DNA of 64,000 nucleotides, taken from Pseudomonadota bacterium (GTDB lineage Bacteria; Pseudomonadota; Gammaproteobacteria; Steroidobacterales; Steroidobacteraceae). The stretch lies in contig CAUJIK010000037.1 of assembly GCA_963205255.1 (NCBI GenBank), positions 1 to 64,000 on the forward strand, given 5' to 3'. The notes below the pieces were generated by a model. The model made no database searches and was not told the origin of the DNA. It was given only the letters and a program-made list of their open reading frames with translations. Positions 1 to 64,000 of the stretch are shown here, one piece after another (the stretch's first letter is position 1; every line of letters starts with the position of its first letter). Position numbers and translations under genes: made by a program.

Positions 1-2
1 TC

Positions 3-1559
3 TTCAATGCCGGCGTGACGCCGCCGCCCGGCGCCCAGGGCGAGCGTGAGCGCCAGGGTTCGGCCACGAAGGACTGGCGCGTGAACCTCAAGGCGGGTTT
101 CACGCCGAACCAGACCGACGAATACACCGTCAGCTTCACGAAGCAGGCAGGCTCGAAGAGCGCACCGCTGGCCGTGGACTTCTACCTGCCCGACGGCCGG
201 CAGAACTGCCCCACCAGCGCGAACAATCCGCAGTGCGGCGGAACGCCCAGCGCGCCGTATCAGGCCAACAACTTCTGGACCTGGCCCAAGTGGGATGTGC
301 AGAGCGTCTACTGGCTGTCGAACACCGAGTTCACCGGCGGCGCCTATCTCAAGACGCGCCTGTCCTACAGCCAGTTCGACAATGCGCTGTATGCCTGGGA
401 CGACGACACTTACAGCACCCAGTCACTGGGCCGCAGCTTCCAGAGCTACTACCACGACAGCAGTCTTGGCGGCAGCGTGGAAACGGGCCGCAGTTTCTTC
501 GAAAACAGCACGACGCGCGCCGCCCTCCACTGGCGCCGCGACCGGCACCGGGAATACAACTTCAATCGTCCCACGGCGCCGCAGGCCAACACCGAGCCAC
601 CGCAGCACAACGAGGAACGAACCTGGTCGGCCGCGCTGGAGCACGACTGGGCCGCAACCGATGCCCTCAACGTGGTCGCCGGCATCAGTTACGACAATAA
701 CAAGCGCGTACGAGCCGAGGAATTCGCCTCAGGCGCGACGATTCCGGCTCAGCCGCCGGGCATGAGCTGCGTGGCCGACGGGCAGCTCCCGCCTTGCGTA
801 TACGGCCAGCCCCTGGGCAGCGACGATGCCTTCAACTGGCAGGGTGCGCTGCAATGGAGCTACGCCGACAACAGGCAGCTGGGCGCCAGCATCTCGTCGC
901 GCTCACGCTTCCCGAACAATTTCGAGCGCTACAGCACACGCTTCGGCACGGCGATACCTAACCCGGATCTGGGCACCGAACGCGCGGTGCACTACGAAGT
1001 GAACTGGAAGGCAACGCTGGCGCAGGACTCGCAGCTGTCGGCGGCGATTTTCTACGCCGACATCCAGAACATGATCCAGACCATGATCGTGCAGACCGCG
1101 CCGCAGCAGACGCAGACGCGCAACATCGGCAACGGCGCCAACTACGGCCTGGAGCTGGCGGCGGACTTGCGCGTGTCGCCACAGCTGCGCGTCGGCGCGA
1201 ACTACAGCTACCTGCACCGCAAGATCGACGACCCGGTGCCGGCGAACCTCAAGCCCACCGGCGTGCCCAACCATCTGGGCTTCGCCTATCTTTCCTGGCA
1301 GGCTCTGCCATCGCTCACGGTGCAGCCCAGCGTCGAAGTTGCCGGCAACCTGTGGACGGATCTCAATGGCAGCGCCACGCTGGCCTATCAGCGCATCGGG
1401 CGCTACACGCTGGCGAATCTGCAGCTGAGCTGGCAGCCACTGGAGAACATCGAAGCGGTGCTCGGCACGCGCAACCTGCTGGACAAGAATTTCGAGCGCG
1501 CTTCGGCCCTGCCGGAACCGGGTCGCTCGCTGTTCACCAAGGTGCGCGTGAAGTTCTGA
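3..1559 (+). CDS. TonB-dependent outer-membrane receptor, 5'-truncated by window edge
   Basis: Outer-membrane beta-barrel receptor that would import a ligand with energy from TonB-ExbBD. The frame is open to the left edge (codons FNAG precede the GTG used by the ORF track), so the signal peptide, TonB box and most or all of the plug lie outside the window. About 518 residues of barrel are visible. They include a typical FERYSTRFG / PNPDLGTERA strand-loop region and the family C-terminus, RNLLDKNFERA followed by a last strand ending VRVKF with terminal Phe, the BAM recognition residue. The ligand cannot be told from the barrel. It converges on the di-haem oxidoreductase operon with only 18 nt between the stops. 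Confidence 0.9.
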   Translation, partial: FNAGVTPPPGAQGERERQGSATKDWRVNLKAGFTPNQTDEYTVSFTKQAGSKSAPLAVDFYLPDGRQNCPTSANNPQCGGTPSAPYQANNFWTWPKWDVQSVYWLSNTEFTGGAYLKTRLSYSQFDNALYAWDDDTYSTQSLGRSFQSYYHDSSLGGSVETGRSFFENSTTRAALHWRRDRHREYNFNRPTAPQANTEPPQHNEERTWSAALEHDWAATDALNVVAGISYDNNKRVRAEEFASGATIPAQPPGMSCVADGQLPPCVYGQPLGSDDAFNWQGALQWSYADNRQLGASISSRSRFPNNFERYSTRFGTAIPNPDLGTERAVHYEVNWKATLAQDSQLSAAIFYADIQNMIQTMIVQTAPQQTQTRNIGNGANYGLELAADLRVSPQLRVGANYSYLHRKIDDPVPANLKPTGVPNHLGFAYLSWQALPSLTVQPSVEVAGNLWTDLNGSATLAYQRIGRYTLANLQLSWQPLENIEAVLGTRNLLDKNFERASALPEPGRSLFTKVRVKF

Positions 1560-1569
1560 AAGCATGGGC

Positions 1570-1594
1570 GGGTGGGGTCAGAGCGACCCCACCC
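1570..1594. terminator. Bidirectional hairpin between convergent genes
   Basis: GGGTGGGGTC and GACCCCACCC form a perfect 10-bp stem around the loop AGAGC. It lies just past the TonB receptor stop and overlaps the last codons of the opposing di-haem oxidoreductase gene. There is no strong T-tract on either side, so it may act as a barrier between convergent transcripts or as mRNA 3'-end protection rather than a textbook intrinsic terminator. Confidence 0.5.
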
Positions 1595-2888
1595 AGTCGA
1601 GCAGCTGGCGGCGTTCGGCGGCTGGCAGTCTTTCAAATGCGCGCCGGGCATCGCGCGCCTGACCGTCGTGCCACAGCACGGCCTCCTCCACGCTGCGCGC
1701 GCGGCCGTCGTGCAACAGTCCGGCGTCGCCGCCGGCCAGCGCATGCGCCATGCCCCATAGCGGCGCTGTACGCCACTGGCTGCCGGCGATGGAGCCATCC
1801 ACGCGCCGGTCCGCGAGACCCTCACCCATGTCGTGCAGCAGCAGATCCGTGTAGGCATCGATGATGGCTGTCCCGCTGCCCGTATCCACCGGCAGCACAC
1901 TTTGATGGCAGCTGGCGCAGCCAGTGCGCTCGAACAGCACCGCGCCGCTGTCTGCCGCGGCGCCAGCCGGCCGCGCCGGCACGGCGAGATTGGCCTGCAG
2001 CGTGACCAGTGCGCCCAGAAATTCATCCGAGACCTCCGGCGAACCGCCCTGCGGCGCATTGCGGCAGGCCGCCTGCTGCGTCGTGCAGTCATCCTGAGGA
2101 TGCGGCCGCGATGTCAGCCCCATTTCGCGCGCCAGGGCACGCGCTGTCTGATCCTCGATCGAGATGGCCTGCGCCTGCCACCCGAAGCGTCCGAGGCGGG
2201 GCTTGCCATCGGCATCTTCATGCCAGGCCAGCTCGCCGCGCACCGCATGCGACTGCAGCGCACGGATGCGCATCACCGCTTCATGCGGCACGGCTTCCAG
2301 CAGTCCACTGCCGAAAGTGGCGGGCGCGATACGTGGCTGCAGCACCGCGTCGCCGGGCAGCGGGCCGAACGCCAGCTGCGTGAGCCGATATTCAGGCAAC
2401 CGCAACTCCCAGCCCTCGCCATCGGGATAGCGACCGTCGCGCGCGGACCAGGAAAGCTCCACGCGACCTTCAGACACATGGCCGGGCAGCGCCTGCGTGG
2501 CGAAGACGGCGCCATACACGGTGGGCGGCCCTCCCAGCTGCATCACGAAGGAATTCGGCAGCCGGTTGCCCACCGGTTCCCCGCGACCACGGGCGCCATT
2601 GTTGTGGCAGCCGTCGCAGCTGGCCGCGACGAACAGCGGACCGAGCCCGTCACGCCGCTGCGCGTTCGGCGTGCCGGCAATCACCCATGACGTGTTGAAG
2701 ATGGCAAGGCCCAGATCGAAAGCCTCACGCGTTTCTGTATCCAGATCGCGCCACGCCGGTGGACTGCGCCGCTCGGGGAAAGGCGCGCGTCCGGCGGCAG
2801 CGGACACGGCAGAGTCTCCCTGCGCATGCGGCGTCATGACGCCCAGCAGCGCAAGCGTCGCGACGGCGTTACGGCGTCGCAGTGGCAA
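1578..2888 (-). CDS. Di-haem cytochrome c oxidoreductase (DHOR/DUF1111 family)
   Basis: A periplasmic c-type cytochrome of the di-haem oxidoreductase (DHOR, DUF1111) family, relatives of bacterial di-haem peroxidases. Two haem-attachment motifs are visible, CDGCH at residues 91-95 and CASCH at 324-328, in a 436-residue protein with an N-terminal export signal (MPLRRRNAVATLALLG...). Other family-like stretches are RRDGLGPLF before the first haem and DLLLHDMGEGLADRR after the second. Family members are often called putative thiol oxidoreductases or peroxidases, but the substrate is unproven. The start overlaps the end of the upstream small exported protein by 20 nt, so the two genes are probably co-translated from the promoter near 3.4 kb. 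Confidence 0.85.
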   Translation of the reverse strand: MPLRRRNAVATLALLGVMTPHAQGDSAVSAAAGRAPFPERRSPPAWRDLDTETREAFDLGLAIFNTSWVIAGTPNAQRRDGLGPLFVAASCDGCHNNGARGRGEPVGNRLPNSFVMQLGGPPTVYGAVFATQALPGHVSEGRVELSWSARDGRYPDGEGWELRLPEYRLTQLAFGPLPGDAVLQPRIAPATFGSGLLEAVPHEAVMRIRALQSHAVRGELAWHEDADGKPRLGRFGWQAQAISIEDQTARALAREMGLTSRPHPQDDCTTQQAACRNAPQGGSPEVSDEFLGALVTLQANLAVPARPAGAAADSGAVLFERTGCASCHQSVLPVDTGSGTAIIDAYTDLLLHDMGEGLADRRVDGSIAGSQWRTAPLWGMAHALAGGDAGLLHDGRARSVEEAVLWHDGQARDARRAFERLPAAERRQLLDWVGSL

Positions 2889-3399
2889 CGGCCGTGACCG
2901 TCAGCTTCGCTTGAGCCGTGGCGGCCGCGCCGAGCTGCAGCGTAAGTTCGACATCCGCCGGCAATTCGTAAACCACGATCTTGCGCGGACCATCGCAGTC
3001 CCGAACGCCGTTGAAATCGGCCGCGTCGAGCGGCTTGCCATCATGGATCACGTCGAGCCAGAAGCCGGAGTCGATGGCCACACGGTACTGCCCGGCAGCA
3101 GCGACCTTCAGACGCAGCACCCCCCCATATGCGCCGTCGGCAAGCATCTTCTTGCTGGGAGGTGCGGCGTACTGCACCGACTCCTGCGGCTTCAGCTGGA
3201 GCGCATACAGGCGAGCGGCGTCGATCAGCGGCGCATCGGCCACAGTGGCGCCGACCGTCACGCTACCCGGCTGCGTCGTGTACAGACGCACTTCAGGCGT
3301 CACATCCCACTTGTAGGCAGCGCAGGCATCCGCGGCAATGGCAGGAGGGAGCGCGGCCATCAGCAGGCCGGCGGCGGCGAGACAGGAATGCAGCTTCAT
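2869..3399 (-). CDS. Exported protein of unknown function, partner of the di-haem oxidoreductase
   Basis: A 176-residue protein with a clear Sec signal peptide (MKLHSCLAAAGLLMAALPPAIAA, cleavage after AIAA or ADA). The mature part looks all-beta, with alternating hydrophobic strands such as GVLRLKVAAAGQYRVAIDSG, and no recognised catalytic motif. Two cysteines are in the mature chain (DACAAY near the N-terminus and VRDCDGP later), a plausible disulfide. It is the first gene of a two-gene operon with the DHOR cytochrome, which its 3' end overlaps by 20 nt. I infer a periplasmic accessory or homologue-specific partner of that cytochrome; I do not recognise the family. Confidence 0.7.
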   Translation of the reverse strand: MKLHSCLAAAGLLMAALPPAIAADACAAYKWDVTPEVRLYTTQPGSVTVGATVADAPLIDAARLYALQLKPQESVQYAAPPSKKMLADGAYGGVLRLKVAAAGQYRVAIDSGFWLDVIHDGKPLDAADFNGVRDCDGPRKIVVYELPADVELTLQLGAAATAQAKLTVTAVATATP

Positions 3400-3412
3400 G
3401 AGCGCAATTATA

Positions 3413-3436
3413 CGGAATATCCCTTTATATATAGCG
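3413..3436. promoter_or_regulatory. Candidate ModE-type operator
   Basis: On the minus strand this reads CGCTATATA - TAAAGG - GATATTCCG. The left half equals the CGCTATATA half of the well-known E. coli ModE palindrome (CGCTATATA-N6-TATATAACG); the right half matches only partly. It sits inside a larger AT-rich imperfect inverted repeat bounded by GCGC at 3402 and 3438. The position, between the ModE-like gene and the divergent cytochrome operon, is right for autoregulation and/or control of that operon. The assignment by half-site resemblance is inference. Confidence 0.45.
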
Positions 3437-3494
3437 CGGGTTTGGCGCCGGGAGGGGTTGGCGCATACCGGGCCGATGCCGCTAGACTGGCTAC

Positions 3495-3908
3495 GTGAAA
3501 CCCCAGGCCCATACCCGCATCGATTTCTCCCACACCTGCTCCATCGGTCCAGGCAAGATCGGCGTGCTGGAAGGCATCGAACGCACCGGTTCTCTGTCGG
3601 CCGCGGCGCGGACGCTGGGCATGAGTTACCGGCGCGCGTGGTTGCTGCTCCACAGCACCAACGAGGGTTTTGCCGAGCCCGTGGTGGAGCTCAGTGTCGG
3701 CGGCAAGGACGGCGGCGGCACGCGCCTCACGGATTTCGGCCGCCAGCTGGTGGCTGATTACCGCCGCTTCGAGGCGGCGGTGGACGATCTGGCCGCGAAA
3801 ACCTTCGCGGCGGTGCGCCTGGGCAGCGGGCCGGCCAAGGGGGCCACACCGTTGCGTCAGCCACTCAGCCGATCTCTGACGGGCAAGAACCGCAAGCCCG
3901 GGCGCTAA
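3495..3908 (+). CDS. ModE-like winged-helix transcriptional regulator (DNA-binding domain only)
   Basis: A 137-residue protein that starts at GTG. The body (IGVLEGIERTGSLSAAARTLGMSYRRAWLLL) is the N-terminal winged helix-turn-helix of ModE/LysR-type regulators, with the ModE-typical SYRRAW recognition helix and a following TDFGRQLV segment. There is no room for the C-terminal molybdate-binding MOP/TOBE domains of full ModE (about 260 residues), so molybdate sensing by this chain alone is unlikely; short ModE homologues of this kind are common. It lies beside a molybdo-hydroxylase operon with its own cofactor genes, and next to a ModE-like operator, so control of molybdenum-related genes is a reasonable inference. 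The C-terminal 20 residues are basic and probably disordered. Confidence 0.8.
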   Translation: MKPQAHTRIDFSHTCSIGPGKIGVLEGIERTGSLSAAARTLGMSYRRAWLLLHSTNEGFAEPVVELSVGGKDGGGTRLTDFGRQLVADYRRFEAAVDDLAAKTFAAVRLGSGPAKGATPLRQPLSRSLTGKNRKPGR

Positions 3909-3931
3909 CTGGCGCCGGGAGAGCCTGGCCA

Positions 3932-4519
3932 TCACCGCGCCAGCTGCTCATAGTCGGCGGGCGTGTCGATGTCCTGCAGGCGCTCCGGCGGCCAGTCGTG
4001 CATGACTGCTTCCGATTGATGCGCCTTCACCACCGTCTTGCCGCATCCTTCGCCATGCCACGCGAGCAGTTCAGGCCAGAGTGCGCGCGCAAAGAGCAGA
4101 GGTGGAGCGAGCACATCGCCGTAGCGCGACACCGCCAATGAACTGGCTCCCTCGACATGGGAGCGGATCAGCGCATCGATCATGTCGCCAGTGACATGCG
4201 GCATGTCGGCGAGCATCACGACTGCCGCATCCGCACCCGGCCCCAGCGCACGCAGACCCGCATGCAACGAGCCGCTGGTCGGTCCGCCGGGATCAGGACT
4301 CATGGCAAAGCTCACTTCGAGACCGGACAGTGCGGCGCGTACACGTTCCGGCTCGTGGCCGAACACCACCACGACCGGCGCGCAACCGGCGCGCAGGGCA
4401 CGACGAACGGCGCGCTCGAGCATGGTCTCGCCGCCCACATCGAGCAACATCTTGTTGCGCCCCATGCGCCGCGACGCTCCGGCAGCCAGAATCACTGCCG
4501 CGACGGCCGCCCCTGGCAT
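3932..4519 (-). CDS. mocA: Molybdenum cofactor nucleotidyltransferase (MocA/MobA-like)
   Basis: Transfers CMP (MocA type) or GMP to molybdopterin, making the dinucleotide cofactor used by xanthine-oxidase-family enzymes. The N-terminus VILAAGASRRMGRNKMLL carries the family GxSxRMGxxK nucleotide-binding signature, and VVMLADMPHV supplies the metal-binding Asp. The ORF track starts 95 codons too early, inside xdhC in another frame. I chose ATG at 4519 because the family begins at MPGAAVAAVILAAG, and this places the gene 1 nt after the xdhC stop (TGA-G-ATG), giving 195 residues, the usual length. It is the last gene of the iorA-iorB-xdhC-mocA operon; the MCD form of the cofactor is expected for such hydroxylases. 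Confidence 0.88.
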   Translation of the reverse strand: MPGAAVAAVILAAGASRRMGRNKMLLDVGGETMLERAVRRALRAGCAPVVVVFGHEPERVRAALSGLEVSFAMSPDPGGPTSGSLHAGLRALGPGADAAVVMLADMPHVTGDMIDALIRSHVEGASSLAVSRYGDVLAPPLLFARALWPELLAWHGEGCGKTVVKAHQSEAVMHDWPPERLQDIDTPADYEQLAR

Positions 4520-4520
4520 C

Positions 4521-5543
4521 TCACCCGGCCACGAGATGGATAGGCGCCGTCCGCTCGCGCAAGGAACTGGGTCGCCGGCCACTGCGCACGGCCAGCAACT
4601 CGGCGACAACGGCGAGCGCCACCTGCTCGGCCCCGTCGGTGCCGATGTCCAGCCCCACGGGGCCGTAGATGCGACGCTGATCGACTGGTCCCTCACGCTC
4701 CAGCGTTGCAAGGATCCGTTCGGTGCGTCGCCGCGGACCCAGCACGCCGATATATCGCGCCGGGCTTCGCAGAAGCGCGCGCAGATAGTTGGTGTCATCG
4801 GCAAAGTGATGCGTCATGGTGATGGCGAAATCATCCGCATCGAGCGCCAGATGCTCGCCCAGCGTCGCGGCCTCGCTCTCGATCAGACGCACACCAGCCG
4901 GGAAACGCGCCGGCACCAGCAGCCCCGGACGCCTGTCCACGACCACCACGCGGAAACCTACCTCATGCGCAAGCCGGGCAAGCTGGCAGGCGTCATCGCC
5001 CGCGCTCGCCACCACCAGCCGCGGCGGCGGCGTCAGTACGTTGATGAAATGTTCGACTCCATCGAGCACCTCGACACGGGATTCCCAGGACTTCGCCAGC
5101 GCCAGCCCCGCACGTCCGCGCAGGGTGCTGCGCACACCATCATCGAGGCGCGTGCAGATCACGAACGGCTCTTCCGCGGCAATCGCCTCACGCTCCGCTC
5201 TCCAGTCGTCGCACACCGGCGTGATGAGCAGATCGACCACGCCCTCGCATCCGACGCCCAGATCCCAGGCCGCGATCTCGTCGGATGTTCCGCAATATGA
5301 ACGTCGCTGCGCCACGCCGCTGCGCATGACGCGCAGCGCAACCTCGCGGACATCCGCTTCGAGACATCCACCGCTCACATTTCCCACGCAGACACCCTCC
5401 TCAGTGAGGAGCAGCTTTGCGCCTTCGTGCCGGTAGGCGGAGCCACGGACCCTGATCACCGTGGCGAGAGCAGCCCGCTGCCCGGAACCCGGGAGCGAAC
5501 CGATTGCCCCGAGCACCTGCCGGGTCTCGAGCCACTGCTTCAA
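4521..5543 (-). CDS. xdhC: XdhC/CoxI-family molybdenum cofactor insertion protein
   Basis: An XdhC-family chaperone that binds molybdenum cofactor, promotes its sulfuration and delivers it to a xanthine-oxidase-family apoenzyme. The N-terminal XdhC domain has the GSAYRHEGAKLLL segment and the signature NVSGGCLEADV. The C-terminal half is a Rossmann-like fold ending in IGVLGPRRRTERIL and GLDIGTDGAEQVALAVVAELL, the usual XdhC C-terminus. At 340 residues it is in the normal range for the two-domain form. It starts 4 nt after the iorB stop and is followed at once by mocA, so it probably serves the IorAB enzyme encoded just upstream. Confidence 0.9.
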   Translation of the reverse strand: MKQWLETRQVLGAIGSLPGSGQRAALATVIRVRGSAYRHEGAKLLLTEEGVCVGNVSGGCLEADVREVALRVMRSGVAQRRSYCGTSDEIAAWDLGVGCEGVVDLLITPVCDDWRAEREAIAAEEPFVICTRLDDGVRSTLRGRAGLALAKSWESRVEVLDGVEHFINVLTPPPRLVVASAGDDACQLARLAHEVGFRVVVVDRRPGLLVPARFPAGVRLIESEAATLGEHLALDADDFAITMTHHFADDTNYLRALLRSPARYIGVLGPRRRTERILATLEREGPVDQRRIYGPVGLDIGTDGAEQVALAVVAELLAVRSGRRPSSLRERTAPIHLVAG

Positions 5544-5547
5544 ACGA

Positions 5548-7761
5548 TCAGCTCCAGCTCAGGTCGTGGCGCGCGAGCGGCAGGGAACGGATGCGCTTGC
5601 CCGTCGCCATGAAGATGGCGCTGGCAAGCGCCGGAATCACTGGCGGCAGCGCTGGCTCACCCATTCCGGTCGGCGGGAATTCCGTCGTGCGGAAGTGCAC
5701 CTCGACTGGCGGCACCTCCGTGATGCGCAGCAGCTCGTAGTCGGCAAGACTGGTCTGCACCGACCTGCCGCCGTCGATCGTGATCTCCTGCTTCATCGCC
5801 TGGGCAATGCCATCGAGAACCGAACCCTGCACCTGTGCCATCGCACCGCTGGGGTTGATGATGTGGCTGCCCACGTCGCCGGCCACCCAGACTTTCACGA
5901 TCTTCACCTCGCCGCGCTGGCTGACATTCACTTCCACCACCTCGGCGAAGTACCCGCGGTGACTGAAGTGCATGCCGACGCCGACACCCGAACCGCGCGG
6001 GAACTTGCGCTTGCCCCACTCCGACTTCTCAGCCACCAGTTCGAGCACACCTTTCATGCGTGCCGCGTTGACCGGAGAAGCAGGAGCGGCCGGCGTCGCC
6101 GCCACGATGCCGCCCTGGTCGAGCAGATCCAGGCGGAACTGCACCGGGTCCTTGCCGGCGGCAAGGGCAAGCTCGTCGATGAACGACTGGTAGACGAACG
6201 CGATGGCGTTGCTGGTGGGCGCGCGCAGAAACCCGGTAGGCACTCCGAGCGGCATCTGCGAGACACCGAAAAGCGCATTGGGAATGAAAGAGATCGGAAA
6301 CTCATTCGGCGAGATCGAGGCGGCCTGGGCGAAGCGCTGCCCGTCACCGAAGGTCGCGAAATGGTTCTCCCATGCCGTGATCCGGCCGTTGGCGTCGACG
6401 GCGCCCTTGAGCTTGTGAAAGCCCGCCGGGCGATAGAAATCGTGCTGCGTATCGTCCTCGCGCGACCACACCAGTTTCACCGGCACGCCGGCCTGGCGCG
6501 CGATCCAGGCCGCTTCGACCATGTAGTCGTTGAGCAGGCGGCGTCCGAATCCCCCGCCACAGCGCATCATGTGGATGGCGATGTCTTCCGGCTTGATGCC
6601 CAGCGTCTGCGCGACAAGCTGCCGCCCGCCCTGTGGCGCCTGCGTCGGCGCCCAGATCTCGAGCTTGCCGTTCGCGAAGCTCGCGGTGCAGTTCTGGGGC
6701 TCCAGCGGCGCATGCGCCAGGAAGGGATATTCGTACTCAGCTTCGACGACTTTCGCAGCGGCGGCGAACGCCGTGACAACGTCCCCGTCCTGCCGTGCAA
6801 CCGTCTGCGGCGCGGCGGCAAAGAATTCCTTCGCCCTGGCCCTGAACCCCGCCGAGCTCTGCTGCGCGGTGGGATGCTGCTCCCAGGTCACCCGCAGCTG
6901 ACGGCGCGCCGAACGCGCGGCCCACCATGAATCGGCGAGGATCGCCACACCCGGCATGAGGCCGGAAAGGTTGGTCGTGCCTTCCACCACAAAAGCCTGC
7001 TTCACGCCCGGCAACCCGCGCACCTCATCAACGTTCGCGCTGGCGACCCGGGCACCAAAGACGGGCGACTTCTCGAAGATGGCGTAGAGCATGCCGGGCA
7101 CCGTGACATCGATGCCGAAAAGGGGCTTGCCGGTGACGATCTTGAGATTGTCGACGCCTGGAATCGATTTGCCGATGATCCGGAAGTCTTTCGGGTCCTT
7201 GAGCTTGACCGCATCGAGCGCCGGCGGCGTCATCGTCGCGGCCCTGGACGCGAGCTCGCCATAGGTCGCGCGGCGGCGCGAGGATTCATGGTGCACCACG
7301 CCAGCCTCGGTGGTGCACTCGCCGACCGGGACGTTCCAGCTGGCCGCCGCAACCGCGACGAGCATCTGCCGACCGGCGGCGCCGGCGCGGCGCAACGGCT
7401 CCCAGTTGGTCGGCGTGGCCATGCTGCCACCCGCGAACTGCGAACCGTATTTTGCTTCGTCACTCATGGCCTGCTCGACAATGACCTGTTGCCAGGCAAC
7501 GTCCAGCTCTTCGGCGACGAGCATCGGCAGCATGGTGCGTATGCCCTGCCCGATCTCCGGATTCTTGGCAAGGATCGTGATCACGCCGGCGCCCGAGATG
7601 CGTATGAAGGCATTCGGCATGAACTCCCCTGCCGGCTCCATCGCATTCACGACACCGATACCCGCGAAATCGACCATCGTGCCCAGGAGCATGCCGCCAC
7701 CGGCGACGGCGGTGACACGCAGAAAATCGCGCCGCGCGAGGATGGGCGATGGCGTGCTCAT
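5548..7761 (-). CDS. iorB: Molybdopterin-binding subunit of isoquinoline 1-oxidoreductase-type hydroxylase
   Basis: Large catalytic subunit of a periplasmic xanthine-oxidase-family enzyme, closest in organisation to isoquinoline 1-oxidoreductase IorB and to aldehyde/quinoline hydroxylases. The N-terminus has a twin-arginine motif ([15 protein letters not shown]), so the folded cofactor-loaded protein is likely exported by Tat. [11 protein letters not shown] is the molybdopterin-binding glycine motif, and [18 protein letters not shown] near the C-terminus has the catalytic Glu of this family. Length (737) is typical of IorB, which lacks an FAD subunit. It overlaps iorA by 4 nt (ATGA). The substrate is unknown; an N-heteroaromatic or aldehyde is the family expectation. 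Confidence 0.9.
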
Positions 7762-8267
7762 GCGACCCCCTGCGTGCTATCGGCATCCTGCTGGGTGGAG
7801 GCGCGCGAACTGGCTGCCAGCTCGGCCGCGCGATGGATTCCGGCGCGGATCCGGTGATACGAGGCGCAGCGACAGAGGTTGCCGTACATCGCCGCATCGA
7901 TGTCTTCGTCGGTCGGCTGCGGATTGCTGGAGAGCAGATCCGCCGCCTGCATGATCTGGCCGGCCTGGCAGTATCCGCACTGCGGAACGTCGAGCTCTTG
8001 CCAGGCCTGCTGCAGGGGATGCGAAGCCTGGGCGGAGAGCCCTTCTATCGTCACCACCTTGCGGCCATTGAGCGCGCTGGCCGGAACCTGGCAGGAACGG
8101 GTGGCTGACCCATTGATGTGTACCGTGCAAGCGCCGCAGAGCGCCTGACCGCAGCCGAACTTTGTGCCCTTCAGATCGAGCGTGTCACGCAGGATCCACA
8201 GCAGCGGCATGTCGGCGGGAACGTCGATGGTCCGGTTCGTCCCATTGACCGAGAAAGTGATTTTCAT
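7758..8267 (-). CDS. iorA: 2Fe-2S subunit of isoquinoline 1-oxidoreductase-type hydroxylase
   Basis: Small electron-transfer subunit with two [2Fe-2S] clusters. The N-terminal plant-type ferredoxin motif is [22 protein letters not shown]; the C-terminal four-helix domain has CGYCQAG and [15 protein letters not shown], the second cluster ligands. At 169 residues it is slightly longer than usual because of a Ser/Thr-rich tail. It has no signal peptide and would be carried through Tat in complex with IorB, as known for this family. Start ATG has an upstream GGAG and follows the HExxH-TPR gene by 24 nt, so it may be read through from that gene. Electrons probably go to a c-type cytochrome; none is encoded in this operon. 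Confidence 0.92.
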
Positions 8268-8291
8268 GGGAGGCGTCTCTCCAAAGATGTC

Positions 8292-9836
8292 TCAGTCGGC
8301 GGATTCAGTCTGGGAGCCAGCGGCGGCATCACCGGCCAGCAGCGCATTGATATTTTCGCCATCCCAGTCCGGCGTGCTCTCCATCTGCGCCAGGACCCGC
8401 TGCGCGGCCTGCGCAATGCGGCCGCCGTGCGGATTGTAGGCAACCGCGCGCAGATTACCCTGAGCTTCCGGAAACTGCCTGCGCTTGATCAGTTCGGCCG
8501 CCAGCATCAGGCGCAGTGACGAATCAAAAGGCGCCAGCTCGGCCGCGCGGCGCAACCCGGCCATGGCATTCTCGCTGGGCTCCCGCTGCTGCGCCGCAAG
8601 GGTGAGATAGTTGTAGACCAGCGGAACCGGGTGATCCGGCTCCAGTTTGTTCAGAGCCAGAAAGGGCTCACGTGCCCGCATGTAGGCAGCGCCGTCATCC
8701 GGATCTTCGGCGGCCAGCAGGAACAATGACTGCCCTTTCTGGATATAGGCTCTGACCAATGACGGGTCCTGGGCCAGGGCCGCATCGGCGGCGGCTATCG
8801 CCTCCGCGTGGTTCCGCGCGTCGTGCTCGGCTTCGGCCAGCATGGCCAGAACGGCGGGATCCTGTGGATATCGCGCGGCGACGGCCCGGGCATCCGGCAG
8901 CAAGGCCTCCGCCTGTTCCAGATTGACACCAACGCGCGAGCGAATGTGAACCGGCATGGCAGCGGCTTCGGCCTCCCGAAGCCGTCTCACGACGACCACT
9001 CCAGTCTCCAGAATGTTCGCGGACAGCGTGAAAGCCAATATCCTCGATTTGCGCACGTAGGCATCCAGTTCCCTGTCGAGCGCACGCAGATCGCCGAAAG
9101 CTTCCCGGCCGGCATCCAGAGAAGTGCTTCCCTGGGACATCAGGCGCACATAGTTTCGCAGCTGCCCCTTGCGCCCCGTGTCGAACGTCAGATAGTGGAA
9201 CAGCAGCCAGCTCTTCCCGTAGAACGCATCGGATCCCTTGTCATCGCGCTTGGCATCGGTGTCGAGAAGCTCCGAAACCTTCACGTCGCGTGCATAGGAA
9301 AGCTCGCCGGCACGATGCATCGCAGGCCGGCCAATGCCCACTCTGCCGTCCGGAAAGAAGCTCGCCGAGGCGAAGAACTCCGCCCCACCCTCCGAATACC
9401 AGCGGGGCATCGCGAATGTACTGTTGGTCCACATGAAATGATGGGCATATTCATGCAGTAGCGCGATCATCGACTGATCCAGATCCATTGTGCCCGTCCT
9501 GATGTTGGGCACGATGGCCACGGAGCTGCCGGCACGCGGCACGTAAAACGCGCCGACATCCGCCGTGCGGTCACCGTAAAGCCTGCGAACCTCCGTCGAA
9601 TTCCGCACCACGAAGACCGTCACCCGGTTCGATGGGCTGGGAGTCTCGGTAGGCGTGTTCGTGACCACGCTGATCGCGGCATGGAAGCGCTCAAGCTGCT
9701 CGGAAAAGGTGCGAATGTCCCGTTCGCTGTCGTCGGCGTACACGACGAAATGCGGGCTCGAGGCCTCGAGCCATTCAGCGCGGGAAGCACCTGGCATCAA
9801 GGATGCAAACAGCACCGTCAGCAATGCCAGCCGCAC
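8292..9836 (-). CDS. Exported HExxH protein with C-terminal TPR repeats (DUF1570-like)
   Basis: A 514-residue protein with signal peptide (MRLALLTVLFASLMPGASRA). The N-terminal half (WLEASSPHFVVYADDS...) resembles peptidase-MA/DUF1570-like domains: ALLHEYAHHFMW supplies a zinc-binding HExxH and WYSEGGAEFFA a downstream glutamate, as in gluzincins. The C-terminal half contains helical pairs typical of tetratricopeptide repeats (AVLAMLAEAEHDARNHAEAIAAADAAL; LVRAYIQKGQSLFLLAAE). A periplasmic metalloprotease or a protein-interaction scaffold is possible; activity is not established for the family. It is 24 nt upstream of iorA, so the two may share a transcript, but no functional link is known. 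Confidence 0.75.
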   Translation of the reverse strand: MRLALLTVLFASLMPGASRAEWLEASSPHFVVYADDSERDIRTFSEQLERFHAAISVVTNTPTETPSPSNRVTVFVVRNSTEVRRLYGDRTADVGAFYVPRAGSSVAIVPNIRTGTMDLDQSMIALLHEYAHHFMWTNSTFAMPRWYSEGGAEFFASASFFPDGRVGIGRPAMHRAGELSYARDVKVSELLDTDAKRDDKGSDAFYGKSWLLFHYLTFDTGRKGQLRNYVRLMSQGSTSLDAGREAFGDLRALDRELDAYVRKSRILAFTLSANILETGVVVVRRLREAEAAAMPVHIRSRVGVNLEQAEALLPDARAVAARYPQDPAVLAMLAEAEHDARNHAEAIAAADAALAQDPSLVRAYIQKGQSLFLLAAEDPDDGAAYMRAREPFLALNKLEPDHPVPLVYNYLTLAAQQREPSENAMAGLRRAAELAPFDSSLRLMLAAELIKRRQFPEAQGNLRAVAYNPHGGRIAQAAQRVLAQMESTPDWDGENINALLAGDAAAGSQTESAD

Positions 9837-9914
9837 AGCTCCCCCTTCTCTGTTGGCTCAAATTACCGCCGATTGCCCTCCTGAGCAAATCAGGATGTCG
9901 GGACGCCCCTGAAC

Positions 9915-9948
9915 AAAAAAAGCCGGGATGCCCTTCGGCACCCCGGCA
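9915..9948 (-). terminator. Rho-independent terminator of the TonB receptor gene
   Basis: On the minus strand GCCGGGGTGCC-GAA-GGGCATCCCGGC forms a long GC stem (with one G-T and a slip) followed by TTTTTTTG. It lies 30 nt past the stop of the 986-residue TonB receptor. This is the clearest intrinsic terminator for a minus-strand gene in the window. Confidence 0.85.
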
Positions 9949-9977
9949 ATTTCAGCCACCGAACTCCGATCTATCTA

Positions 9978-12938
9978 TCAGAAGCGGTATTTGAGCGACG
10001 CACCGATCATGCGCGGACGCATGTGCATTTCGGTCGTCGTCAGGGAGTCCTGACCATGCGCCAGGCCCGTCAGGTCCATGGAGTTGGTCAGGTTCTGCGC
10101 GAACACCTGCATGTCGAGGTCCGGCGTCAGCTTCACGCCCGCGCGGGCATTCACTGAACGCACCGCGTTGGCCCGGTGGGTGATCGGGTCATGCGTGCTG
10201 ACACCCGCACCCGGGTTGCGGTCGTACCCGCCCGCGTACTGGTAGTCGACGCGCACAAAGCCGCCCTTGCCAAACGTCAGGAAGTCGTACTGCACGCCGG
10301 CCGACACGGTCAGGTCCGGCACACCGACATTGTCGCCCTTGTTCATCAGCAGGGCTCCCGACGACGGATTCCTCACATCGTCCGCGAACTCAGCCTTGTT
10401 GTAGCCGAACGCGCCATTGAGCAGGAAGGATCCGAAGCGGGCATTCGCCTGCACATCCACTCCCTGCGACACGGCATGACCGGCGTTGTTGACGAAGGCG
10501 AAGCCGCAACGCAGCCCCATGTTGAACTGCATGTCCTTCCAGTCGATGTAGAACACGCTGGTGTTGATCTGCACGCGGCCGCCCACGCGGCTCTTCAGGC
10601 CAGCCTCATAGCTCACCACCGTGTCGCCCTTGAAGGTCTTCGGCACACCGATGCCCGTCAGGCCAAGGTCAGCCAGATCCTGCGCGCAGGTGCCGGGCGG
10701 CACCGCCGGGTTCACGCCGCCGGCCCGGAAACCCTCCGAGTAGGTCGCGTAGGCCAGGTTGTTCGGCGTGAACTGCCAGGACACACCCAGCTTCGGGCTG
10801 ACCGGCTTCTCCTTCGCTTCCAGGTGCGTGTACTGGAACGGGCAATCCGCCGCCGTCGGGCAGCCAGCCAGATTGGTCGCCATCGCCCGCAGATCGAACG
10901 GATCGGTGATCGGCGTGAAGCCGGTGCTGGTCGTGCTCGCCGAATTGGCGGCCAGACCGGCATCCGTCGCCGGCACGAAACCCGCCGGGTTGGTATCACT
11001 GGTTCCCGCCAGCGGAATGCCGGCAACCGCACCGCCGTACGTCTGGTCGAAGGTCTGCCTGTAGTCCGTCAGGCGGACGCCGGCCGTCACCTTCAGGGTC
11101 TCGGTGAACGCGAAGGTCAGTTCGCCGAACACCGCCATTTCCTTCTCGCGCAGCCAGATCTCGCGATCGGAGATGTCGCCCATGTCGGCCGCCGCATACG
11201 TGCCATTGGGCATCTGCACCAGCGAGGTCTGGTAGAAGCCGCCAGTCATGGAGAGGTCGGCCGGAAGGTACTGGTTGCCGACGATCCAGGCCTCGGGCAT
11301 GCCACGGAAGCGCAACGACATCTGGTCTTCGTTCGAGTGCTCGGCGCCATGCATGTGGATCTTCGAGTCATTGAAATACAGACCGCCGATCCACGACAGC
11401 CGCGACTCGCCGGGCTGCGACGAGAAACGCAGCTCCTGGGTGATGGCGTTGCGATTGTTGAAGTAGTAGTAGTAGGAATAGCTGTCCGGCATGCCCGGGA
11501 AGTAGTCAGCATTCAGATAGCACGTCGTCGCTGTCGGAGACTTGGCGTTGTACGGGTACTCGCAGGGCTGCGTGCCCAGCAGACGGCGCGGCATCACGCG
11601 GCCCGAGGCGCCGCCGCCGTTGAAACGCATGCCGCTGGTCCGGTCCTTGGTGTAGCTGGTCACCGACTTGATCGCGATGCTGTCGCCGTCGAAATCGAAG
11701 GTCAGGGTCGGCAGGTCGATCTTCGTGGTACGCGGCGAATTCACGTAGTGCACGTTTTCAGTGGTGTAGTAACGGCCGTTGGCCGAGTCGAACTTCAGCG
11801 TTTCGAACCACGGCTGCGCAGCCTGGGTAAACGCCGGCATGACGGTGTTCGGGAAGGAGAACACCACGCCGCCGGAAGTGACGCAGGCCGACTGGGCAGC
11901 CGTCTGGTTCAGTGTGCACGAGGGATACATGCCGGCGGCCATGGTCACGCCGCTGACACCCGGAGCAGCGCCGGCCCGCGTGGTGCCGGCAGGCACGGTG
12001 CCAGCGGCAATGGCGGCGTCCAGTTGCGCCTGCGTACCGAAGAAGCCCATCGTGCCGCCATTGCGGATCAGGCCACCGGCGAAGTTGATCTCCGGCAGGC
12101 CGGTACGCTCACCACCGCTGTTGGTGTCGTTCGCGTACTCGTAGCCATTGTAGAAGGCAGGCGTCACCGACCACTTGTCGTTGATCTGGTATTTGCCCGT
12201 CAGACGCACCGAACGCGCTTCCGACCAGTTGTAGTTGCTGGCGAACTGATGACCGTCGTACTTGGAGTAGGCGTCCATCCATCCGCCGGACTTGCGGCTG
12301 ATGGCGGCGACGCGCACACCCAGCTTGTCCTCGATCAGCGGCAGGCCGAATGCGCCCGCGAGCTCGTGGCCCGGGCCGCCGCCGTCGACCATGTTGTATT
12401 CGATGCTGGCCTGGCCCGACTTCTCGGTGAGGCTTGGCGTCGGCGTGATGAAGCGCACCGTGCCGCCCTGCGAGGAGCCGCCATAGAGCGTGCCCTGCGG
12501 GCCGCGCAGCACTTCGACTCGCTCCAGGTCGAACAGCTGCGGGAACGGCGAGCCGTTGCCGGTGATCAGACCGTTGATGTTGCGCCGCTGCAGGGGCGAA
12601 TCATCAAGGTAGACGCCGGTGGTCGGCGACCCCACGGTCGCGCCGTTTCCACCGATGCCGCGAATGGTGATATTCGGGTTGCCCTCGCCGCCGGAACGGC
12701 TGAAAGTCATTCCAGGCACTGTGCGAGAGAGGTCAGCGACATCCTTGATGCCCTGATTGTCGATGGCCTCCTGGGTGATGGCCGTCACCGCCATCGCCAC
12801 CCTGTTGACCGTGGACGTCTGGCGCGTGGAGGTGACAACCACCTCTTCGAGCGTATCCTGCTCCTGGGCCTGAACCTGAGCTGCAAGACCCATGCTTGCA
12901 GCAGACGCAATGATTCCGATTGCCAATACAGGTTTCAT
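9978..12938 (-). CDS. TonB-dependent outer-membrane receptor, 986 residues
   Basis: Full-length TonB-dependent receptor. A Sec signal (MKPVLAIGIIASAASMGLAA) is followed by a TonB-box-like DTLEEVVVTSTRQ, a plug domain (VPGMTFSRSGGEGNPNITIRG, GVYLDDSP, LERVEVLRGPQGTLYGGSSQ) and a 22-strand-type barrel ending MIGASLKYRF with terminal Phe. Several long loops carry extra Cys residues (MYPSCTLNQTAAQSACV; TQPCEYPYNAKSPTATTCYL). The signature is that of the large receptors seen in Sphingomonadales, Caulobacter and Steroidobacter for plant-, steroid- or aromatic-type substrates; the ligand is not determinable here. Start ATG has a strong AGGGGG Shine-Dalgarno. It is divergent from a pair of exported CxPHG proteins. 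Confidence 0.93.
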   Translation of the reverse strand: MKPVLAIGIIASAASMGLAAQVQAQEQDTLEEVVVTSTRQTSTVNRVAMAVTAITQEAIDNQGIKDVADLSRTVPGMTFSRSGGEGNPNITIRGIGGNGATVGSPTTGVYLDDSPLQRRNINGLITGNGSPFPQLFDLERVEVLRGPQGTLYGGSSQGGTVRFITPTPSLTEKSGQASIEYNMVDGGGPGHELAGAFGLPLIEDKLGVRVAAISRKSGGWMDAYSKYDGHQFASNYNWSEARSVRLTGKYQINDKWSVTPAFYNGYEYANDTNSGGERTGLPEINFAGGLIRNGGTMGFFGTQAQLDAAIAAGTVPAGTTRAGAAPGVSGVTMAAGMYPSCTLNQTAAQSACVTSGGVVFSFPNTVMPAFTQAAQPWFETLKFDSANGRYYTTENVHYVNSPRTTKIDLPTLTFDFDGDSIAIKSVTSYTKDRTSGMRFNGGGASGRVMPRRLLGTQPCEYPYNAKSPTATTCYLNADYFPGMPDSYSYYYYFNNRNAITQELRFSSQPGESRLSWIGGLYFNDSKIHMHGAEHSNEDQMSLRFRGMPEAWIVGNQYLPADLSMTGGFYQTSLVQMPNGTYAAADMGDISDREIWLREKEMAVFGELTFAFTETLKVTAGVRLTDYRQTFDQTYGGAVAGIPLAGTSDTNPAGFVPATDAGLAANSASTTSTGFTPITDPFDLRAMATNLAGCPTAADCPFQYTHLEAKEKPVSPKLGVSWQFTPNNLAYATYSEGFRAGGVNPAVPPGTCAQDLADLGLTGIGVPKTFKGDTVVSYEAGLKSRVGGRVQINTSVFYIDWKDMQFNMGLRCGFAFVNNAGHAVSQGVDVQANARFGSFLLNGAFGYNKAEFADDVRNPSSGALLMNKGDNVGVPDLTVSAGVQYDFLTFGKGGFVRVDYQYAGGYDRNPGAGVSTHDPITHRANAVRSVNARAGVKLTPDLDMQVFAQNLTNSMDLTGLAHGQDSLTTTEMHMRPRMIGASLKYRF

Positions 12939-13285
12939 TGAAATCCCCCTTAGACGTTTGGTTTTCTACACGAGCACAGGTACGCAGTACGCTGGTGGCG
13001 CACTGCGATACCGGAATTCATCTGCTTGTTGCGGAGCGACGCCAATACCGACGGCATTCCTGAGACTGCTGCGCATGCTCCCTCACACCCTGGCCCCGCG
13101 GGTTCGGACTACCTGCGCGCGTACAACTGTGGTGGGGAACTGACAAGCTCACCCCCAAGCCATCGGCACTCCAGAAGACTGACCCCAACTACTCTCTATT
13201 TTTGATTTTGAGTAATAATATTTATACCATAAAAACTATGCCAAACAACTACCAGAGTGCGCGATCGCCTTCCTGAGAAGGAGCG

Positions 13286-13315
13286 CCGCACACAGAGCTG
13301 CCGCACACAGAGCTG
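13286..13315. repeat. Perfect tandem duplication of 15 bp
   Basis: CCGCACACAGAGCTG occurs twice, head to tail, with no spacer, just upstream of the candidate -35 box of the CxPHG gene pair. It is visible directly. It could alter promoter spacing or upstream-element activity, or simply be a slippage product. Confidence 0.9.
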
Positions 13316-13319
13316 TTGC

Positions 13320-13347
13320 TTGTCATCATTTTTTCTACTCATATAGT
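13320..13347 (+). promoter_or_regulatory. Sigma-70-type promoter for the CxPHG gene pair
   Basis: TTGTCA, a 16-nt spacer and TATAGT form a good -35/-10 pair. The predicted start near 13354 gives a leader of about 50 nt before the GTG at 13403, whose GGGGGA Shine-Dalgarno is at 13392. This placement also argues against the far upstream TTG used in the ORF track. Confidence 0.55.
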
Positions 13348-13402
13348 GATGAGTAGCGAAAATGGAACGAACCAAGAATCACACATGCCGTGGGGGATCA
13401 AA

Positions 13403-14182
13403 GTGAAGGCACGCATCGCATTACTGACACTGGCTGTCATCGGAAGCAGTTCCATGACGGCCAACGCCCAACAGGCCGGCGCAAATCTGTATCGTCCGGC
13501 ACCTCCTCTTCCCGAGCCCATCTACCGCGCACAGCGCTCTTCCATGGAAGACAAGCGCGATCTGTCCGGCGTGTGGTCCATCCGGGACTACAACCGCCGC
13601 TTCCGCACCCCGACGGGCACGCTGCCGCCGCTGACCGCCAAGGGCAAAGCCGACCTCGATGTACGCATCAAGGCCGAAACCGACGGCACCCCGATGGCCG
13701 ACGCCTCCGCCTACTGCTGGCCGCACGGAATTCCGCGCGTGATGAACTCGCCGTATCCCATCCAGTTCATCCATTCACCGGGCAAGATCACCATCGTTCA
13801 CGAGGTGGCGCACAACATCCGTCAGATCCGCATGGATCAGCCCATGCCTGAGAAAGTGCCGACCAGCTTCCTCGGCTACTCCGTGGGCCGTTGGGATGGC
13901 GACACGCTGGTGATCGAGACCAAGGGCACCGATCCGCGCACCTGGATCGACGAGGAAGGCATCATCCATTCCGATCAGCTCTACACGATCGAACGCATCC
14001 GCAAGACCGAGAACGGGGAAAACCTGGAGAACGAAGTAACCATCATCGATCCGGTGTACTTCACCCGTCCGTGGGTCAAGAAGATCAACTACGCCTGGCG
14101 CCCGGACCTTCGCATACAGGAATACGTGTGCGAAGAGAACAACCGCAACCACCCCGAAGACGGCTTCACCGTAGCCAAGTGA
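13403..14182 (+). CDS. Exported CxPHG-motif protein of unknown function, paralogue 1
   Basis: Secreted protein of about 259 residues. After a signal peptide (KARIALLTLAVIGSSSMTANAQQ) come LSGVWSIRD, CWPHGIPRVMNSPYPIQ, WDGDTLVIETKGT, IIHSDQLYTIERI, IDPVYFTRPW and a C-terminal EYVCEENNRN. The same set of motifs recurs in the next gene, so the two are paralogues. I recognise this layout from uncharacterised exported proteins of oligotrophic Proteobacteria and Acidobacteria; no activity is known. The two conserved Cys (in CxPHG and EYVC) could form a disulfide. GTG at 13403 is chosen for its GGGGGA SD at 5-nt spacing; ATG at 13385 is the alternative. Likely co-transcribed with the next gene, 14 nt away. 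Confidence 0.75.
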   Translation: MKARIALLTLAVIGSSSMTANAQQAGANLYRPAPPLPEPIYRAQRSSMEDKRDLSGVWSIRDYNRRFRTPTGTLPPLTAKGKADLDVRIKAETDGTPMADASAYCWPHGIPRVMNSPYPIQFIHSPGKITIVHEVAHNIRQIRMDQPMPEKVPTSFLGYSVGRWDGDTLVIETKGTDPRTWIDEEGIIHSDQLYTIERIRKTENGENLENEVTIIDPVYFTRPWVKKINYAWRPDLRIQEYVCEENNRNHPEDGFTVAK

Positions 14183-14196
14183 CCAGGAAAGAAACC

Positions 14197-14877
14197 ATGC
14201 TCAAGAAAATGTCTGTGACATTCCTGGCCTGCGCGGCGCTGGCCATTCCCCTGATGGCGCAAGGCGCGCCCTCCCTGGCCGGCATCTGGATAGTCGACGG
14301 AGACATGTCCACGGTGAAAACCATCGATGGCAAGCTGCCGCCGTTCAAGGCCGAGGCCAGGCGCCAATACAACGCCGCGATCGCCGCCCGCAAAGCCGGC
14401 AAGACCACCGATCCGGTGGCCCAATGCCTGCCGCACGGCCTGCCCCGCCTGATGTTTGCCCCGTATCCGTTCGAGATCCTGGAAGAGCCCAAGCAGATCT
14501 CTTTCATCCACGAAGCCCAGCACATGCCGCGCCTGGTCTACCTGGGTGAAAAGCTGCCGTCCATGGACGATCTGGATCGCAACTGGATGGGCCAGTCCGC
14601 AGGCAACTGGGACGGCGACACGCTGGTAGTGGATTCGGCCGGCTTCAACAGCGAGACCACTCTCGACCGCGCCGGCATCCCCCACTCCGAGGATCTGGTG
14701 ATCCAGGAGCGCTTCAGCCTGAAGGATGGCGGCAGGATCCTCGAGAACGAGATCACCATCACCGACCCGCAAACCTTCACAAGGCCATGGAAGACCAAGG
14801 CGAGGTTCAAGAAGATGGACTCGTCCTACTGGCTCAAGGAATACGTCTGCACCGACAAGAACCCGGAAGCAGGCTAA
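14197..14877 (+). CDS. Exported CxPHG-motif protein of unknown function, paralogue 2
   Basis: 226 residues, with signal peptide MLKKMSVTFLACAALAIPLMAQGA. It repeats the motifs of its upstream neighbour: LAGIWIVDG, CLPHGLPRLMFAPYPFE, WDGDTLVVDSAGF, IPHSEDLVIQERF, ITDPQTFTRPW and EYVCTDKN. The ORF track starts in the upstream gene; ATG at 14197 follows AGGAAAG by a good distance. The pair sits divergent to a TonB receptor and ends at a long hairpin, so it looks like a bicistronic unit of periplasmic or outer-membrane-associated proteins. A role with the receptor is inference from position only. Confidence 0.8.
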   Translation: MLKKMSVTFLACAALAIPLMAQGAPSLAGIWIVDGDMSTVKTIDGKLPPFKAEARRQYNAAIAARKAGKTTDPVAQCLPHGLPRLMFAPYPFEILEEPKQISFIHEAQHMPRLVYLGEKLPSMDDLDRNWMGQSAGNWDGDTLVVDSAGFNSETTLDRAGIPHSEDLVIQERFSLKDGGRILENEITITDPQTFTRPWKTKARFKKMDSSYWLKEYVCTDKNPEAG

Positions 14878-14885
14878 AACGGCGA

Positions 14886-14933
14886 GCAGCGGAGCGGTGC
14901 GGCCCCAGGGAGGGGGCAGTGCCGCTCCGCTGC
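14886..14933 (+). terminator. Long hairpin after the CxPHG gene pair
   Basis: GCAGCGGAGCGG and CCGCTCCGCTGC form a perfect 12-bp stem, extended inward by GCCCC/GGGGC. It begins 9 nt after the stop of the second CxPHG gene. No T-run follows, so termination may be Rho-assisted or the hairpin may stabilise the 3' end. Confidence 0.55.
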
Positions 14934-14951
14934 GAACCCTCATGAAGCGTT

Positions 14952-14984
14952 TGGTGGACGGGCGAGATTCGAACCGGCCCGCCC
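14952..14984 (-). other. tRNA-minihelix-like element (acceptor stem + T-arm + ACCA)
   Basis: On the minus strand the 33 nt read GGGCGGG, CCGG, TTCGAAT, CTCG, CCCGTCC, ACCA. GGGCGGG and CCCGTCC pair over 7 bp (one G-T) like an acceptor stem. CCGG/CTCG make a short imperfect T-stem around a canonical TTCGAAT T-loop, and the molecule ends in discriminator A and CCA. The D and anticodon arms are absent, so this is not a functional tRNA. It starts 25 nt past the parE stop, in the same orientation as tRNA-Ser at the other end of the insert. A deleted tRNA relic or an attachment-site copy are the two simplest readings. Confidence 0.55.
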
Positions 14985-15009
14985 CCGCCCAATACCCTGC
15001 GGCTGCGCG

Positions 15010-15300
15010 CTACAAGTGCAACGAAGTGAGCATGCGCTCGTGCAGGATGCGAATGACGGCGATGCCGTAGTCCGTGGTGATGTAGTAGATGAAATGATGC
15101 TCCGCTGCCCGGCGCCGGTATCCCGGACGGACATGTCCGCAGTCCTGCCCTTGTGACGGCGCTTCAGCGAGGATTGCGCAAGCATCTTCGAGCACCCGCG
15201 CGTAGTTCACGGCCTGCTCCAGTCCCCATTCCCTCACGGTGTAGTCGAAGATGCCGTCCAGGTCGTCCTGAGCGGCAAGACTCAGGCGATATTCGGCCAC
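15010..15300 (-). CDS. parE: ParE-family toxin
   Basis: A 96-residue RelE/ParE-superfamily toxin. The N-terminus AEYRLSLAAQDDLDGIFDYTVREWGLEQAVNY and the C-terminal HHFIYYITTDYGIAVIRILHERM are the ParE pattern. ParE toxins poison DNA gyrase and are neutralised by ParD. It lies 6 nt downstream of parD in the usual antitoxin-first order and is presumably co-transcribed. Length is normal, with no frameshift, so the system is probably intact. Confidence 0.9.
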   Translation of the reverse strand: MAEYRLSLAAQDDLDGIFDYTVREWGLEQAVNYARVLEDACAILAEAPSQGQDCGHVRPGYRRRAAEHHFIYYITTDYGIAVIRILHERMLTSLHL

Positions 15301-15306
15301 GGGCGG

Positions 15307-15555
15307 TCAGCCGCCGTGTTGGGCCACTTTCCGACGCGTAAACGCTGCGAAATTGAACGACTGTGGTTCGCCGCTGCGCTCACCATCAATCAGCGCCTGA
15401 CGCAACGCCTCGACCTGCCCGGCACGCTCCTGCTCACGACGGATGAGGTCGCGGATCAACTCACTATCGTTGGTGAAGCGCCCCGCCTGCACTTGGGCGG
15501 CGATCCAAGCGTCCTGTGTCTCGGTCACAGTGATGGTCTTGCGCACGGTGCTCAT
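15307..15555 (-). CDS. parD: ParD-family antitoxin
   Basis: An 82-residue antitoxin. The N-terminal ribbon-helix-helix (TVRKTITVTETQDAWIAAQV) binds DNA as a dimer and represses its own operon. The disordered C-terminal part (ALIDGERSGEPQSFNFAAFTRRK) should wrap the ParE toxin. ATG at 15555 (MSTVRK) is chosen over the upstream TTG; it has GGAGGG about 11 nt before. Upstream are a good promoter and a 10-bp inverted repeat that overlaps the -35 box, fitting autoregulation. Confidence 0.9.
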   Translation of the reverse strand: MSTVRKTITVTETQDAWIAAQVQAGRFTNDSELIRDLIRREQERAGQVEALRQALIDGERSGEPQSFNFAAFTRRKVAQHGG

Positions 15556-15623
15556 GGCTTGGCGACCCTCCAACAATCAAATGGCCGAATCAACTGCTGC
15601 AATCGACAGCAAATGCGTAGATC

Positions 15624-15652
15624 ATCATACTATTTCATACTTTCCAAGGCAA
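15624..15652 (-). promoter_or_regulatory. parDE promoter
   Basis: Read on the minus strand: TTGCCT, a 17-nt spacer and TATGAT (5 of 6 to TATAAT). Transcription would begin near 15617, about 60 nt before parD. The -35 box lies in one arm of the inverted repeat at 15641-15682, so ParD or ParDE binding there would block RNA polymerase. Confidence 0.6.
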
Positions 15653-15682
15653 ATGCCGTACGCATGTCGTACGCCTTGGAAA
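15641..15682. repeat. 10-bp inverted repeat, candidate ParD operator
   Basis: TTTCCAAGGC and GCCTTGGAAA are perfect inverted copies separated by 22 nt, and inside them GTACG and CGTAC form a second pair of arms. The nested palindromes overlap the parDE -35 region. Autoregulatory operators of ribbon-helix-helix antitoxins are usually palindromes in just this place. A recombination site is the alternative. Confidence 0.6.
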
Positions 15683-15883
15683 ACATAAAGCGGTCTTTGC
15701 CACCCTTCCGCTATAGAAAACTGCTTGCCTGCTCAAGAGCACCTTGGCCGATGATCAATAAACGCCTGGATGCGCAGACAAGAAACAGCGGCATGATGAC
15801 TACTATGTTCCCCAAGAAACGCCGACCAACAGGATTGTTCTATCCACTTCGCATCAAGGGCACTTTCCGCCAGAGGACATAGC

Positions 15884-16840
15884 ATGAACCTGCTGGAAAA
15901 TGCCGCTGGTTCGATTCGGATCGGTGTTCAAGATTATCAGTCTGAGGACGGCGCCCGGGTTCTCTCAGGCGTGCGAAATATTACTGCCGGGGTTCTCCTC
16001 CTCTTCAAGGAGAAGTTGCGGCGACTATCGCCGAGAGACTCGAACGACGTTCTACTGAAAGAGCACATGGTGCCCGGCAAGAACCCCACCGGAGAAGTCG
16101 TCTTCATTGGTCATGGAAAGCGGACCGCGACCCTACCCCAGATAAAGGACCGCTTCGCAGCGCTGGGAGTACACCTCGATTGGAAGCCTGTAGAAAGCAT
16201 AGTCAGAATTCGCAATGACATTGAACACTACTTCACCGGCGAGACTCCGGCGAAGCTACGGGAACTGGTTGCAGATACCTTCGTCATTGTCCGCGACTTC
16301 TCGACTCAACACCTTGATACAACCCCCCTGGCACTTCTTGGGGAGGACACTTGGCAGCACCTCCTGAACGTAGCCAGCGTTTATCAGAAGGAACTGGAGG
16401 AGTGCCGCACCGCCCAAGCGGAACTCGAATGGCCGAGCGAAATCGGAGGCGATCTCGAGGAGCATTTGCGCTGCCCCAAGTGCGATTCAGAGCTTATTAG
16501 GCCGAACATTGAAGAAAGCGCGAGTGTCTTTCAGGTGTCCTTCTCGTGCTCATCATGCGGAAAGGAATCTGAATACGCGGATGTGGCGGAGGTCGCCGTC
16601 CAAGCGCGCTATTTCGGAGATGCCTATATTGCGATGACGGATGGCGGGGAGCCCCCATATGACATGTGTCCTGAATGTACAAAGGACACCTACATTCTCG
16701 AGTGCGGCATGTGTGCCGCCTGCGGATACAGGCTCAGTCATCTCAAGTGCGCTATATGCCACACCAACCTAACTGTTCACGATCAGGTTCCCGCCGGCCT
16801 ATGCAGCTATCACGCATGGCAGGCCCAGAAGGACGACTAG
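15884..16840 (+). CDS. HEPN-motif protein with C-terminal zinc ribbons, unknown function
   Basis: 318 residues. The N-terminal half is helical (ITAGVLLLFKEKLRRLSP near residues 33-50) and carries R110-NDIE-H115, the Rx4-6H signature of HEPN-superfamily RNases and toxins, in the helix-breaking context VRIRNDIEHYF. From residue 197 on it is cysteine-rich: CPKC/CSSC (197-225), CPEC (262-265), CGMCAAC (274-280), CxxC (289-292), then C307 and H310, about three zinc ribbons. No signal peptide or membrane segment. The gene has visibly lower GC (31 of 60 in the line at 16201) than its neighbours and sits beside parDE and a tRNA. RNA cleavage in a defence or toxin role is inference; a non-enzymatic RNA-binding role is possible. 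Confidence 0.65.
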   Translation: MNLLENAAGSIRIGVQDYQSEDGARVLSGVRNITAGVLLLFKEKLRRLSPRDSNDVLLKEHMVPGKNPTGEVVFIGHGKRTATLPQIKDRFAALGVHLDWKPVESIVRIRNDIEHYFTGETPAKLRELVADTFVIVRDFSTQHLDTTPLALLGEDTWQHLLNVASVYQKELEECRTAQAELEWPSEIGGDLEEHLRCPKCDSELIRPNIEESASVFQVSFSCSSCGKESEYADVAEVAVQARYFGDAYIAMTDGGEPPYDMCPECTKDTYILECGMCAACGYRLSHLKCAICHTNLTVHDQVPAGLCSYHAWQAQKDD

Positions 16841-16975
16841 CTGTGAAGTATCAGGACGTTATTCCTGGTTGAAGGGTTGCTCATTCCGGGAAGCTCTGGC
16901 TTACCACGGCGAGATCACCATTCGCGGCATTTATGGTCGATACGAGATCGCCTGAACAGGCTTGGTACGGAAAAT

Positions 16976-17063
16976 TGGCGGAAGGGGTGGGATTCGAACC
17001 CACGAACGGTTGCCCGTTGCCGGTTTTCAAGACCGGTGCAATCGACCACTCTGCCACCCTTCC
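16976..17063 (-). tRNA. tRNA-Ser (anticodon UGA)
   Basis: Minus-strand 88-nt tRNA starting GGAAGGGTGGCAGAGTGG and ending CCCCTTCCGCCA, with CCA encoded. The acceptor arms GGAAGGG/CCCTTCC pair, the T-arm GGGTTCGAATCCC is canonical, the anticodon loop CTTGAAAA gives UGA, and the long variable arm (GCAACGGGCAACCGTT region) is that of serine tRNA. Its 3' end faces the lower-GC insert at 14.95-16.84 kb. Confidence 0.97.
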
Positions 17064-17155
17064 AGGCCCGCGATTCTAGCAAAGCCCTTCCCCCGGGGCT
17101 TGGCGGTACAGGTCGATCTTGCGACACTCTCCCGGAGAAACGGGGAGCAGCTTCC

Positions 17156-19222
17156 ATGCTGGCAAGAATCGTTGGCGTGCTTCTGGCGCTGGTCGGCGCC
17201 TTTGCCCTGGGCGGCATCGCCCTGCAGCGCGACGAGCCGATCAACTCCCTGTGGCTGGTCACGGCGGCGGTCTGCATCTATTTCCTCGGCTACCGCTTCT
17301 ATGCGAAGTGGATCGAGACCCGGGTCATGGTTGCCGACGCCACCCGGGCCACGCCTGCCGAGCGGCTGGAAAACGGCCGCGATTACCTGCCCACCCATCG
17401 CTGGGTGGTGTTCGGGCACCACTTTGCCGCGATCGCCGGCGCGGGCCCATTGGTCGGCCCCACGCTGGCCGTGCAGTTCGGATACCTGCCCGGCACGCTG
17501 TGGATCCTGGTGGGCGCGGTGCTCGGCGGCTGCGTACAGGACATGATGATCCTGTTTCTCTCCACGCGCCGCGACGGCCGCAGCCTCGGGCAGATGGCAC
17601 GCGACGAGCTGGGCCGGATCGGCGGCATGGCTGCGATGGTCGCCACACTGATGATTCTGGTCATCATCATCGCGGTGCTGGGCCTCGTCATCGTCAATGC
17701 CATGCGGCACAGCCCCTGGGCGACATTCACCGTCTTCGCGACCATTCCCATCGCCATCCTGGTGGGTTTCTACATGCGCAGCTGGCGCCCGGGCCGCGTG
17801 CTCGAGGGTTCGCTGCTGGGCCTGGTGCTGCTGATTCTCGCGGTGATGGGCGGCGGCTGGATTGCCGGGCACGAGACGCTGGGCCCGTACTTCGACTGGG
17901 ATGGTTTGCCGCTGGCCTCGTTCGTGATCGGCTATGGCTGGATCGCCGCCATCCTGCCCGTGTGGGTGCTGCTGGCGCCACGGGACTACATCTCCACCTT
18001 CCTCAAGATCGGCGTGGTGGTGGTGCTGGCGGTGGCCATCCTGCTGATCCAGCCCGACATCAAGATGCCCGCCTTCACCCGCTTCGCCGATGGCTCCGGC
18101 CCGGTGTTCGCGGGCAAGATCTTTCCCTTCGTCTTCATCACCATCGCCTGCGGCGCGATCTCGGGCTTTCATGCGCTGGTGAGCAGCGGCACCACGCCCA
18201 AGCTCATTTCCAGCGAGGCCAACATCCGGCTGATCGGCTATGGCGGCATGGTGATGGAATCCTTCGTGGCCCTGATGGCGATCATCGCAGCGGCGCTGCT
18301 GGATCCGGGCGTATATTTCGCCATCAACGTCGGCGCGGGCGTCGTGGGCGGCGCGCCCCAGATCGCGGTGGACACCATCACCAGCTGGGGTTACCCGGTG
18401 ACGCTGGAACAGATGGAAAACCTGGCGCAACAGATGGGAGAGTCGACGCTGTTCCATCGCACGGGCGGCGCGCCCTCGCTGGCGGTGGGCATGGCGAACA
18501 TCTTCGGTTCCGCCTTCGGCCAGGGTCTGCTGGCGCTCTGGTATCACTTCGTGATCATGTTCGAAGCCATCTTCATCCTCACCACGGTGGATGCCGGCAC
18601 GCGCGTCGGACGCTTCATGGTGCAGGACGCGCTGGGACAGATCTGGCCGGCGATGGCCCGCACCTCCTGGTATCCGTCGGTGCTGATCTCCTCCACGCTG
18701 ATGGTGGGCGCCTGGGGCTATTTTCTGTATGTGGGTGTGATCGATCCCAACGGCGGCATCAACATCCTCTGGCCGCTGTTCGGCATCGCCAACCAGATGC
18801 TCGCGGCCATCGCGCTGACCGTGGCCACCGGCGTGCTCATCAAGAACGGCAAGCTGCGCCATGCATGGGTCACTGGTTTGCCGCTGGCATGGATCGCGAC
18901 GGTGACGACCACGGCCGCCTTCCAGAAGATATTCAGCACCGACGCCAAGCTCGGGTTCTTCGCGGCCGCCAACGACATGGCCGCGAAGCTCGCCGCGGGC
19001 GCCCTGCCGCCGGACCGGGCCGCCGTCGCGCCGGCCCTGATCTTCAACCAGCGTCTGGACGGCTGGCTGACGATCTTCTTCGCGCTGCTGATGTGGGTCA
19101 TCATCATCGAGATGCTGCGCATCTGCGCGCGCTGCCGGCGCGGCTTGCCCGTGCCGCACAGCTCGGAAGCGCCGTATGTCCGCACGCAGCTGGATGCAGC
19201 GGCACTGCCGGGGTCGCACTGA
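17156..19222 (+). CDS. cstA: Carbon starvation protein A family transporter
   Basis: Multi-pass inner-membrane protein of the CstA/BtsT family, which takes up peptides or pyruvate. Visible features are an N-terminal helix (LARIVGVLLALVGAFALGGIAL), the family-specific FGHHFAAIAGAGPLVGP, FHALVSSGTTPKLI and GGAPSLAVGMANIFG stretches, and about 16 hydrophobic segments. ATG at 17156 after ACGGGGAG is preferred; the ORF-track start runs through the tRNA-Ser antisense. 688 residues is a normal length. It overlaps ybdD by one nt (TGATG), the usual cstA-ybdD pairing. Confidence 0.95.
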   Translation: MLARIVGVLLALVGAFALGGIALQRDEPINSLWLVTAAVCIYFLGYRFYAKWIETRVMVADATRATPAERLENGRDYLPTHRWVVFGHHFAAIAGAGPLVGPTLAVQFGYLPGTLWILVGAVLGGCVQDMMILFLSTRRDGRSLGQMARDELGRIGGMAAMVATLMILVIIIAVLGLVIVNAMRHSPWATFTVFATIPIAILVGFYMRSWRPGRVLEGSLLGLVLLILAVMGGGWIAGHETLGPYFDWDGLPLASFVIGYGWIAAILPVWVLLAPRDYISTFLKIGVVVVLAVAILLIQPDIKMPAFTRFADGSGPVFAGKIFPFVFITIACGAISGFHALVSSGTTPKLISSEANIRLIGYGGMVMESFVALMAIIAAALLDPGVYFAINVGAGVVGGAPQIAVDTITSWGYPVTLEQMENLAQQMGESTLFHRTGGAPSLAVGMANIFGSAFGQGLLALWYHFVIMFEAIFILTTVDAGTRVGRFMVQDALGQIWPAMARTSWYPSVLISSTLMVGAWGYFLYVGVIDPNGGINILWPLFGIANQMLAAIALTVATGVLIKNGKLRHAWVTGLPLAWIATVTTTAAFQKIFSTDAKLGFFAAANDMAAKLAAGALPPDRAAVAPALIFNQRLDGWLTIFFALLMWVIIIEMLRICARCRRGLPVPHSSEAPYVRTQLDAAALPGSH

Positions 19223-19401
19223 TGCGCCAGTTCCTCTCGGCCGGCCTCAATCTGCTGCGCGGCGTCACCGGCGACGACGCCTACCAGAAATACCTCGCGC
19301 ACATGCAACGCACGCAGCCGCGGCAGCGGCCCATGAGCGCGGAAGATTTCTTCCGCGCCCAGCTCGAACGCAAGTGGAGCTGCCCCAACGGCTGTTGCTG
19401 A
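19222..19401 (+). CDS. ybdD: YbdD/YjiX-family small protein
   Basis: A 59-residue protein, missed by the ORF track as an independent entry. It has the family core GDDAYQKYLAHMQRTQP...MSAEDFFRAQLERKW and ends in CPNGCC. YbdD-type proteins are found next to CstA/BtsT transporters and are thought to be needed for their activity. The start codon overlaps the cstA stop, so translation is coupled. Confidence 0.93.
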   Translation: MRQFLSAGLNLLRGVTGDDAYQKYLAHMQRTQPRQRPMSAEDFFRAQLERKWSCPNGCC

Positions 19402-19423
19402 GCCGCCCCGAAAGCTCCGGGCG

Positions 19424-24974
<5,551 letters not shown>

Positions 24975-24977
<3 letters not shown>

Positions 24978-24996
24978 ATAAGCAAATCTTTATTTG
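24975..24996. promoter_or_regulatory. Candidate operator of the methionine-cycle operon
   Basis: CATATAAGCAA and ATCTTTATTTG are contiguous, imperfect inverted arms (7 of 11), with a tighter CAAAT-CTTT-ATTTG inside. The site covers the start codon of the ArsR-methyltransferase gene in a locally AT-rich stretch. It resembles the ATATAAAGAT-type palindromes I associate with SahR-like regulators; that match is from memory and is inference. Confidence 0.4.
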
Positions 24997-25071
24997 ATGA
25001 GGCAATCTAGCACGGGTACGGGCCAGCCGCCAGCAACACCCCCACAGGATGGCCGGAGCCCGGAGATGGCG

Positions 25072-25092
25072 GATGCCGGGAACCCCGGCATC
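25072..25092 (-). terminator. Hairpin downstream of the CocE-family hydrolase
   Basis: GATGCCGGG-AAC-CCCGGCATC is a perfect 9-bp stem with a 3-nt loop, 20 nt past the hydrolase stop on the minus strand. It lacks a T-tract, so it is a weak or Rho-assisted terminator candidate. Confidence 0.45.
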
Positions 25093-25111
25093 GCCTTAAC
25101 GACGGGACGAA

Positions 25112-26896
25112 TCAGCGCGGAATGATGGGCAGCACCACGTGCGAGGGATAACGCGCCGAATGGTGGATGGTCTGCGAAGCCTTCACCATGCGCGTGCCCG
25201 TGGCCGGATCCTCACCCGTGTTCAGGTTGCGATCGAAGCGCGGGAAATTGCTGCTGGTGATCTCGATGCGGATGCGGTGCCCCGGCAGGAACACATTGCT
25301 GGTGGCCCACATGTCGATGTCGTACTCATAGACCTTGCCGGCATCGACCAGCGTGGGCTTCCTGTCGTTCCCCTTGCGATAGCGCGCGCGCAGGATGCCA
25401 TCCTGCAGGTTCTGCGCCACCCCATCCGGATGCACATCGATCAGCCGCACCACCCAGTCGGTATCGCGCGCGTCGGTCGCGGCGAACAGCCTGGCCTTGA
25501 TGGGGCCGGTGACTTCCACCGCGTCGGTGAGCACCGGCGTCGTGTAGACCAGCACGTCGGGGCGGGTCTCAATCGAGCGGTGGTCACGACTGCCCGAAGG
25601 CACTGAACTGCAGCACACATTGCCGCCCAGCGTCGGCACCGGGTCGGCCGGATCGTAGACATAGCGGTCCGGCGTCTGGCTGCCGGGCTTCGTGGTGCTC
25701 AGCACACCGTCACCGCTGGCGGTATTGGCCTTGCCGTCGCTGTGCAGGTAGTACCTGGTGTAACGGGTGCGCGCCAGCGGCCACTCGTTCTCGTTGCGCC
25801 ACTTGTTCTCGCCCATGATGAACAGCGTCACCGGCGGACGCTTCTCGACGCCGTTCGGCACACCCTTGAGCCAGTGGTCGAGCCAGGCCTGGTAGATCCT
25901 GGTGGTGTCGAGATCGGCTTCCGGACCGAAATCGAAGCTGCCGCCGCCCTTGCGGGTGCCCAGATACTTGTCGTGGACCCAGGGGCCGATGATCAGGTGC
26001 TTGTTCCGGTTGCCCGCCCTCGTGATGTTGATCTGATCATCGAGCGCGCCGCGCAGGAAGATGTCGAACCAGCCCTGCACCACCAGGAACGGAACCTTTA
26101 TCTTCTTCGCTTCCTTTTCGAAGCTGATGTTCTTCCAGTACGGATCGTTCTGCAGCGGGTGCTCCAGCCAGTCGCGGTAATGCGGATTGACATTGCCCAT
26201 CACCTGATCGGCCTCGATCACGGGCAGATGCGCGTAGTCGACCTTGCCGACGTTCTGGCCGGCATTGCCATGCACGACGCCGGCGCCCCAGGGCAGCGTG
26301 AAGCCCAGATGGAAAGCACCATCCACATAGGTCCAGCCCTGGTGGATCGCGCTGCTGGTCACGTCGGCGGCCATGGCGACCAGATGCGGATTGCGCTTCG
26401 TCGCCTGGCTGACCTGCGTGTAGCCCAGATAGGAGCCGCCCAGCGTGCCGATCCTGCCGTTGCTCCAGGGCTGCTTGACGATCCATTCGTCGGTGTCGAA
26501 GCCGTCGTCAGCCTCATGCCGATAGGCGTAGTACGGCGCTTCCTTCGAAGCGAAACGGCCGCGTACATCCATCATCACCAGCACATAGCCCCTGCGGGCA
26601 TAGCGTTTGGCGTTCTCGATGTCGTCCGCGGAACTCTTGTTGTAGGGCGTGCGGACCAGGATGGTGGGGAACTGCCCCTCGGCATCCGGGCGATAGATGT
26701 CCGCAGTGAGGCCCACGCCGTCGCGCATCGGCACCCGCACGGCGTTCTCGACGATGGCGTTGACATACGTCTCCTGCGAGAGGAGCGCTGCGTCGTAGTG
26801 GTTGAAGGTGCTTTGGGCCTGCGATGCGGCCGGGGCCGTGACCGCAAGGAGACAAGCTCCCATCCAGCCCGCGCGCAAGGTGGTGCGTCTTTTCAT
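25112..26896 (-). CDS. Exported CocE/NonD-family serine hydrolase (peptidase S15 fold)
   Basis: A 594-residue alpha/beta hydrolase of the CocE/NonD (X-Pro dipeptidyl-peptidase-like) family. The signal sequence (LRAGWMGACLLAVTAPAASQAQ) is followed by VRVPMRDGVGLTADIYRP, MMDVRGRFASKEAPY, and GTLGGSYLGYTQ with the nucleophile Ser of GxSYxG. Then come LIIGPWVHDKY with a likely catalytic His and the C-terminal jelly-roll domain (VLVYTTPVLTDAVEVTGPI; IRIEITSSNFPRFDRNLN). Substrates in the family range from cocaine esters to glutaryl-amides and peptides; none can be assigned. ATG at 26896 after CAGGGAACGAGA is chosen; the ORF-track start runs antisense into the cyclase gene. Confidence 0.9.
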   Translation of the reverse strand: MKRRTTLRAGWMGACLLAVTAPAASQAQSTFNHYDAALLSQETYVNAIVENAVRVPMRDGVGLTADIYRPDAEGQFPTILVRTPYNKSSADDIENAKRYARRGYVLVMMDVRGRFASKEAPYYAYRHEADDGFDTDEWIVKQPWSNGRIGTLGGSYLGYTQVSQATKRNPHLVAMAADVTSSAIHQGWTYVDGAFHLGFTLPWGAGVVHGNAGQNVGKVDYAHLPVIEADQVMGNVNPHYRDWLEHPLQNDPYWKNISFEKEAKKIKVPFLVVQGWFDIFLRGALDDQINITRAGNRNKHLIIGPWVHDKYLGTRKGGGSFDFGPEADLDTTRIYQAWLDHWLKGVPNGVEKRPPVTLFIMGENKWRNENEWPLARTRYTRYYLHSDGKANTASGDGVLSTTKPGSQTPDRYVYDPADPVPTLGGNVCCSSVPSGSRDHRSIETRPDVLVYTTPVLTDAVEVTGPIKARLFAATDARDTDWVVRLIDVHPDGVAQNLQDGILRARYRKGNDRKPTLVDAGKVYEYDIDMWATSNVFLPGHRIRIEITSSNFPRFDRNLNTGEDPATGTRMVKASQTIHHSARYPSHVVLPIIPR

Positions 26897-26972
26897 TCTC
26901 GTTCCCTGTGGAAATGCCATGACGTCCGCTCGCCCTTGCCTCTCGGCACCGGCGCCCCCGCCGCGGATTTCC

Positions 26973-28232
26973 TCATCGTGCTTGGTCGCCCCCCTCCTTG
27001 TCCACCATGCCGACGCTGGCAACATCGAAGATGGCGTAACGGTTCTTGCCTCGCGACTTGGCCTGGTACAGCGCGCTGTCGGCGCGGCCATACAGCAAAT
27101 CGAACCCCCCTTCCTCGGCCTGCACCACCGCCACACCCACCGAAACGGCAAAAGGCGTCGTGCCATGGCCCGCGGCCTTGCGCACCTCATCCAGCAGCTG
27201 CTCGGCGATGCGCTGCGCCGTCGCCTGATCGCAATCCGGCACGAACAGCAGGAACTCGTCGCCGCCCAGACGCGTCGGCACGGCTCCCGGATGCAGCGGC
27301 ATGCGCAGCACCTGGGCCAGCCGCGCGATGACGGCGTCGCCCTCGGCGTGACCACAGGTATCGTTGATGTTCTTGAAGTGATCGATATCGACCAGCAGCG
27401 CGGCATGCGATCTGTGCCGTTCGCCCGCACCACTTTCAGTGGCGGAACGGATGGCGGCATCCGCGCCGCGCCGGTTCAGCAACCCGGTGAGCGAATCGTT
27501 CATGGACGACTCGTAGTGGTAGCGCAATTCCGCCTGCTGCAAATAGTGGTGCCGGGCATAGACCCACCCCAGCACCATCGACAGCAGCAACGCACCGAGG
27601 ATGCTCGCAAGCTCGATGCGCCGGAACCGGGCTTCTTCGGCAAGAAAGTAGTCGAGGTCGAAATCCACGCCGACGAACCCCGCGACCTTGCCGGCCGAAT
27701 CACTCACCGGCGCATGGCCGGTCAGGAAATAGCCATAATCGTCGTGCTGGTATGCGGGATTGACATAGGTGAGGCCCGCGGCCAGCTCGTCCAGCCAGTC
27801 GCTCTCGTACTCCTCGCGCAACCGGAAGGGTTCCAGATACTCCGACATGCGCAGGGCGCGCTCGGCGGCAAACTCCTCATCCTGGGCGGTGTCGAGCACG
27901 AAGAAGGTCGCGCCGTCGCGCATGCCCATGGTGTACACATAGCGCGCCTCGCGCCAGGCGCGATGCAGACGCAGCAAAGGCGCCCGCGCCGCGGCCAGCT
28001 CTTCAGCCGAGCCCTGGCCTTCGAGCAGATGCCGGTGCGCATCGCCATCGACCACCGACGCGGCAACCCGCGCCACCTCTCCCACATGGCTGCGCAGCAC
28101 TTCCATGCGCGCCTGCCGGGACAGCGCCTGCGGAATGAGCACCAGCGCCAGCATCAGCACCGCGATCAGCACGGTGCTGCCAATCAGCACGCGGGGCTGG
28201 AACCCCCAGGAGCCCCCCGTCTCCGGATGCAA
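26973..28232 (-). CDS. Membrane diguanylate cyclase with periplasmic sensor region
   Basis: Makes c-di-GMP from GTP. About 419 residues: TM1 (VLIGSTVLIAVLMLALVLIPQAL), a periplasmic region of some 170 residues with Cache-like features (DGATFFVLDTAQDEEFA; YGYFLTGHAPVSDSAGKVAGFVGVDFD), TM2 (LASILGALLLSMVLGWVYA) and a GGDEF domain with intact RLGGDEFLLF. The RxxD inhibitory site is absent five residues before GGDEF, so product inhibition is unlikely. No ATG fits: TTG at 28232, 4 nt after the sugar dehydrogenase stop with GGAG upstream, is chosen; GTG at 28190 is the alternative. Co-transcription with the PQQ dehydrogenase is likely. Confidence 0.85.
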   Translation of the reverse strand: MHPETGGSWGFQPRVLIGSTVLIAVLMLALVLIPQALSRQARMEVLRSHVGEVARVAASVVDGDAHRHLLEGQGSAEELAAARAPLLRLHRAWREARYVYTMGMRDGATFFVLDTAQDEEFAAERALRMSEYLEPFRLREEYESDWLDELAAGLTYVNPAYQHDDYGYFLTGHAPVSDSAGKVAGFVGVDFDLDYFLAEEARFRRIELASILGALLLSMVLGWVYARHHYLQQAELRYHYESSMNDSLTGLLNRRGADAAIRSATESGAGERHRSHAALLVDIDHFKNINDTCGHAEGDAVIARLAQVLRMPLHPGAVPTRLGGDEFLLFVPDCDQATAQRIAEQLLDEVRKAAGHGTTPFAVSVGVAVVQAEEGGFDLLYGRADSALYQAKSRGKNRYAIFDVASVGMVDKEGGDQAR

Positions 28233-28236
28233 AGAA

Positions 28237-29499
28237 TCAGTCTCCGCCGGAAGCAGCCGGGCGCAGGCGCAACAACGTGGAGTTGGGTCCATCCGCCACG
28301 ACGTAGATGGCCCCATCCGGCCCCTGCTGCACATCGCGCACGCGCATGTTGCGCTCCTGCAGCAGCCACTCTTCACCGACCACGCGCTCGCCTTCCATCT
28401 GCAGCCGCACCAGCTTCATGCTGGCAAGACCGCCCACGAAGATGCTGCCATCCCACTGTGGGAACAGCTGGCCGCGATAGACGATCATGCCCGAGGGGGC
28501 AATCACCGGGTCCCAGTAGTACACCGGCTGCTCCATGCCCTCCTTCGCGGTGATGCCCTCGCCGATCTTCTCGCCGGAATAGTTGATGCCATAGCTGATC
28601 ACCGGCCAGCCATAGTTGTGCCCGGCGCGCGGCAGGTTGAGCTCATCACCGCCCCGCGGACCATGCTCGATCGTCCACAGCTTGCCGGTGGCGCTGTCGA
28701 GGGCGGCGGACTGGATGTTGCGGTGACCGTATGACCAGATCTCGGGCTTGGCATCACCGCGACCGGTGAAGGGATTGTCCGCCGGCACGCTGCCGTCGGG
28801 ATTCAGGCGCACCACCTTGCCGAAATGGCTGTCCAGATCCTGCGACTGCACCCTTGCCTGCGGCATCGAACGCTCGCCCAATGCGAGGAACAGCGTTCCA
28901 TCCGGCGCAAAGACGATGCGCGATCCGAAATGCAGGTTCGATTCGAAGGTGGGCATCTGCCGGAAGATGACCTGCACGTTTTCGACCCGCAGAGCGCCAT
29001 CCTCCACCAGTACGCCCCGTGCCAGGGCGGTGCCATTGCCTCCCTGGCGCGGCTCCGAGTAGCTCCAGTAAATGGTGCGATTGGTCGCGAACTGGGGGTC
29101 CAGCGCCACATCGAGCATTCCGCCCTGCCCGGCGGCATATACCGGCGGCACGCCGGCGATGGGCTCGGACTTGCGGCCATCCGCACCGATGATGCGCAGG
29201 TTGCCCGGGCGTTCGCTGATCAGGAAACGCCCATCAGGCAGCAACTCCACTGCCCACGGGTTGTCGAGGCCGCTGGCCACGACCTGCACATCGAGCTTCA
29301 CGCCGCTGTTCGCAGCCGGCGCGCGGGTCTGCCCTTCGAAGGCCGGACGGAAGCCCGCGCCATTGTCAGCGCGTGTCTCCAGCGGCGCCGCCACCGGTGA
29401 ACCCGGGCGCACCGCCAGCTCGCCTTCGCGAGCACAGGCCACCAGCACCGGCGCAACCGCCGTCACCATCAACAGTGGAATCAGATGTCCTTTCACCAT
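28237..29499 (-). CDS. PQQ-dependent aldose sugar dehydrogenase, lipoprotein
   Basis: A soluble-type six-bladed beta-propeller quinoprotein (GDH-B/YliI family) that oxidises aldoses with PQQ. The N-terminal signal ends in VLVACAREG, a lipobox, so it is probably membrane-anchored in the periplasm. Family motifs are LDNPWAVELLPDGRFLISERPGNLRI, GGMLDVALDPQFATNRTIYWSYSEP, GHRNIQSAALDSATGKLWTIEHGPRGGDELNLPRAGHNYGWP and a C-terminal PDGAIYVVAD. The His in GHRN and EHGPRGGDE are typical of the PQQ/Ca site. It is upstream of, and almost abutting, a diguanylate cyclase gene. Confidence 0.92.
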   Translation of the reverse strand: MVKGHLIPLLMVTAVAPVLVACAREGELAVRPGSPVAAPLETRADNGAGFRPAFEGQTRAPAANSGVKLDVQVVASGLDNPWAVELLPDGRFLISERPGNLRIIGADGRKSEPIAGVPPVYAAGQGGMLDVALDPQFATNRTIYWSYSEPRQGGNGTALARGVLVEDGALRVENVQVIFRQMPTFESNLHFGSRIVFAPDGTLFLALGERSMPQARVQSQDLDSHFGKVVRLNPDGSVPADNPFTGRGDAKPEIWSYGHRNIQSAALDSATGKLWTIEHGPRGGDELNLPRAGHNYGWPVISYGINYSGEKIGEGITAKEGMEQPVYYWDPVIAPSGMIVYRGQLFPQWDGSIFVGGLASMKLVRLQMEGERVVGEEWLLQERNMRVRDVQQGPDGAIYVVADGPNSTLLRLRPAASGGD

Positions 29500-29521
29500 T
29501 TCTCCTTGAGTGCAGAGTAGG

Positions 29522-32126
<2,605 letters not shown>

Positions 32127-32130
<4 letters not shown>

Positions 32131-32534
32131 GTTCGCCTGCCACCCCGAAAGAGCCTCTCGACCCAATGCGCCCATTGCCCCAGCGGCGTCAGCGCGAGCA
32201 GCACTCCCGCCAGCGCACCGACGCCATTGGCCAGCACATCATGCCAGTCGGCCTGCCGCCCCAGCCCCATGGCGCCCTGCGCCAGCTCGATGAGAGCGCC
32301 GAACAGCAGCAATGCGATGAACAGGCCCGGCAGATCGCGCCGGAAGATCACGCTGCCGAACCAGAACGCCAGCAGCACATAGGCCGTGGCATGCTCGATC
32401 TTGTCCCATATGCGGATTCTCGGCAGGCTGGCGACAGGCAGCAGGCTCAGTACCGCCACCACGACGGCAAGCAGCAGGCCAGCGAGGAACCACAGCCGGG
32501 GATACTTCAGGTCCTGCTGCAGTACCGGCTTCAA
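32127..32534 (-). CDS. VanZ-like family membrane protein
   Basis: A 135-residue protein with about four transmembrane helices (FLAGLLLAVVVAVLSLLPVA; HATAYVLLAFWFGSVIF; LFIALLLFGALIELAQGAMG; VLANGVGALAGVLLAL). WDKIEHATAYVLLAFWF and ELAQ...DWHDVLANGVGALAG are the VanZ-like family signatures. The biochemical role in Proteobacteria is unknown; the link to teicoplanin resistance applies only to enterococcal VanZ. It overlaps its neighbours on both sides by 4 nt. Confidence 0.85.
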
Positions 32535-33192
32535 GGCTGCGCGGTACCGATTACGTCGGCGTCCGCGGGCGGCTTGAAGGCGACGAGCGCGGGATCCACC
32601 GGCTGGTTGCGCAGCACCTGGGTGAATCGCAGCTGCGAGCGCTGGCCGAGGCGGTCGAGGATGACCATGCGCGCCAGCTGCGTGCCCTGGAAACCGAATG
32701 AAGCTTCACGGAAGTCGGACGCCGGATCACGCGGCAGCACCTTCACCCAGTCGAGGCCTTCGCTGCGACCGGCATTGCGCTGCTCGAAGGCCGAGCGCAG
32801 TTCGGCGCCGCCCGCCAGCAGCATGGCCGGAGACTGCGGCAGAGCCTCGGAAAGCGGGCGCACGGTGACCTGCTCCAGGTCGCGGTCGTAGAACCACAGA
32901 TTGCTCCCATCGGCGACCAGCAGCTGCGCGCCGGGATCGGCGCCCGCGGGCGTGGACTCCCAGCGGAACTTGCCGGGACGGACGATGACCAGACGGCCTT
33001 CGCCATCCTGCATGCGGCGACCCTGCGCGTCGGTGACGCTCTGCGTGAAATCCGCGGACCAGGTGCGAAGATCATTCAGATACCGGTCCAGCGGCGTGGC
33101 CGCGGCGTCGGCCGCCATGGCGGGCAGGATGGGCAGCATCAGCACCGCCACCACCAGCAACCTCATCACAGGCTGCAACCACAGTACCTGCA

Positions 33193-33193
<1 letters not shown>
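32531..33193 (-). CDS. lolA: Periplasmic outer-membrane lipoprotein chaperone LolA
   Basis: Carries lipoproteins from LolCDE to LolB. The signal peptide (MRLLVVAVLMLPILPAMAADA) precedes LDRYLNDLRTWSADFTQSVTD, GRLVIVRPGKFRWES and LLVADGSNLWFYDRDLEQVTVRPL, the LolA half-barrel strands with the conserved Arg of the hydrophobic cavity (KFRWE). 220 residues. The start could be M1 at 33193, which overlaps the ftsK stop as TGATG, or M10 (MRLLVV), which gives a more usual signal peptide. Following ftsK is the standard arrangement. Confidence 0.94.
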
Positions 33194-36574
<3,381 letters not shown>

Positions 36575-36576
36575 CG

Positions 36577-37731
36577 ATGGACAACGGCAGCGCGGCTCTC
36601 ACCCCACGCGAGCTGGCCTCCATCGACGAGGTGGACGCGGCCAGCTGGAACCGGCTGGTCGGCGCCGACTGCCCCTTCCTGCGGCATGAGTTCCTGGCCG
36701 CGCTGGAGCACAGCGGCTGCGCCACGCCGCGCACCGGCTGGACACCGGCCCACCGCGCGCTGTTCGACGGCGACACGCTGGTGGCCGCAGCGCCGGCCTG
36801 GCGCAAGGACCACTCCTGGGGCGAGTTCGTGTTCGATTTCGCCTGGGCGCAGGCCTGGGCGCGCGCCGGCCGCGCCTACTATCCGAAACTGGTGTGCGCG
36901 GTGCCCTTCTCTCCCGTGGGCGGAGCGCGCCTGCTCACCCTGCCCGGCCGTGATGAGCAGACGCTGCGCAGCGCGTTGATCAGCGAGCTGGCCGCGCAGG
37001 CAGCCGCGGAAGGGATGTCGTCGGCGCATGCACTGTTCATCGAGGATGCCGAGCGCGAATGCTTCGCCGCGCAGCACTGGCTGCTGCGGCGGGACGTGCA
37101 GTTCCACTGGTCCAATGCCGGCTACCGCGATTTCGAGCACTACCTTGCGGGCTTCACCGCGGAGAAGCGCAAGAAGCTGCGCCGCGAGCGACGGCGCTGC
37201 CGGGAGGAAGGCATCGAGTTCGTCACGCTGCACGGGCCGGAAATCGATGAACCGACACTGCAGCACGTGCATGCGCTGCATGCGCATCATTTCCATCGTC
37301 ACGGACATGAGCCTTATCTGAACCTCGCCTTCTTCCGTGAAATCCGCGCCACGCTCGGCGAGGCATTGATGGTGAAGCTGGCACGCCACCGCGGCCACAT
37401 CGTCGGCGCGGCGGTGTTCTTGCGCTCACCCACTGTGCTCTATGGGCGCTATTGGGGCGCGAGCGAGGATTTCCACAGCCTGCATTTCGAGACCTGCTAC
37501 CACCAGGGCATCGAGTACTGCATTGACCATGGCCTTGCGCGCTTCGAGCCAGGCACACAGGGCGAGCACAAGGTGGCGCGCGGCTTCGAGCCGCGGCTCA
37601 CCTGGTCGGCGCACTACATCGTCGATGCCGACCTGCGGGCCGTGCTGGCCGCGCATCTGCGCCGCGAGGGTCAGGCGGTGGACCATTACGCCGATGAAAT
37701 CGGACTGCACACACCGTTCCGCCGCGCATGA
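36577..37731 (+). CDS. FemAB-like GNAT-fold protein (DUF482 family)
   Basis: 384 residues of the DUF482/'peptidogalycan biosynthesis' FemAB-like family, a double GNAT fold. Typical stretches are CPFLRHEFLAALEHSGC, AYYPKLVCAVPFSPVGGARLL, the basic YLAGFTAEKRKKLRRERRR, PYLNLAFFREIRATLG and FEPGTQGEHKVARGFEPRLTWSAHYI. An N-acyltransferase using an aminoacyl- or acyl-donor is assumed for the fold; the substrate is unknown. It sits between trxB (2 nt) and aat (13 nt). Since aat transfers amino acids from tRNA, a neighbouring GNAT-fold protein may be more than chance, but this is speculation. Confidence 0.85.
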   Translation: MDNGSAALTPRELASIDEVDAASWNRLVGADCPFLRHEFLAALEHSGCATPRTGWTPAHRALFDGDTLVAAAPAWRKDHSWGEFVFDFAWAQAWARAGRAYYPKLVCAVPFSPVGGARLLTLPGRDEQTLRSALISELAAQAAAEGMSSAHALFIEDAERECFAAQHWLLRRDVQFHWSNAGYRDFEHYLAGFTAEKRKKLRRERRRCREEGIEFVTLHGPEIDEPTLQHVHALHAHHFHRHGHEPYLNLAFFREIRATLGEALMVKLARHRGHIVGAAVFLRSPTVLYGRYWGASEDFHSLHFETCYHQGIEYCIDHGLARFEPGTQGEHKVARGFEPRLTWSAHYIVDADLRAVLAAHLRREGQAVDHYADEIGLHTPFRRA

Positions 37732-37744
37732 AAGGCACGGTCAC

Positions 37745-38404
37745 ATGAAAGGCCTCGCCTGGATCGCTCCCGACGCCGCACCGGACGCCTTTCCACCGGT
37801 GGAAGCAGCGCTGGAGGATCCACCCGGACTGCTGGCGGCCGGCGGCGACCTGTCCACGCCGCGGTTGATTGCAGCCTATGCGCGCGGCATCTTTCCGTGG
37901 TTCATGGAAGGCCAGCCAGTGCTGTGGTGGTCGCCCGACCCGCGCGAGGTGCTGTTCCCGGCGCAGTTCCACCGCTCGCGCAGCCTGCAGAAGCAGCTGC
38001 GCCGCGGCGATTTCAGGATCACCGAGGACCAGGCTTTCGAGCGGGTGGTCAGCGGATGCGCAGCGGTACGCGCCGCGGCAAGCGGCACCTGGATCACCGC
38101 CGACATGCAGGCCGCCTATGGCCGGCTGCACCGTGCCGGCCACGCCCACAGTATCGAGGTATGGCGGGGCGAGGCGCTGGTCGGAGGGCTGTATGGAGTA
38201 CGCAGCGGGCGGGTATTCAGCGGCGAATCCATGTACAGCCTGGAGAGCAACGCCTCCAAGGCGGCCCTGTCGTGGCTGGCGGCCCACTGCGCGGACCGCG
38301 GCATCGAGCTCATCGACTGCCAGATGCCCTCGGCCCATCTGCGCAGCCTCGGGAGCCGCCCGCTGCCCCGCAGAGGCTTCCTGGCCTTCCTTGCGCAGGG
38401 CTGA
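37745..38404 (+). CDS. aat: Leucyl/phenylalanyl-tRNA-protein transferase
   Basis: Adds Leu or Phe from tRNA to N-terminal Arg/Lys, making N-degrons read by ClpS-ClpAP (encoded at 40-43 kb). Signature stretches are [83 protein letters not shown] and [32 protein letters not shown] at 37745 ([10 protein letters not shown]) is chosen: the track start lies in the upstream gene. 219 residues. infA follows after 65 nt, the usual neighbour. Confidence 0.96.
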
Positions 38405-38469
38405 ATTGCATTGCAGCGCGGGTTTATGCAGAATCCGCCCCCTTTATTGCGCAGGAAACCCGACCGCAC

Positions 38470-38688
38470 ATGGCCAAAGACGACGCGATCCAGATGGAAG
38501 GCGAGGTCATCGAGACCCTGCCCAACACGACTTTTCGCGTGCAACTGAAGAACGGCCACGTCCTCACCGCCCACATCTCGGGCAAGATGCGCAAGAACTA
38601 CATCCGCATCCTCACCGGCGACGCGGTGACGGTCGAGATGACTCCCTACGACCTGACCAAGGGCCGCATCGTCTACCGCGGGCGATAG
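38470..38688 (+). CDS. infA: Translation initiation factor IF-1
   Basis: The 72-residue OB-fold protein binds the ribosomal A-site during initiation. The sequence [20 protein letters not shown], with later [20 protein letters not shown] and [12 protein letters not shown], is an unmistakable IF-1. ATG at 38470; a TTGCAT/TATGCA-like stretch near 38410-38430 could provide a promoter independent of aat. Confidence 0.98.
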
Positions 38689-38787
38689 AGGCATCTTCCA
38701 GGCCCCGCGAAACTTGAGGCCGCGTCGCGGCGGTCGCATCGTCCTGCCGCGGCGTGCGGTCAGCGCCAGTCCCGGCGAACGCCTGTC

Positions 38788-39469
38788 CTAATCCGCCCGT
38801 CCTTCGGTCAGCGCAATGCTCAGCTCCCAGAGCCGCTGCCGGGCGCTGGCGTCGTAGGCTTGCGCATTCGCCCGCGCTTCGCTCATCTGGTTGAAGTACA
38901 GCCCGGTGCGCCCGGCGAGTGCCGGCCCCACTGCCAGCTGCATGACCGAATCCGCGCCGTCCTGCACCGAGGATCTCGCCTGCATGCCGATGTTGGTGAC
39001 CATCGGCGTGTTCATCATGGTCGCAGGATGCAGCGCGTTGACGGTCACGCTGGCAGCGTCGAGCTGCTCGGCAAGCGTGAAGGTGAACAGGATCTGGGCC
39101 AGCTTGGGTTGTGAGTAGGCCGCACCACTCTGGTAGTCGCGCTCGAGCATCACGTCATCGAAGTCGATCGGTCTCTGCCCGATGGAGGCGACGTTGACGA
39201 TCCGCGCCAGCGGCACCGAGAATGCCGGCGTTGTTGACCAGCAGGTGCAGTCGTGCATGGTCGGCGCGAATGCGCGCGGCCAGCTGGCGTACTTCTTCGA
39301 GCGAGCCAAGATCACCCGCCTCGAAGATTGCGCGCCCGGGCCCGCTGGTGGAGCCAGTAACCAGCGCGGTCTTGCCGCTCATGTCCATCGCTGGTTGAGC
39401 CCCGACCGCGGACGCGAAGGCGGGAAACGCCAAGGACAGCAGGCAGACCAAGCCTTTCAGACGCAGCAT
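38788..39469 (-). pseudogene. Decayed short-chain dehydrogenase/reductase with signal peptide
   Basis: SDR remnants occur in two frames. The first frame (from ATG 39469) has an unusual signal peptide (LKGLVCLLSLAFPAFASAVGA), then GKTALVTGSTSGPGRA. It jumps directly to IFEAGDLGSLEEVRQLA and LHLLVNNAGIL, missing about 40 residues of the second beta-alpha unit. The second frame picks up at RIVNVASIGQRPIDFDDVML and the active-site YSQPK, with the segment between NNAG and the catalytic region lost. So there is one in-frame deletion and at least one deletion with frameshift. Not expected to make an active enzyme. Confidence 0.8.
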
Positions 39470-39592
39470 CGCATTCTCCCGCGAGTGGCGGGAGAAGTTT
39501 GCCACACCCGCTTTGTTCGCCAGACACGCAGGGCTGATCAAAGCTGCCCTTGAGACGCATTCGCAGCGCGCTGCATCCTGCCGGGAATCATA

Positions 39593-39622
39593 TTGACGTT
39601 CGCGCCGGCTTCGCTCTTAAAT
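39593..39622 (+). promoter_or_regulatory. Candidate promoter of the monohaem lipoprotein gene
   Basis: TTGACG, an 18-nt spacer and TTAAAT. The start would be near 39630, giving a 45-nt leader that ends in the strong AGGGGGAG Shine-Dalgarno before ATG 39676. The -35 is 5 of 6 to consensus, the -10 is weak. Confidence 0.45.
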
Positions 39623-39675
39623 CCTGATGTCCAAGCGCACGCGCTTGCTTATTGACTCCAAAAGGGGGAGCAATC

Positions 39676-40221
39676 ATGTTTCAGCGGAATTATAAAATTG
39701 TCCTTGCATCATGCGTCGGCCTTGCGCTTGCCGCCTGCGGTGGACCGCCATCCAGCCCGACCTCCGATGCAGCATCCACCGACGCGGCGGCCCTGACCTT
39801 GCCGGTCAGCCTCAACGAAATGATGGTCGGCCCGGTCGACGAGGCCACCTACGCATTGTTCGATGTGGGCAATGCGGTGCGGAACAACACGCAACTGCCC
39901 TCCACCGATGCGGAGTGGAGGGAAGTGAGGGACAACGCCTTGCAGATGATAGCAATGGGCAAGATCCTGCAGATTCCCGGCACCGGTCCGGTAGATGCGC
40001 AGTGGACGGCCGCACCCAGCTGGAAAGCATGGTCCGAGAGACTGAGCGCGGTCGGCCTCGAAATGCTTCAGCTTGCACGGGAGCGCAATACCGTCGCATT
40101 CATCGACGCAGGCGATCAGTTGTTGGCGGCCTGCGAGGGTTGTCACCGCGAGTTCAAGCCTGAAATCCCCACGATGAACACCTACCGCAGGTCGTCCTTC
40201 CCGACACCGGGCGAGCAGTAG
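39676..40221 (+). CDS. Monohaem c-type cytochrome lipoprotein
   Basis: A 181-residue exported protein. The signal ends in LALAACGG, a lipobox. The mature helical protein carries one haem-attachment motif, ACEGCH, near the C-terminus, as in cytochrome c'-like four-helix proteins where CxxCH is near the end of the last helix (LLAACEGCHREFKPE). The N-terminal Ser/Thr/Ala-rich linker would space it from the membrane. It probably passes or senses electrons; no partner is adjacent. ATG at 39676 is set by a near-perfect AGGGGGAG SD, over the track start at 39652. Confidence 0.82.
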   Translation: MFQRNYKIVLASCVGLALAACGGPPSSPTSDAASTDAAALTLPVSLNEMMVGPVDEATYALFDVGNAVRNNTQLPSTDAEWREVRDNALQMIAMGKILQIPGTGPVDAQWTAAPSWKAWSERLSAVGLEMLQLARERNTVAFIDAGDQLLAACEGCHREFKPEIPTMNTYRRSSFPTPGEQ

Positions 40222-40229
40222 CACAAAGC

Positions 40230-40259
40230 GCAGCGGTCCGCCTGGCGGCGGGCCGCTGC
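40230..40259. terminator. Bidirectional hairpin between the cytochrome gene and clpA
   Basis: GCAGCGGTCCGCC-TGGC-GGCGGGCCGCTGC is a 13-bp stem (one G-T) with a 4-nt loop. It exactly fills the 42-nt gap between two convergent stops. No T-tract is present; the stem is symmetrical and could serve both directions. Confidence 0.65.
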
Positions 40260-40263
40260 ACGG

Positions 40264-42543
<2,280 letters not shown>

Positions 42544-42558
42544 CGGCAGTCTCCGCGT

Positions 42559-42996
42559 TCAGGCCTCTTCCATCGTACACATCAGGGGGTGCTGGTGCTC
42601 CCGCGAGTAGGTCATCACCTGGGCGACCTTGGTTTCCGCGATCTCGTAGGTGAAGCGCCCGCAGATGCCACGACCTTTGGTATGCACCTCGAGCATCACC
42701 CGGGTCGCGGCCGGGCGGTCCATCCGGAAGTACCTCTCCAGCACGTCGACAACGAACTCCATGGGGGTGTAGTCGTCATTCAACAAGACCACGTTGTACA
42801 GCGGCGGCTGCCGGACCTCCGGACGCGCCTCCTCGACCAGCAGCCCGGAACCTCCCTCGCCGCCGTGGGGATCCTCCGGACCGGCCCTCGCCCCCCCCCG
42901 GAAGGGTCGCCGTACGGCGACAGATGGAGAGGCAGAAATGTGATTGCTTTGTGAAGTCAAAACAACTGCTTGAGCGATGTTTGAACGAGCCTTCAT
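42559..42996 (-). CDS. clpS: ClpS adaptor of the N-end rule, uncertain N-terminus
   Basis: Delivers N-degron proteins to ClpA. The core is textbook: [41 protein letters not shown] and [28 protein letters not shown], with the Asn-Asp and His residues of the N-degron pocket. With ATG at 42996 it would have 145 residues, about 40 more than usual. The extra N-terminus crosses an AT-rich stretch that looks like promoter DNA and a run of nine G (minus strand). No ATG/GTG in the reading frame lies closer to the core, so the true start is unclear, or the homopolymer hides a frameshift. Confidence 0.85.
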
Positions 42997-42999
42997 AAT
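42970..42999 (+). promoter_or_regulatory. Candidate promoter of the gspCDEF operon
   Basis: TTGAGC, an 18-nt spacer and CATAAT precede gspC by about 10 nt and overlap the clpS start codon on the other strand. Transcription from here would begin near 43006. That implies a leaderless or downstream gspC start and that clpS and gspC promoters overlap. Confidence 0.45.
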
Positions 43000-43008
43000 A
43001 CTTTGATC

Positions 43009-43935
43009 GTGGCATCCATAGCTCAGACATTGCGCTTGGACAGCAATTCCCTCGGCAACCTCGCCGCCCATGCGCCGCGGTGGGTCGCGGGCCTGCTGGT
43101 CGTTCTCGTGGGCGTGCAGCTGGCATGGCTTGCGACCTCGCGCGCGCCCGTGGTGCCGCCCGCGCCGGCCGGAGCGCCGGCAACCGTGCGCAACGAGATC
43201 GATGTGCCCTCCATCCTGCGCGCCAACCTGTTCGGCAAGGCGGCCGCGGCCACCGTGGACGGAGCCAATGCGCCCATCACCAACCTCGCGCTGGTGCTGA
43301 CCGGCGTGGTGGCCTCGGCCGCTCCCGACGGCGGCTTTGCCGTGCTGGGGCCCTCGGCCACCGCCACACGGCTGTATGCCGTCGGCAACGCGCTGCCGGG
43401 CGGCGCGCGCCTGCATTCGGTGTACCCCGACCGGGTGCTGCTGGACCGCGGCGGCACGGTGGAGGCGCTGATGCTGCCCAAGCGCGATACCGGCGGCGCC
43501 GCGATGCGCCCGCCGCCCCCACCGTCGCCCAGCACCGCCTCGCTGGAGCGCGTGCAGCAACTGGTGCGCGACAATCCCGGCGTCATCGGCGAGATCATGC
43601 GCCCGCAGGCCGTGCTGGCCGATGGCCGGCAGCGCGGCTACCGGGTCTATCCCGGCCCCAACCAGCAGGCTTTCAACCGCCTGGGGCTGCGCCCAGGGGA
43701 CCTCGTGACGGCCATCAACGGCACCACCCTTGACGATCCGAACCGCGGGGGCGAGATTTTCGGCACCCTGGCCTCCGTGGCCGAGGCTCGCGTCACGGTA
43801 GTTCGCAACGGCACCACGCAGGATCTGGTGCTGAACCTGGCGGAAGTCGCCAACGAAGTCGAGAAGATCAGCCAGACTCCAGCCACCGCGCCGGACGCGG
43901 CCGACCAGGGCGCCCAGCCGCCTGCAGCGAGGTAG
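43009..43935 (+). CDS. gspC: Type II secretion inner-membrane protein GspC
   Basis: Links the secretin to the inner-membrane platform. One N-terminal TM helix ([19 protein letters not shown]) is followed by the periplasmic HR domain ([13 protein letters not shown]...[32 protein letters not shown]), a proline-rich linker (RPPPPPSPS) and a PDZ domain ([32 protein letters not shown]). No ATG is available near the start: GTG at 43009 or TTG at 43003 are candidates, neither with a clear SD. It is 2 nt upstream of gspD. Confidence 0.85.
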
Positions 43936-43937
43936 GA

Positions 43938-45980
43938 ATGAACGACAGGCGTGCAATGCGATCAATCTGGCTCGCCGTGGTGCTGGGCCTCTCCACGCTG
44001 CTGCAGGCGCAGGCGCAGACCGCAAGCTCCCAGCGCATCACCACCAATTTCCGCGACACGGACATCGGCACCATTGCCGAGGCCGTGCACGCCGCCACCG
44101 GCAAGACCATCATCCTCGACCCGCGCGTGCGCGGGCAGGTGACGCTGATCAGCTCCACGCCGATGACGCCGGCGGAGTTCTACCAGGCCTTCCTGTCCAT
44201 CCTGCAGGTCTACAGTTTCGCCGCCGTCGAGACCGGCAACATCGTCAAGATCGTGCCGGAAGCCAATGTGCGCACCGTGCCGGGCAACGACCTGCCGGCA
44301 CGGCTCAATTCCGGTTCGGACGAGATGGTCACCCAGGTGATCACGGCCAAGAACATCAACGCCGCGCAGCTGGCGCAGGTGCTGCGGCCACTGATCGCAC
44401 AGTACGGCAACCTCGCGCCGGTGCCGGGCACCAACACCCTCATCATCACCGACCGCGCCAGCAACGTGGCGCGCATCATGCGCATCATCAACCGCGTCGA
44501 CCAGGCCGGCGATGCGAACATCGAGGTGATCCCGCTGCAGAACTCCACGGCGGCGGATGTGGTGCGCACGCTGAGCGCGCTGACCGCCGGCCAGGGCGCT
44601 CAGGATGCGGCGGGCCTTGCGCCGCGCGTGGTCGCGGACGAGCGTTCCAACAGCGTGCTGATCAGCGGCGACAGCTCGCAGCGTCTGCGCATCAGCACGC
44701 TGATCGCGCACCTGGACACGCCGATGGAAAACGGCGGCGACACCGAGGTGCGCTACCTGCGCTATGCCTCGGCCGAGAAGATCGCGCCCAAACTCAAGGA
44801 ACAGATGACCGGGGTCGCCGCGGCTTCGGGCGCCACGGGTGGCGCCGCCGCCGCGGCGGCCGATCGCAGCACCACCATCTGGGCCGATCCGGGCACCAAT
44901 GCGCTGGTCATCACCGCTCCGCCCAAGACCATGCGTTCGCTGCTCACCATCGTCGACAAGCTGGACATCCCGCGCCTGCAGGTGCTGGTCGAGGCCATCA
45001 TCGTCGATGTGAGCACCATCAAATCCGCGGACCTGGGCGTGAACTGGGCCGTGTTCTCGAACGAGGACGGCACCAATGTTCCGGCCGGCGGCTTCATCTC
45101 GCCGGTGGGCGGCGCCAATGGCAACAGCGTGTCCATCGTCGATCTGGCGCAGGCGATCACCAATCCGGCCTCGGCCGCGACCGTGCCGCTGGGCGCCACC
45201 TTCGGCATCGGCCGGCTGCGCGACAATGGCATCAACTTCGCCGCCATGATCCGCGCGCTGCGTTCGGATGCGAACACCAACGTGATCGCGACCCCGACCA
45301 CCACCACCACCGACAACCAGGAAGCCGAGATCAAGGTGGTGCAGGAAGTGCCGTTCATCACCGGGCAGTACACCAGCACCGGCGGCGGCAATACCTCGGT
45401 GAACCCCTTCACCACCGTCACGCGCGAGGAAGTGGGCACCATCATGAAGATCACGCCGCAGATCAACGGCGGCGACAAGATGATGATGAAGATCGAGCTG
45501 GAGAGCTCGGAGCTGGCCGGCACCACCGGCGACGCCAGCAGCCTCATCACCAACAAGCGCGCGCTGAAGACCGAGGTGCTGATCGAGGACGGCGGCACCA
45601 TCGTGATCGGCGGCCTGATCCGCGACGCGCGGATCAACGGCGAAAGCCGCGTGCCGGTGCTGAGCCGCATTCCCCTGATCGGCGAGGCCTTCCGCAGCCG
45701 CTCCGGCAAGCGCGACAAGTCGAACCTGATGGTGTTCATCAAGCCGACCATCCTGGTGGACAGCGCCCAGGCCTCGTTCGAGACCAACAGGAAGTACAAC
45801 GCCATCCGCAACGACCAGCTGGGCCAGCGGCCGCGCGGCGAGCTGATTCCCATACTGCCGCGCGATACACCGCTGCTCCCCGAGCTGCCGAACCCGGCCC
45901 TGCTGCCGCCTGCCGCACCCGCACCGGAGGCTGGCGTCGCGACGCAGCCGGTGCCCAACGAGGATGCCGCCCGGCCGTGA
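43938..45980 (+). CDS. gspD: Type II secretion secretin GspD
   Basis: Outer-membrane channel of the type II system, 680 residues. A Sec signal ([18 protein letters not shown]) precedes N0 ([23 protein letters not shown]), the repeated N1-N3 domains ([63 protein letters not shown]) and the secretin core ([69 protein letters not shown]). The C-terminus is Pro/Ala-rich. It has no lipobox, so outer-membrane targeting may need a separate pilotin through the S-domain. Its stop overlaps the gspE GTG. Confidence 0.95.
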
Positions 45981-47461
45981 ACGCCCGCCCCGACTCCCTG
46001 AGCGCTGTCCGCCGGCTGCCCTTCGCTTTCGCCAAGCGTCACGGCATCCTGATCTGCGACGACGCCGACGAGCCGCGCTGCGCGGTGCGCGCGGGAGTCA
46101 CGCCCGCGGCGATTGCCGAAGCCCAGCGACTGCTGCGCCGGCCATTGCGGCTGGAGCGGGTCAGCGCCGAGGAATTCGACCGCCTGCTGCGCCAGACCTA
46201 TGAATCCGGCGCCGAAGCCCTGTCGATGGTGGGCGGCCTCGAGGAAACCGAAGATCTGGCGCACCTGGCGCAGGAACTGCCCGAGCAGGCCGACCTGCTG
46301 GAAAGCGACGACGACGCGCCCATCATCCGGCTGATCAACGCGGTGCTCGGGCAGGCGGTGCGCGAGAACGCCTCGGACATCCACATCGAACCGTTCGAGA
46401 ACCGCCTGGTGGTGCGCTTCCGCATCGATGGCGTGCTGCGCGAGGTCTTGCAGACCAAGCGCGCGGTGGCGCCGCTAGTGGTGTCGCGCGTGAAGGTGAT
46501 GTCGCGCCTGGACATCGCCGAGAAGCGCCTGCCGCAGGACGGCCGCATCAGCCTGCGCGTGGCCGGCCGCGCGGTGGACGTGCGCGTCTCGACCATTCCT
46601 TCCGGCCACGGCGAGCGCGTGGTGCTGCGTATCCTCGACAAGCAGGCCGGGCGGCTGGAACTCGAAGCGCTGGGCATGGATGCGCGCACGCGCGGCATGG
46701 TCGATGAGCTGATCCACAAACCGCACGGCATCCTGCTGGTCACCGGCCCCACCGGTTCGGGCAAGACCACGACGCTCTACGCGGCGCTGGAACGGCTCAA
46801 CGACAACAGCCGCAACATCATGACGGTCGAGGACCCGATCGAGTACTACATCGACGGCATCGGCCAGACGCAGGTCACGCCCAAGGTCGATATGACCTTC
46901 GCGCGAGGTCTGCGCGCCATCCTGCGCCAGGACCCGGACGTGGTGATGGTGGGCGAGATCCGCGACCTGGAAACAGCGCAGATCGCCGTGCAGGCCTCGC
47001 TCACCGGCCACCTGGTGCTCTCCACTCTGCACACCAACACCGCCGTGGGCGCGATCACGCGCCTCAGGGACATGGGCATCGAGCCGTTCCTGCTGTCCTC
47101 CAGCCTCATCGGCGTGGTGGCGCAGCGCCTGGTGCGGGTGCTGAACCCGCAGACGCGCGAAGCGGCGCCGGCCAGCGACTATGAGCGTCGCCTGCTCAAC
47201 GTGCCGACGGACGCGCCCTCGCCCACCGTCTATCGCCCCGGCGCCGACAGCGCCAGCGGCTACCGCGGCCGCACCGGCATCTACGAGCTGGTGCTGATCG
47301 ACGACCGCATGCGCTCCATGATCCACGACGGCGCGGCAGAGCATGAGCTGGAACGCCATGCCCGCACGCTCACTCCCTCGATACGTGACGATGGCCGCGC
47401 CAAGATCCTTGCCGGCGAGACCACCATCGAGGAAGTGCTGCGCGTGACCCGCGAGGACTGA
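45977..47461 (+). CDS. gspE: Type II secretion ATPase GspE, without the tetracysteine zinc motif
   Basis: Cytoplasmic hexameric ATPase that powers the pseudopilus. GTG start in GTGA with the gspD stop. The N-terminal GspL-binding region precedes [38 protein letters not shown] (Walker A), EDPIEY, the Walker B region [21 protein letters not shown] and [16 protein letters not shown]. The usual CxxC...CxxC zinc-binding CM domain is missing: where cysteines are expected the sequence reads VLNPQTRE and [17 protein letters not shown]. 494 residues. Zinc-less GspE proteins exist in some lineages, so loss need not mean inactivity. Confidence 0.94.
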
Positions 47462-47477
47462 CGGCCCCGCCTCCCCG

Positions 47478-48692
47478 ATGGGCGCCTTCGAATACACCGC
47501 ACTGGAGCCTTCCGGCCGCGAACGCCGCGGCGTGCTGGAAGGCGATACGCCGCGGCATGTGCGGGCGCTGCTGCGCGAGCAGCAGCTGCTGCCGGTCACC
47601 GTCGAGGAAGTGGCGAGCCAGGAGGCCCGGCGCAAGCGCCAGCCCCTGCTGGGCGGCGGCGTCTCGGCCGCGGACCTGGCACTGATGACGCGGCAGCTGG
47701 CGACGCTGGCGCGCGCCGGCCTGCCGCTGGAAGAGGCCTTGCTTGCCGTGTCGCAGCAGACCGAGCGGCCGCGCGTGCAGACCGTGCTGCTGGGCGTGCG
47801 CGCCAAGGTGATGGAGGGCCATACGCTCGCCAGCGGCCTCGCCGACTATCCTCGCGTGTTCCCCGAGATCTACCGCGCCACCGTGGCCGCCGGCGAGCAG
47901 GCCGGGCATCTCGACCAGGTGCTCGAACGGCTCGCGGACTACACCGAGAACCGCGAACAGACGCGCCAGAAAGTGATGGGCGCCCTGCTCTACCCCATCG
48001 TGCTGACGGCAATGTGCTTCGGCGTCATCTCCATCCTGCTGGTCTATGTGGTGCCCAAGGTAGTGGATGTGTTCGACAGCCACAACGCCGAGCTGCCCAT
48101 CCTGACGCAGATCCTGATCGGCGTGAGCGGCTTCCTGCGCCAATGGGGCATCTGGCTGCTGGTGGCCGCGGGCGTGGCCGTGTGGCTGTTTCTGCGGCGG
48201 CTGAAGAACCCGGCCTTCCGCATGCGCTTCGGCCATGTGCAGCTGCGGCTGCCGCTGGTCGGCAAGATGGTGCGCGGCTTCAACAGCGCGCGCTTCACCC
48301 GCACCCTTTCCATCCTTACCGGCAGCTCGGTGCCGGTGCTCGAAGCGCTGCGCATCGCCGGCGAGGTGGTGACCAACCTGCCCATGCGCGATGCCGTCGG
48401 GGTGGCCACCCAGCGGGTGCGCGAAGGCGCGCCCATCGGCCGCTCGCTGGGCGCCAGCCGCCTGTTCCCCCCCATGACCATCCACCTGATCGGCAGCGGC
48501 GAATCCAGCGGCGAGCTGGAACAGATGCTGGAACGGGCCGCCCAGAACCAGGAACGGGAACTGGACGGCCTGCTGTCGGCGCTGGTCGGGCTGCTGGGAC
48601 CGCTGATGATCGTCGGCATGGGCCTGTTCGTGCTGATGATCGTTTTTGCGATGCTGTTACCAATCTTCCAGATGAACTCGCTGATCCACTGA
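47478..48692 (+). CDS. gspF: Type II secretion platform protein GspF
   Basis: Polytopic inner-membrane core of the secretion platform. 404 residues with two repeated cytoplasmic domains (DLALMTRQLATLARAGLPLEEALLAV and RFTRTLSILTGSSVPVLEALRIAGEV) and three TM helices (VLTAMCFGVISILLVYVVPKVV; WGIWLLVAAGVAVWLFL; PLMIVGMGLFVLMIVFAMLLPIFQMN). The hallmark LIGSGESSGELEQML is present. It ends the visible operon; the pseudopilin genes gspG-K and gspL-N do not follow. Confidence 0.95.
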   Translation: MGAFEYTALEPSGRERRGVLEGDTPRHVRALLREQQLLPVTVEEVASQEARRKRQPLLGGGVSAADLALMTRQLATLARAGLPLEEALLAVSQQTERPRVQTVLLGVRAKVMEGHTLASGLADYPRVFPEIYRATVAAGEQAGHLDQVLERLADYTENREQTRQKVMGALLYPIVLTAMCFGVISILLVYVVPKVVDVFDSHNAELPILTQILIGVSGFLRQWGIWLLVAAGVAVWLFLRRLKNPAFRMRFGHVQLRLPLVGKMVRGFNSARFTRTLSILTGSSVPVLEALRIAGEVVTNLPMRDAVGVATQRVREGAPIGRSLGASRLFPPMTIHLIGSGESSGELEQMLERAAQNQERELDGLLSALVGLLGPLMIVGMGLFVLMIVFAMLLPIFQMNSLIH

Positions 48693-48755
48693 GTTATATA
48701 TCGCGCCTTGGTGGGGTGTTTCTTGTTCGGGACCAACGGTCGTGAGTAGAGGAAC

Positions 48756-49004
48756 ATGGGCGAAAAACCTGAAGCAGATGAATTCGACGAAGACATCGGC
48801 GACGCGCTGCTCGAGTCGGATGATGTCGATCTCGACCTGACCAGAGAACTGGAGCTCGCGCGGCGGCAGGGCCAGGGCAAAGCCAGCACTCCCGCCTGGC
48901 GACGCCTGGAACTGCTCATGGAGCAGAAGCGCACCGCGGAGCTCACCTCCGATTTCGACGATTACGAGATCGACGAACCCCGCAGGGCACGCCACTGGCG
49001 CTGA
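48756..49004 (+). CDS. PA3496-family small acidic protein
   Basis: 82 residues, acidic N-terminus (EADEFDEDIGDALLESDDVDLD) and a conserved C-terminal part (PAWRRLELLMEQKRTAELTSDFDDYEID). This is the PA3496-type family, a putative envelope-integrity protein of Gammaproteobacteria with no proven role. No signal peptide. ATG at 48756 follows GAGGAA. It comes 63 nt after gspF and probably has its own promoter; no functional link to secretion is known. Confidence 0.8.
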   Translation: MGEKPEADEFDEDIGDALLESDDVDLDLTRELELARRQGQGKASTPAWRRLELLMEQKRTAELTSDFDDYEIDEPRRARHWR

Positions 49005-49058
49005 GGGGGGCCGGGCGTATGATGTTGCGCGAGACAGTCGAACCAAAGGAGTGGCGAC

Positions 49059-49763
49059 ATGATCGCGACAACCCTCGCCCGCATTCGATACGCGGGCGTT
49101 CTGGGCCTGCTGCTGGTTCCGGCACTGGCCGCGTCCGCCACGCTCGACGCCCTCACCAGCAAGGAGGCGGCCAACGGCCTCAAGGCGGCGCTCTCGCAGG
49201 GCATCGACATCGCGGTTGCGCAGCTGGGCAAACGTGATGGCTTCCTGCTCGACCCCAAGGCAGTGATCCCGCTGCCGTCGGCCATCGAGAGGGCGGAGCG
49301 CGCCATGCGCCTGCTCGGCCGGGGTGGTCAGGCCGACGAGCTGAAGATCGCCATGAACCGCGCCGCGGAGGACGCCGTGCGGGAAGCCCGGCCCATCTTC
49401 CGCAACGCCTTGCAGAAAATGACGCTGGCCGACGCGAAGAGCATCCTGGCCGGCGGCAATGATGCCGGCACACAATATTTCAGGCGCGCCACCAATGACC
49501 AGCTGGTGGAGAAATTCCGGCCCATCGTGGCAAAGGCGGTCGCCAAAACGCAGATCGCCCCGGTCTACGAACGCTATGCCTCCCAGGCGGCTTCGATAGG
49601 CCTCATGAAGCGGGAGGACGCGAACCTCAATGACTACGTGACCACGCGCGCGCTGGACCGGCTGTTCGGCCGCATCGCCGAACAGGAGCAGGAGATCCGC
49701 AGCAATCCGCTCAACGCCACCACCTCGCTGCTGCGCAAGGTATTCGGCGCCGCGAAGCAGTAG
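49059..49763 (+). CDS. Exported DUF4197-family protein
   Basis: 234 residues. The signal peptide (YAGVLGLLLVPALAASA) precedes the DUF4197 pattern: LTSKEAANGLKAALSQGIDIAVAQLGKRDGFL, VIPLPSAIERAERAMRLLG, MNRAAEDAVREARPIFRNALQKMTLADAKSIL, and YVTTRALDRLFGRIAEQEQEIRSNP. The family is helical and probably periplasmic, of unknown function. ATG at 49059 is preceded by AAAGGAG. Convergent with the DISM-GGDEF gene, with 17 nt between stops and no clear terminator. Confidence 0.88.
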   Translation: MIATTLARIRYAGVLGLLLVPALAASATLDALTSKEAANGLKAALSQGIDIAVAQLGKRDGFLLDPKAVIPLPSAIERAERAMRLLGRGGQADELKIAMNRAAEDAVREARPIFRNALQKMTLADAKSILAGGNDAGTQYFRRATNDQLVEKFRPIVAKAVAKTQIAPVYERYASQAASIGLMKREDANLNDYVTTRALDRLFGRIAEQEQEIRSNPLNATTSLLRKVFGAAKQ

Positions 49764-49780
49764 CTAGGGTTCCCGCGGCG

Positions 49781-51514
49781 CTACAGACCGGCCAGCGCCG
49801 GCGCCGGGTTCGGCTCGCCACGCCGCAAGCAATGCCGGCCAGCCTGCTTGCCCGCGTACATGGCCGCGTCGGCACATCTGAGCAGGCAGGCGGCCGTCTG
49901 GCCGTCCAGCGGCGCCAGTGCATACCCGATGGTCAACTGAACCCGGCAGGACTGCCCGCCGGCGATGAAGGGTTCATCGCAGCTGCCCAGCAGCTTGCGC
50001 CCCAGCGCCTCCGCATCCACATCGCCGCCGAGCCCGCTGGCGACGACCACGAATTCGTCGCCACCCAGCCGCGCCACCACGTCAACACCGCGCAGCAGGG
50101 ACTGCAGCCGCTGCGCCACACCCACCAGCACCTCGTCGCCGGCCTCGTGACCGAGCCGGTCATTGATCGGCTTGAAGCCGTCCAGATCGAGCAGATAGAC
50201 CGCGGTCAGATGCTGCGGAGAGCTGCGCTCCAGAGCGCGTTCCAGGAACTCGAACAGGCTGCGGCGGTTGGGCAGCCCGGTCAATGCATCGGTCAGCGCC
50301 AGTGTGCGCAGCATGTCGCGCTCCACATGCGCGCGCTGCGCCGAGCTCTGCAAGCCTTCGATGCGCAGCGCGATCACGCGCATCCACATGGCCGCCTCGA
50401 ACATCGCGCCGACCTGGAAGGCGTTGACGGTCCAGGCATTGGCGCCCACCCAGCCGCGCAGCAGCGCCACCATGGTCAGTGTGGCCATGGCGTAGGCGCC
50501 CCACCCGACCAGCATGTAGGTGCCAATACGCTCACCGGAGCGGGCGCGACGCCAGGCCGCCGGAATGGCCAGCAGCATGGGCAGCGGGCCCAGCGCGGTG
50601 GCCAGCCGCAGGACCGTCGGATAGCTCATCAGGCCCACGGCGAAGGCCAGCGCCGACAGGCCGGCGACCACCAGCACCACCCGCAGCGCGCGCGCCAGCC
50701 ACGGCTGCAATCTGCTGATTTCCAGCACCAGCTCGATGAACCAGCAGGCGCCGACGATGGCGATCAGGATCAGCAGCACCGGCAGATTCGAATTCAGCCA
50801 TTCGTGGTCGCCCCACAGATGCTGCGGCCCCAGGCCGGAATTGGCAAAGAAGAACAGGCCGGTGCTGCCGATGACCAGCGCATAGGCCAGGAACAGGTTG
50901 TCGCGAGCCGCCACCCACTGCGTCAGGCTGTACACCAGCAGGCACAGCAGCGCGCCGGCCATCAGCCCCTGCAGCAGCTGGCGTCGCGCCTCGCGCGAGT
51001 GGAAGCCTTCGGGAGTCGAGAGCGACAGCGGCAACACCATGGCATTGCGCGTCTGCACCTTGAGCAGCAGATCCTGCGTGCCTCCCGGCCGCAGGGTGAC
51101 CGGCGCGGCGTGCACGGCGCTCTCCATCAGGCGCTGCGACAAAGGCACCAGACGGCCGGTGGTCCCGACCGCGGCATCGGACAGCGACGGCTGGTACACA
51201 TCGATGCGATCGATGGAGGCATAGTCCACCGACAGGATCCACTGCGACGGCGCATCGGCGGCCGTGCCCACCGTCAGCAACAACCATACCGGATCAGCAT
51301 GCAGGCCGAGATTGGCATACGGGCCGTCGGGCACGACAAATTCGCCGCGGCGGGCCAGCACCTGCTCCGGCCCCAGTGTGCCCGAGGCGTCGACCAGCAC
51401 CCGCACCTGCGGCCATACCGCCACGCTGCCAGTCTGGCCGTCGAGCACCAGCGCCTGGGCCGGGCATGTCGCGAGGCACAGCAGCAGCGCCAGCCAGCAA
51501 CGCAGCGAGGTCAT
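49781..51514 (-). CDS. 7TMR-DISM diguanylate cyclase
   Basis: 577 residues: a signal peptide (LALLLCLATCPAQA), a periplasmic 7TMR-DISMED2 beta domain (VWLLLTVGTAADAPSQWILSVDYASIDRIDVYQP), seven TM helices (GLMAGALLCLLVYSLTQWVA through GWGAYAMATLTMVALLRGW) and a C-terminal GGDEF domain. The active site is RLGGDEFVVV, with an RGVD inhibitory site exactly five residues before it, so product feedback is likely. The DISM part may sense a small periplasmic ligand. ATG at 51514 (MTSLRCW) after GGAG is chosen over the track start, which overlaps the upstream gene. Confidence 0.9.
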   Translation of the reverse strand: MTSLRCWLALLLCLATCPAQALVLDGQTGSVAVWPQVRVLVDASGTLGPEQVLARRGEFVVPDGPYANLGLHADPVWLLLTVGTAADAPSQWILSVDYASIDRIDVYQPSLSDAAVGTTGRLVPLSQRLMESAVHAAPVTLRPGGTQDLLLKVQTRNAMVLPLSLSTPEGFHSREARRQLLQGLMAGALLCLLVYSLTQWVAARDNLFLAYALVIGSTGLFFFANSGLGPQHLWGDHEWLNSNLPVLLILIAIVGACWFIELVLEISRLQPWLARALRVVLVVAGLSALAFAVGLMSYPTVLRLATALGPLPMLLAIPAAWRRARSGERIGTYMLVGWGAYAMATLTMVALLRGWVGANAWTVNAFQVGAMFEAAMWMRVIALRIEGLQSSAQRAHVERDMLRTLALTDALTGLPNRRSLFEFLERALERSSPQHLTAVYLLDLDGFKPINDRLGHEAGDEVLVGVAQRLQSLLRGVDVVARLGGDEFVVVASGLGGDVDAEALGRKLLGSCDEPFIAGGQSCRVQLTIGYALAPLDGQTAACLLRCADAAMYAGKQAGRHCLRRGEPNPAPALAGL

Positions 51515-51530
51515 GCCGCTCCGCGCCGCC

Positions 51531-53531
51531 TCAGCGGCGGGGAACATCGGCGCCGGCAAGCCGGAGCCCCGCCTGCATCACGGGCGATTCGTCGCGGGCC
51601 GACTTGCACTGCCGCTCTTCCGCCGCGAGGAAGTTGCCGATATCGCACACCGCCAGCGGCCTGGCGATGACATAGCCCTGGATGACATGACAGTCGAGCT
51701 CCTGCAGCAGATCCAACTGCTCCTGATTCTCGACTCCTTCCACCACACAGGTCCAGCCGACATCGCCACACAGGGCCTTGATGGAACGCACGATCTTCTG
51801 GCTGGTGGGATTGGTCTCGATCTGGGTCACGAAGCTGCGATCCACCTTGATCTTGTCCAGCGGCAGGTGGTGCATGTGGCTCAGCGTGGAATAGCCGGTG
51901 CCGAAATCATCCAGCGAGATGCTCACGCCCATCGAGCGCAGCAGCTCCATGTTCGAGTGGGCCGCGTCGATGTTGTCCGTCAGGGCGGTCTCGGTGAGCT
52001 CCATATCGATCCGGCTCGGATGGATGGAGCCTTTTTCCAGGATGCCGGCGACTTCCAGCGTCCGGTCGGCCGAACAGATGTCCAGCGCCGACAGATTGAA
52101 CGACAGCCGTATGTTCTCGGGCCAGGTCGCGGCCACCGCCAGCGCCTTGCGCAGCATGACCGGCGTCAGCCGGGCAATGATGCCGCTGCGCTCGGCCACG
52201 GGAATGAACGCGGCCGGCGATACTTCGCCCAGCACCGGGCTTTTCCACCGCGCCAGGCACTCGAAGGCCACCGTGCGGCCCCTGGCGGTATCCACGATGG
52301 GCTGGAACACCGGATAGAGCTCGGCTTCGAGATCGGCGCTGCGCAGCGTGTTTTCCACCATCCCCTGCTCGCGCAGCTGCCGGGCATGTTCGTGGGTGAA
52401 GATGACGGACATGCCGCGCCCCGTGCGCTTGGCATGATAGAGCGCATAGTCCGCCTGCTCATACAGCTCATCGCCATTGTCGGGCTCGGCCACATGAACC
52501 GCGAATCCGATGGAGCAGTCCAGGCACAGGCGCAGTTCGCGTAGCTGGAAGGGCTCGCGGATGGTGTCGATGATCTTCTGCCCCAGCGCATGCAGGGCGT
52601 CCTCGGCGGTGGATTCCTTGTAGAGAAACCCGAACTCGTCGCCGCCGAGACGATAGATTGTGACCGTGCGCGCCAGCTCCCTGGAAAACCGGTTCGATAC
52701 CTCGCGCAGGATGGAATCCCCCACCAGGTGCCCGTGGGCGTCATTGACCGACTTGAATCCATCCAGATCGATGACGCCCACCACGAAGCGGCCCGCTTCG
52801 TCGCTGGCGCAGGCACTCTGCAGGTCGGCGAAGAACGGGCGACGAGTGGGCAGCTCGGTGAGCATGTCCATGTTGGCGATGCGCAGGTTCTCATCGCTCA
52901 GCGCCTTGACGCGCCTCTGCTGCGCAGTCAGCGAGATGGTCAGCTCCTGCATGCGGGTGAATTCGCGGTAGTAATCCCGTGACGCGAGGGCCATGGAGAT
53001 GACGAATGTCGCCATCACGGCGACCATGCCCAGCGAACCCTCCCCGTTCCAAAGCACGATCGATGCGAAAAACGGCGCGGTCAGCACCGACACGACGATC
53101 ATCGATCCGCGCAGGTGCAGCAGGGAGACTATGCAATACGTGGATGTGGCGCAGCTCCATACCAGCAGCACATGCTGCCGCGCAGCGCTGTGGCTGCTGT
53201 ACTTGAACAGCATGATGTCCCAGATGCAGAAGCCCACGGCCAGTATCAGACTCAGGGCCGTGGTGCGCGACAATTGCCTCGTGGCCACCTCGGCGGGAAC
53301 TTCGTCGTCACGGTGGCGCAGCCACCATATCCCGCGGATCGTGCAGACCGGCAGCAACAGCCCGGGGAACACCGTGGTGAGCCAGGTGGGCACTGACCCG
53401 TGGTAATACAGGGAAACGATCGACACGCCGACGATCAGCGTGAAGTAGAAGGCCGGCATCTTCTCGGCAAAGGCGCGGTACTGCGCCTGGGCTACGTGCC
53501 CTCTGAGCTCCCTGCCCTGAACATCGTCCAT
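51531..53531 (-). CDS. GGDEF-EAL bifunctional c-di-GMP protein
   Basis: 666 residues: about six N-terminal TM helices (FYFTLIVGVSIVSLYYHG through MVAVMATFVISMALA), a GGDEF domain with intact RLGGDEFGFL but no RxxD site, and an EAL domain. The EAL signature is FECLARW (ECL; the metal-binding Glu is kept). MELTETALTDN, SLDDFGTGYSTLSHM and IKVDRSFV, followed by VVEGVENQEQ, keep the catalytic residues, so phosphodiesterase activity is likely. It is 16 nt upstream of the DISM cyclase, so two opposing c-di-GMP activities share one transcript. Confidence 0.9.
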   Translation of the reverse strand: MDDVQGRELRGHVAQAQYRAFAEKMPAFYFTLIVGVSIVSLYYHGSVPTWLTTVFPGLLLPVCTIRGIWWLRHRDDEVPAEVATRQLSRTTALSLILAVGFCIWDIMLFKYSSHSAARQHVLLVWSCATSTYCIVSLLHLRGSMIVVSVLTAPFFASIVLWNGEGSLGMVAVMATFVISMALASRDYYREFTRMQELTISLTAQQRRVKALSDENLRIANMDMLTELPTRRPFFADLQSACASDEAGRFVVGVIDLDGFKSVNDAHGHLVGDSILREVSNRFSRELARTVTIYRLGGDEFGFLYKESTAEDALHALGQKIIDTIREPFQLRELRLCLDCSIGFAVHVAEPDNGDELYEQADYALYHAKRTGRGMSVIFTHEHARQLREQGMVENTLRSADLEAELYPVFQPIVDTARGRTVAFECLARWKSPVLGEVSPAAFIPVAERSGIIARLTPVMLRKALAVAATWPENIRLSFNLSALDICSADRTLEVAGILEKGSIHPSRIDMELTETALTDNIDAAHSNMELLRSMGVSISLDDFGTGYSTLSHMHHLPLDKIKVDRSFVTQIETNPTSQKIVRSIKALCGDVGWTCVVEGVENQEQLDLLQELDCHVIQGYVIARPLAVCDIGNFLAAEERQCKSARDESPVMQAGLRLAGADVPRR

Positions 53532-53642
53532 TACTTAATCCAAGATCATGGTCGCGCCTGTATGTATCGGATTGTATCGACGCGGGCAGCGGCATCTTCA
53601 GGCCGTACCTTGCGGTTGTGATTGGCGGCACATTCCCGGGTT

Positions 53643-56600
53643 TCAGTGGAACTCGTGAACCTCGGTATCCAGATGCCCGAGCCATGCTCCCCGGTCCACC
53701 AGTGTGCGGGCGATCACATGCATCGCGCCCGATTCGCGCTGCAACTCGCCGCGCACCTCCATCAACCGCGCATTCACCAGCGCCGCGTAGCAGCGCTGCG
53801 CCACCCGCTGCCACACGATCACGTTCACCTGCCCGGTCTCGTCCTCGAGTGTGACGAAGGTGACACCGCTGGCCGTGCCCGGCCGCTGCCGCGCGGTGAC
53901 CAGGCCGCTCACGCGCACCAGGCTGCCCGAGGGCTGCTCCTGCAGGATCCCGGCGGCCATGAGGCCGCGCGAGCGCATCCGGCCGCGCAGCAGCGCCACC
54001 GGATGTCGCCCCAGCGTGAAGCCCAGAGTGCGGTAGTCGGCGCGGATGTCCATGGCCTCGGTGGGCGCGCGCAGCATGGGCTGGGCGCCATCGGGCATGT
54101 CCGGCGCATCGGGCGCCAGAGGCAGCGGCGGCTGATAGCCCGCCACGCGCCAGAAGGCCAGATGGCGGTGGCCGCCGAGACCGGCCAGCGCGCCGGCCGC
54201 CGCCAGCGCTTCCAGGTCATGCCGTGAAAGCTGCGCGCGGTCGCCCAGATCCTGCACGCTGGTGAAGGGGGCCAGAGCGCGCGCCGCGACAATGCGCGCG
54301 GCGGCCGCCTTCGACAGCGAGCGCACGCGATCCAGCCCCAGCCGCAACGCGGGACGCGATCCGGCTTCCAGCGTGCTCTGCGCGCCGCTTTGCTCCACAT
54401 CCACGCCGCGCACCACGACGCCATGTTCGCGCGCATCGCGCAACAGCTGCGCCGGCGCATAGAAGCCCATGGGCTGGCTGTTGAGCAATGCCGCGGTGAA
54501 GGCGGCCGGATGGTGGTATTTGAGCCAGGCCGACACCCAGGCCAGCAGCGCGAAGCTCGCCGCATGCGCCTCGGGGAAGCCGTAGTCGCCGAAGCCGCGG
54601 ATCTGGGCCACGATGCGCTGCGCGAACTCGCGTTCGTAGCCGTTCCCCAGCAGACCCTGCATGAGCTTCTGATCGTATTTTTCGATGCCGCCGCGGCGCT
54701 TCCATGCCGCCATGGCGCGGCGCAGTTCGTCAGCCTCGCCGGGCGTGAACCCCGCCGCGACGATGGCCAGCTGCATCACCTGCTCCTGGAAAATGGGCAC
54801 ACCCAGCGTGCGCGCGAGCACGCGCTGCACTTCCGCTCCCGGATAGGTGACCGGCTCGAGCCCATCGCGGCGGCGCAGGAAGGGATGCACCATGTCGCCC
54901 TGGATCGGCCCGGGGCGCACGATGGCCACCTGCACCACCAGATCGTAGTACCGCCGGGGTTTGAGCCGCGGCAGCATCGACATCTGCGCCCGCGATTCGA
55001 TCTGGAACACGCCGATGGTGTCGGCGCGCTGGATCATCGCGTAGACATCCGGGTCGCCATCGGCGATGCCATGCAGGTCCAGCCGCGGACCTCCCGTGGC
55101 TTCGATGAAATCGAAGCAGCGGCGGATCGCGGTGAGCATGCCCAGCGCCAGCACATCGACCTTCAGCAGGCCCAGATCCTCGAGGTCATCCTTGTTCCAC
55201 TGGATCACCGTGCGCTCCGGCATGGTGGCGTTCTCCACCGGCACCAGCTGCGCCAGCGGCCCGGCGGAGATCACGAAACCGCCCACGTGCTGCGACAGAT
55301 GCCGCGGGAAATCCACCAGCTGCTCCGCCAGATCAAGCAGGCGCACCACCTCGGGCCGGGTCACGTCCACGCCACCCGCCGCGAGCTTGCCGCGGTCGAT
55401 GCGCGAGCCATACCAGCCGCGCATGGCTACATGCAGCTGCCGCTGCGTCGCCTCATCGAGATCCAGCGCGCGCGCCAGATCACGCACGGCGCTGCGCGGC
55501 CCGTAGCTGATCACCGTGGCCGCGAGCGCCGCGCGGTCGCGGCCGTACTTTTTGTAGATGTACTGGATCACCTGCTCGCGCCGTTCATGCTCGAAATCCA
55601 CGTCGATGTCCGGTGGTTCGTTGCGCTCCTTCGAGACGAAACGCTCGAACAGCATTTCGAGCCGCTCGGGGCCGACCGCGGTGACACCCAGGCAGTAACA
55701 GACGATGGAGTTGGCGGCCGATCCGCGCCCCTGGTGCAGGATGCCCTCTGCGCGGGCAAAGGCGACGATGTCCTGCACGGTGAGGAAGAAAGATTCGTAG
55801 CGCAGCTGCCTGATCAGCTCGAGCTCCCGCTCGATGAGCGCGCGGGCCTGTGCCGTAACGCCCTGCGGCCAGCGGCGCGCGGCGCCCTCCTCGGTGAGCT
55901 TGCGCAGCCAGCTCGTCGGCGTGTGCCCTGCCGGCACCAGCTCCGCCGGATATTCATATTTGAGCTCATCGAGACTGAAATGGCAGCGCGCGGCGATGTG
56001 CATGCTCTGCACGAGCAACTCCGCGGGATAAAGCCGCGCCAGTTCAGGCAGCGGCCGCAGATGACGCTCGCCATTGGGAAACAGCCGGCGGCCGGCTTCG
56101 TGCAGCGTCACGCCATGACGTATCGCGGTGAGTGCATCCTGGAGCTTGCATCGCCCGCGCTCATGCATGTGCACGTCGCCGCAGGCCACCAGCGGCATGT
56201 CGAGCAGCGCCGCCAGCTCCTGCAATGAGCGCAGCCTCCGGGCATCATGGGCGTCGCGCAGCAGGCTCACGCCCAGCCACAAGGAGCCGGCATAGCGCTC
56301 CGCGAGCCAGCGCCCTGCTTCCTGCTCCGCCGCGCCGCGCGGCAGCCACAGCAGCAGGCACTCTCCACCCTGATCACCCTGGGGCACACAGTCCGCGAGA
56401 TCCTCGCGCGTGAGGCGATAGCTGCCCTTGGGCGCGGCGCGGCGGCCGCGCGTGATGAGCTGGCACAGCTGCCCATAGCCGCGCCGCGATGCGGCCAGCA
56501 GCACCAGCTTCAGGCCGCAGGCCAGCGTGAACTCGCTGCCGATGATGAGCGGCAATCCCAGAGCCTTTGCCTGCACATGGGCGCGCACCACGCCGGCGAG

Positions 56601-56774
56601 CGAGCACTCGTCGGTGAGCGCCAGCGCGCCATAGCCCAGGGCATGGGCGCGGCCGACCAGTTCCGCCGGATGCGACGCGCCGCGCAGGAAACTGAAATTG
56701 CTCAGGGCATGCAGCTCGGCATAGGCCGGGCCGCCGGGTGGCCGAATGTGCGCGGCCTCAGGCAAAACAGCCAT
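53643..56774 (-). CDS. dnaE2: Error-prone DNA polymerase DnaE2 (ImuC)
   Basis: C-family polymerase for SOS-induced translesion synthesis. PHP domain: YAELHALSNFSFLRGASHPAELV, ALALTDECSLAGVVRAH. Polymerase core: QGRGSAANSIVCYCLGVT and NEPPDIDVDFEHERREQVIQY with the catalytic Asps. C-terminal OB part: VRVSGLVTARQRPGTASGVTFVTLEDETG. 1043 residues. ATG at 56774 (MAVLPEAAHIRPPGG) is chosen, overlapping the imuB 3' end by 17 nt; the track start adds 34 out-of-family residues. Last gene of lexA-imuA-imuB-dnaE2. Confidence 0.96.
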   Translation of the reverse strand: MAVLPEAAHIRPPGGPAYAELHALSNFSFLRGASHPAELVGRAHALGYGALALTDECSLAGVVRAHVQAKALGLPLIIGSEFTLACGLKLVLLAASRRGYGQLCQLITRGRRAAPKGSYRLTREDLADCVPQGDQGGECLLLWLPRGAAEQEAGRWLAERYAGSLWLGVSLLRDAHDARRLRSLQELAALLDMPLVACGDVHMHERGRCKLQDALTAIRHGVTLHEAGRRLFPNGERHLRPLPELARLYPAELLVQSMHIAARCHFSLDELKYEYPAELVPAGHTPTSWLRKLTEEGAARRWPQGVTAQARALIERELELIRQLRYESFFLTVQDIVAFARAEGILHQGRGSAANSIVCYCLGVTAVGPERLEMLFERFVSKERNEPPDIDVDFEHERREQVIQYIYKKYGRDRAALAATVISYGPRSAVRDLARALDLDEATQRQLHVAMRGWYGSRIDRGKLAAGGVDVTRPEVVRLLDLAEQLVDFPRHLSQHVGGFVISAGPLAQLVPVENATMPERTVIQWNKDDLEDLGLLKVDVLALGMLTAIRRCFDFIEATGGPRLDLHGIADGDPDVYAMIQRADTIGVFQIESRAQMSMLPRLKPRRYYDLVVQVAIVRPGPIQGDMVHPFLRRRDGLEPVTYPGAEVQRVLARTLGVPIFQEQVMQLAIVAAGFTPGEADELRRAMAAWKRRGGIEKYDQKLMQGLLGNGYEREFAQRIVAQIRGFGDYGFPEAHAASFALLAWVSAWLKYHHPAAFTAALLNSQPMGFYAPAQLLRDAREHGVVVRGVDVEQSGAQSTLEAGSRPALRLGLDRVRSLSKAAAARIVAARALAPFTSVQDLGDRAQLSRHDLEALAAAGALAGLGGHRHLAFWRVAGYQPPLPLAPDAPDMPDGAQPMLRAPTEAMDIRADYRTLGFTLGRHPVALLRGRMRSRGLMAAGILQEQPSGSLVRVSGLVTARQRPGTASGVTFVTLEDETGQVNVIVWQRVAQRCYAALVNARLMEVRGELQRESGAMHVIARTLVDRGAWLGHLDTEVHEFH

Positions 56775-58176
56775 GCAGGAACCAGCGATGCGGCTCGCCA
56801 CGCTCCCGGAAGATCCACAGCAGCGAACCCCGCTGCGCGCGCGCGATGTAGTAGTCGCGCGTGATGCCGGCGCCATCCCACCAGCCGGACTCGATGCGCT
56901 CGGGACCGCTCACCAGTTGCAGCGCATCCGCGCCATGCCACAGGCCGCGCACACTGCCGGCTTCATCCTGATCCACGACCAGCGGCAGCGGCTGTGGCAG
57001 CAGACCCAGGGGCCGTTGCGGCAGATCCTCCGCGGACATGTTCTGCCCGCGCTGCGGCAGCCAGGGCTCCACCTCGCGCCACTGACGTTCCGGCCGGTGC
57101 TCCGCCACTGGCGCCAGGCCATACACCGCGCGATCACCCAGCCGGGCGAGCAATATCTGCAGGAATTCCGGCAGCTGCGTCTGCGGGGTGCCACCCTGCT
57201 CGCCCGGTTGCCACAATCCGCCACTGGCGGCGGTGAAACGGCGCAGGCAGCCGGCTTTGAGCTCCAGGCGCCGCACGGGCTGAGCCAGCAGCAATGATTC
57301 CAGACGCGCCGCCAGCAAGGCGGTGAAGCGGGCAGCCCGGTATTCGGCCACCACACAGCGCAGCACACACTGGGTGGGCGGACCCGCCCGATGCACCAGC
57401 GTCACCCGCAGCGCGGTGATGCCGCGCTGACGGCTGCGCAGGAAATGCTCCAGACGTTCGAAGGACGGCGCCAATACCGCGAGCAGCCGGTCACGATCGA
57501 AGGTTTCCTCATCCGGATCGATGCGCTCGAAGAAGCGCTCCGCAGGCGTCACCGATGCGCGCGGATCGGCGCTCACGCCCACCAGGCGATCCAGCTGCCG
57601 CAGATGTTCCGGACCAATGCGCCGCGCAAGCCCGGCGCGCGGCAGACGCAACAGATCTCCCACGCAGGTCACTCCCATGTCATGCAACCGTATGAGCACA
57701 TCTTCCGGCCAGCGCAGCACCGACAGCGGCAAGGGCGCCAGACGACTGCGCAATCGCGCCGGATGGGTGATGCAGCCGTTGTATCCCGAGCGCGCCAGCG
57801 CCAGCGCCGCCAGCGGCGTGGGCGCCATGGCCAGATGCAGCGGCGCCGCGAATGCGGCGCGCAGCGCGGTGAGCAATGGCCGGAGGCCACCGAACAGCCT
57901 CTGGCTGCCCGACAGTTCCAGCAGCAGCGCATCGGGGGGTTCAGACACCACCCGCGGCGTGAAGCCGCCGGCACGCTGCAACAGCGCCGCGCGCCGCGCC
58001 GGATCGACCATGACGGATTCATCCGCATGCACGGCAAGCCACAGCTCGAGCGCGGGCCGCGCCACATTGGCGGACGGCGCGGCATCGGATTGCGCGATAT
58101 CGGGTGGCGCAACCGCCGGATGCACACCACCGGCGTGAGGCGGCAGATCCAGCTCGACCTGTGCATGGGTGTTCAT
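56758..58176 (-). CDS. imuB: ImuB, Y-family polymerase homologue
   Basis: Inactive Y-family polymerase relative that links DnaE2 to the beta clamp. 472 residues: ELWLAVHADESVMVDPARRAALLQRAG..., DALLLELSGSQRLFGG, LARSGYNGCITHP, VTCVGDLLRLPRAGLARRIG (helix-hairpin-helix) and the C-terminal ERIESGWWDGAGITRDYYIARA. The palm lacks the acidic residues of an active polymerase, as known for ImuB. The track start runs antisense to imuA; ATG at 58176 (MNTHAQVELDLPP) overlaps the imuA stop as ATGA. Confidence 0.94.
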   Translation of the reverse strand: MNTHAQVELDLPPHAGGVHPAVAPPDIAQSDAAPSANVARPALELWLAVHADESVMVDPARRAALLQRAGGFTPRVVSEPPDALLLELSGSQRLFGGLRPLLTALRAAFAAPLHLAMAPTPLAALALARSGYNGCITHPARLRSRLAPLPLSVLRWPEDVLIRLHDMGVTCVGDLLRLPRAGLARRIGPEHLRQLDRLVGVSADPRASVTPAERFFERIDPDEETFDRDRLLAVLAPSFERLEHFLRSRQRGITALRVTLVHRAGPPTQCVLRCVVAEYRAARFTALLAARLESLLLAQPVRRLELKAGCLRRFTAASGGLWQPGEQGGTPQTQLPEFLQILLARLGDRAVYGLAPVAEHRPERQWREVEPWLPQRGQNMSAEDLPQRPLGLLPQPLPLVVDQDEAGSVRGLWHGADALQLVSGPERIESGWWDGAGITRDYYIARAQRGSLLWIFRERGEPHRWFLHGCFA

Positions 58177-58799
58177 GACAGCGCCAGATCCATGTGCATG
58201 CGTTGCGGCATCACACCGCGCCCTTTCAGCAGCCGCAATGCCAGCTTCGAGCCTGAAGGCTCGAGCGCCAGACGCAGCTGGGCCGCCGAATGTTCCCGCT
58301 CCGCATCCAGGGGACGGATCAGCACGCCCAGCGCATCTCCTTTGCCGGCGGCCAGCGCAAGCCGCCGCAGCTCCTGCATGGCGAGACGTTCGATCCAGCC
58401 GAAAACCAGCGTGCAGGCGCCTGACAGAAGCCCCTGCTCCATGGCCCAGGCCGGCTGCCTGCCGCGGATCACGAGCAGGCGATCGACGCGCGCTCCACAG
58501 GATTGCCAGGCGGGCGCATAGGGCTCGAAGGGCGGCGCGACGAAGGCGCACCAGCGCGCCGCGGGCAGCCGCGTGAGACGCGCCACCAACGGCGCCCAGA
58601 GCCTCAGTTCGCCGCAGCCGGATGCCGGCGCCAGAACCTCGACCAGCCCGCGGCAGGGCCAGCCGCCGCCGGGAAGCACGGCATCCAGCGCCCCGATGCC
58701 GGTGGGATGCACCCCGGGAACCGCCGCATTGCCTCCGCGCCAGAGCGCAGGATGCTGCAGCAGCGCTTCGAGCCCCGCATGACGAGCTGCTCCGGACAT
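58173..58799 (-). CDS. imuA: ImuA, translesion-synthesis accessory protein
   Basis: 208 residues of the ImuA/SulA-RecA-like family: HPTGIGALDAVLPGGGWPCRGLVEVLAPASGCGELRLWAPL, then FVAPPFEPYAPAWQSCGA. It is a RecA-like fold without a proper Walker A, as is usual for ImuA from this group. It works with ImuB and DnaE2 in induced mutagenesis and is thought to contact RecA. It starts 25 nt after the lexA stop, across a small direct repeat, and overlaps imuB by 4 nt. Confidence 0.92.
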   Translation of the reverse strand: MSGAARHAGLEALLQHPALWRGGNAAVPGVHPTGIGALDAVLPGGGWPCRGLVEVLAPASGCGELRLWAPLVARLTRLPAARWCAFVAPPFEPYAPAWQSCGARVDRLLVIRGRQPAWAMEQGLLSGACTLVFGWIERLAMQELRRLALAAGKGDALGVLIRPLDAEREHSAAQLRLALEPSGSKLALRLLKGRGVMPQRMHMDLALS

Positions 58800-58802
58800 G
58801 AC

Positions 58803-58833
58803 TTCATCTAGAGGCCCGGTTCATCTAGAGGCC
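58803..58833. repeat. Short direct repeat that duplicates the lexA stop region
   Basis: TTCATCTAGAGGCC occurs at 58803 and 58820, a 17-bp period. The right copy contains the lexA stop codon and last codons; the left copy lies in the lexA-imuA gap. It looks like a recent small tandem duplication that lengthened the spacer. Confidence 0.9.
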
Positions 58834-59451
58834 AAGGCCCTTGCCACGGCGCACGACACCGACGACCACGCCCTCGATGAGCATGGACTGCTGCTTGAGA
58901 TCGACCTTGATGGGCTCGAAATCCTCGTTCTCCGGCAGCAGCCAGGCGATGGGCCCTTCCTGCCGGTAACGCTTGACCGTCACCTCGTTCTCGAGCCGCG
59001 CGACGATGATCTGGCGGTTGCGCACATTGGGCGTGCGATGCACGGCGACCAGATCGCCATCGAGGATGCCGGCATCCTTCATGCTCATACCGACCACCTT
59101 GAGGAGGTAATGCGGCTGCGGGCGGAAGATGGAAGGATCGATGGTGAGATGATCCTCGATGTTCTGCTCGGCCAGGATGGGACTGCCGGCGGCGACACGG
59201 CCGATCAGCGGCAGACCCATCTGCTCGCGCATGGTGTCCTTGAGCTGGATGCCGCGCGAAGAGCCCGGCAACAGGGTGATGACGCCCTTGCGCGCCAGCG
59301 CGCGCAGATGCTCCTCGGCGGCGTTGGCCGAGCGGAAACCGAACTCGTCGGCGATTTCCTGGCGGGTGGGCGGCATGCCGGTTTCCTGCACCGAGCGCCG
59401 GATCAGCCGCAGGATTTCGGTCTGGCGGGGCGTGAGATTGGATTCGGACAT
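58825..59451 (-). CDS. lexA: LexA SOS repressor heading the imuAB-dnaE2 operon
   Basis: 208 residues. The winged HTH ([12 protein letters not shown]...[31 protein letters not shown]) binds the CTGT-N8-ACAG box upstream. The self-cleavage bond is Ala88-Gly89 (RVAAGSP); Ser123 (GMSM) and Lys160 (VTVKRY) form the catalytic dyad, each four residues beyond the E. coli numbering. ATG at 59451 is chosen; the track start runs far antisense. Being first in an imuA-imuB-dnaE2 operon is the arrangement often called lexA2; a second lexA elsewhere is possible but not visible. Confidence 0.96.
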
Positions 59452-59489
59452 GGCCGTGAGGCTCCCGGACTGGTTTTCTGTACAGTGAA

Positions 59490-59505
59490 CTGTATATAAA
59501 CACAG
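59490..59505. promoter_or_regulatory. LexA box (SOS operator)
   Basis: CTGTATATAAACACAG fits CTGT-N8-ACAG exactly, 39 nt before the lexA ATG. It also lies 28 nt before the divergent FAD-oxidoreductase start, so it may regulate both. A nearby CTGTACAG palindrome at 59478 is a partial second half-site. Confidence 0.9.
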
Positions 59506-59532
59506 CCGCGAAGTAATGGCAAACTGCGACTC

Positions 59533-61137
59533 ATGGCCACCACCCCTTCCGAGTTCGATGTCGCCTTCATTGGCGCCGGGCACAATGGCCTGACCTGCGC
59601 CGCCTACCTTGCGCAGGCCGGCCTCAGGGTGGCGCTGTTCGAGCGCCGCAATGTCGCGGGCGGCGCGGCCGTCACCGAGGAATTTCATCCCGGCTTCCGC
59701 AACTCCACGGCCAGCTACACCGTGAGCCTGCTGCATCCACAGGTGATCCGCGACCTGCGCCTGGCGCAGCACGGCCTCAAGGTGCTGGAGCGGCCGCTGC
59801 TCAACTATGTGGTCGAAGGTCCGGGGCGCGGCTTTGCCATCGGCCCGACCAGCACCGACACCAGGCGCCGTCTTGCCGCGCGTTCGCCACGCGATGCCGA
59901 GCGCTACGGGGCTTATCACGCGCAGCTCGACGCCGCGGTGGCGCTGCTCAAGGACCTGCTGCTCGAAACCCCGCCCACCGACCTGTCGCGCTTTCCCGAT
60001 CTGTGGAGCGCGCTGCGCGTTGGCCGGCGCTTTCGCGCGCTGCCCATCGAAACCCAGCGCGCGGTGCACGAGATCTTCACGCGCAGCGCCGGCGATCTGC
60101 TCGACGGCTGGTTCGAGGACGAAGGTCTCAAGGCCGCCTATGGTTTCGACGCCGTGGTCGGCAACTACGCCAGCCCCTACACGCCGGGCAGCGCCTATGT
60201 GCTGCTGCATCACGCCTTCGGTGAGGTGAATGGCAAACCCGGCATCTGGGGTCATGCGGTGGGCGGCATGGGCGCCATCACCCAGGCCATGGCGCGCGAG
60301 GCCCAGGCCCACGGCGCGCACATCGAACTGGAAGCACCCGTGGAGCGGATACGGATGGAAGGCCAGCGCGCCCGCGGCCTGAGACTTGCCGACGGACGCG
60401 AAGTGCGCGCCACGCGCGTGATAGCGAACGTCAATCCGCGCTTCCTCTATCTGAACCTGCTGGAGCCGGAACATGTGCCAGCGCCCATCCTCGAGCGCAT
60501 GCGGCGCTATCGGGCAGGCTCGGCGACCTTCCGCATGAATGTGGCGCTGTCGGAGCTGCCGGCCTTCGATGCCAGCGGCCCGGGCGGCTCCGACCTGCAT
60601 CGCTCCGGCATCCTCATCGCGCCCACGCTGGGGTACCTCGACCGCGCGCATCTGGACGCCCGCCGCGACGGCATGTCGACCGAGCCCGTGATCGAGATGC
60701 TGATCCCGAGCACGGTGGATGATTCACTGGCGCCGCCCGGCGCGCATGTGGCCAGCCTCTTCTGCCAGCACTTCGCGCCGCAGCTGCCCGGCCGCTCCTG
60801 GCACGAGGCACGCGTGGAGGCAACGCAGCGCATCCTCGACACCGTCGACCGCCACGCGCCGAATTTCAGACGCAGCGTGCTGGCGGTTTCGGCGCTGTCG
60901 CCGCTGGATCTGGAAGAGCGCTTCGGTCTGCCTTCGGGCGACATCTTCCATGGCGCACTGGGACTGGACCAGCTGTGGGCGGCGCGCCCCCTGCTCGGAC
61001 ATGGCGATTACCGGAGCGGAATTCCCGGGTTGTATCTGTGCGGTTCGGGCGCTCATCCCGGCGGCGGCGTCACCGGCATACCGGGACGCAACTGCGCGCG
61101 CGAAGTGTTGCGTGATCATCACAGAAAACGTTTCTGA
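59533..61137 (+). CDS. FAD-dependent oxidoreductase, PYROXD2/phytoene-desaturase-like
   Basis: 534 residues. The FAD Rossmann motif is [31 protein letters not shown], then [27 protein letters not shown]. The C-terminal FAD motif is [26 protein letters not shown]. This is the carotenoid-desaturase/PYROXD2 branch of amine-oxidase-like flavoproteins. Substrate unknown; no crt genes are nearby, so carotenoid synthesis is not indicated. It is divergent from lexA and shares its 80-nt promoter region with a LexA box, so DNA damage may induce it. Confidence 0.88.
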
Positions 61138-61341
61138 ATCCGGCTTTTTCCCCTCTGGCATCATGTCGCTGCCAGCCGACACCCATAGCAAAAAGCGGTT
61201 GCCTTGCAGCATGCAGTTATGGTCAAGTTGTGCACCCGCCGAAAAACAGGGCGTCATGATTGATGTCCCAAGCGGTATGTTCTGTGTTTGTTTTTTGAAA
61301 CTTAGGTTTGTGGGATCTCCACGAGCAAAAGGGGAATGACA

Positions 61342-61653
61342 ATGAAGAGCGCGATTGGAATCAAGATTGCCGCCGTGGCCGCCGTGGCCGCGCTGGCTGG
61401 CTGCACCGACCTCAAGCCTCTCCAGGCCCAGGTTGATGACCTGAAGGCCCAGGTGGGTCGTCTGTCCTCGGATGTGGCCGCCCACAAGGCCGATCGCACG
61501 GACGCGAACGCCGCTGCCGCCGCTTCGCAGAAGGCCGATGCCGCCCAGGCGACGGCGAACCAGGCTCTGGCTGCCGCCCAGTCGGCCCAGTCCGGTGTGA
61601 ACGAAGTGAACGAGAAGATCAACCGCATGTTCCAGCGGTCGGTCTCGAAGTAA
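61342..61653 (+). CDS. Lpp/OprI-type alanine-zipper lipoprotein
   Basis: A 103-residue outer-membrane lipoprotein. The signal ends in ALAGC, a lipobox. The mature part is a heptad-repeat coiled coil (LKPLQAQVDDLKAQVGRLSSDVAAHK) followed by an Ala-rich zipper (AAAASQKADAAQATANQALAAAQSAQ) and ends RMFQRSVSK, the Lys that could be joined to peptidoglycan as in OprI/Lpp. ATG at 61342 is chosen over ATG 61336 because AGGGGA gives proper spacing. Strong terminator follows. A highly expressed structural protein is expected. Confidence 0.9.
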   Translation: MKSAIGIKIAAVAAVAALAGCTDLKPLQAQVDDLKAQVGRLSSDVAAHKADRTDANAAAAASQKADAAQATANQALAAAQSAQSGVNEVNEKINRMFQRSVSK

Positions 61654-61675
61654 GCCCAAAGCGCACACTTCAATG

Positions 61676-61703
61676 AAAAACGCCGCCTTCGGGCGGCGTT
61701 TTT
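61676..61703. terminator. Bidirectional rho-independent terminator
   Basis: AAAAACGCCGCC-TTCG-GGCGGCGTTTTT: a 7-bp GC stem with a stable TTCG tetraloop, with T-runs on both strands. It ends the lipoprotein gene on the plus strand and fabH on the minus strand. Confidence 0.95.
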
Positions 61704-61759
61704 CTTTTGCGGCAGGGGAAAGCGCTGTGCGGCAGCGCAGCGAGCGCACGAGGAACGCG

Positions 61760-62725
61760 CTAGAAACGCACCAGCGCAGAGCCCCATGTGAAGCCGCCGC
61801 CGAAGGCTTCCAGCAGCAGCGTGTCGCCCTTGCGGATGCGACCATCGCGCACGCCGGTATCCAGCGCCAGCGGCACCGAAGCGGCCGACGTGTTGCCATG
61901 GTCCTGCACGGTGACGATCACGCGCTCCATCGGCAGATCGAGCTTCTTCGCCACCGCCTGGATGATGCGGATGTTGGCCTGGTGCGGCACCAGCCAGTCG
62001 ATGGCCGACCGGGACAGGTTGTTCTTCGCCAGCACCTCGTCGACCGAGTTGCCGAGCATGGTCACGGCCACCTTGAAAGTCTCGCGGCCGGCCATGCGGA
62101 TCACGGCCTTGCCGTCAGAACCGGCCTCGTACCCACTGGACACTCCGCCAGTGCAGTAGAGCAGGTCCTTGTAGCCGCCATCGGCGTGCAGATGCGTGGA
62201 GATGATGCCCGGCTCTTCGGAGGCCGTCAGCACCACCGCGCCCGCCCCATCAGCGAACAGGATGGCCGTGGTGCGGTCGGTGAAATCGGTGATGCGGGTG
62301 AGCGTCTCGGCGCCCACCACCAGCGCGCGCCGGGCATCGCCGGTGCGCACGAACTTCTCGGCTATCGACAGGGCGTAGATGAAGCCGCTGCAGGCCGCCT
62401 CGACACTGAAGGCCGGCACGCCGCGACAACCCAGGCGCGCCTGCAACAGCGTGCCCGGATTGGGGAACACCAGATCGGGCGTCGCCGTGGCAAAGACGAT
62501 GAGATCGATGTCGCCAGGCGCAAGGCCGGCGGCTTCGATCGCGCGCCGCGCCGCCTTCTCCGCAAGATCGACCGTGGTTTCGCCCTCGGCGGCATAGTGC
62601 CGCCGCTGGATCCCGGTGCGTTCGCGGATCCACTCATCCGTGGTGTCCATCATCTTCTCGAGGTCCGTGTTGTGCACGACACGCTCGGGAAGGTACGACC
62701 CCGTACCGGAGATTCGGGCGTACAG
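61760..62725 (-). CDS. fabH: 3-oxoacyl-ACP synthase III (FabH), likely CTG start
   Basis: Starts fatty-acid synthesis by condensing acyl-CoA with malonyl-ACP. Catalytic residues are Cys (VEAACSGFIYAL), His (LVPHQANIRI) and Asn (DHGNTSAAS). The ORF track starts at GTG 62677, which would remove the conserved YARISGTGSYLPERVV strand; that strand is encoded in frame upstream. The only codon between it and the rpmF stop is CGC-CTG. CTG at 62725, with AGGA 7 nt upstream, gives 321 residues (E. coli 317) and puts the active-site Cys at exactly 112, as in E. coli. plsX, normally between rpmF and fabH, is absent, and no fabD-fabG-acpP follows. Confidence 0.92.
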   Translation of the reverse strand: MYARISGTGSYLPERVVHNTDLEKMMDTTDEWIRERTGIQRRHYAAEGETTVDLAEKAARRAIEAAGLAPGDIDLIVFATATPDLVFPNPGTLLQARLGCRGVPAFSVEAACSGFIYALSIAEKFVRTGDARRALVVGAETLTRITDFTDRTTAILFADGAGAVVLTASEEPGIISTHLHADGGYKDLLYCTGGVSSGYEAGSDGKAVIRMAGRETFKVAVTMLGNSVDEVLAKNNLSRSAIDWLVPHQANIRIIQAVAKKLDLPMERVIVTVQDHGNTSAASVPLALDTGVRDGRIRKGDTLLLEAFGGGFTWGSALVRF

Positions 62726-62728
62726 GCG

Positions 62729-62923
62729 TCAGTCCTGGTCGGCGGCTTCGGCAGGCGCCTCGATCACGCGACGGCCACGATAGAAGCCATCAGGCGTGAT
62801 GCGGTGACGCAGATGCGTTTCACCGGACTGCGGATCCACGGACAGCGCAGGCCGCGTGGCCTTGTCGTGCGAGCGGTGCATACCGCGCTTCGAGGGAGTC
62901 TTGCGACTCTTTTGTACTGGCAT
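62729..62923 (-). CDS. rpmF: 50S ribosomal protein L32
   Basis: 64-residue ribosomal protein, [20 protein letters not shown] then [18 protein letters not shown]. It has the basic N-terminus and the bL32 core without the CxxC pairs (zinc-less form), plus a short acidic tail. It lies 15 nt after yceD, the universal yceD-rpmF pairing. Its TGA stop is followed in the same frame, one codon later, by fabH. Confidence 0.97.
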
Positions 62924-62938
62924 TTGTCAGCTCTCCAA

Positions 62939-63457
62939 TCAATTCCTGCGACTGCCGCCGAGCATCTCGCCCAGCGCGGCAAACGGTCTCTGCGTCGGCG
63001 CCGCTTCCACCGGGGGAATCACCCCGTCGCTTGCGCCGCCGCACTCGCCATCCCGGTGCATCGGTGCAGCCGGCAATGCGAGCAACAATTCCTCTTCCAC
63101 CAGCTCACGCAGGCGGATCCGCCCATCCGGGCAGCATGCGGTCTCGAACTCCTCCGGCACACCGTCCACTTCGGCTTCGGAGCCGACCAGCGCCACTTCC
63201 GAGCCGCCCGCCACCTTCATGGTGAAAGGCGCAAGGCAGCGCTGGCAACGCAGCAGCAGATCCGCGCTGGCTTCAACCTTCGCCACGACATGCCCCCGCT
63301 CCCGGCGGAAAGCAATACGGGCATCGGCTGTACCAGCGGTAGAAGCCAGCTGAGGCGCAAGACGTTCGAGACCCTGCACCGGAACCACGAGCCCGACCTG
63401 CGCACCAGCATCGGCGAGCACGTCGACATCGGCAAGTTTCGAGCCGTCGTCCGGCAT
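62939..63457 (-). CDS. yceD: YceD/DUF177-family protein
   Basis: 172 residues of the DUF177 family, always found before rpmF; linked in other bacteria to 23S rRNA maturation. Motifs: ADLLLRCQRCLAPFTMKV (the Cys pair of the family) and RLRELVEEELLLALPAAPMH. ATG at 63457 (MPDDGSKLADV) is preferred over the track start, which runs antisense into the Maf gene. Divergent from the Maf gene across 48 nt. Confidence 0.92.
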   Translation of the reverse strand: MPDDGSKLADVDVLADAGAQVGLVVPVQGLERLAPQLASTAGTADARIAFRRERGHVVAKVEASADLLLRCQRCLAPFTMKVAGGSEVALVGSEAEVDGVPEEFETACCPDGRIRLRELVEEELLLALPAAPMHRDGECGGASDGVIPPVEAAPTQRPFAALGEMLGGSRRN

Positions 63458-63505
63458 GGGGCGCGTATCATAGGTTTGCGCCCTACCCAAGTCAAAACAA
63501 GCCCT

Positions 63506-64000
63506 TGATTGCCGATGAACTTCTGCCCGCGGTCGCGCCGCGCCTGATCCTGGCGTCGACCTCCCCGCATCGCCGCGCCCTGCTGGCGCGCCTGGGGCTG
63601 CCCTTCGAATGCCAGGCCCCGGAAGTGGAAGAAACCCTGCTGGCCGGCGAGCTGCCCGCGGACCGGGCCCTGCGGCTGGCACGCGCCAAGGCCGCTGCCG
63701 TGGCCCGGCGGCAGCCCGAAAGCCTCGTCATCGGCAGCGACCAGGTGGCAAGCCTGAACCGCGCCGGGCAGTGGCACTGGCTGCACAAACCCGGCAACCG
63801 GCAGACCTGCCGCGAACAGCTGCTTTCCATGTCCGGCTGCGAAGTCGCTTTCCATACTGCGACAGTGCTCGCTACGCCCGCGGGCGCGCACGAGCATGTG
63901 GACTTCACCGCCGTGCGCTTCCGGACGCTGTCGCCTGCGGAAGTAGATCGCTACATCGACCGCGAACCGGCCTTCGACTGCGCCGGCGGCTTCAAGTGCG
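63506..64000 (+). CDS. Maf-family nucleotide pyrophosphatase (YceF-like), 3'-truncated
   Basis: Missing from the ORF track because it runs off the window. The visible 165 codons read LILASTSPHRRALLARLGLPFECQAPEVEET... LVIGSDQVASLNRAGQW...HKPGNRQTCREQLLSMSG, the Maf pattern; SDQVA and the AxEVxET region resemble YceF (m7GTP pyrophosphatase) rather than YhdE. It hydrolyses non-canonical or methylated NTPs. TTG at 63506 is the first start that keeps the N-terminus; no SD is obvious, so the start is uncertain. Maf upstream of yceD-rpmF in divergent orientation is common. Confidence 0.88.

What the first reader, a model, noticed from the sequence alone, without database searches (positions are those of the whole stretch)
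14952..16978. Small tRNA-bounded insert carrying parDE and a HEPN/zinc-ribbon protein
The stretch between the tRNA-minihelix-like element and the 3' end of tRNA-Ser(UGA) has lower GC in its centre (23/60 and 31/60 G+C in the two lines counted), a toxin-antitoxin pair, and an unrecognised protein with a HEPN-type Rx4H and about three zinc ribbons. Both borders carry tRNA 3'-end-like sequence in the same direction (TGGYGGAMGGG...ATTCGAACC), as expected for an element that inserted in a tRNA gene. No integrase is present, so it would be a defective or helper-dependent element. Defence-type cargo beside tRNA genes is well known; this combination I have not seen described.
Basis: partly seen in the sequence, partly recalled or inferred. 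Interest (0 to 1): 0.75.

Follow-up and report, generated by a model that had tools for sequence, protein, structure and literature searches.

The report
Small tRNA-bounded phage-defence island remnant
A 2-kb stretch of foreign-looking DNA beside a serine tRNA gene carries a common toxin-antitoxin pair and a predicted RNA-cutting anti-phage protein of an already catalogued but untested family; it looks like a worn-down mobile defence island, a known kind of thing with a still uncharacterised cargo gene.

Summary
Between 14952 and the 3' end of tRNA-Ser(UGA) lie a ParDE pair (15010-15555) and a 318-aa protein (15884-16840) with a HEPN-type RNxxEH motif and three zinc ribbons. The protein is not unrecognised: it matches PADLOC's single-gene phage-defence candidate PDC-S64 (E 4e-47). 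Relatives occur in about a dozen phyla, on plasmids and in viral contigs. The Rx4H motif is invariant in 62 of 62 aligned relatives, the zinc cysteines in 61 of 62, and their neighbours are rich in known defence genes. The insert reading is supported, though no empty site was found. In a congener the same parDE DNA (89% identical) abuts a tRNA-Ser-3'-like site beside a broken integrase. In Dyella silvatica a PDC-S64 gene sits directly behind an integrase in a 6.7-kb element in tRNA-Ser(UGA), bounded by 61-bp repeats. Here the left border is degenerate (18/25 to the tRNA end), the block has no integrase and the left flank is rearranged. Most likely it is an immobile relic of a tRNA-Ser(UGA) defence island, whose main cargo is a HEPN RNase acting by abortive infection (inferred). 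New member of a known kind.

The parts
14886..14933 (+). GC-rich inverted repeat (21-nt arms, 86% complementary), terminator-like, after the CxPHG gene; just outside the insert
   Evidence: the repeat finder I1
14952..14981 (-). degenerate tRNA-3'-end-like / attachment-site-like left border (GGTTCGAATCTCGCCCGTCCACCA on the minus strand)
   Evidence: 18/25 to the tRNA-Ser 3' end; shares GATTCGAACCGGCCCG with the site beside a broken integrase in congener G001; no other copy in the genome within 3 mismatches
14992..15658 (-). parDE module with its upstream region, conserved as a block with congener G001:C142 (89% nt identity)
   Evidence: alignment
15010..15300 (-). ParE-family toxin, 96 aa, GTG start
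   Evidence: PF05016 E 3.8e-15
15307..15555 (-). ParD-family antitoxin (RHH)
   Evidence: PF03693 E 1.3e-16; TIGR02606 above its cut-off
15634..15689 (.). imperfect palindrome (17-nt arms, 22-nt gap) in the divergent intergenic region, where homology to G001 ends
   Evidence: the repeat finder I2; alignment
15884..16840 (+). PDC-S64-family protein, 318 aa: N-terminal HEPN-type helical domain (about 1-180, RNDIEH at 110-115) and three zinc ribbons (about 195-310)
   Evidence: PADLOC PDLC05058 E 3.8e-47; invariants in 62 homologues; AlphaFold2 pLDDT 92.3
16976..17063 (-). tRNA-Ser(UGA), intact, 3' CCA encoded; right border and presumed integration target
   Evidence: ARAGORN

Best explanation
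The block 14952-16975 is a relic of an integrative element (tyrosine-integrase type) that entered at the 3' end of tRNA-Ser(UGA) and has lost its integrase. It carries a ParDE pair, most simply an addiction module that selects against loss of the block, and a PDC-S64 protein. PDC-S64 most likely acts as a single-gene abortive-infection system. Its N-terminal HEPN domain would be a metal-independent RNase, probably a dimer with R110/H115 of each subunit in the cleft; the C-terminal triple zinc ribbon would hold it silent and recognise a phage-derived nucleic acid or protein; on infection the RNase would cut host or phage RNA and stop phage growth. Shown here: sequence features, conservation, defence-gene neighbourhoods, horizontal spread, and PDC-S64 relatives in tRNA-targeting elements. 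Inferred: RNase activity, dimerisation, trigger, abortive outcome, and ParDE's role.
For: tRNA 3' end facing the block. Left attachment-like sequence homologous to the one next to an Arm-DNA-bind_3 integrase fragment in G001, where the same parDE follows and two such repeats flank Fic (PDC-S04) and MBL (PDC-M48B) genes. Dyella silvatica: tRNA-Ser(UGA) - integrase - PDC-S64 (ATGA overlap) - 61-bp direct repeat 6.7 kb away; the same tRNA-Ser/integrase/PDC-S64 order in two more Dyella contigs. Vibrio rhodolitus: PDC-S64 gene about 240 bp from the 3' end of tRNA-Arg(UCU). PDC-S64 next to Gabija, AriA/Old, AbiL, BREX, MADS, Lamassu, PrrC and other PDC genes and, on plasmids, AbiE, Shedu, TIR and TA genes; 210 and 148 PADLOC families in two batches of 95 and 96 neighbours against 14 for 37 ordinary window genes. 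Rx4H invariant in 62/62, cysteines in 61/62, the exception being a HEPN-PIF1 fusion. Motif in register with HepT RNases and weak hits of family members to HEPN Pfam models. Patchy tree mixing phyla. Role of R and H in HEPN RNases: PMC3710099.
Against: No experiment. Left border only 18/25 to the tRNA-Ser end, so the bounds are inferred through G001, itself a fragmented genome with 5% contamination. No empty site; left flank rearranged. No Foldseek hit to a solved HEPN at E below 1e-3; the HepT profile match covers 58 columns at probability 24%, and comparisons with DUF3644 proteins were weaker. ParDE and PDC-S64 were not seen together elsewhere, so they may have arrived separately.
Confidence: 0.66

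Rival explanations
1. No single element: ParDE and the PDC-S64 gene reached a tRNA-Ser hotspot by separate events or rearrangements, and the left tRNA-like motif is a chance T-loop match.
For: ParDE has near-normal GC while the HEPN gene does not; homology to G001 stops at 15658, between the two; left motif 18/25; flanks rearranged.
Against: The left motif shares 16 consecutive bases plus flanking similarity with the G001 site, and the same parDE lies beside both. Stepwise assembly is also compatible with an island that grew by successive insertions.
Confidence: 0.22
2. PDC-S64 is not an immune effector but a zinc-ribbon RNA- or DNA-binding regulator or RNA-processing protein of mobile elements; its HEPN-like fold serves binding, and linkage to defence genes reflects shared transport.
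For: The zinc ribbons resemble those of ribosomal eL37, TFIIB-type factors and transposases; relatives occur in prophage-like viral contigs and on plasmids; no constant partner gene.
Against: Invariance of R110, E114 and H115 in all 62 aligned relatives points to catalysis; neighbours are strongly defence-biased.
Confidence: 0.15
3. PDC-S64 protects its own mobile element against competing plasmids or phages (inter-element exclusion) rather than the host as such.
For: Carriage by plasmids, viral contigs and tRNA elements.
Against: Not separable from host defence by sequence; the same biochemistry is expected.
Confidence: 0.2

Closest known systems
PADLOC PDC-S64 (single-gene phage defence candidate)
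   Same: Sequence match over nearly the whole profile, E 3.8e-47.
   Different: The library entry carries no description; HEPN motif, three zinc ribbons and carriage by tRNA elements are described here. A search of the paper library for the name found nothing.
Tha (tail-activated HEPN anti-phage system of S. aureus prophages; PMC11087260)
   Same: Single-gene HEPN protein of similar size (301 aa); motif RNSIMH against RNDIEH; borne by mobile elements; its H270A mutant loses protection.
   Different: HEPN is C-terminal in Tha and N-terminal here; zinc is not mentioned in that paper; the trigger here is unknown.
HEPN families DUF3644 / EC042_2821 (PMC3710099)
   Same: Some family members weakly match DUF3644; EC042_2821 is reported with a zinc ribbon and in restriction-modification operons.
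   Different: Direct profile comparison with two DUF3644 proteins was weak; no REase or wHTH part here.
Integrase-only tRNA defence islands and P4-like hotspots (PMC10121019, PMC9122126)
   Same: Small islands at tRNA genes with defence cargo and unclear means of moving.
   Different: No integrase and a degenerate outer border here.
ParDE type II toxin-antitoxin
   Same: Toxin and antitoxin match PF05016 and PF03693, adjacent genes.
   Different: Nothing notable; a place next to an attachment-like site is usual for mobile DNA.

Membership tests
PDC-S64 (PADLOC PDLC05058) | Match to the family HMM over most of its length | tested here: met
   E 3.8e-47, profile 9-285 of 305
PDC-S64 (PADLOC PDLC05058) | Anti-phage activity | not testable with these tools
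   Needs phage challenge; the family is listed as a candidate only
HEPN superfamily | Conserved Rx4-6H with a polar residue after R | tested here: met
   RNxxEH; R110, E114, H115 in 62/62, N111 in 59/62
HEPN superfamily | Profile or fold similarity to known HEPN domains | tested here: inconclusive
   Helical domain with the motif at the end of a helix; HepT match P 8e-4 in register but probability 24%; weak Pfam hits; no PDB fold match at E<1e-3
HEPN superfamily | Metal-independent RNase activity | not testable with these tools
   Biochemistry needed
tRNA-targeting integrative element | tRNA 3' end at one border | tested here: met
   tRNA-Ser(UGA) 16976-17063(-)
tRNA-targeting integrative element | Direct repeat of the tRNA 3' end at the other border | tested here: inconclusive
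   18/25 only; homologous to the G001 site
tRNA-targeting integrative element | Integrase gene in the element | tested here: not met
   No such ORF in the block; hence 'relic', not 'element'
tRNA-targeting integrative element | Empty site in relatives | tested here: inconclusive
   Flanks rearranged in the congeners examined
ParDE | Adjacent ParD (RHH) and ParE genes | tested here: met

The most novel reading that the evidence does not exclude
PDC-S64 is a distinct class of single-gene HEPN RNase immunity in which a triple zinc ribbon is itself the sensor of phage nucleic acid, with tRNA-Ser(UGA) elements as one of its carriers in Gammaproteobacteria.
Probability: 0.2. Interest if true: 0.6.

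Novelty: new member of a known kind. Interest (0 to 1): 0.42.

Why it matters
It gives a concrete, testable domain reading (HEPN RNase plus triple zinc ribbon, with named catalytic residues) to a widespread defence candidate for which I found no published study, and shows one route by which it moves: small elements at tRNA-Ser(UGA). The Dyella elements, with integrase and intact repeats, are better starting material for experiments than the worn copy in this window.

Tried and rejected
Exact copy of the left border elsewhere in the genome: none within 3 mismatches. Empty site with cstA and CxPHG abutting: not found; the CxPHG pair lies in another region in congeners. Solved-structure relatives by sequence: only zinc-ribbon similarity, mainly ribosomal eL37. 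Fold search with the whole protein and with the HEPN domain: no significant match; the nuclear-receptor hits are low-TM helical noise. DUF3644 profile comparison: weak. Phage records: no relative. A constant partner gene for PDC-S64: none; apart from close relatives, the most recurrent neighbour is an ABC-type ATPase in five loci, three of them Methylobacter-type relatives. The 13-sequence alignment was too diverse to seed the collection scans; a 5-sequence one worked. Papers on PDC-S64 by name: none.

Full report
What is there. The window holds one tRNA gene, tRNA-Ser(UGA), at 16976-17063 on the minus strand, so its 3' end faces left into the block. Going left from it come the 318-aa gene (15884-16840, plus strand), a 330-bp divergent intergenic region, ParD (15307-15555) and ParE (15010-15300) on the minus strand, and a tRNA-3'-end-like motif at 14952-14981. 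ParE and ParD are ordinary family members (PF05016 E 3.8e-15; PF03693 E 1.3e-16). GC falls to 0.48-0.56 over 15550-16900 against about 0.65 outside. The 318-aa gene has GC3 0.63 (z -2.25) and low codon adaptation (z -1.95); ParDE is within the normal range. So the block is compositionally mixed.

The protein. PADLOC's model PDC-S64, a single-gene phage-defence candidate, matches residues 2-284 at E 3.8e-47. Matches were found in 3 of 369 genomes of the class, the window's own included, at 56 loci in the species-representative genomes, on 13 plasmids and in 4 viral contigs, but in none of the phage records. Among 62 aligned sequences R110, E114 and H115 are invariant, and the cysteines 197, 200, 222, 225, 262, 265, 277, 280, 289, 292 and 307 are present in 61 or 62. 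The one exception, L136, keeps the HEPN-like part but is fused to a PIF1-type helicase. The model from 44 sequences has mean pLDDT 92.3. Residue 310, the twelfth ligand, is Cys in most of the first 13 aligned and His here.

Is it HEPN? The motif RNxxEH fits the published rule: Rx4-6H with a polar residue after R, H and R needed for cleavage in RNase L and PrrC, and an added acidic residue in many families (PMC3710099). Some family members weakly hit DUF3644, RiboL-PSP-HEPN, HepT-like and Cthe_2314-like HEPN models. Profile comparison with HepT aligns the motif in register (P 8e-4, but probability 24% over 58 columns). Foldseek found no solved structure at E below 1e-3 for either the whole protein or residues 1-180. 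I take HEPN as likely, not proven.

Defence association. Up to two nearest genes on each side of 54 loci (191 proteins, taken as two batches) matched 210 and 148 PADLOC families at E 1e-5. Among them are Gabija GajA/GajB, AriA, Old, AbiL, a reverse-transcriptase system, MADS, HmaB/HmaC, Lamassu LmuB, PrrC, HerA and several other PDC families; BREX BrxC and RloB appear in Pfam. As a rough control, 37 ordinary genes of the window matched 14 families. The counts are of families, not genes, so they are indicative only. On plasmids the neighbours include AbiE, Shedu, TIR, YhaV/PrlF and RelE/ParE genes. No partner gene is constant, in keeping with a single-gene system. The tree mixes phyla: the window protein falls in a supported set of 11 that includes a cyanobacterium and a Bacteroidota MAG, a sign of horizontal spread.

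Is it a tRNA insert? Three lines of evidence. First, congener G001 carries the parDE block (window 14992-15658) at 89% nucleotide identity. There it lies to the right of AGGGGTGGGATTCGAACCGGCCCG, whose first 18 bases are those of the window's tRNA-Ser 3' end, and to the left of that lies an integrase fragment (Arm-DNA-bind_3, E 4.7e-27). A second such repeat sits 4.6 kb away, and between them are a Fic gene (PDC-S04) and an MBL gene (PDC-M48B). The window's left border shares GATTCGAACCGGCCCG with that site. Second, Dyella silvatica: tRNA-Ser(UGA), then a tyrosine integrase, then a PDC-S64 gene whose start overlaps the integrase end, and 6.7 kb on a 61-bp direct repeat that begins with CCACTCTCTCCGCCA of the tRNA end. 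Two other Dyella contigs show the same order. Third, a Vibrio PDC-S64 gene lies about 240 bp from the 3' end of tRNA-Arg(UCU). Of 47 loci scanned, 3 hold a tRNA, and in all 3 its 3' end faces the gene.

Limits. The left border itself is only 18/25 to the tRNA-Ser 3' end. No empty site was found: in G002, G004, G005, G006 and G008 the CxPHG pair lies beside cytochrome-oxidase/ubiA-type genes, and the tRNA-Ser 3' flanks that could be read (3-10 kb in G002, G003 and G005, a few hundred bases or less in G004 and G006, none in G007) do not resemble the window's. So the left part of this region has been rearranged, and moved DNA may extend past 14952. G001 is a fragmented genome with 5% contamination, so C142 might not belong to it.

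How it most likely works. By analogy with Tha, a single-gene HEPN anti-phage protein whose H270A mutant fails (PMC11087260), I propose a silent RNase, released when the zinc-ribbon part meets a phage product, which then cuts RNA and stops infection. The trigger and the role of the zinc ribbons are guesses. ParDE would act as an addiction module; this is textbook reasoning, not tested here.

Novelty. Candidate defence genes of the PDC set are described as unvalidated single-gene systems found by 'guilt-by-embedding' (PMC12988326), and integrase-bearing defence islands at tRNA genes are well known (PMC10121019). Verdict: a real object of a known kind (relic of a tRNA defence island) with a cargo gene of a catalogued but unstudied family. 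New member of a known kind.

Noticed in passing
window 17064-17155; L061, L062: In congeners G002 and G003 a thiamine-pyrophosphate-dependent enzyme gene (about 560-590 aa, acetolactate-synthase-like by its sequence) lies between cstA and tRNA-Ser(UGA), and L063, L066 and L067 have a gap of the same size there; in the window only about 90 bp separate the two.
   Followed up: partly
L061, L064 and L066, within 200 bp of the tRNA-Ser(UGA) 3' end: Downstream of tRNA-Ser(UGA) in G002, G005 and G006 lies a partial tRNA-Ser-like repeat with GC-rich hairpin sequence.
   Followed up: no
L136 5980-7407: The HEPN part of PDC-S64 is fused to a PIF1-type helicase in an alphaproteobacterial MAG, without the zinc ribbons.
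   Followed up: partly
L068 2729-7348: Two tRNA-Ser-3'-like repeats in G001 flank a 4.6-kb set: an NYN-type protein (by sequence), Fic (PDC-S04), MBL (PDC-M48B) and an integrase fragment; it looks like a small defence element.
   Followed up: partly
window 15634-15689: Imperfect palindrome exactly where parDE homology to G001 ends; could be an operator, terminator or recombination trace.
   Followed up: no
window 13316-14874: The CxPHG-type protein family is much expanded in this genus (28 matches in this genome, 12-35 in congeners); function unknown.
   Followed up: no
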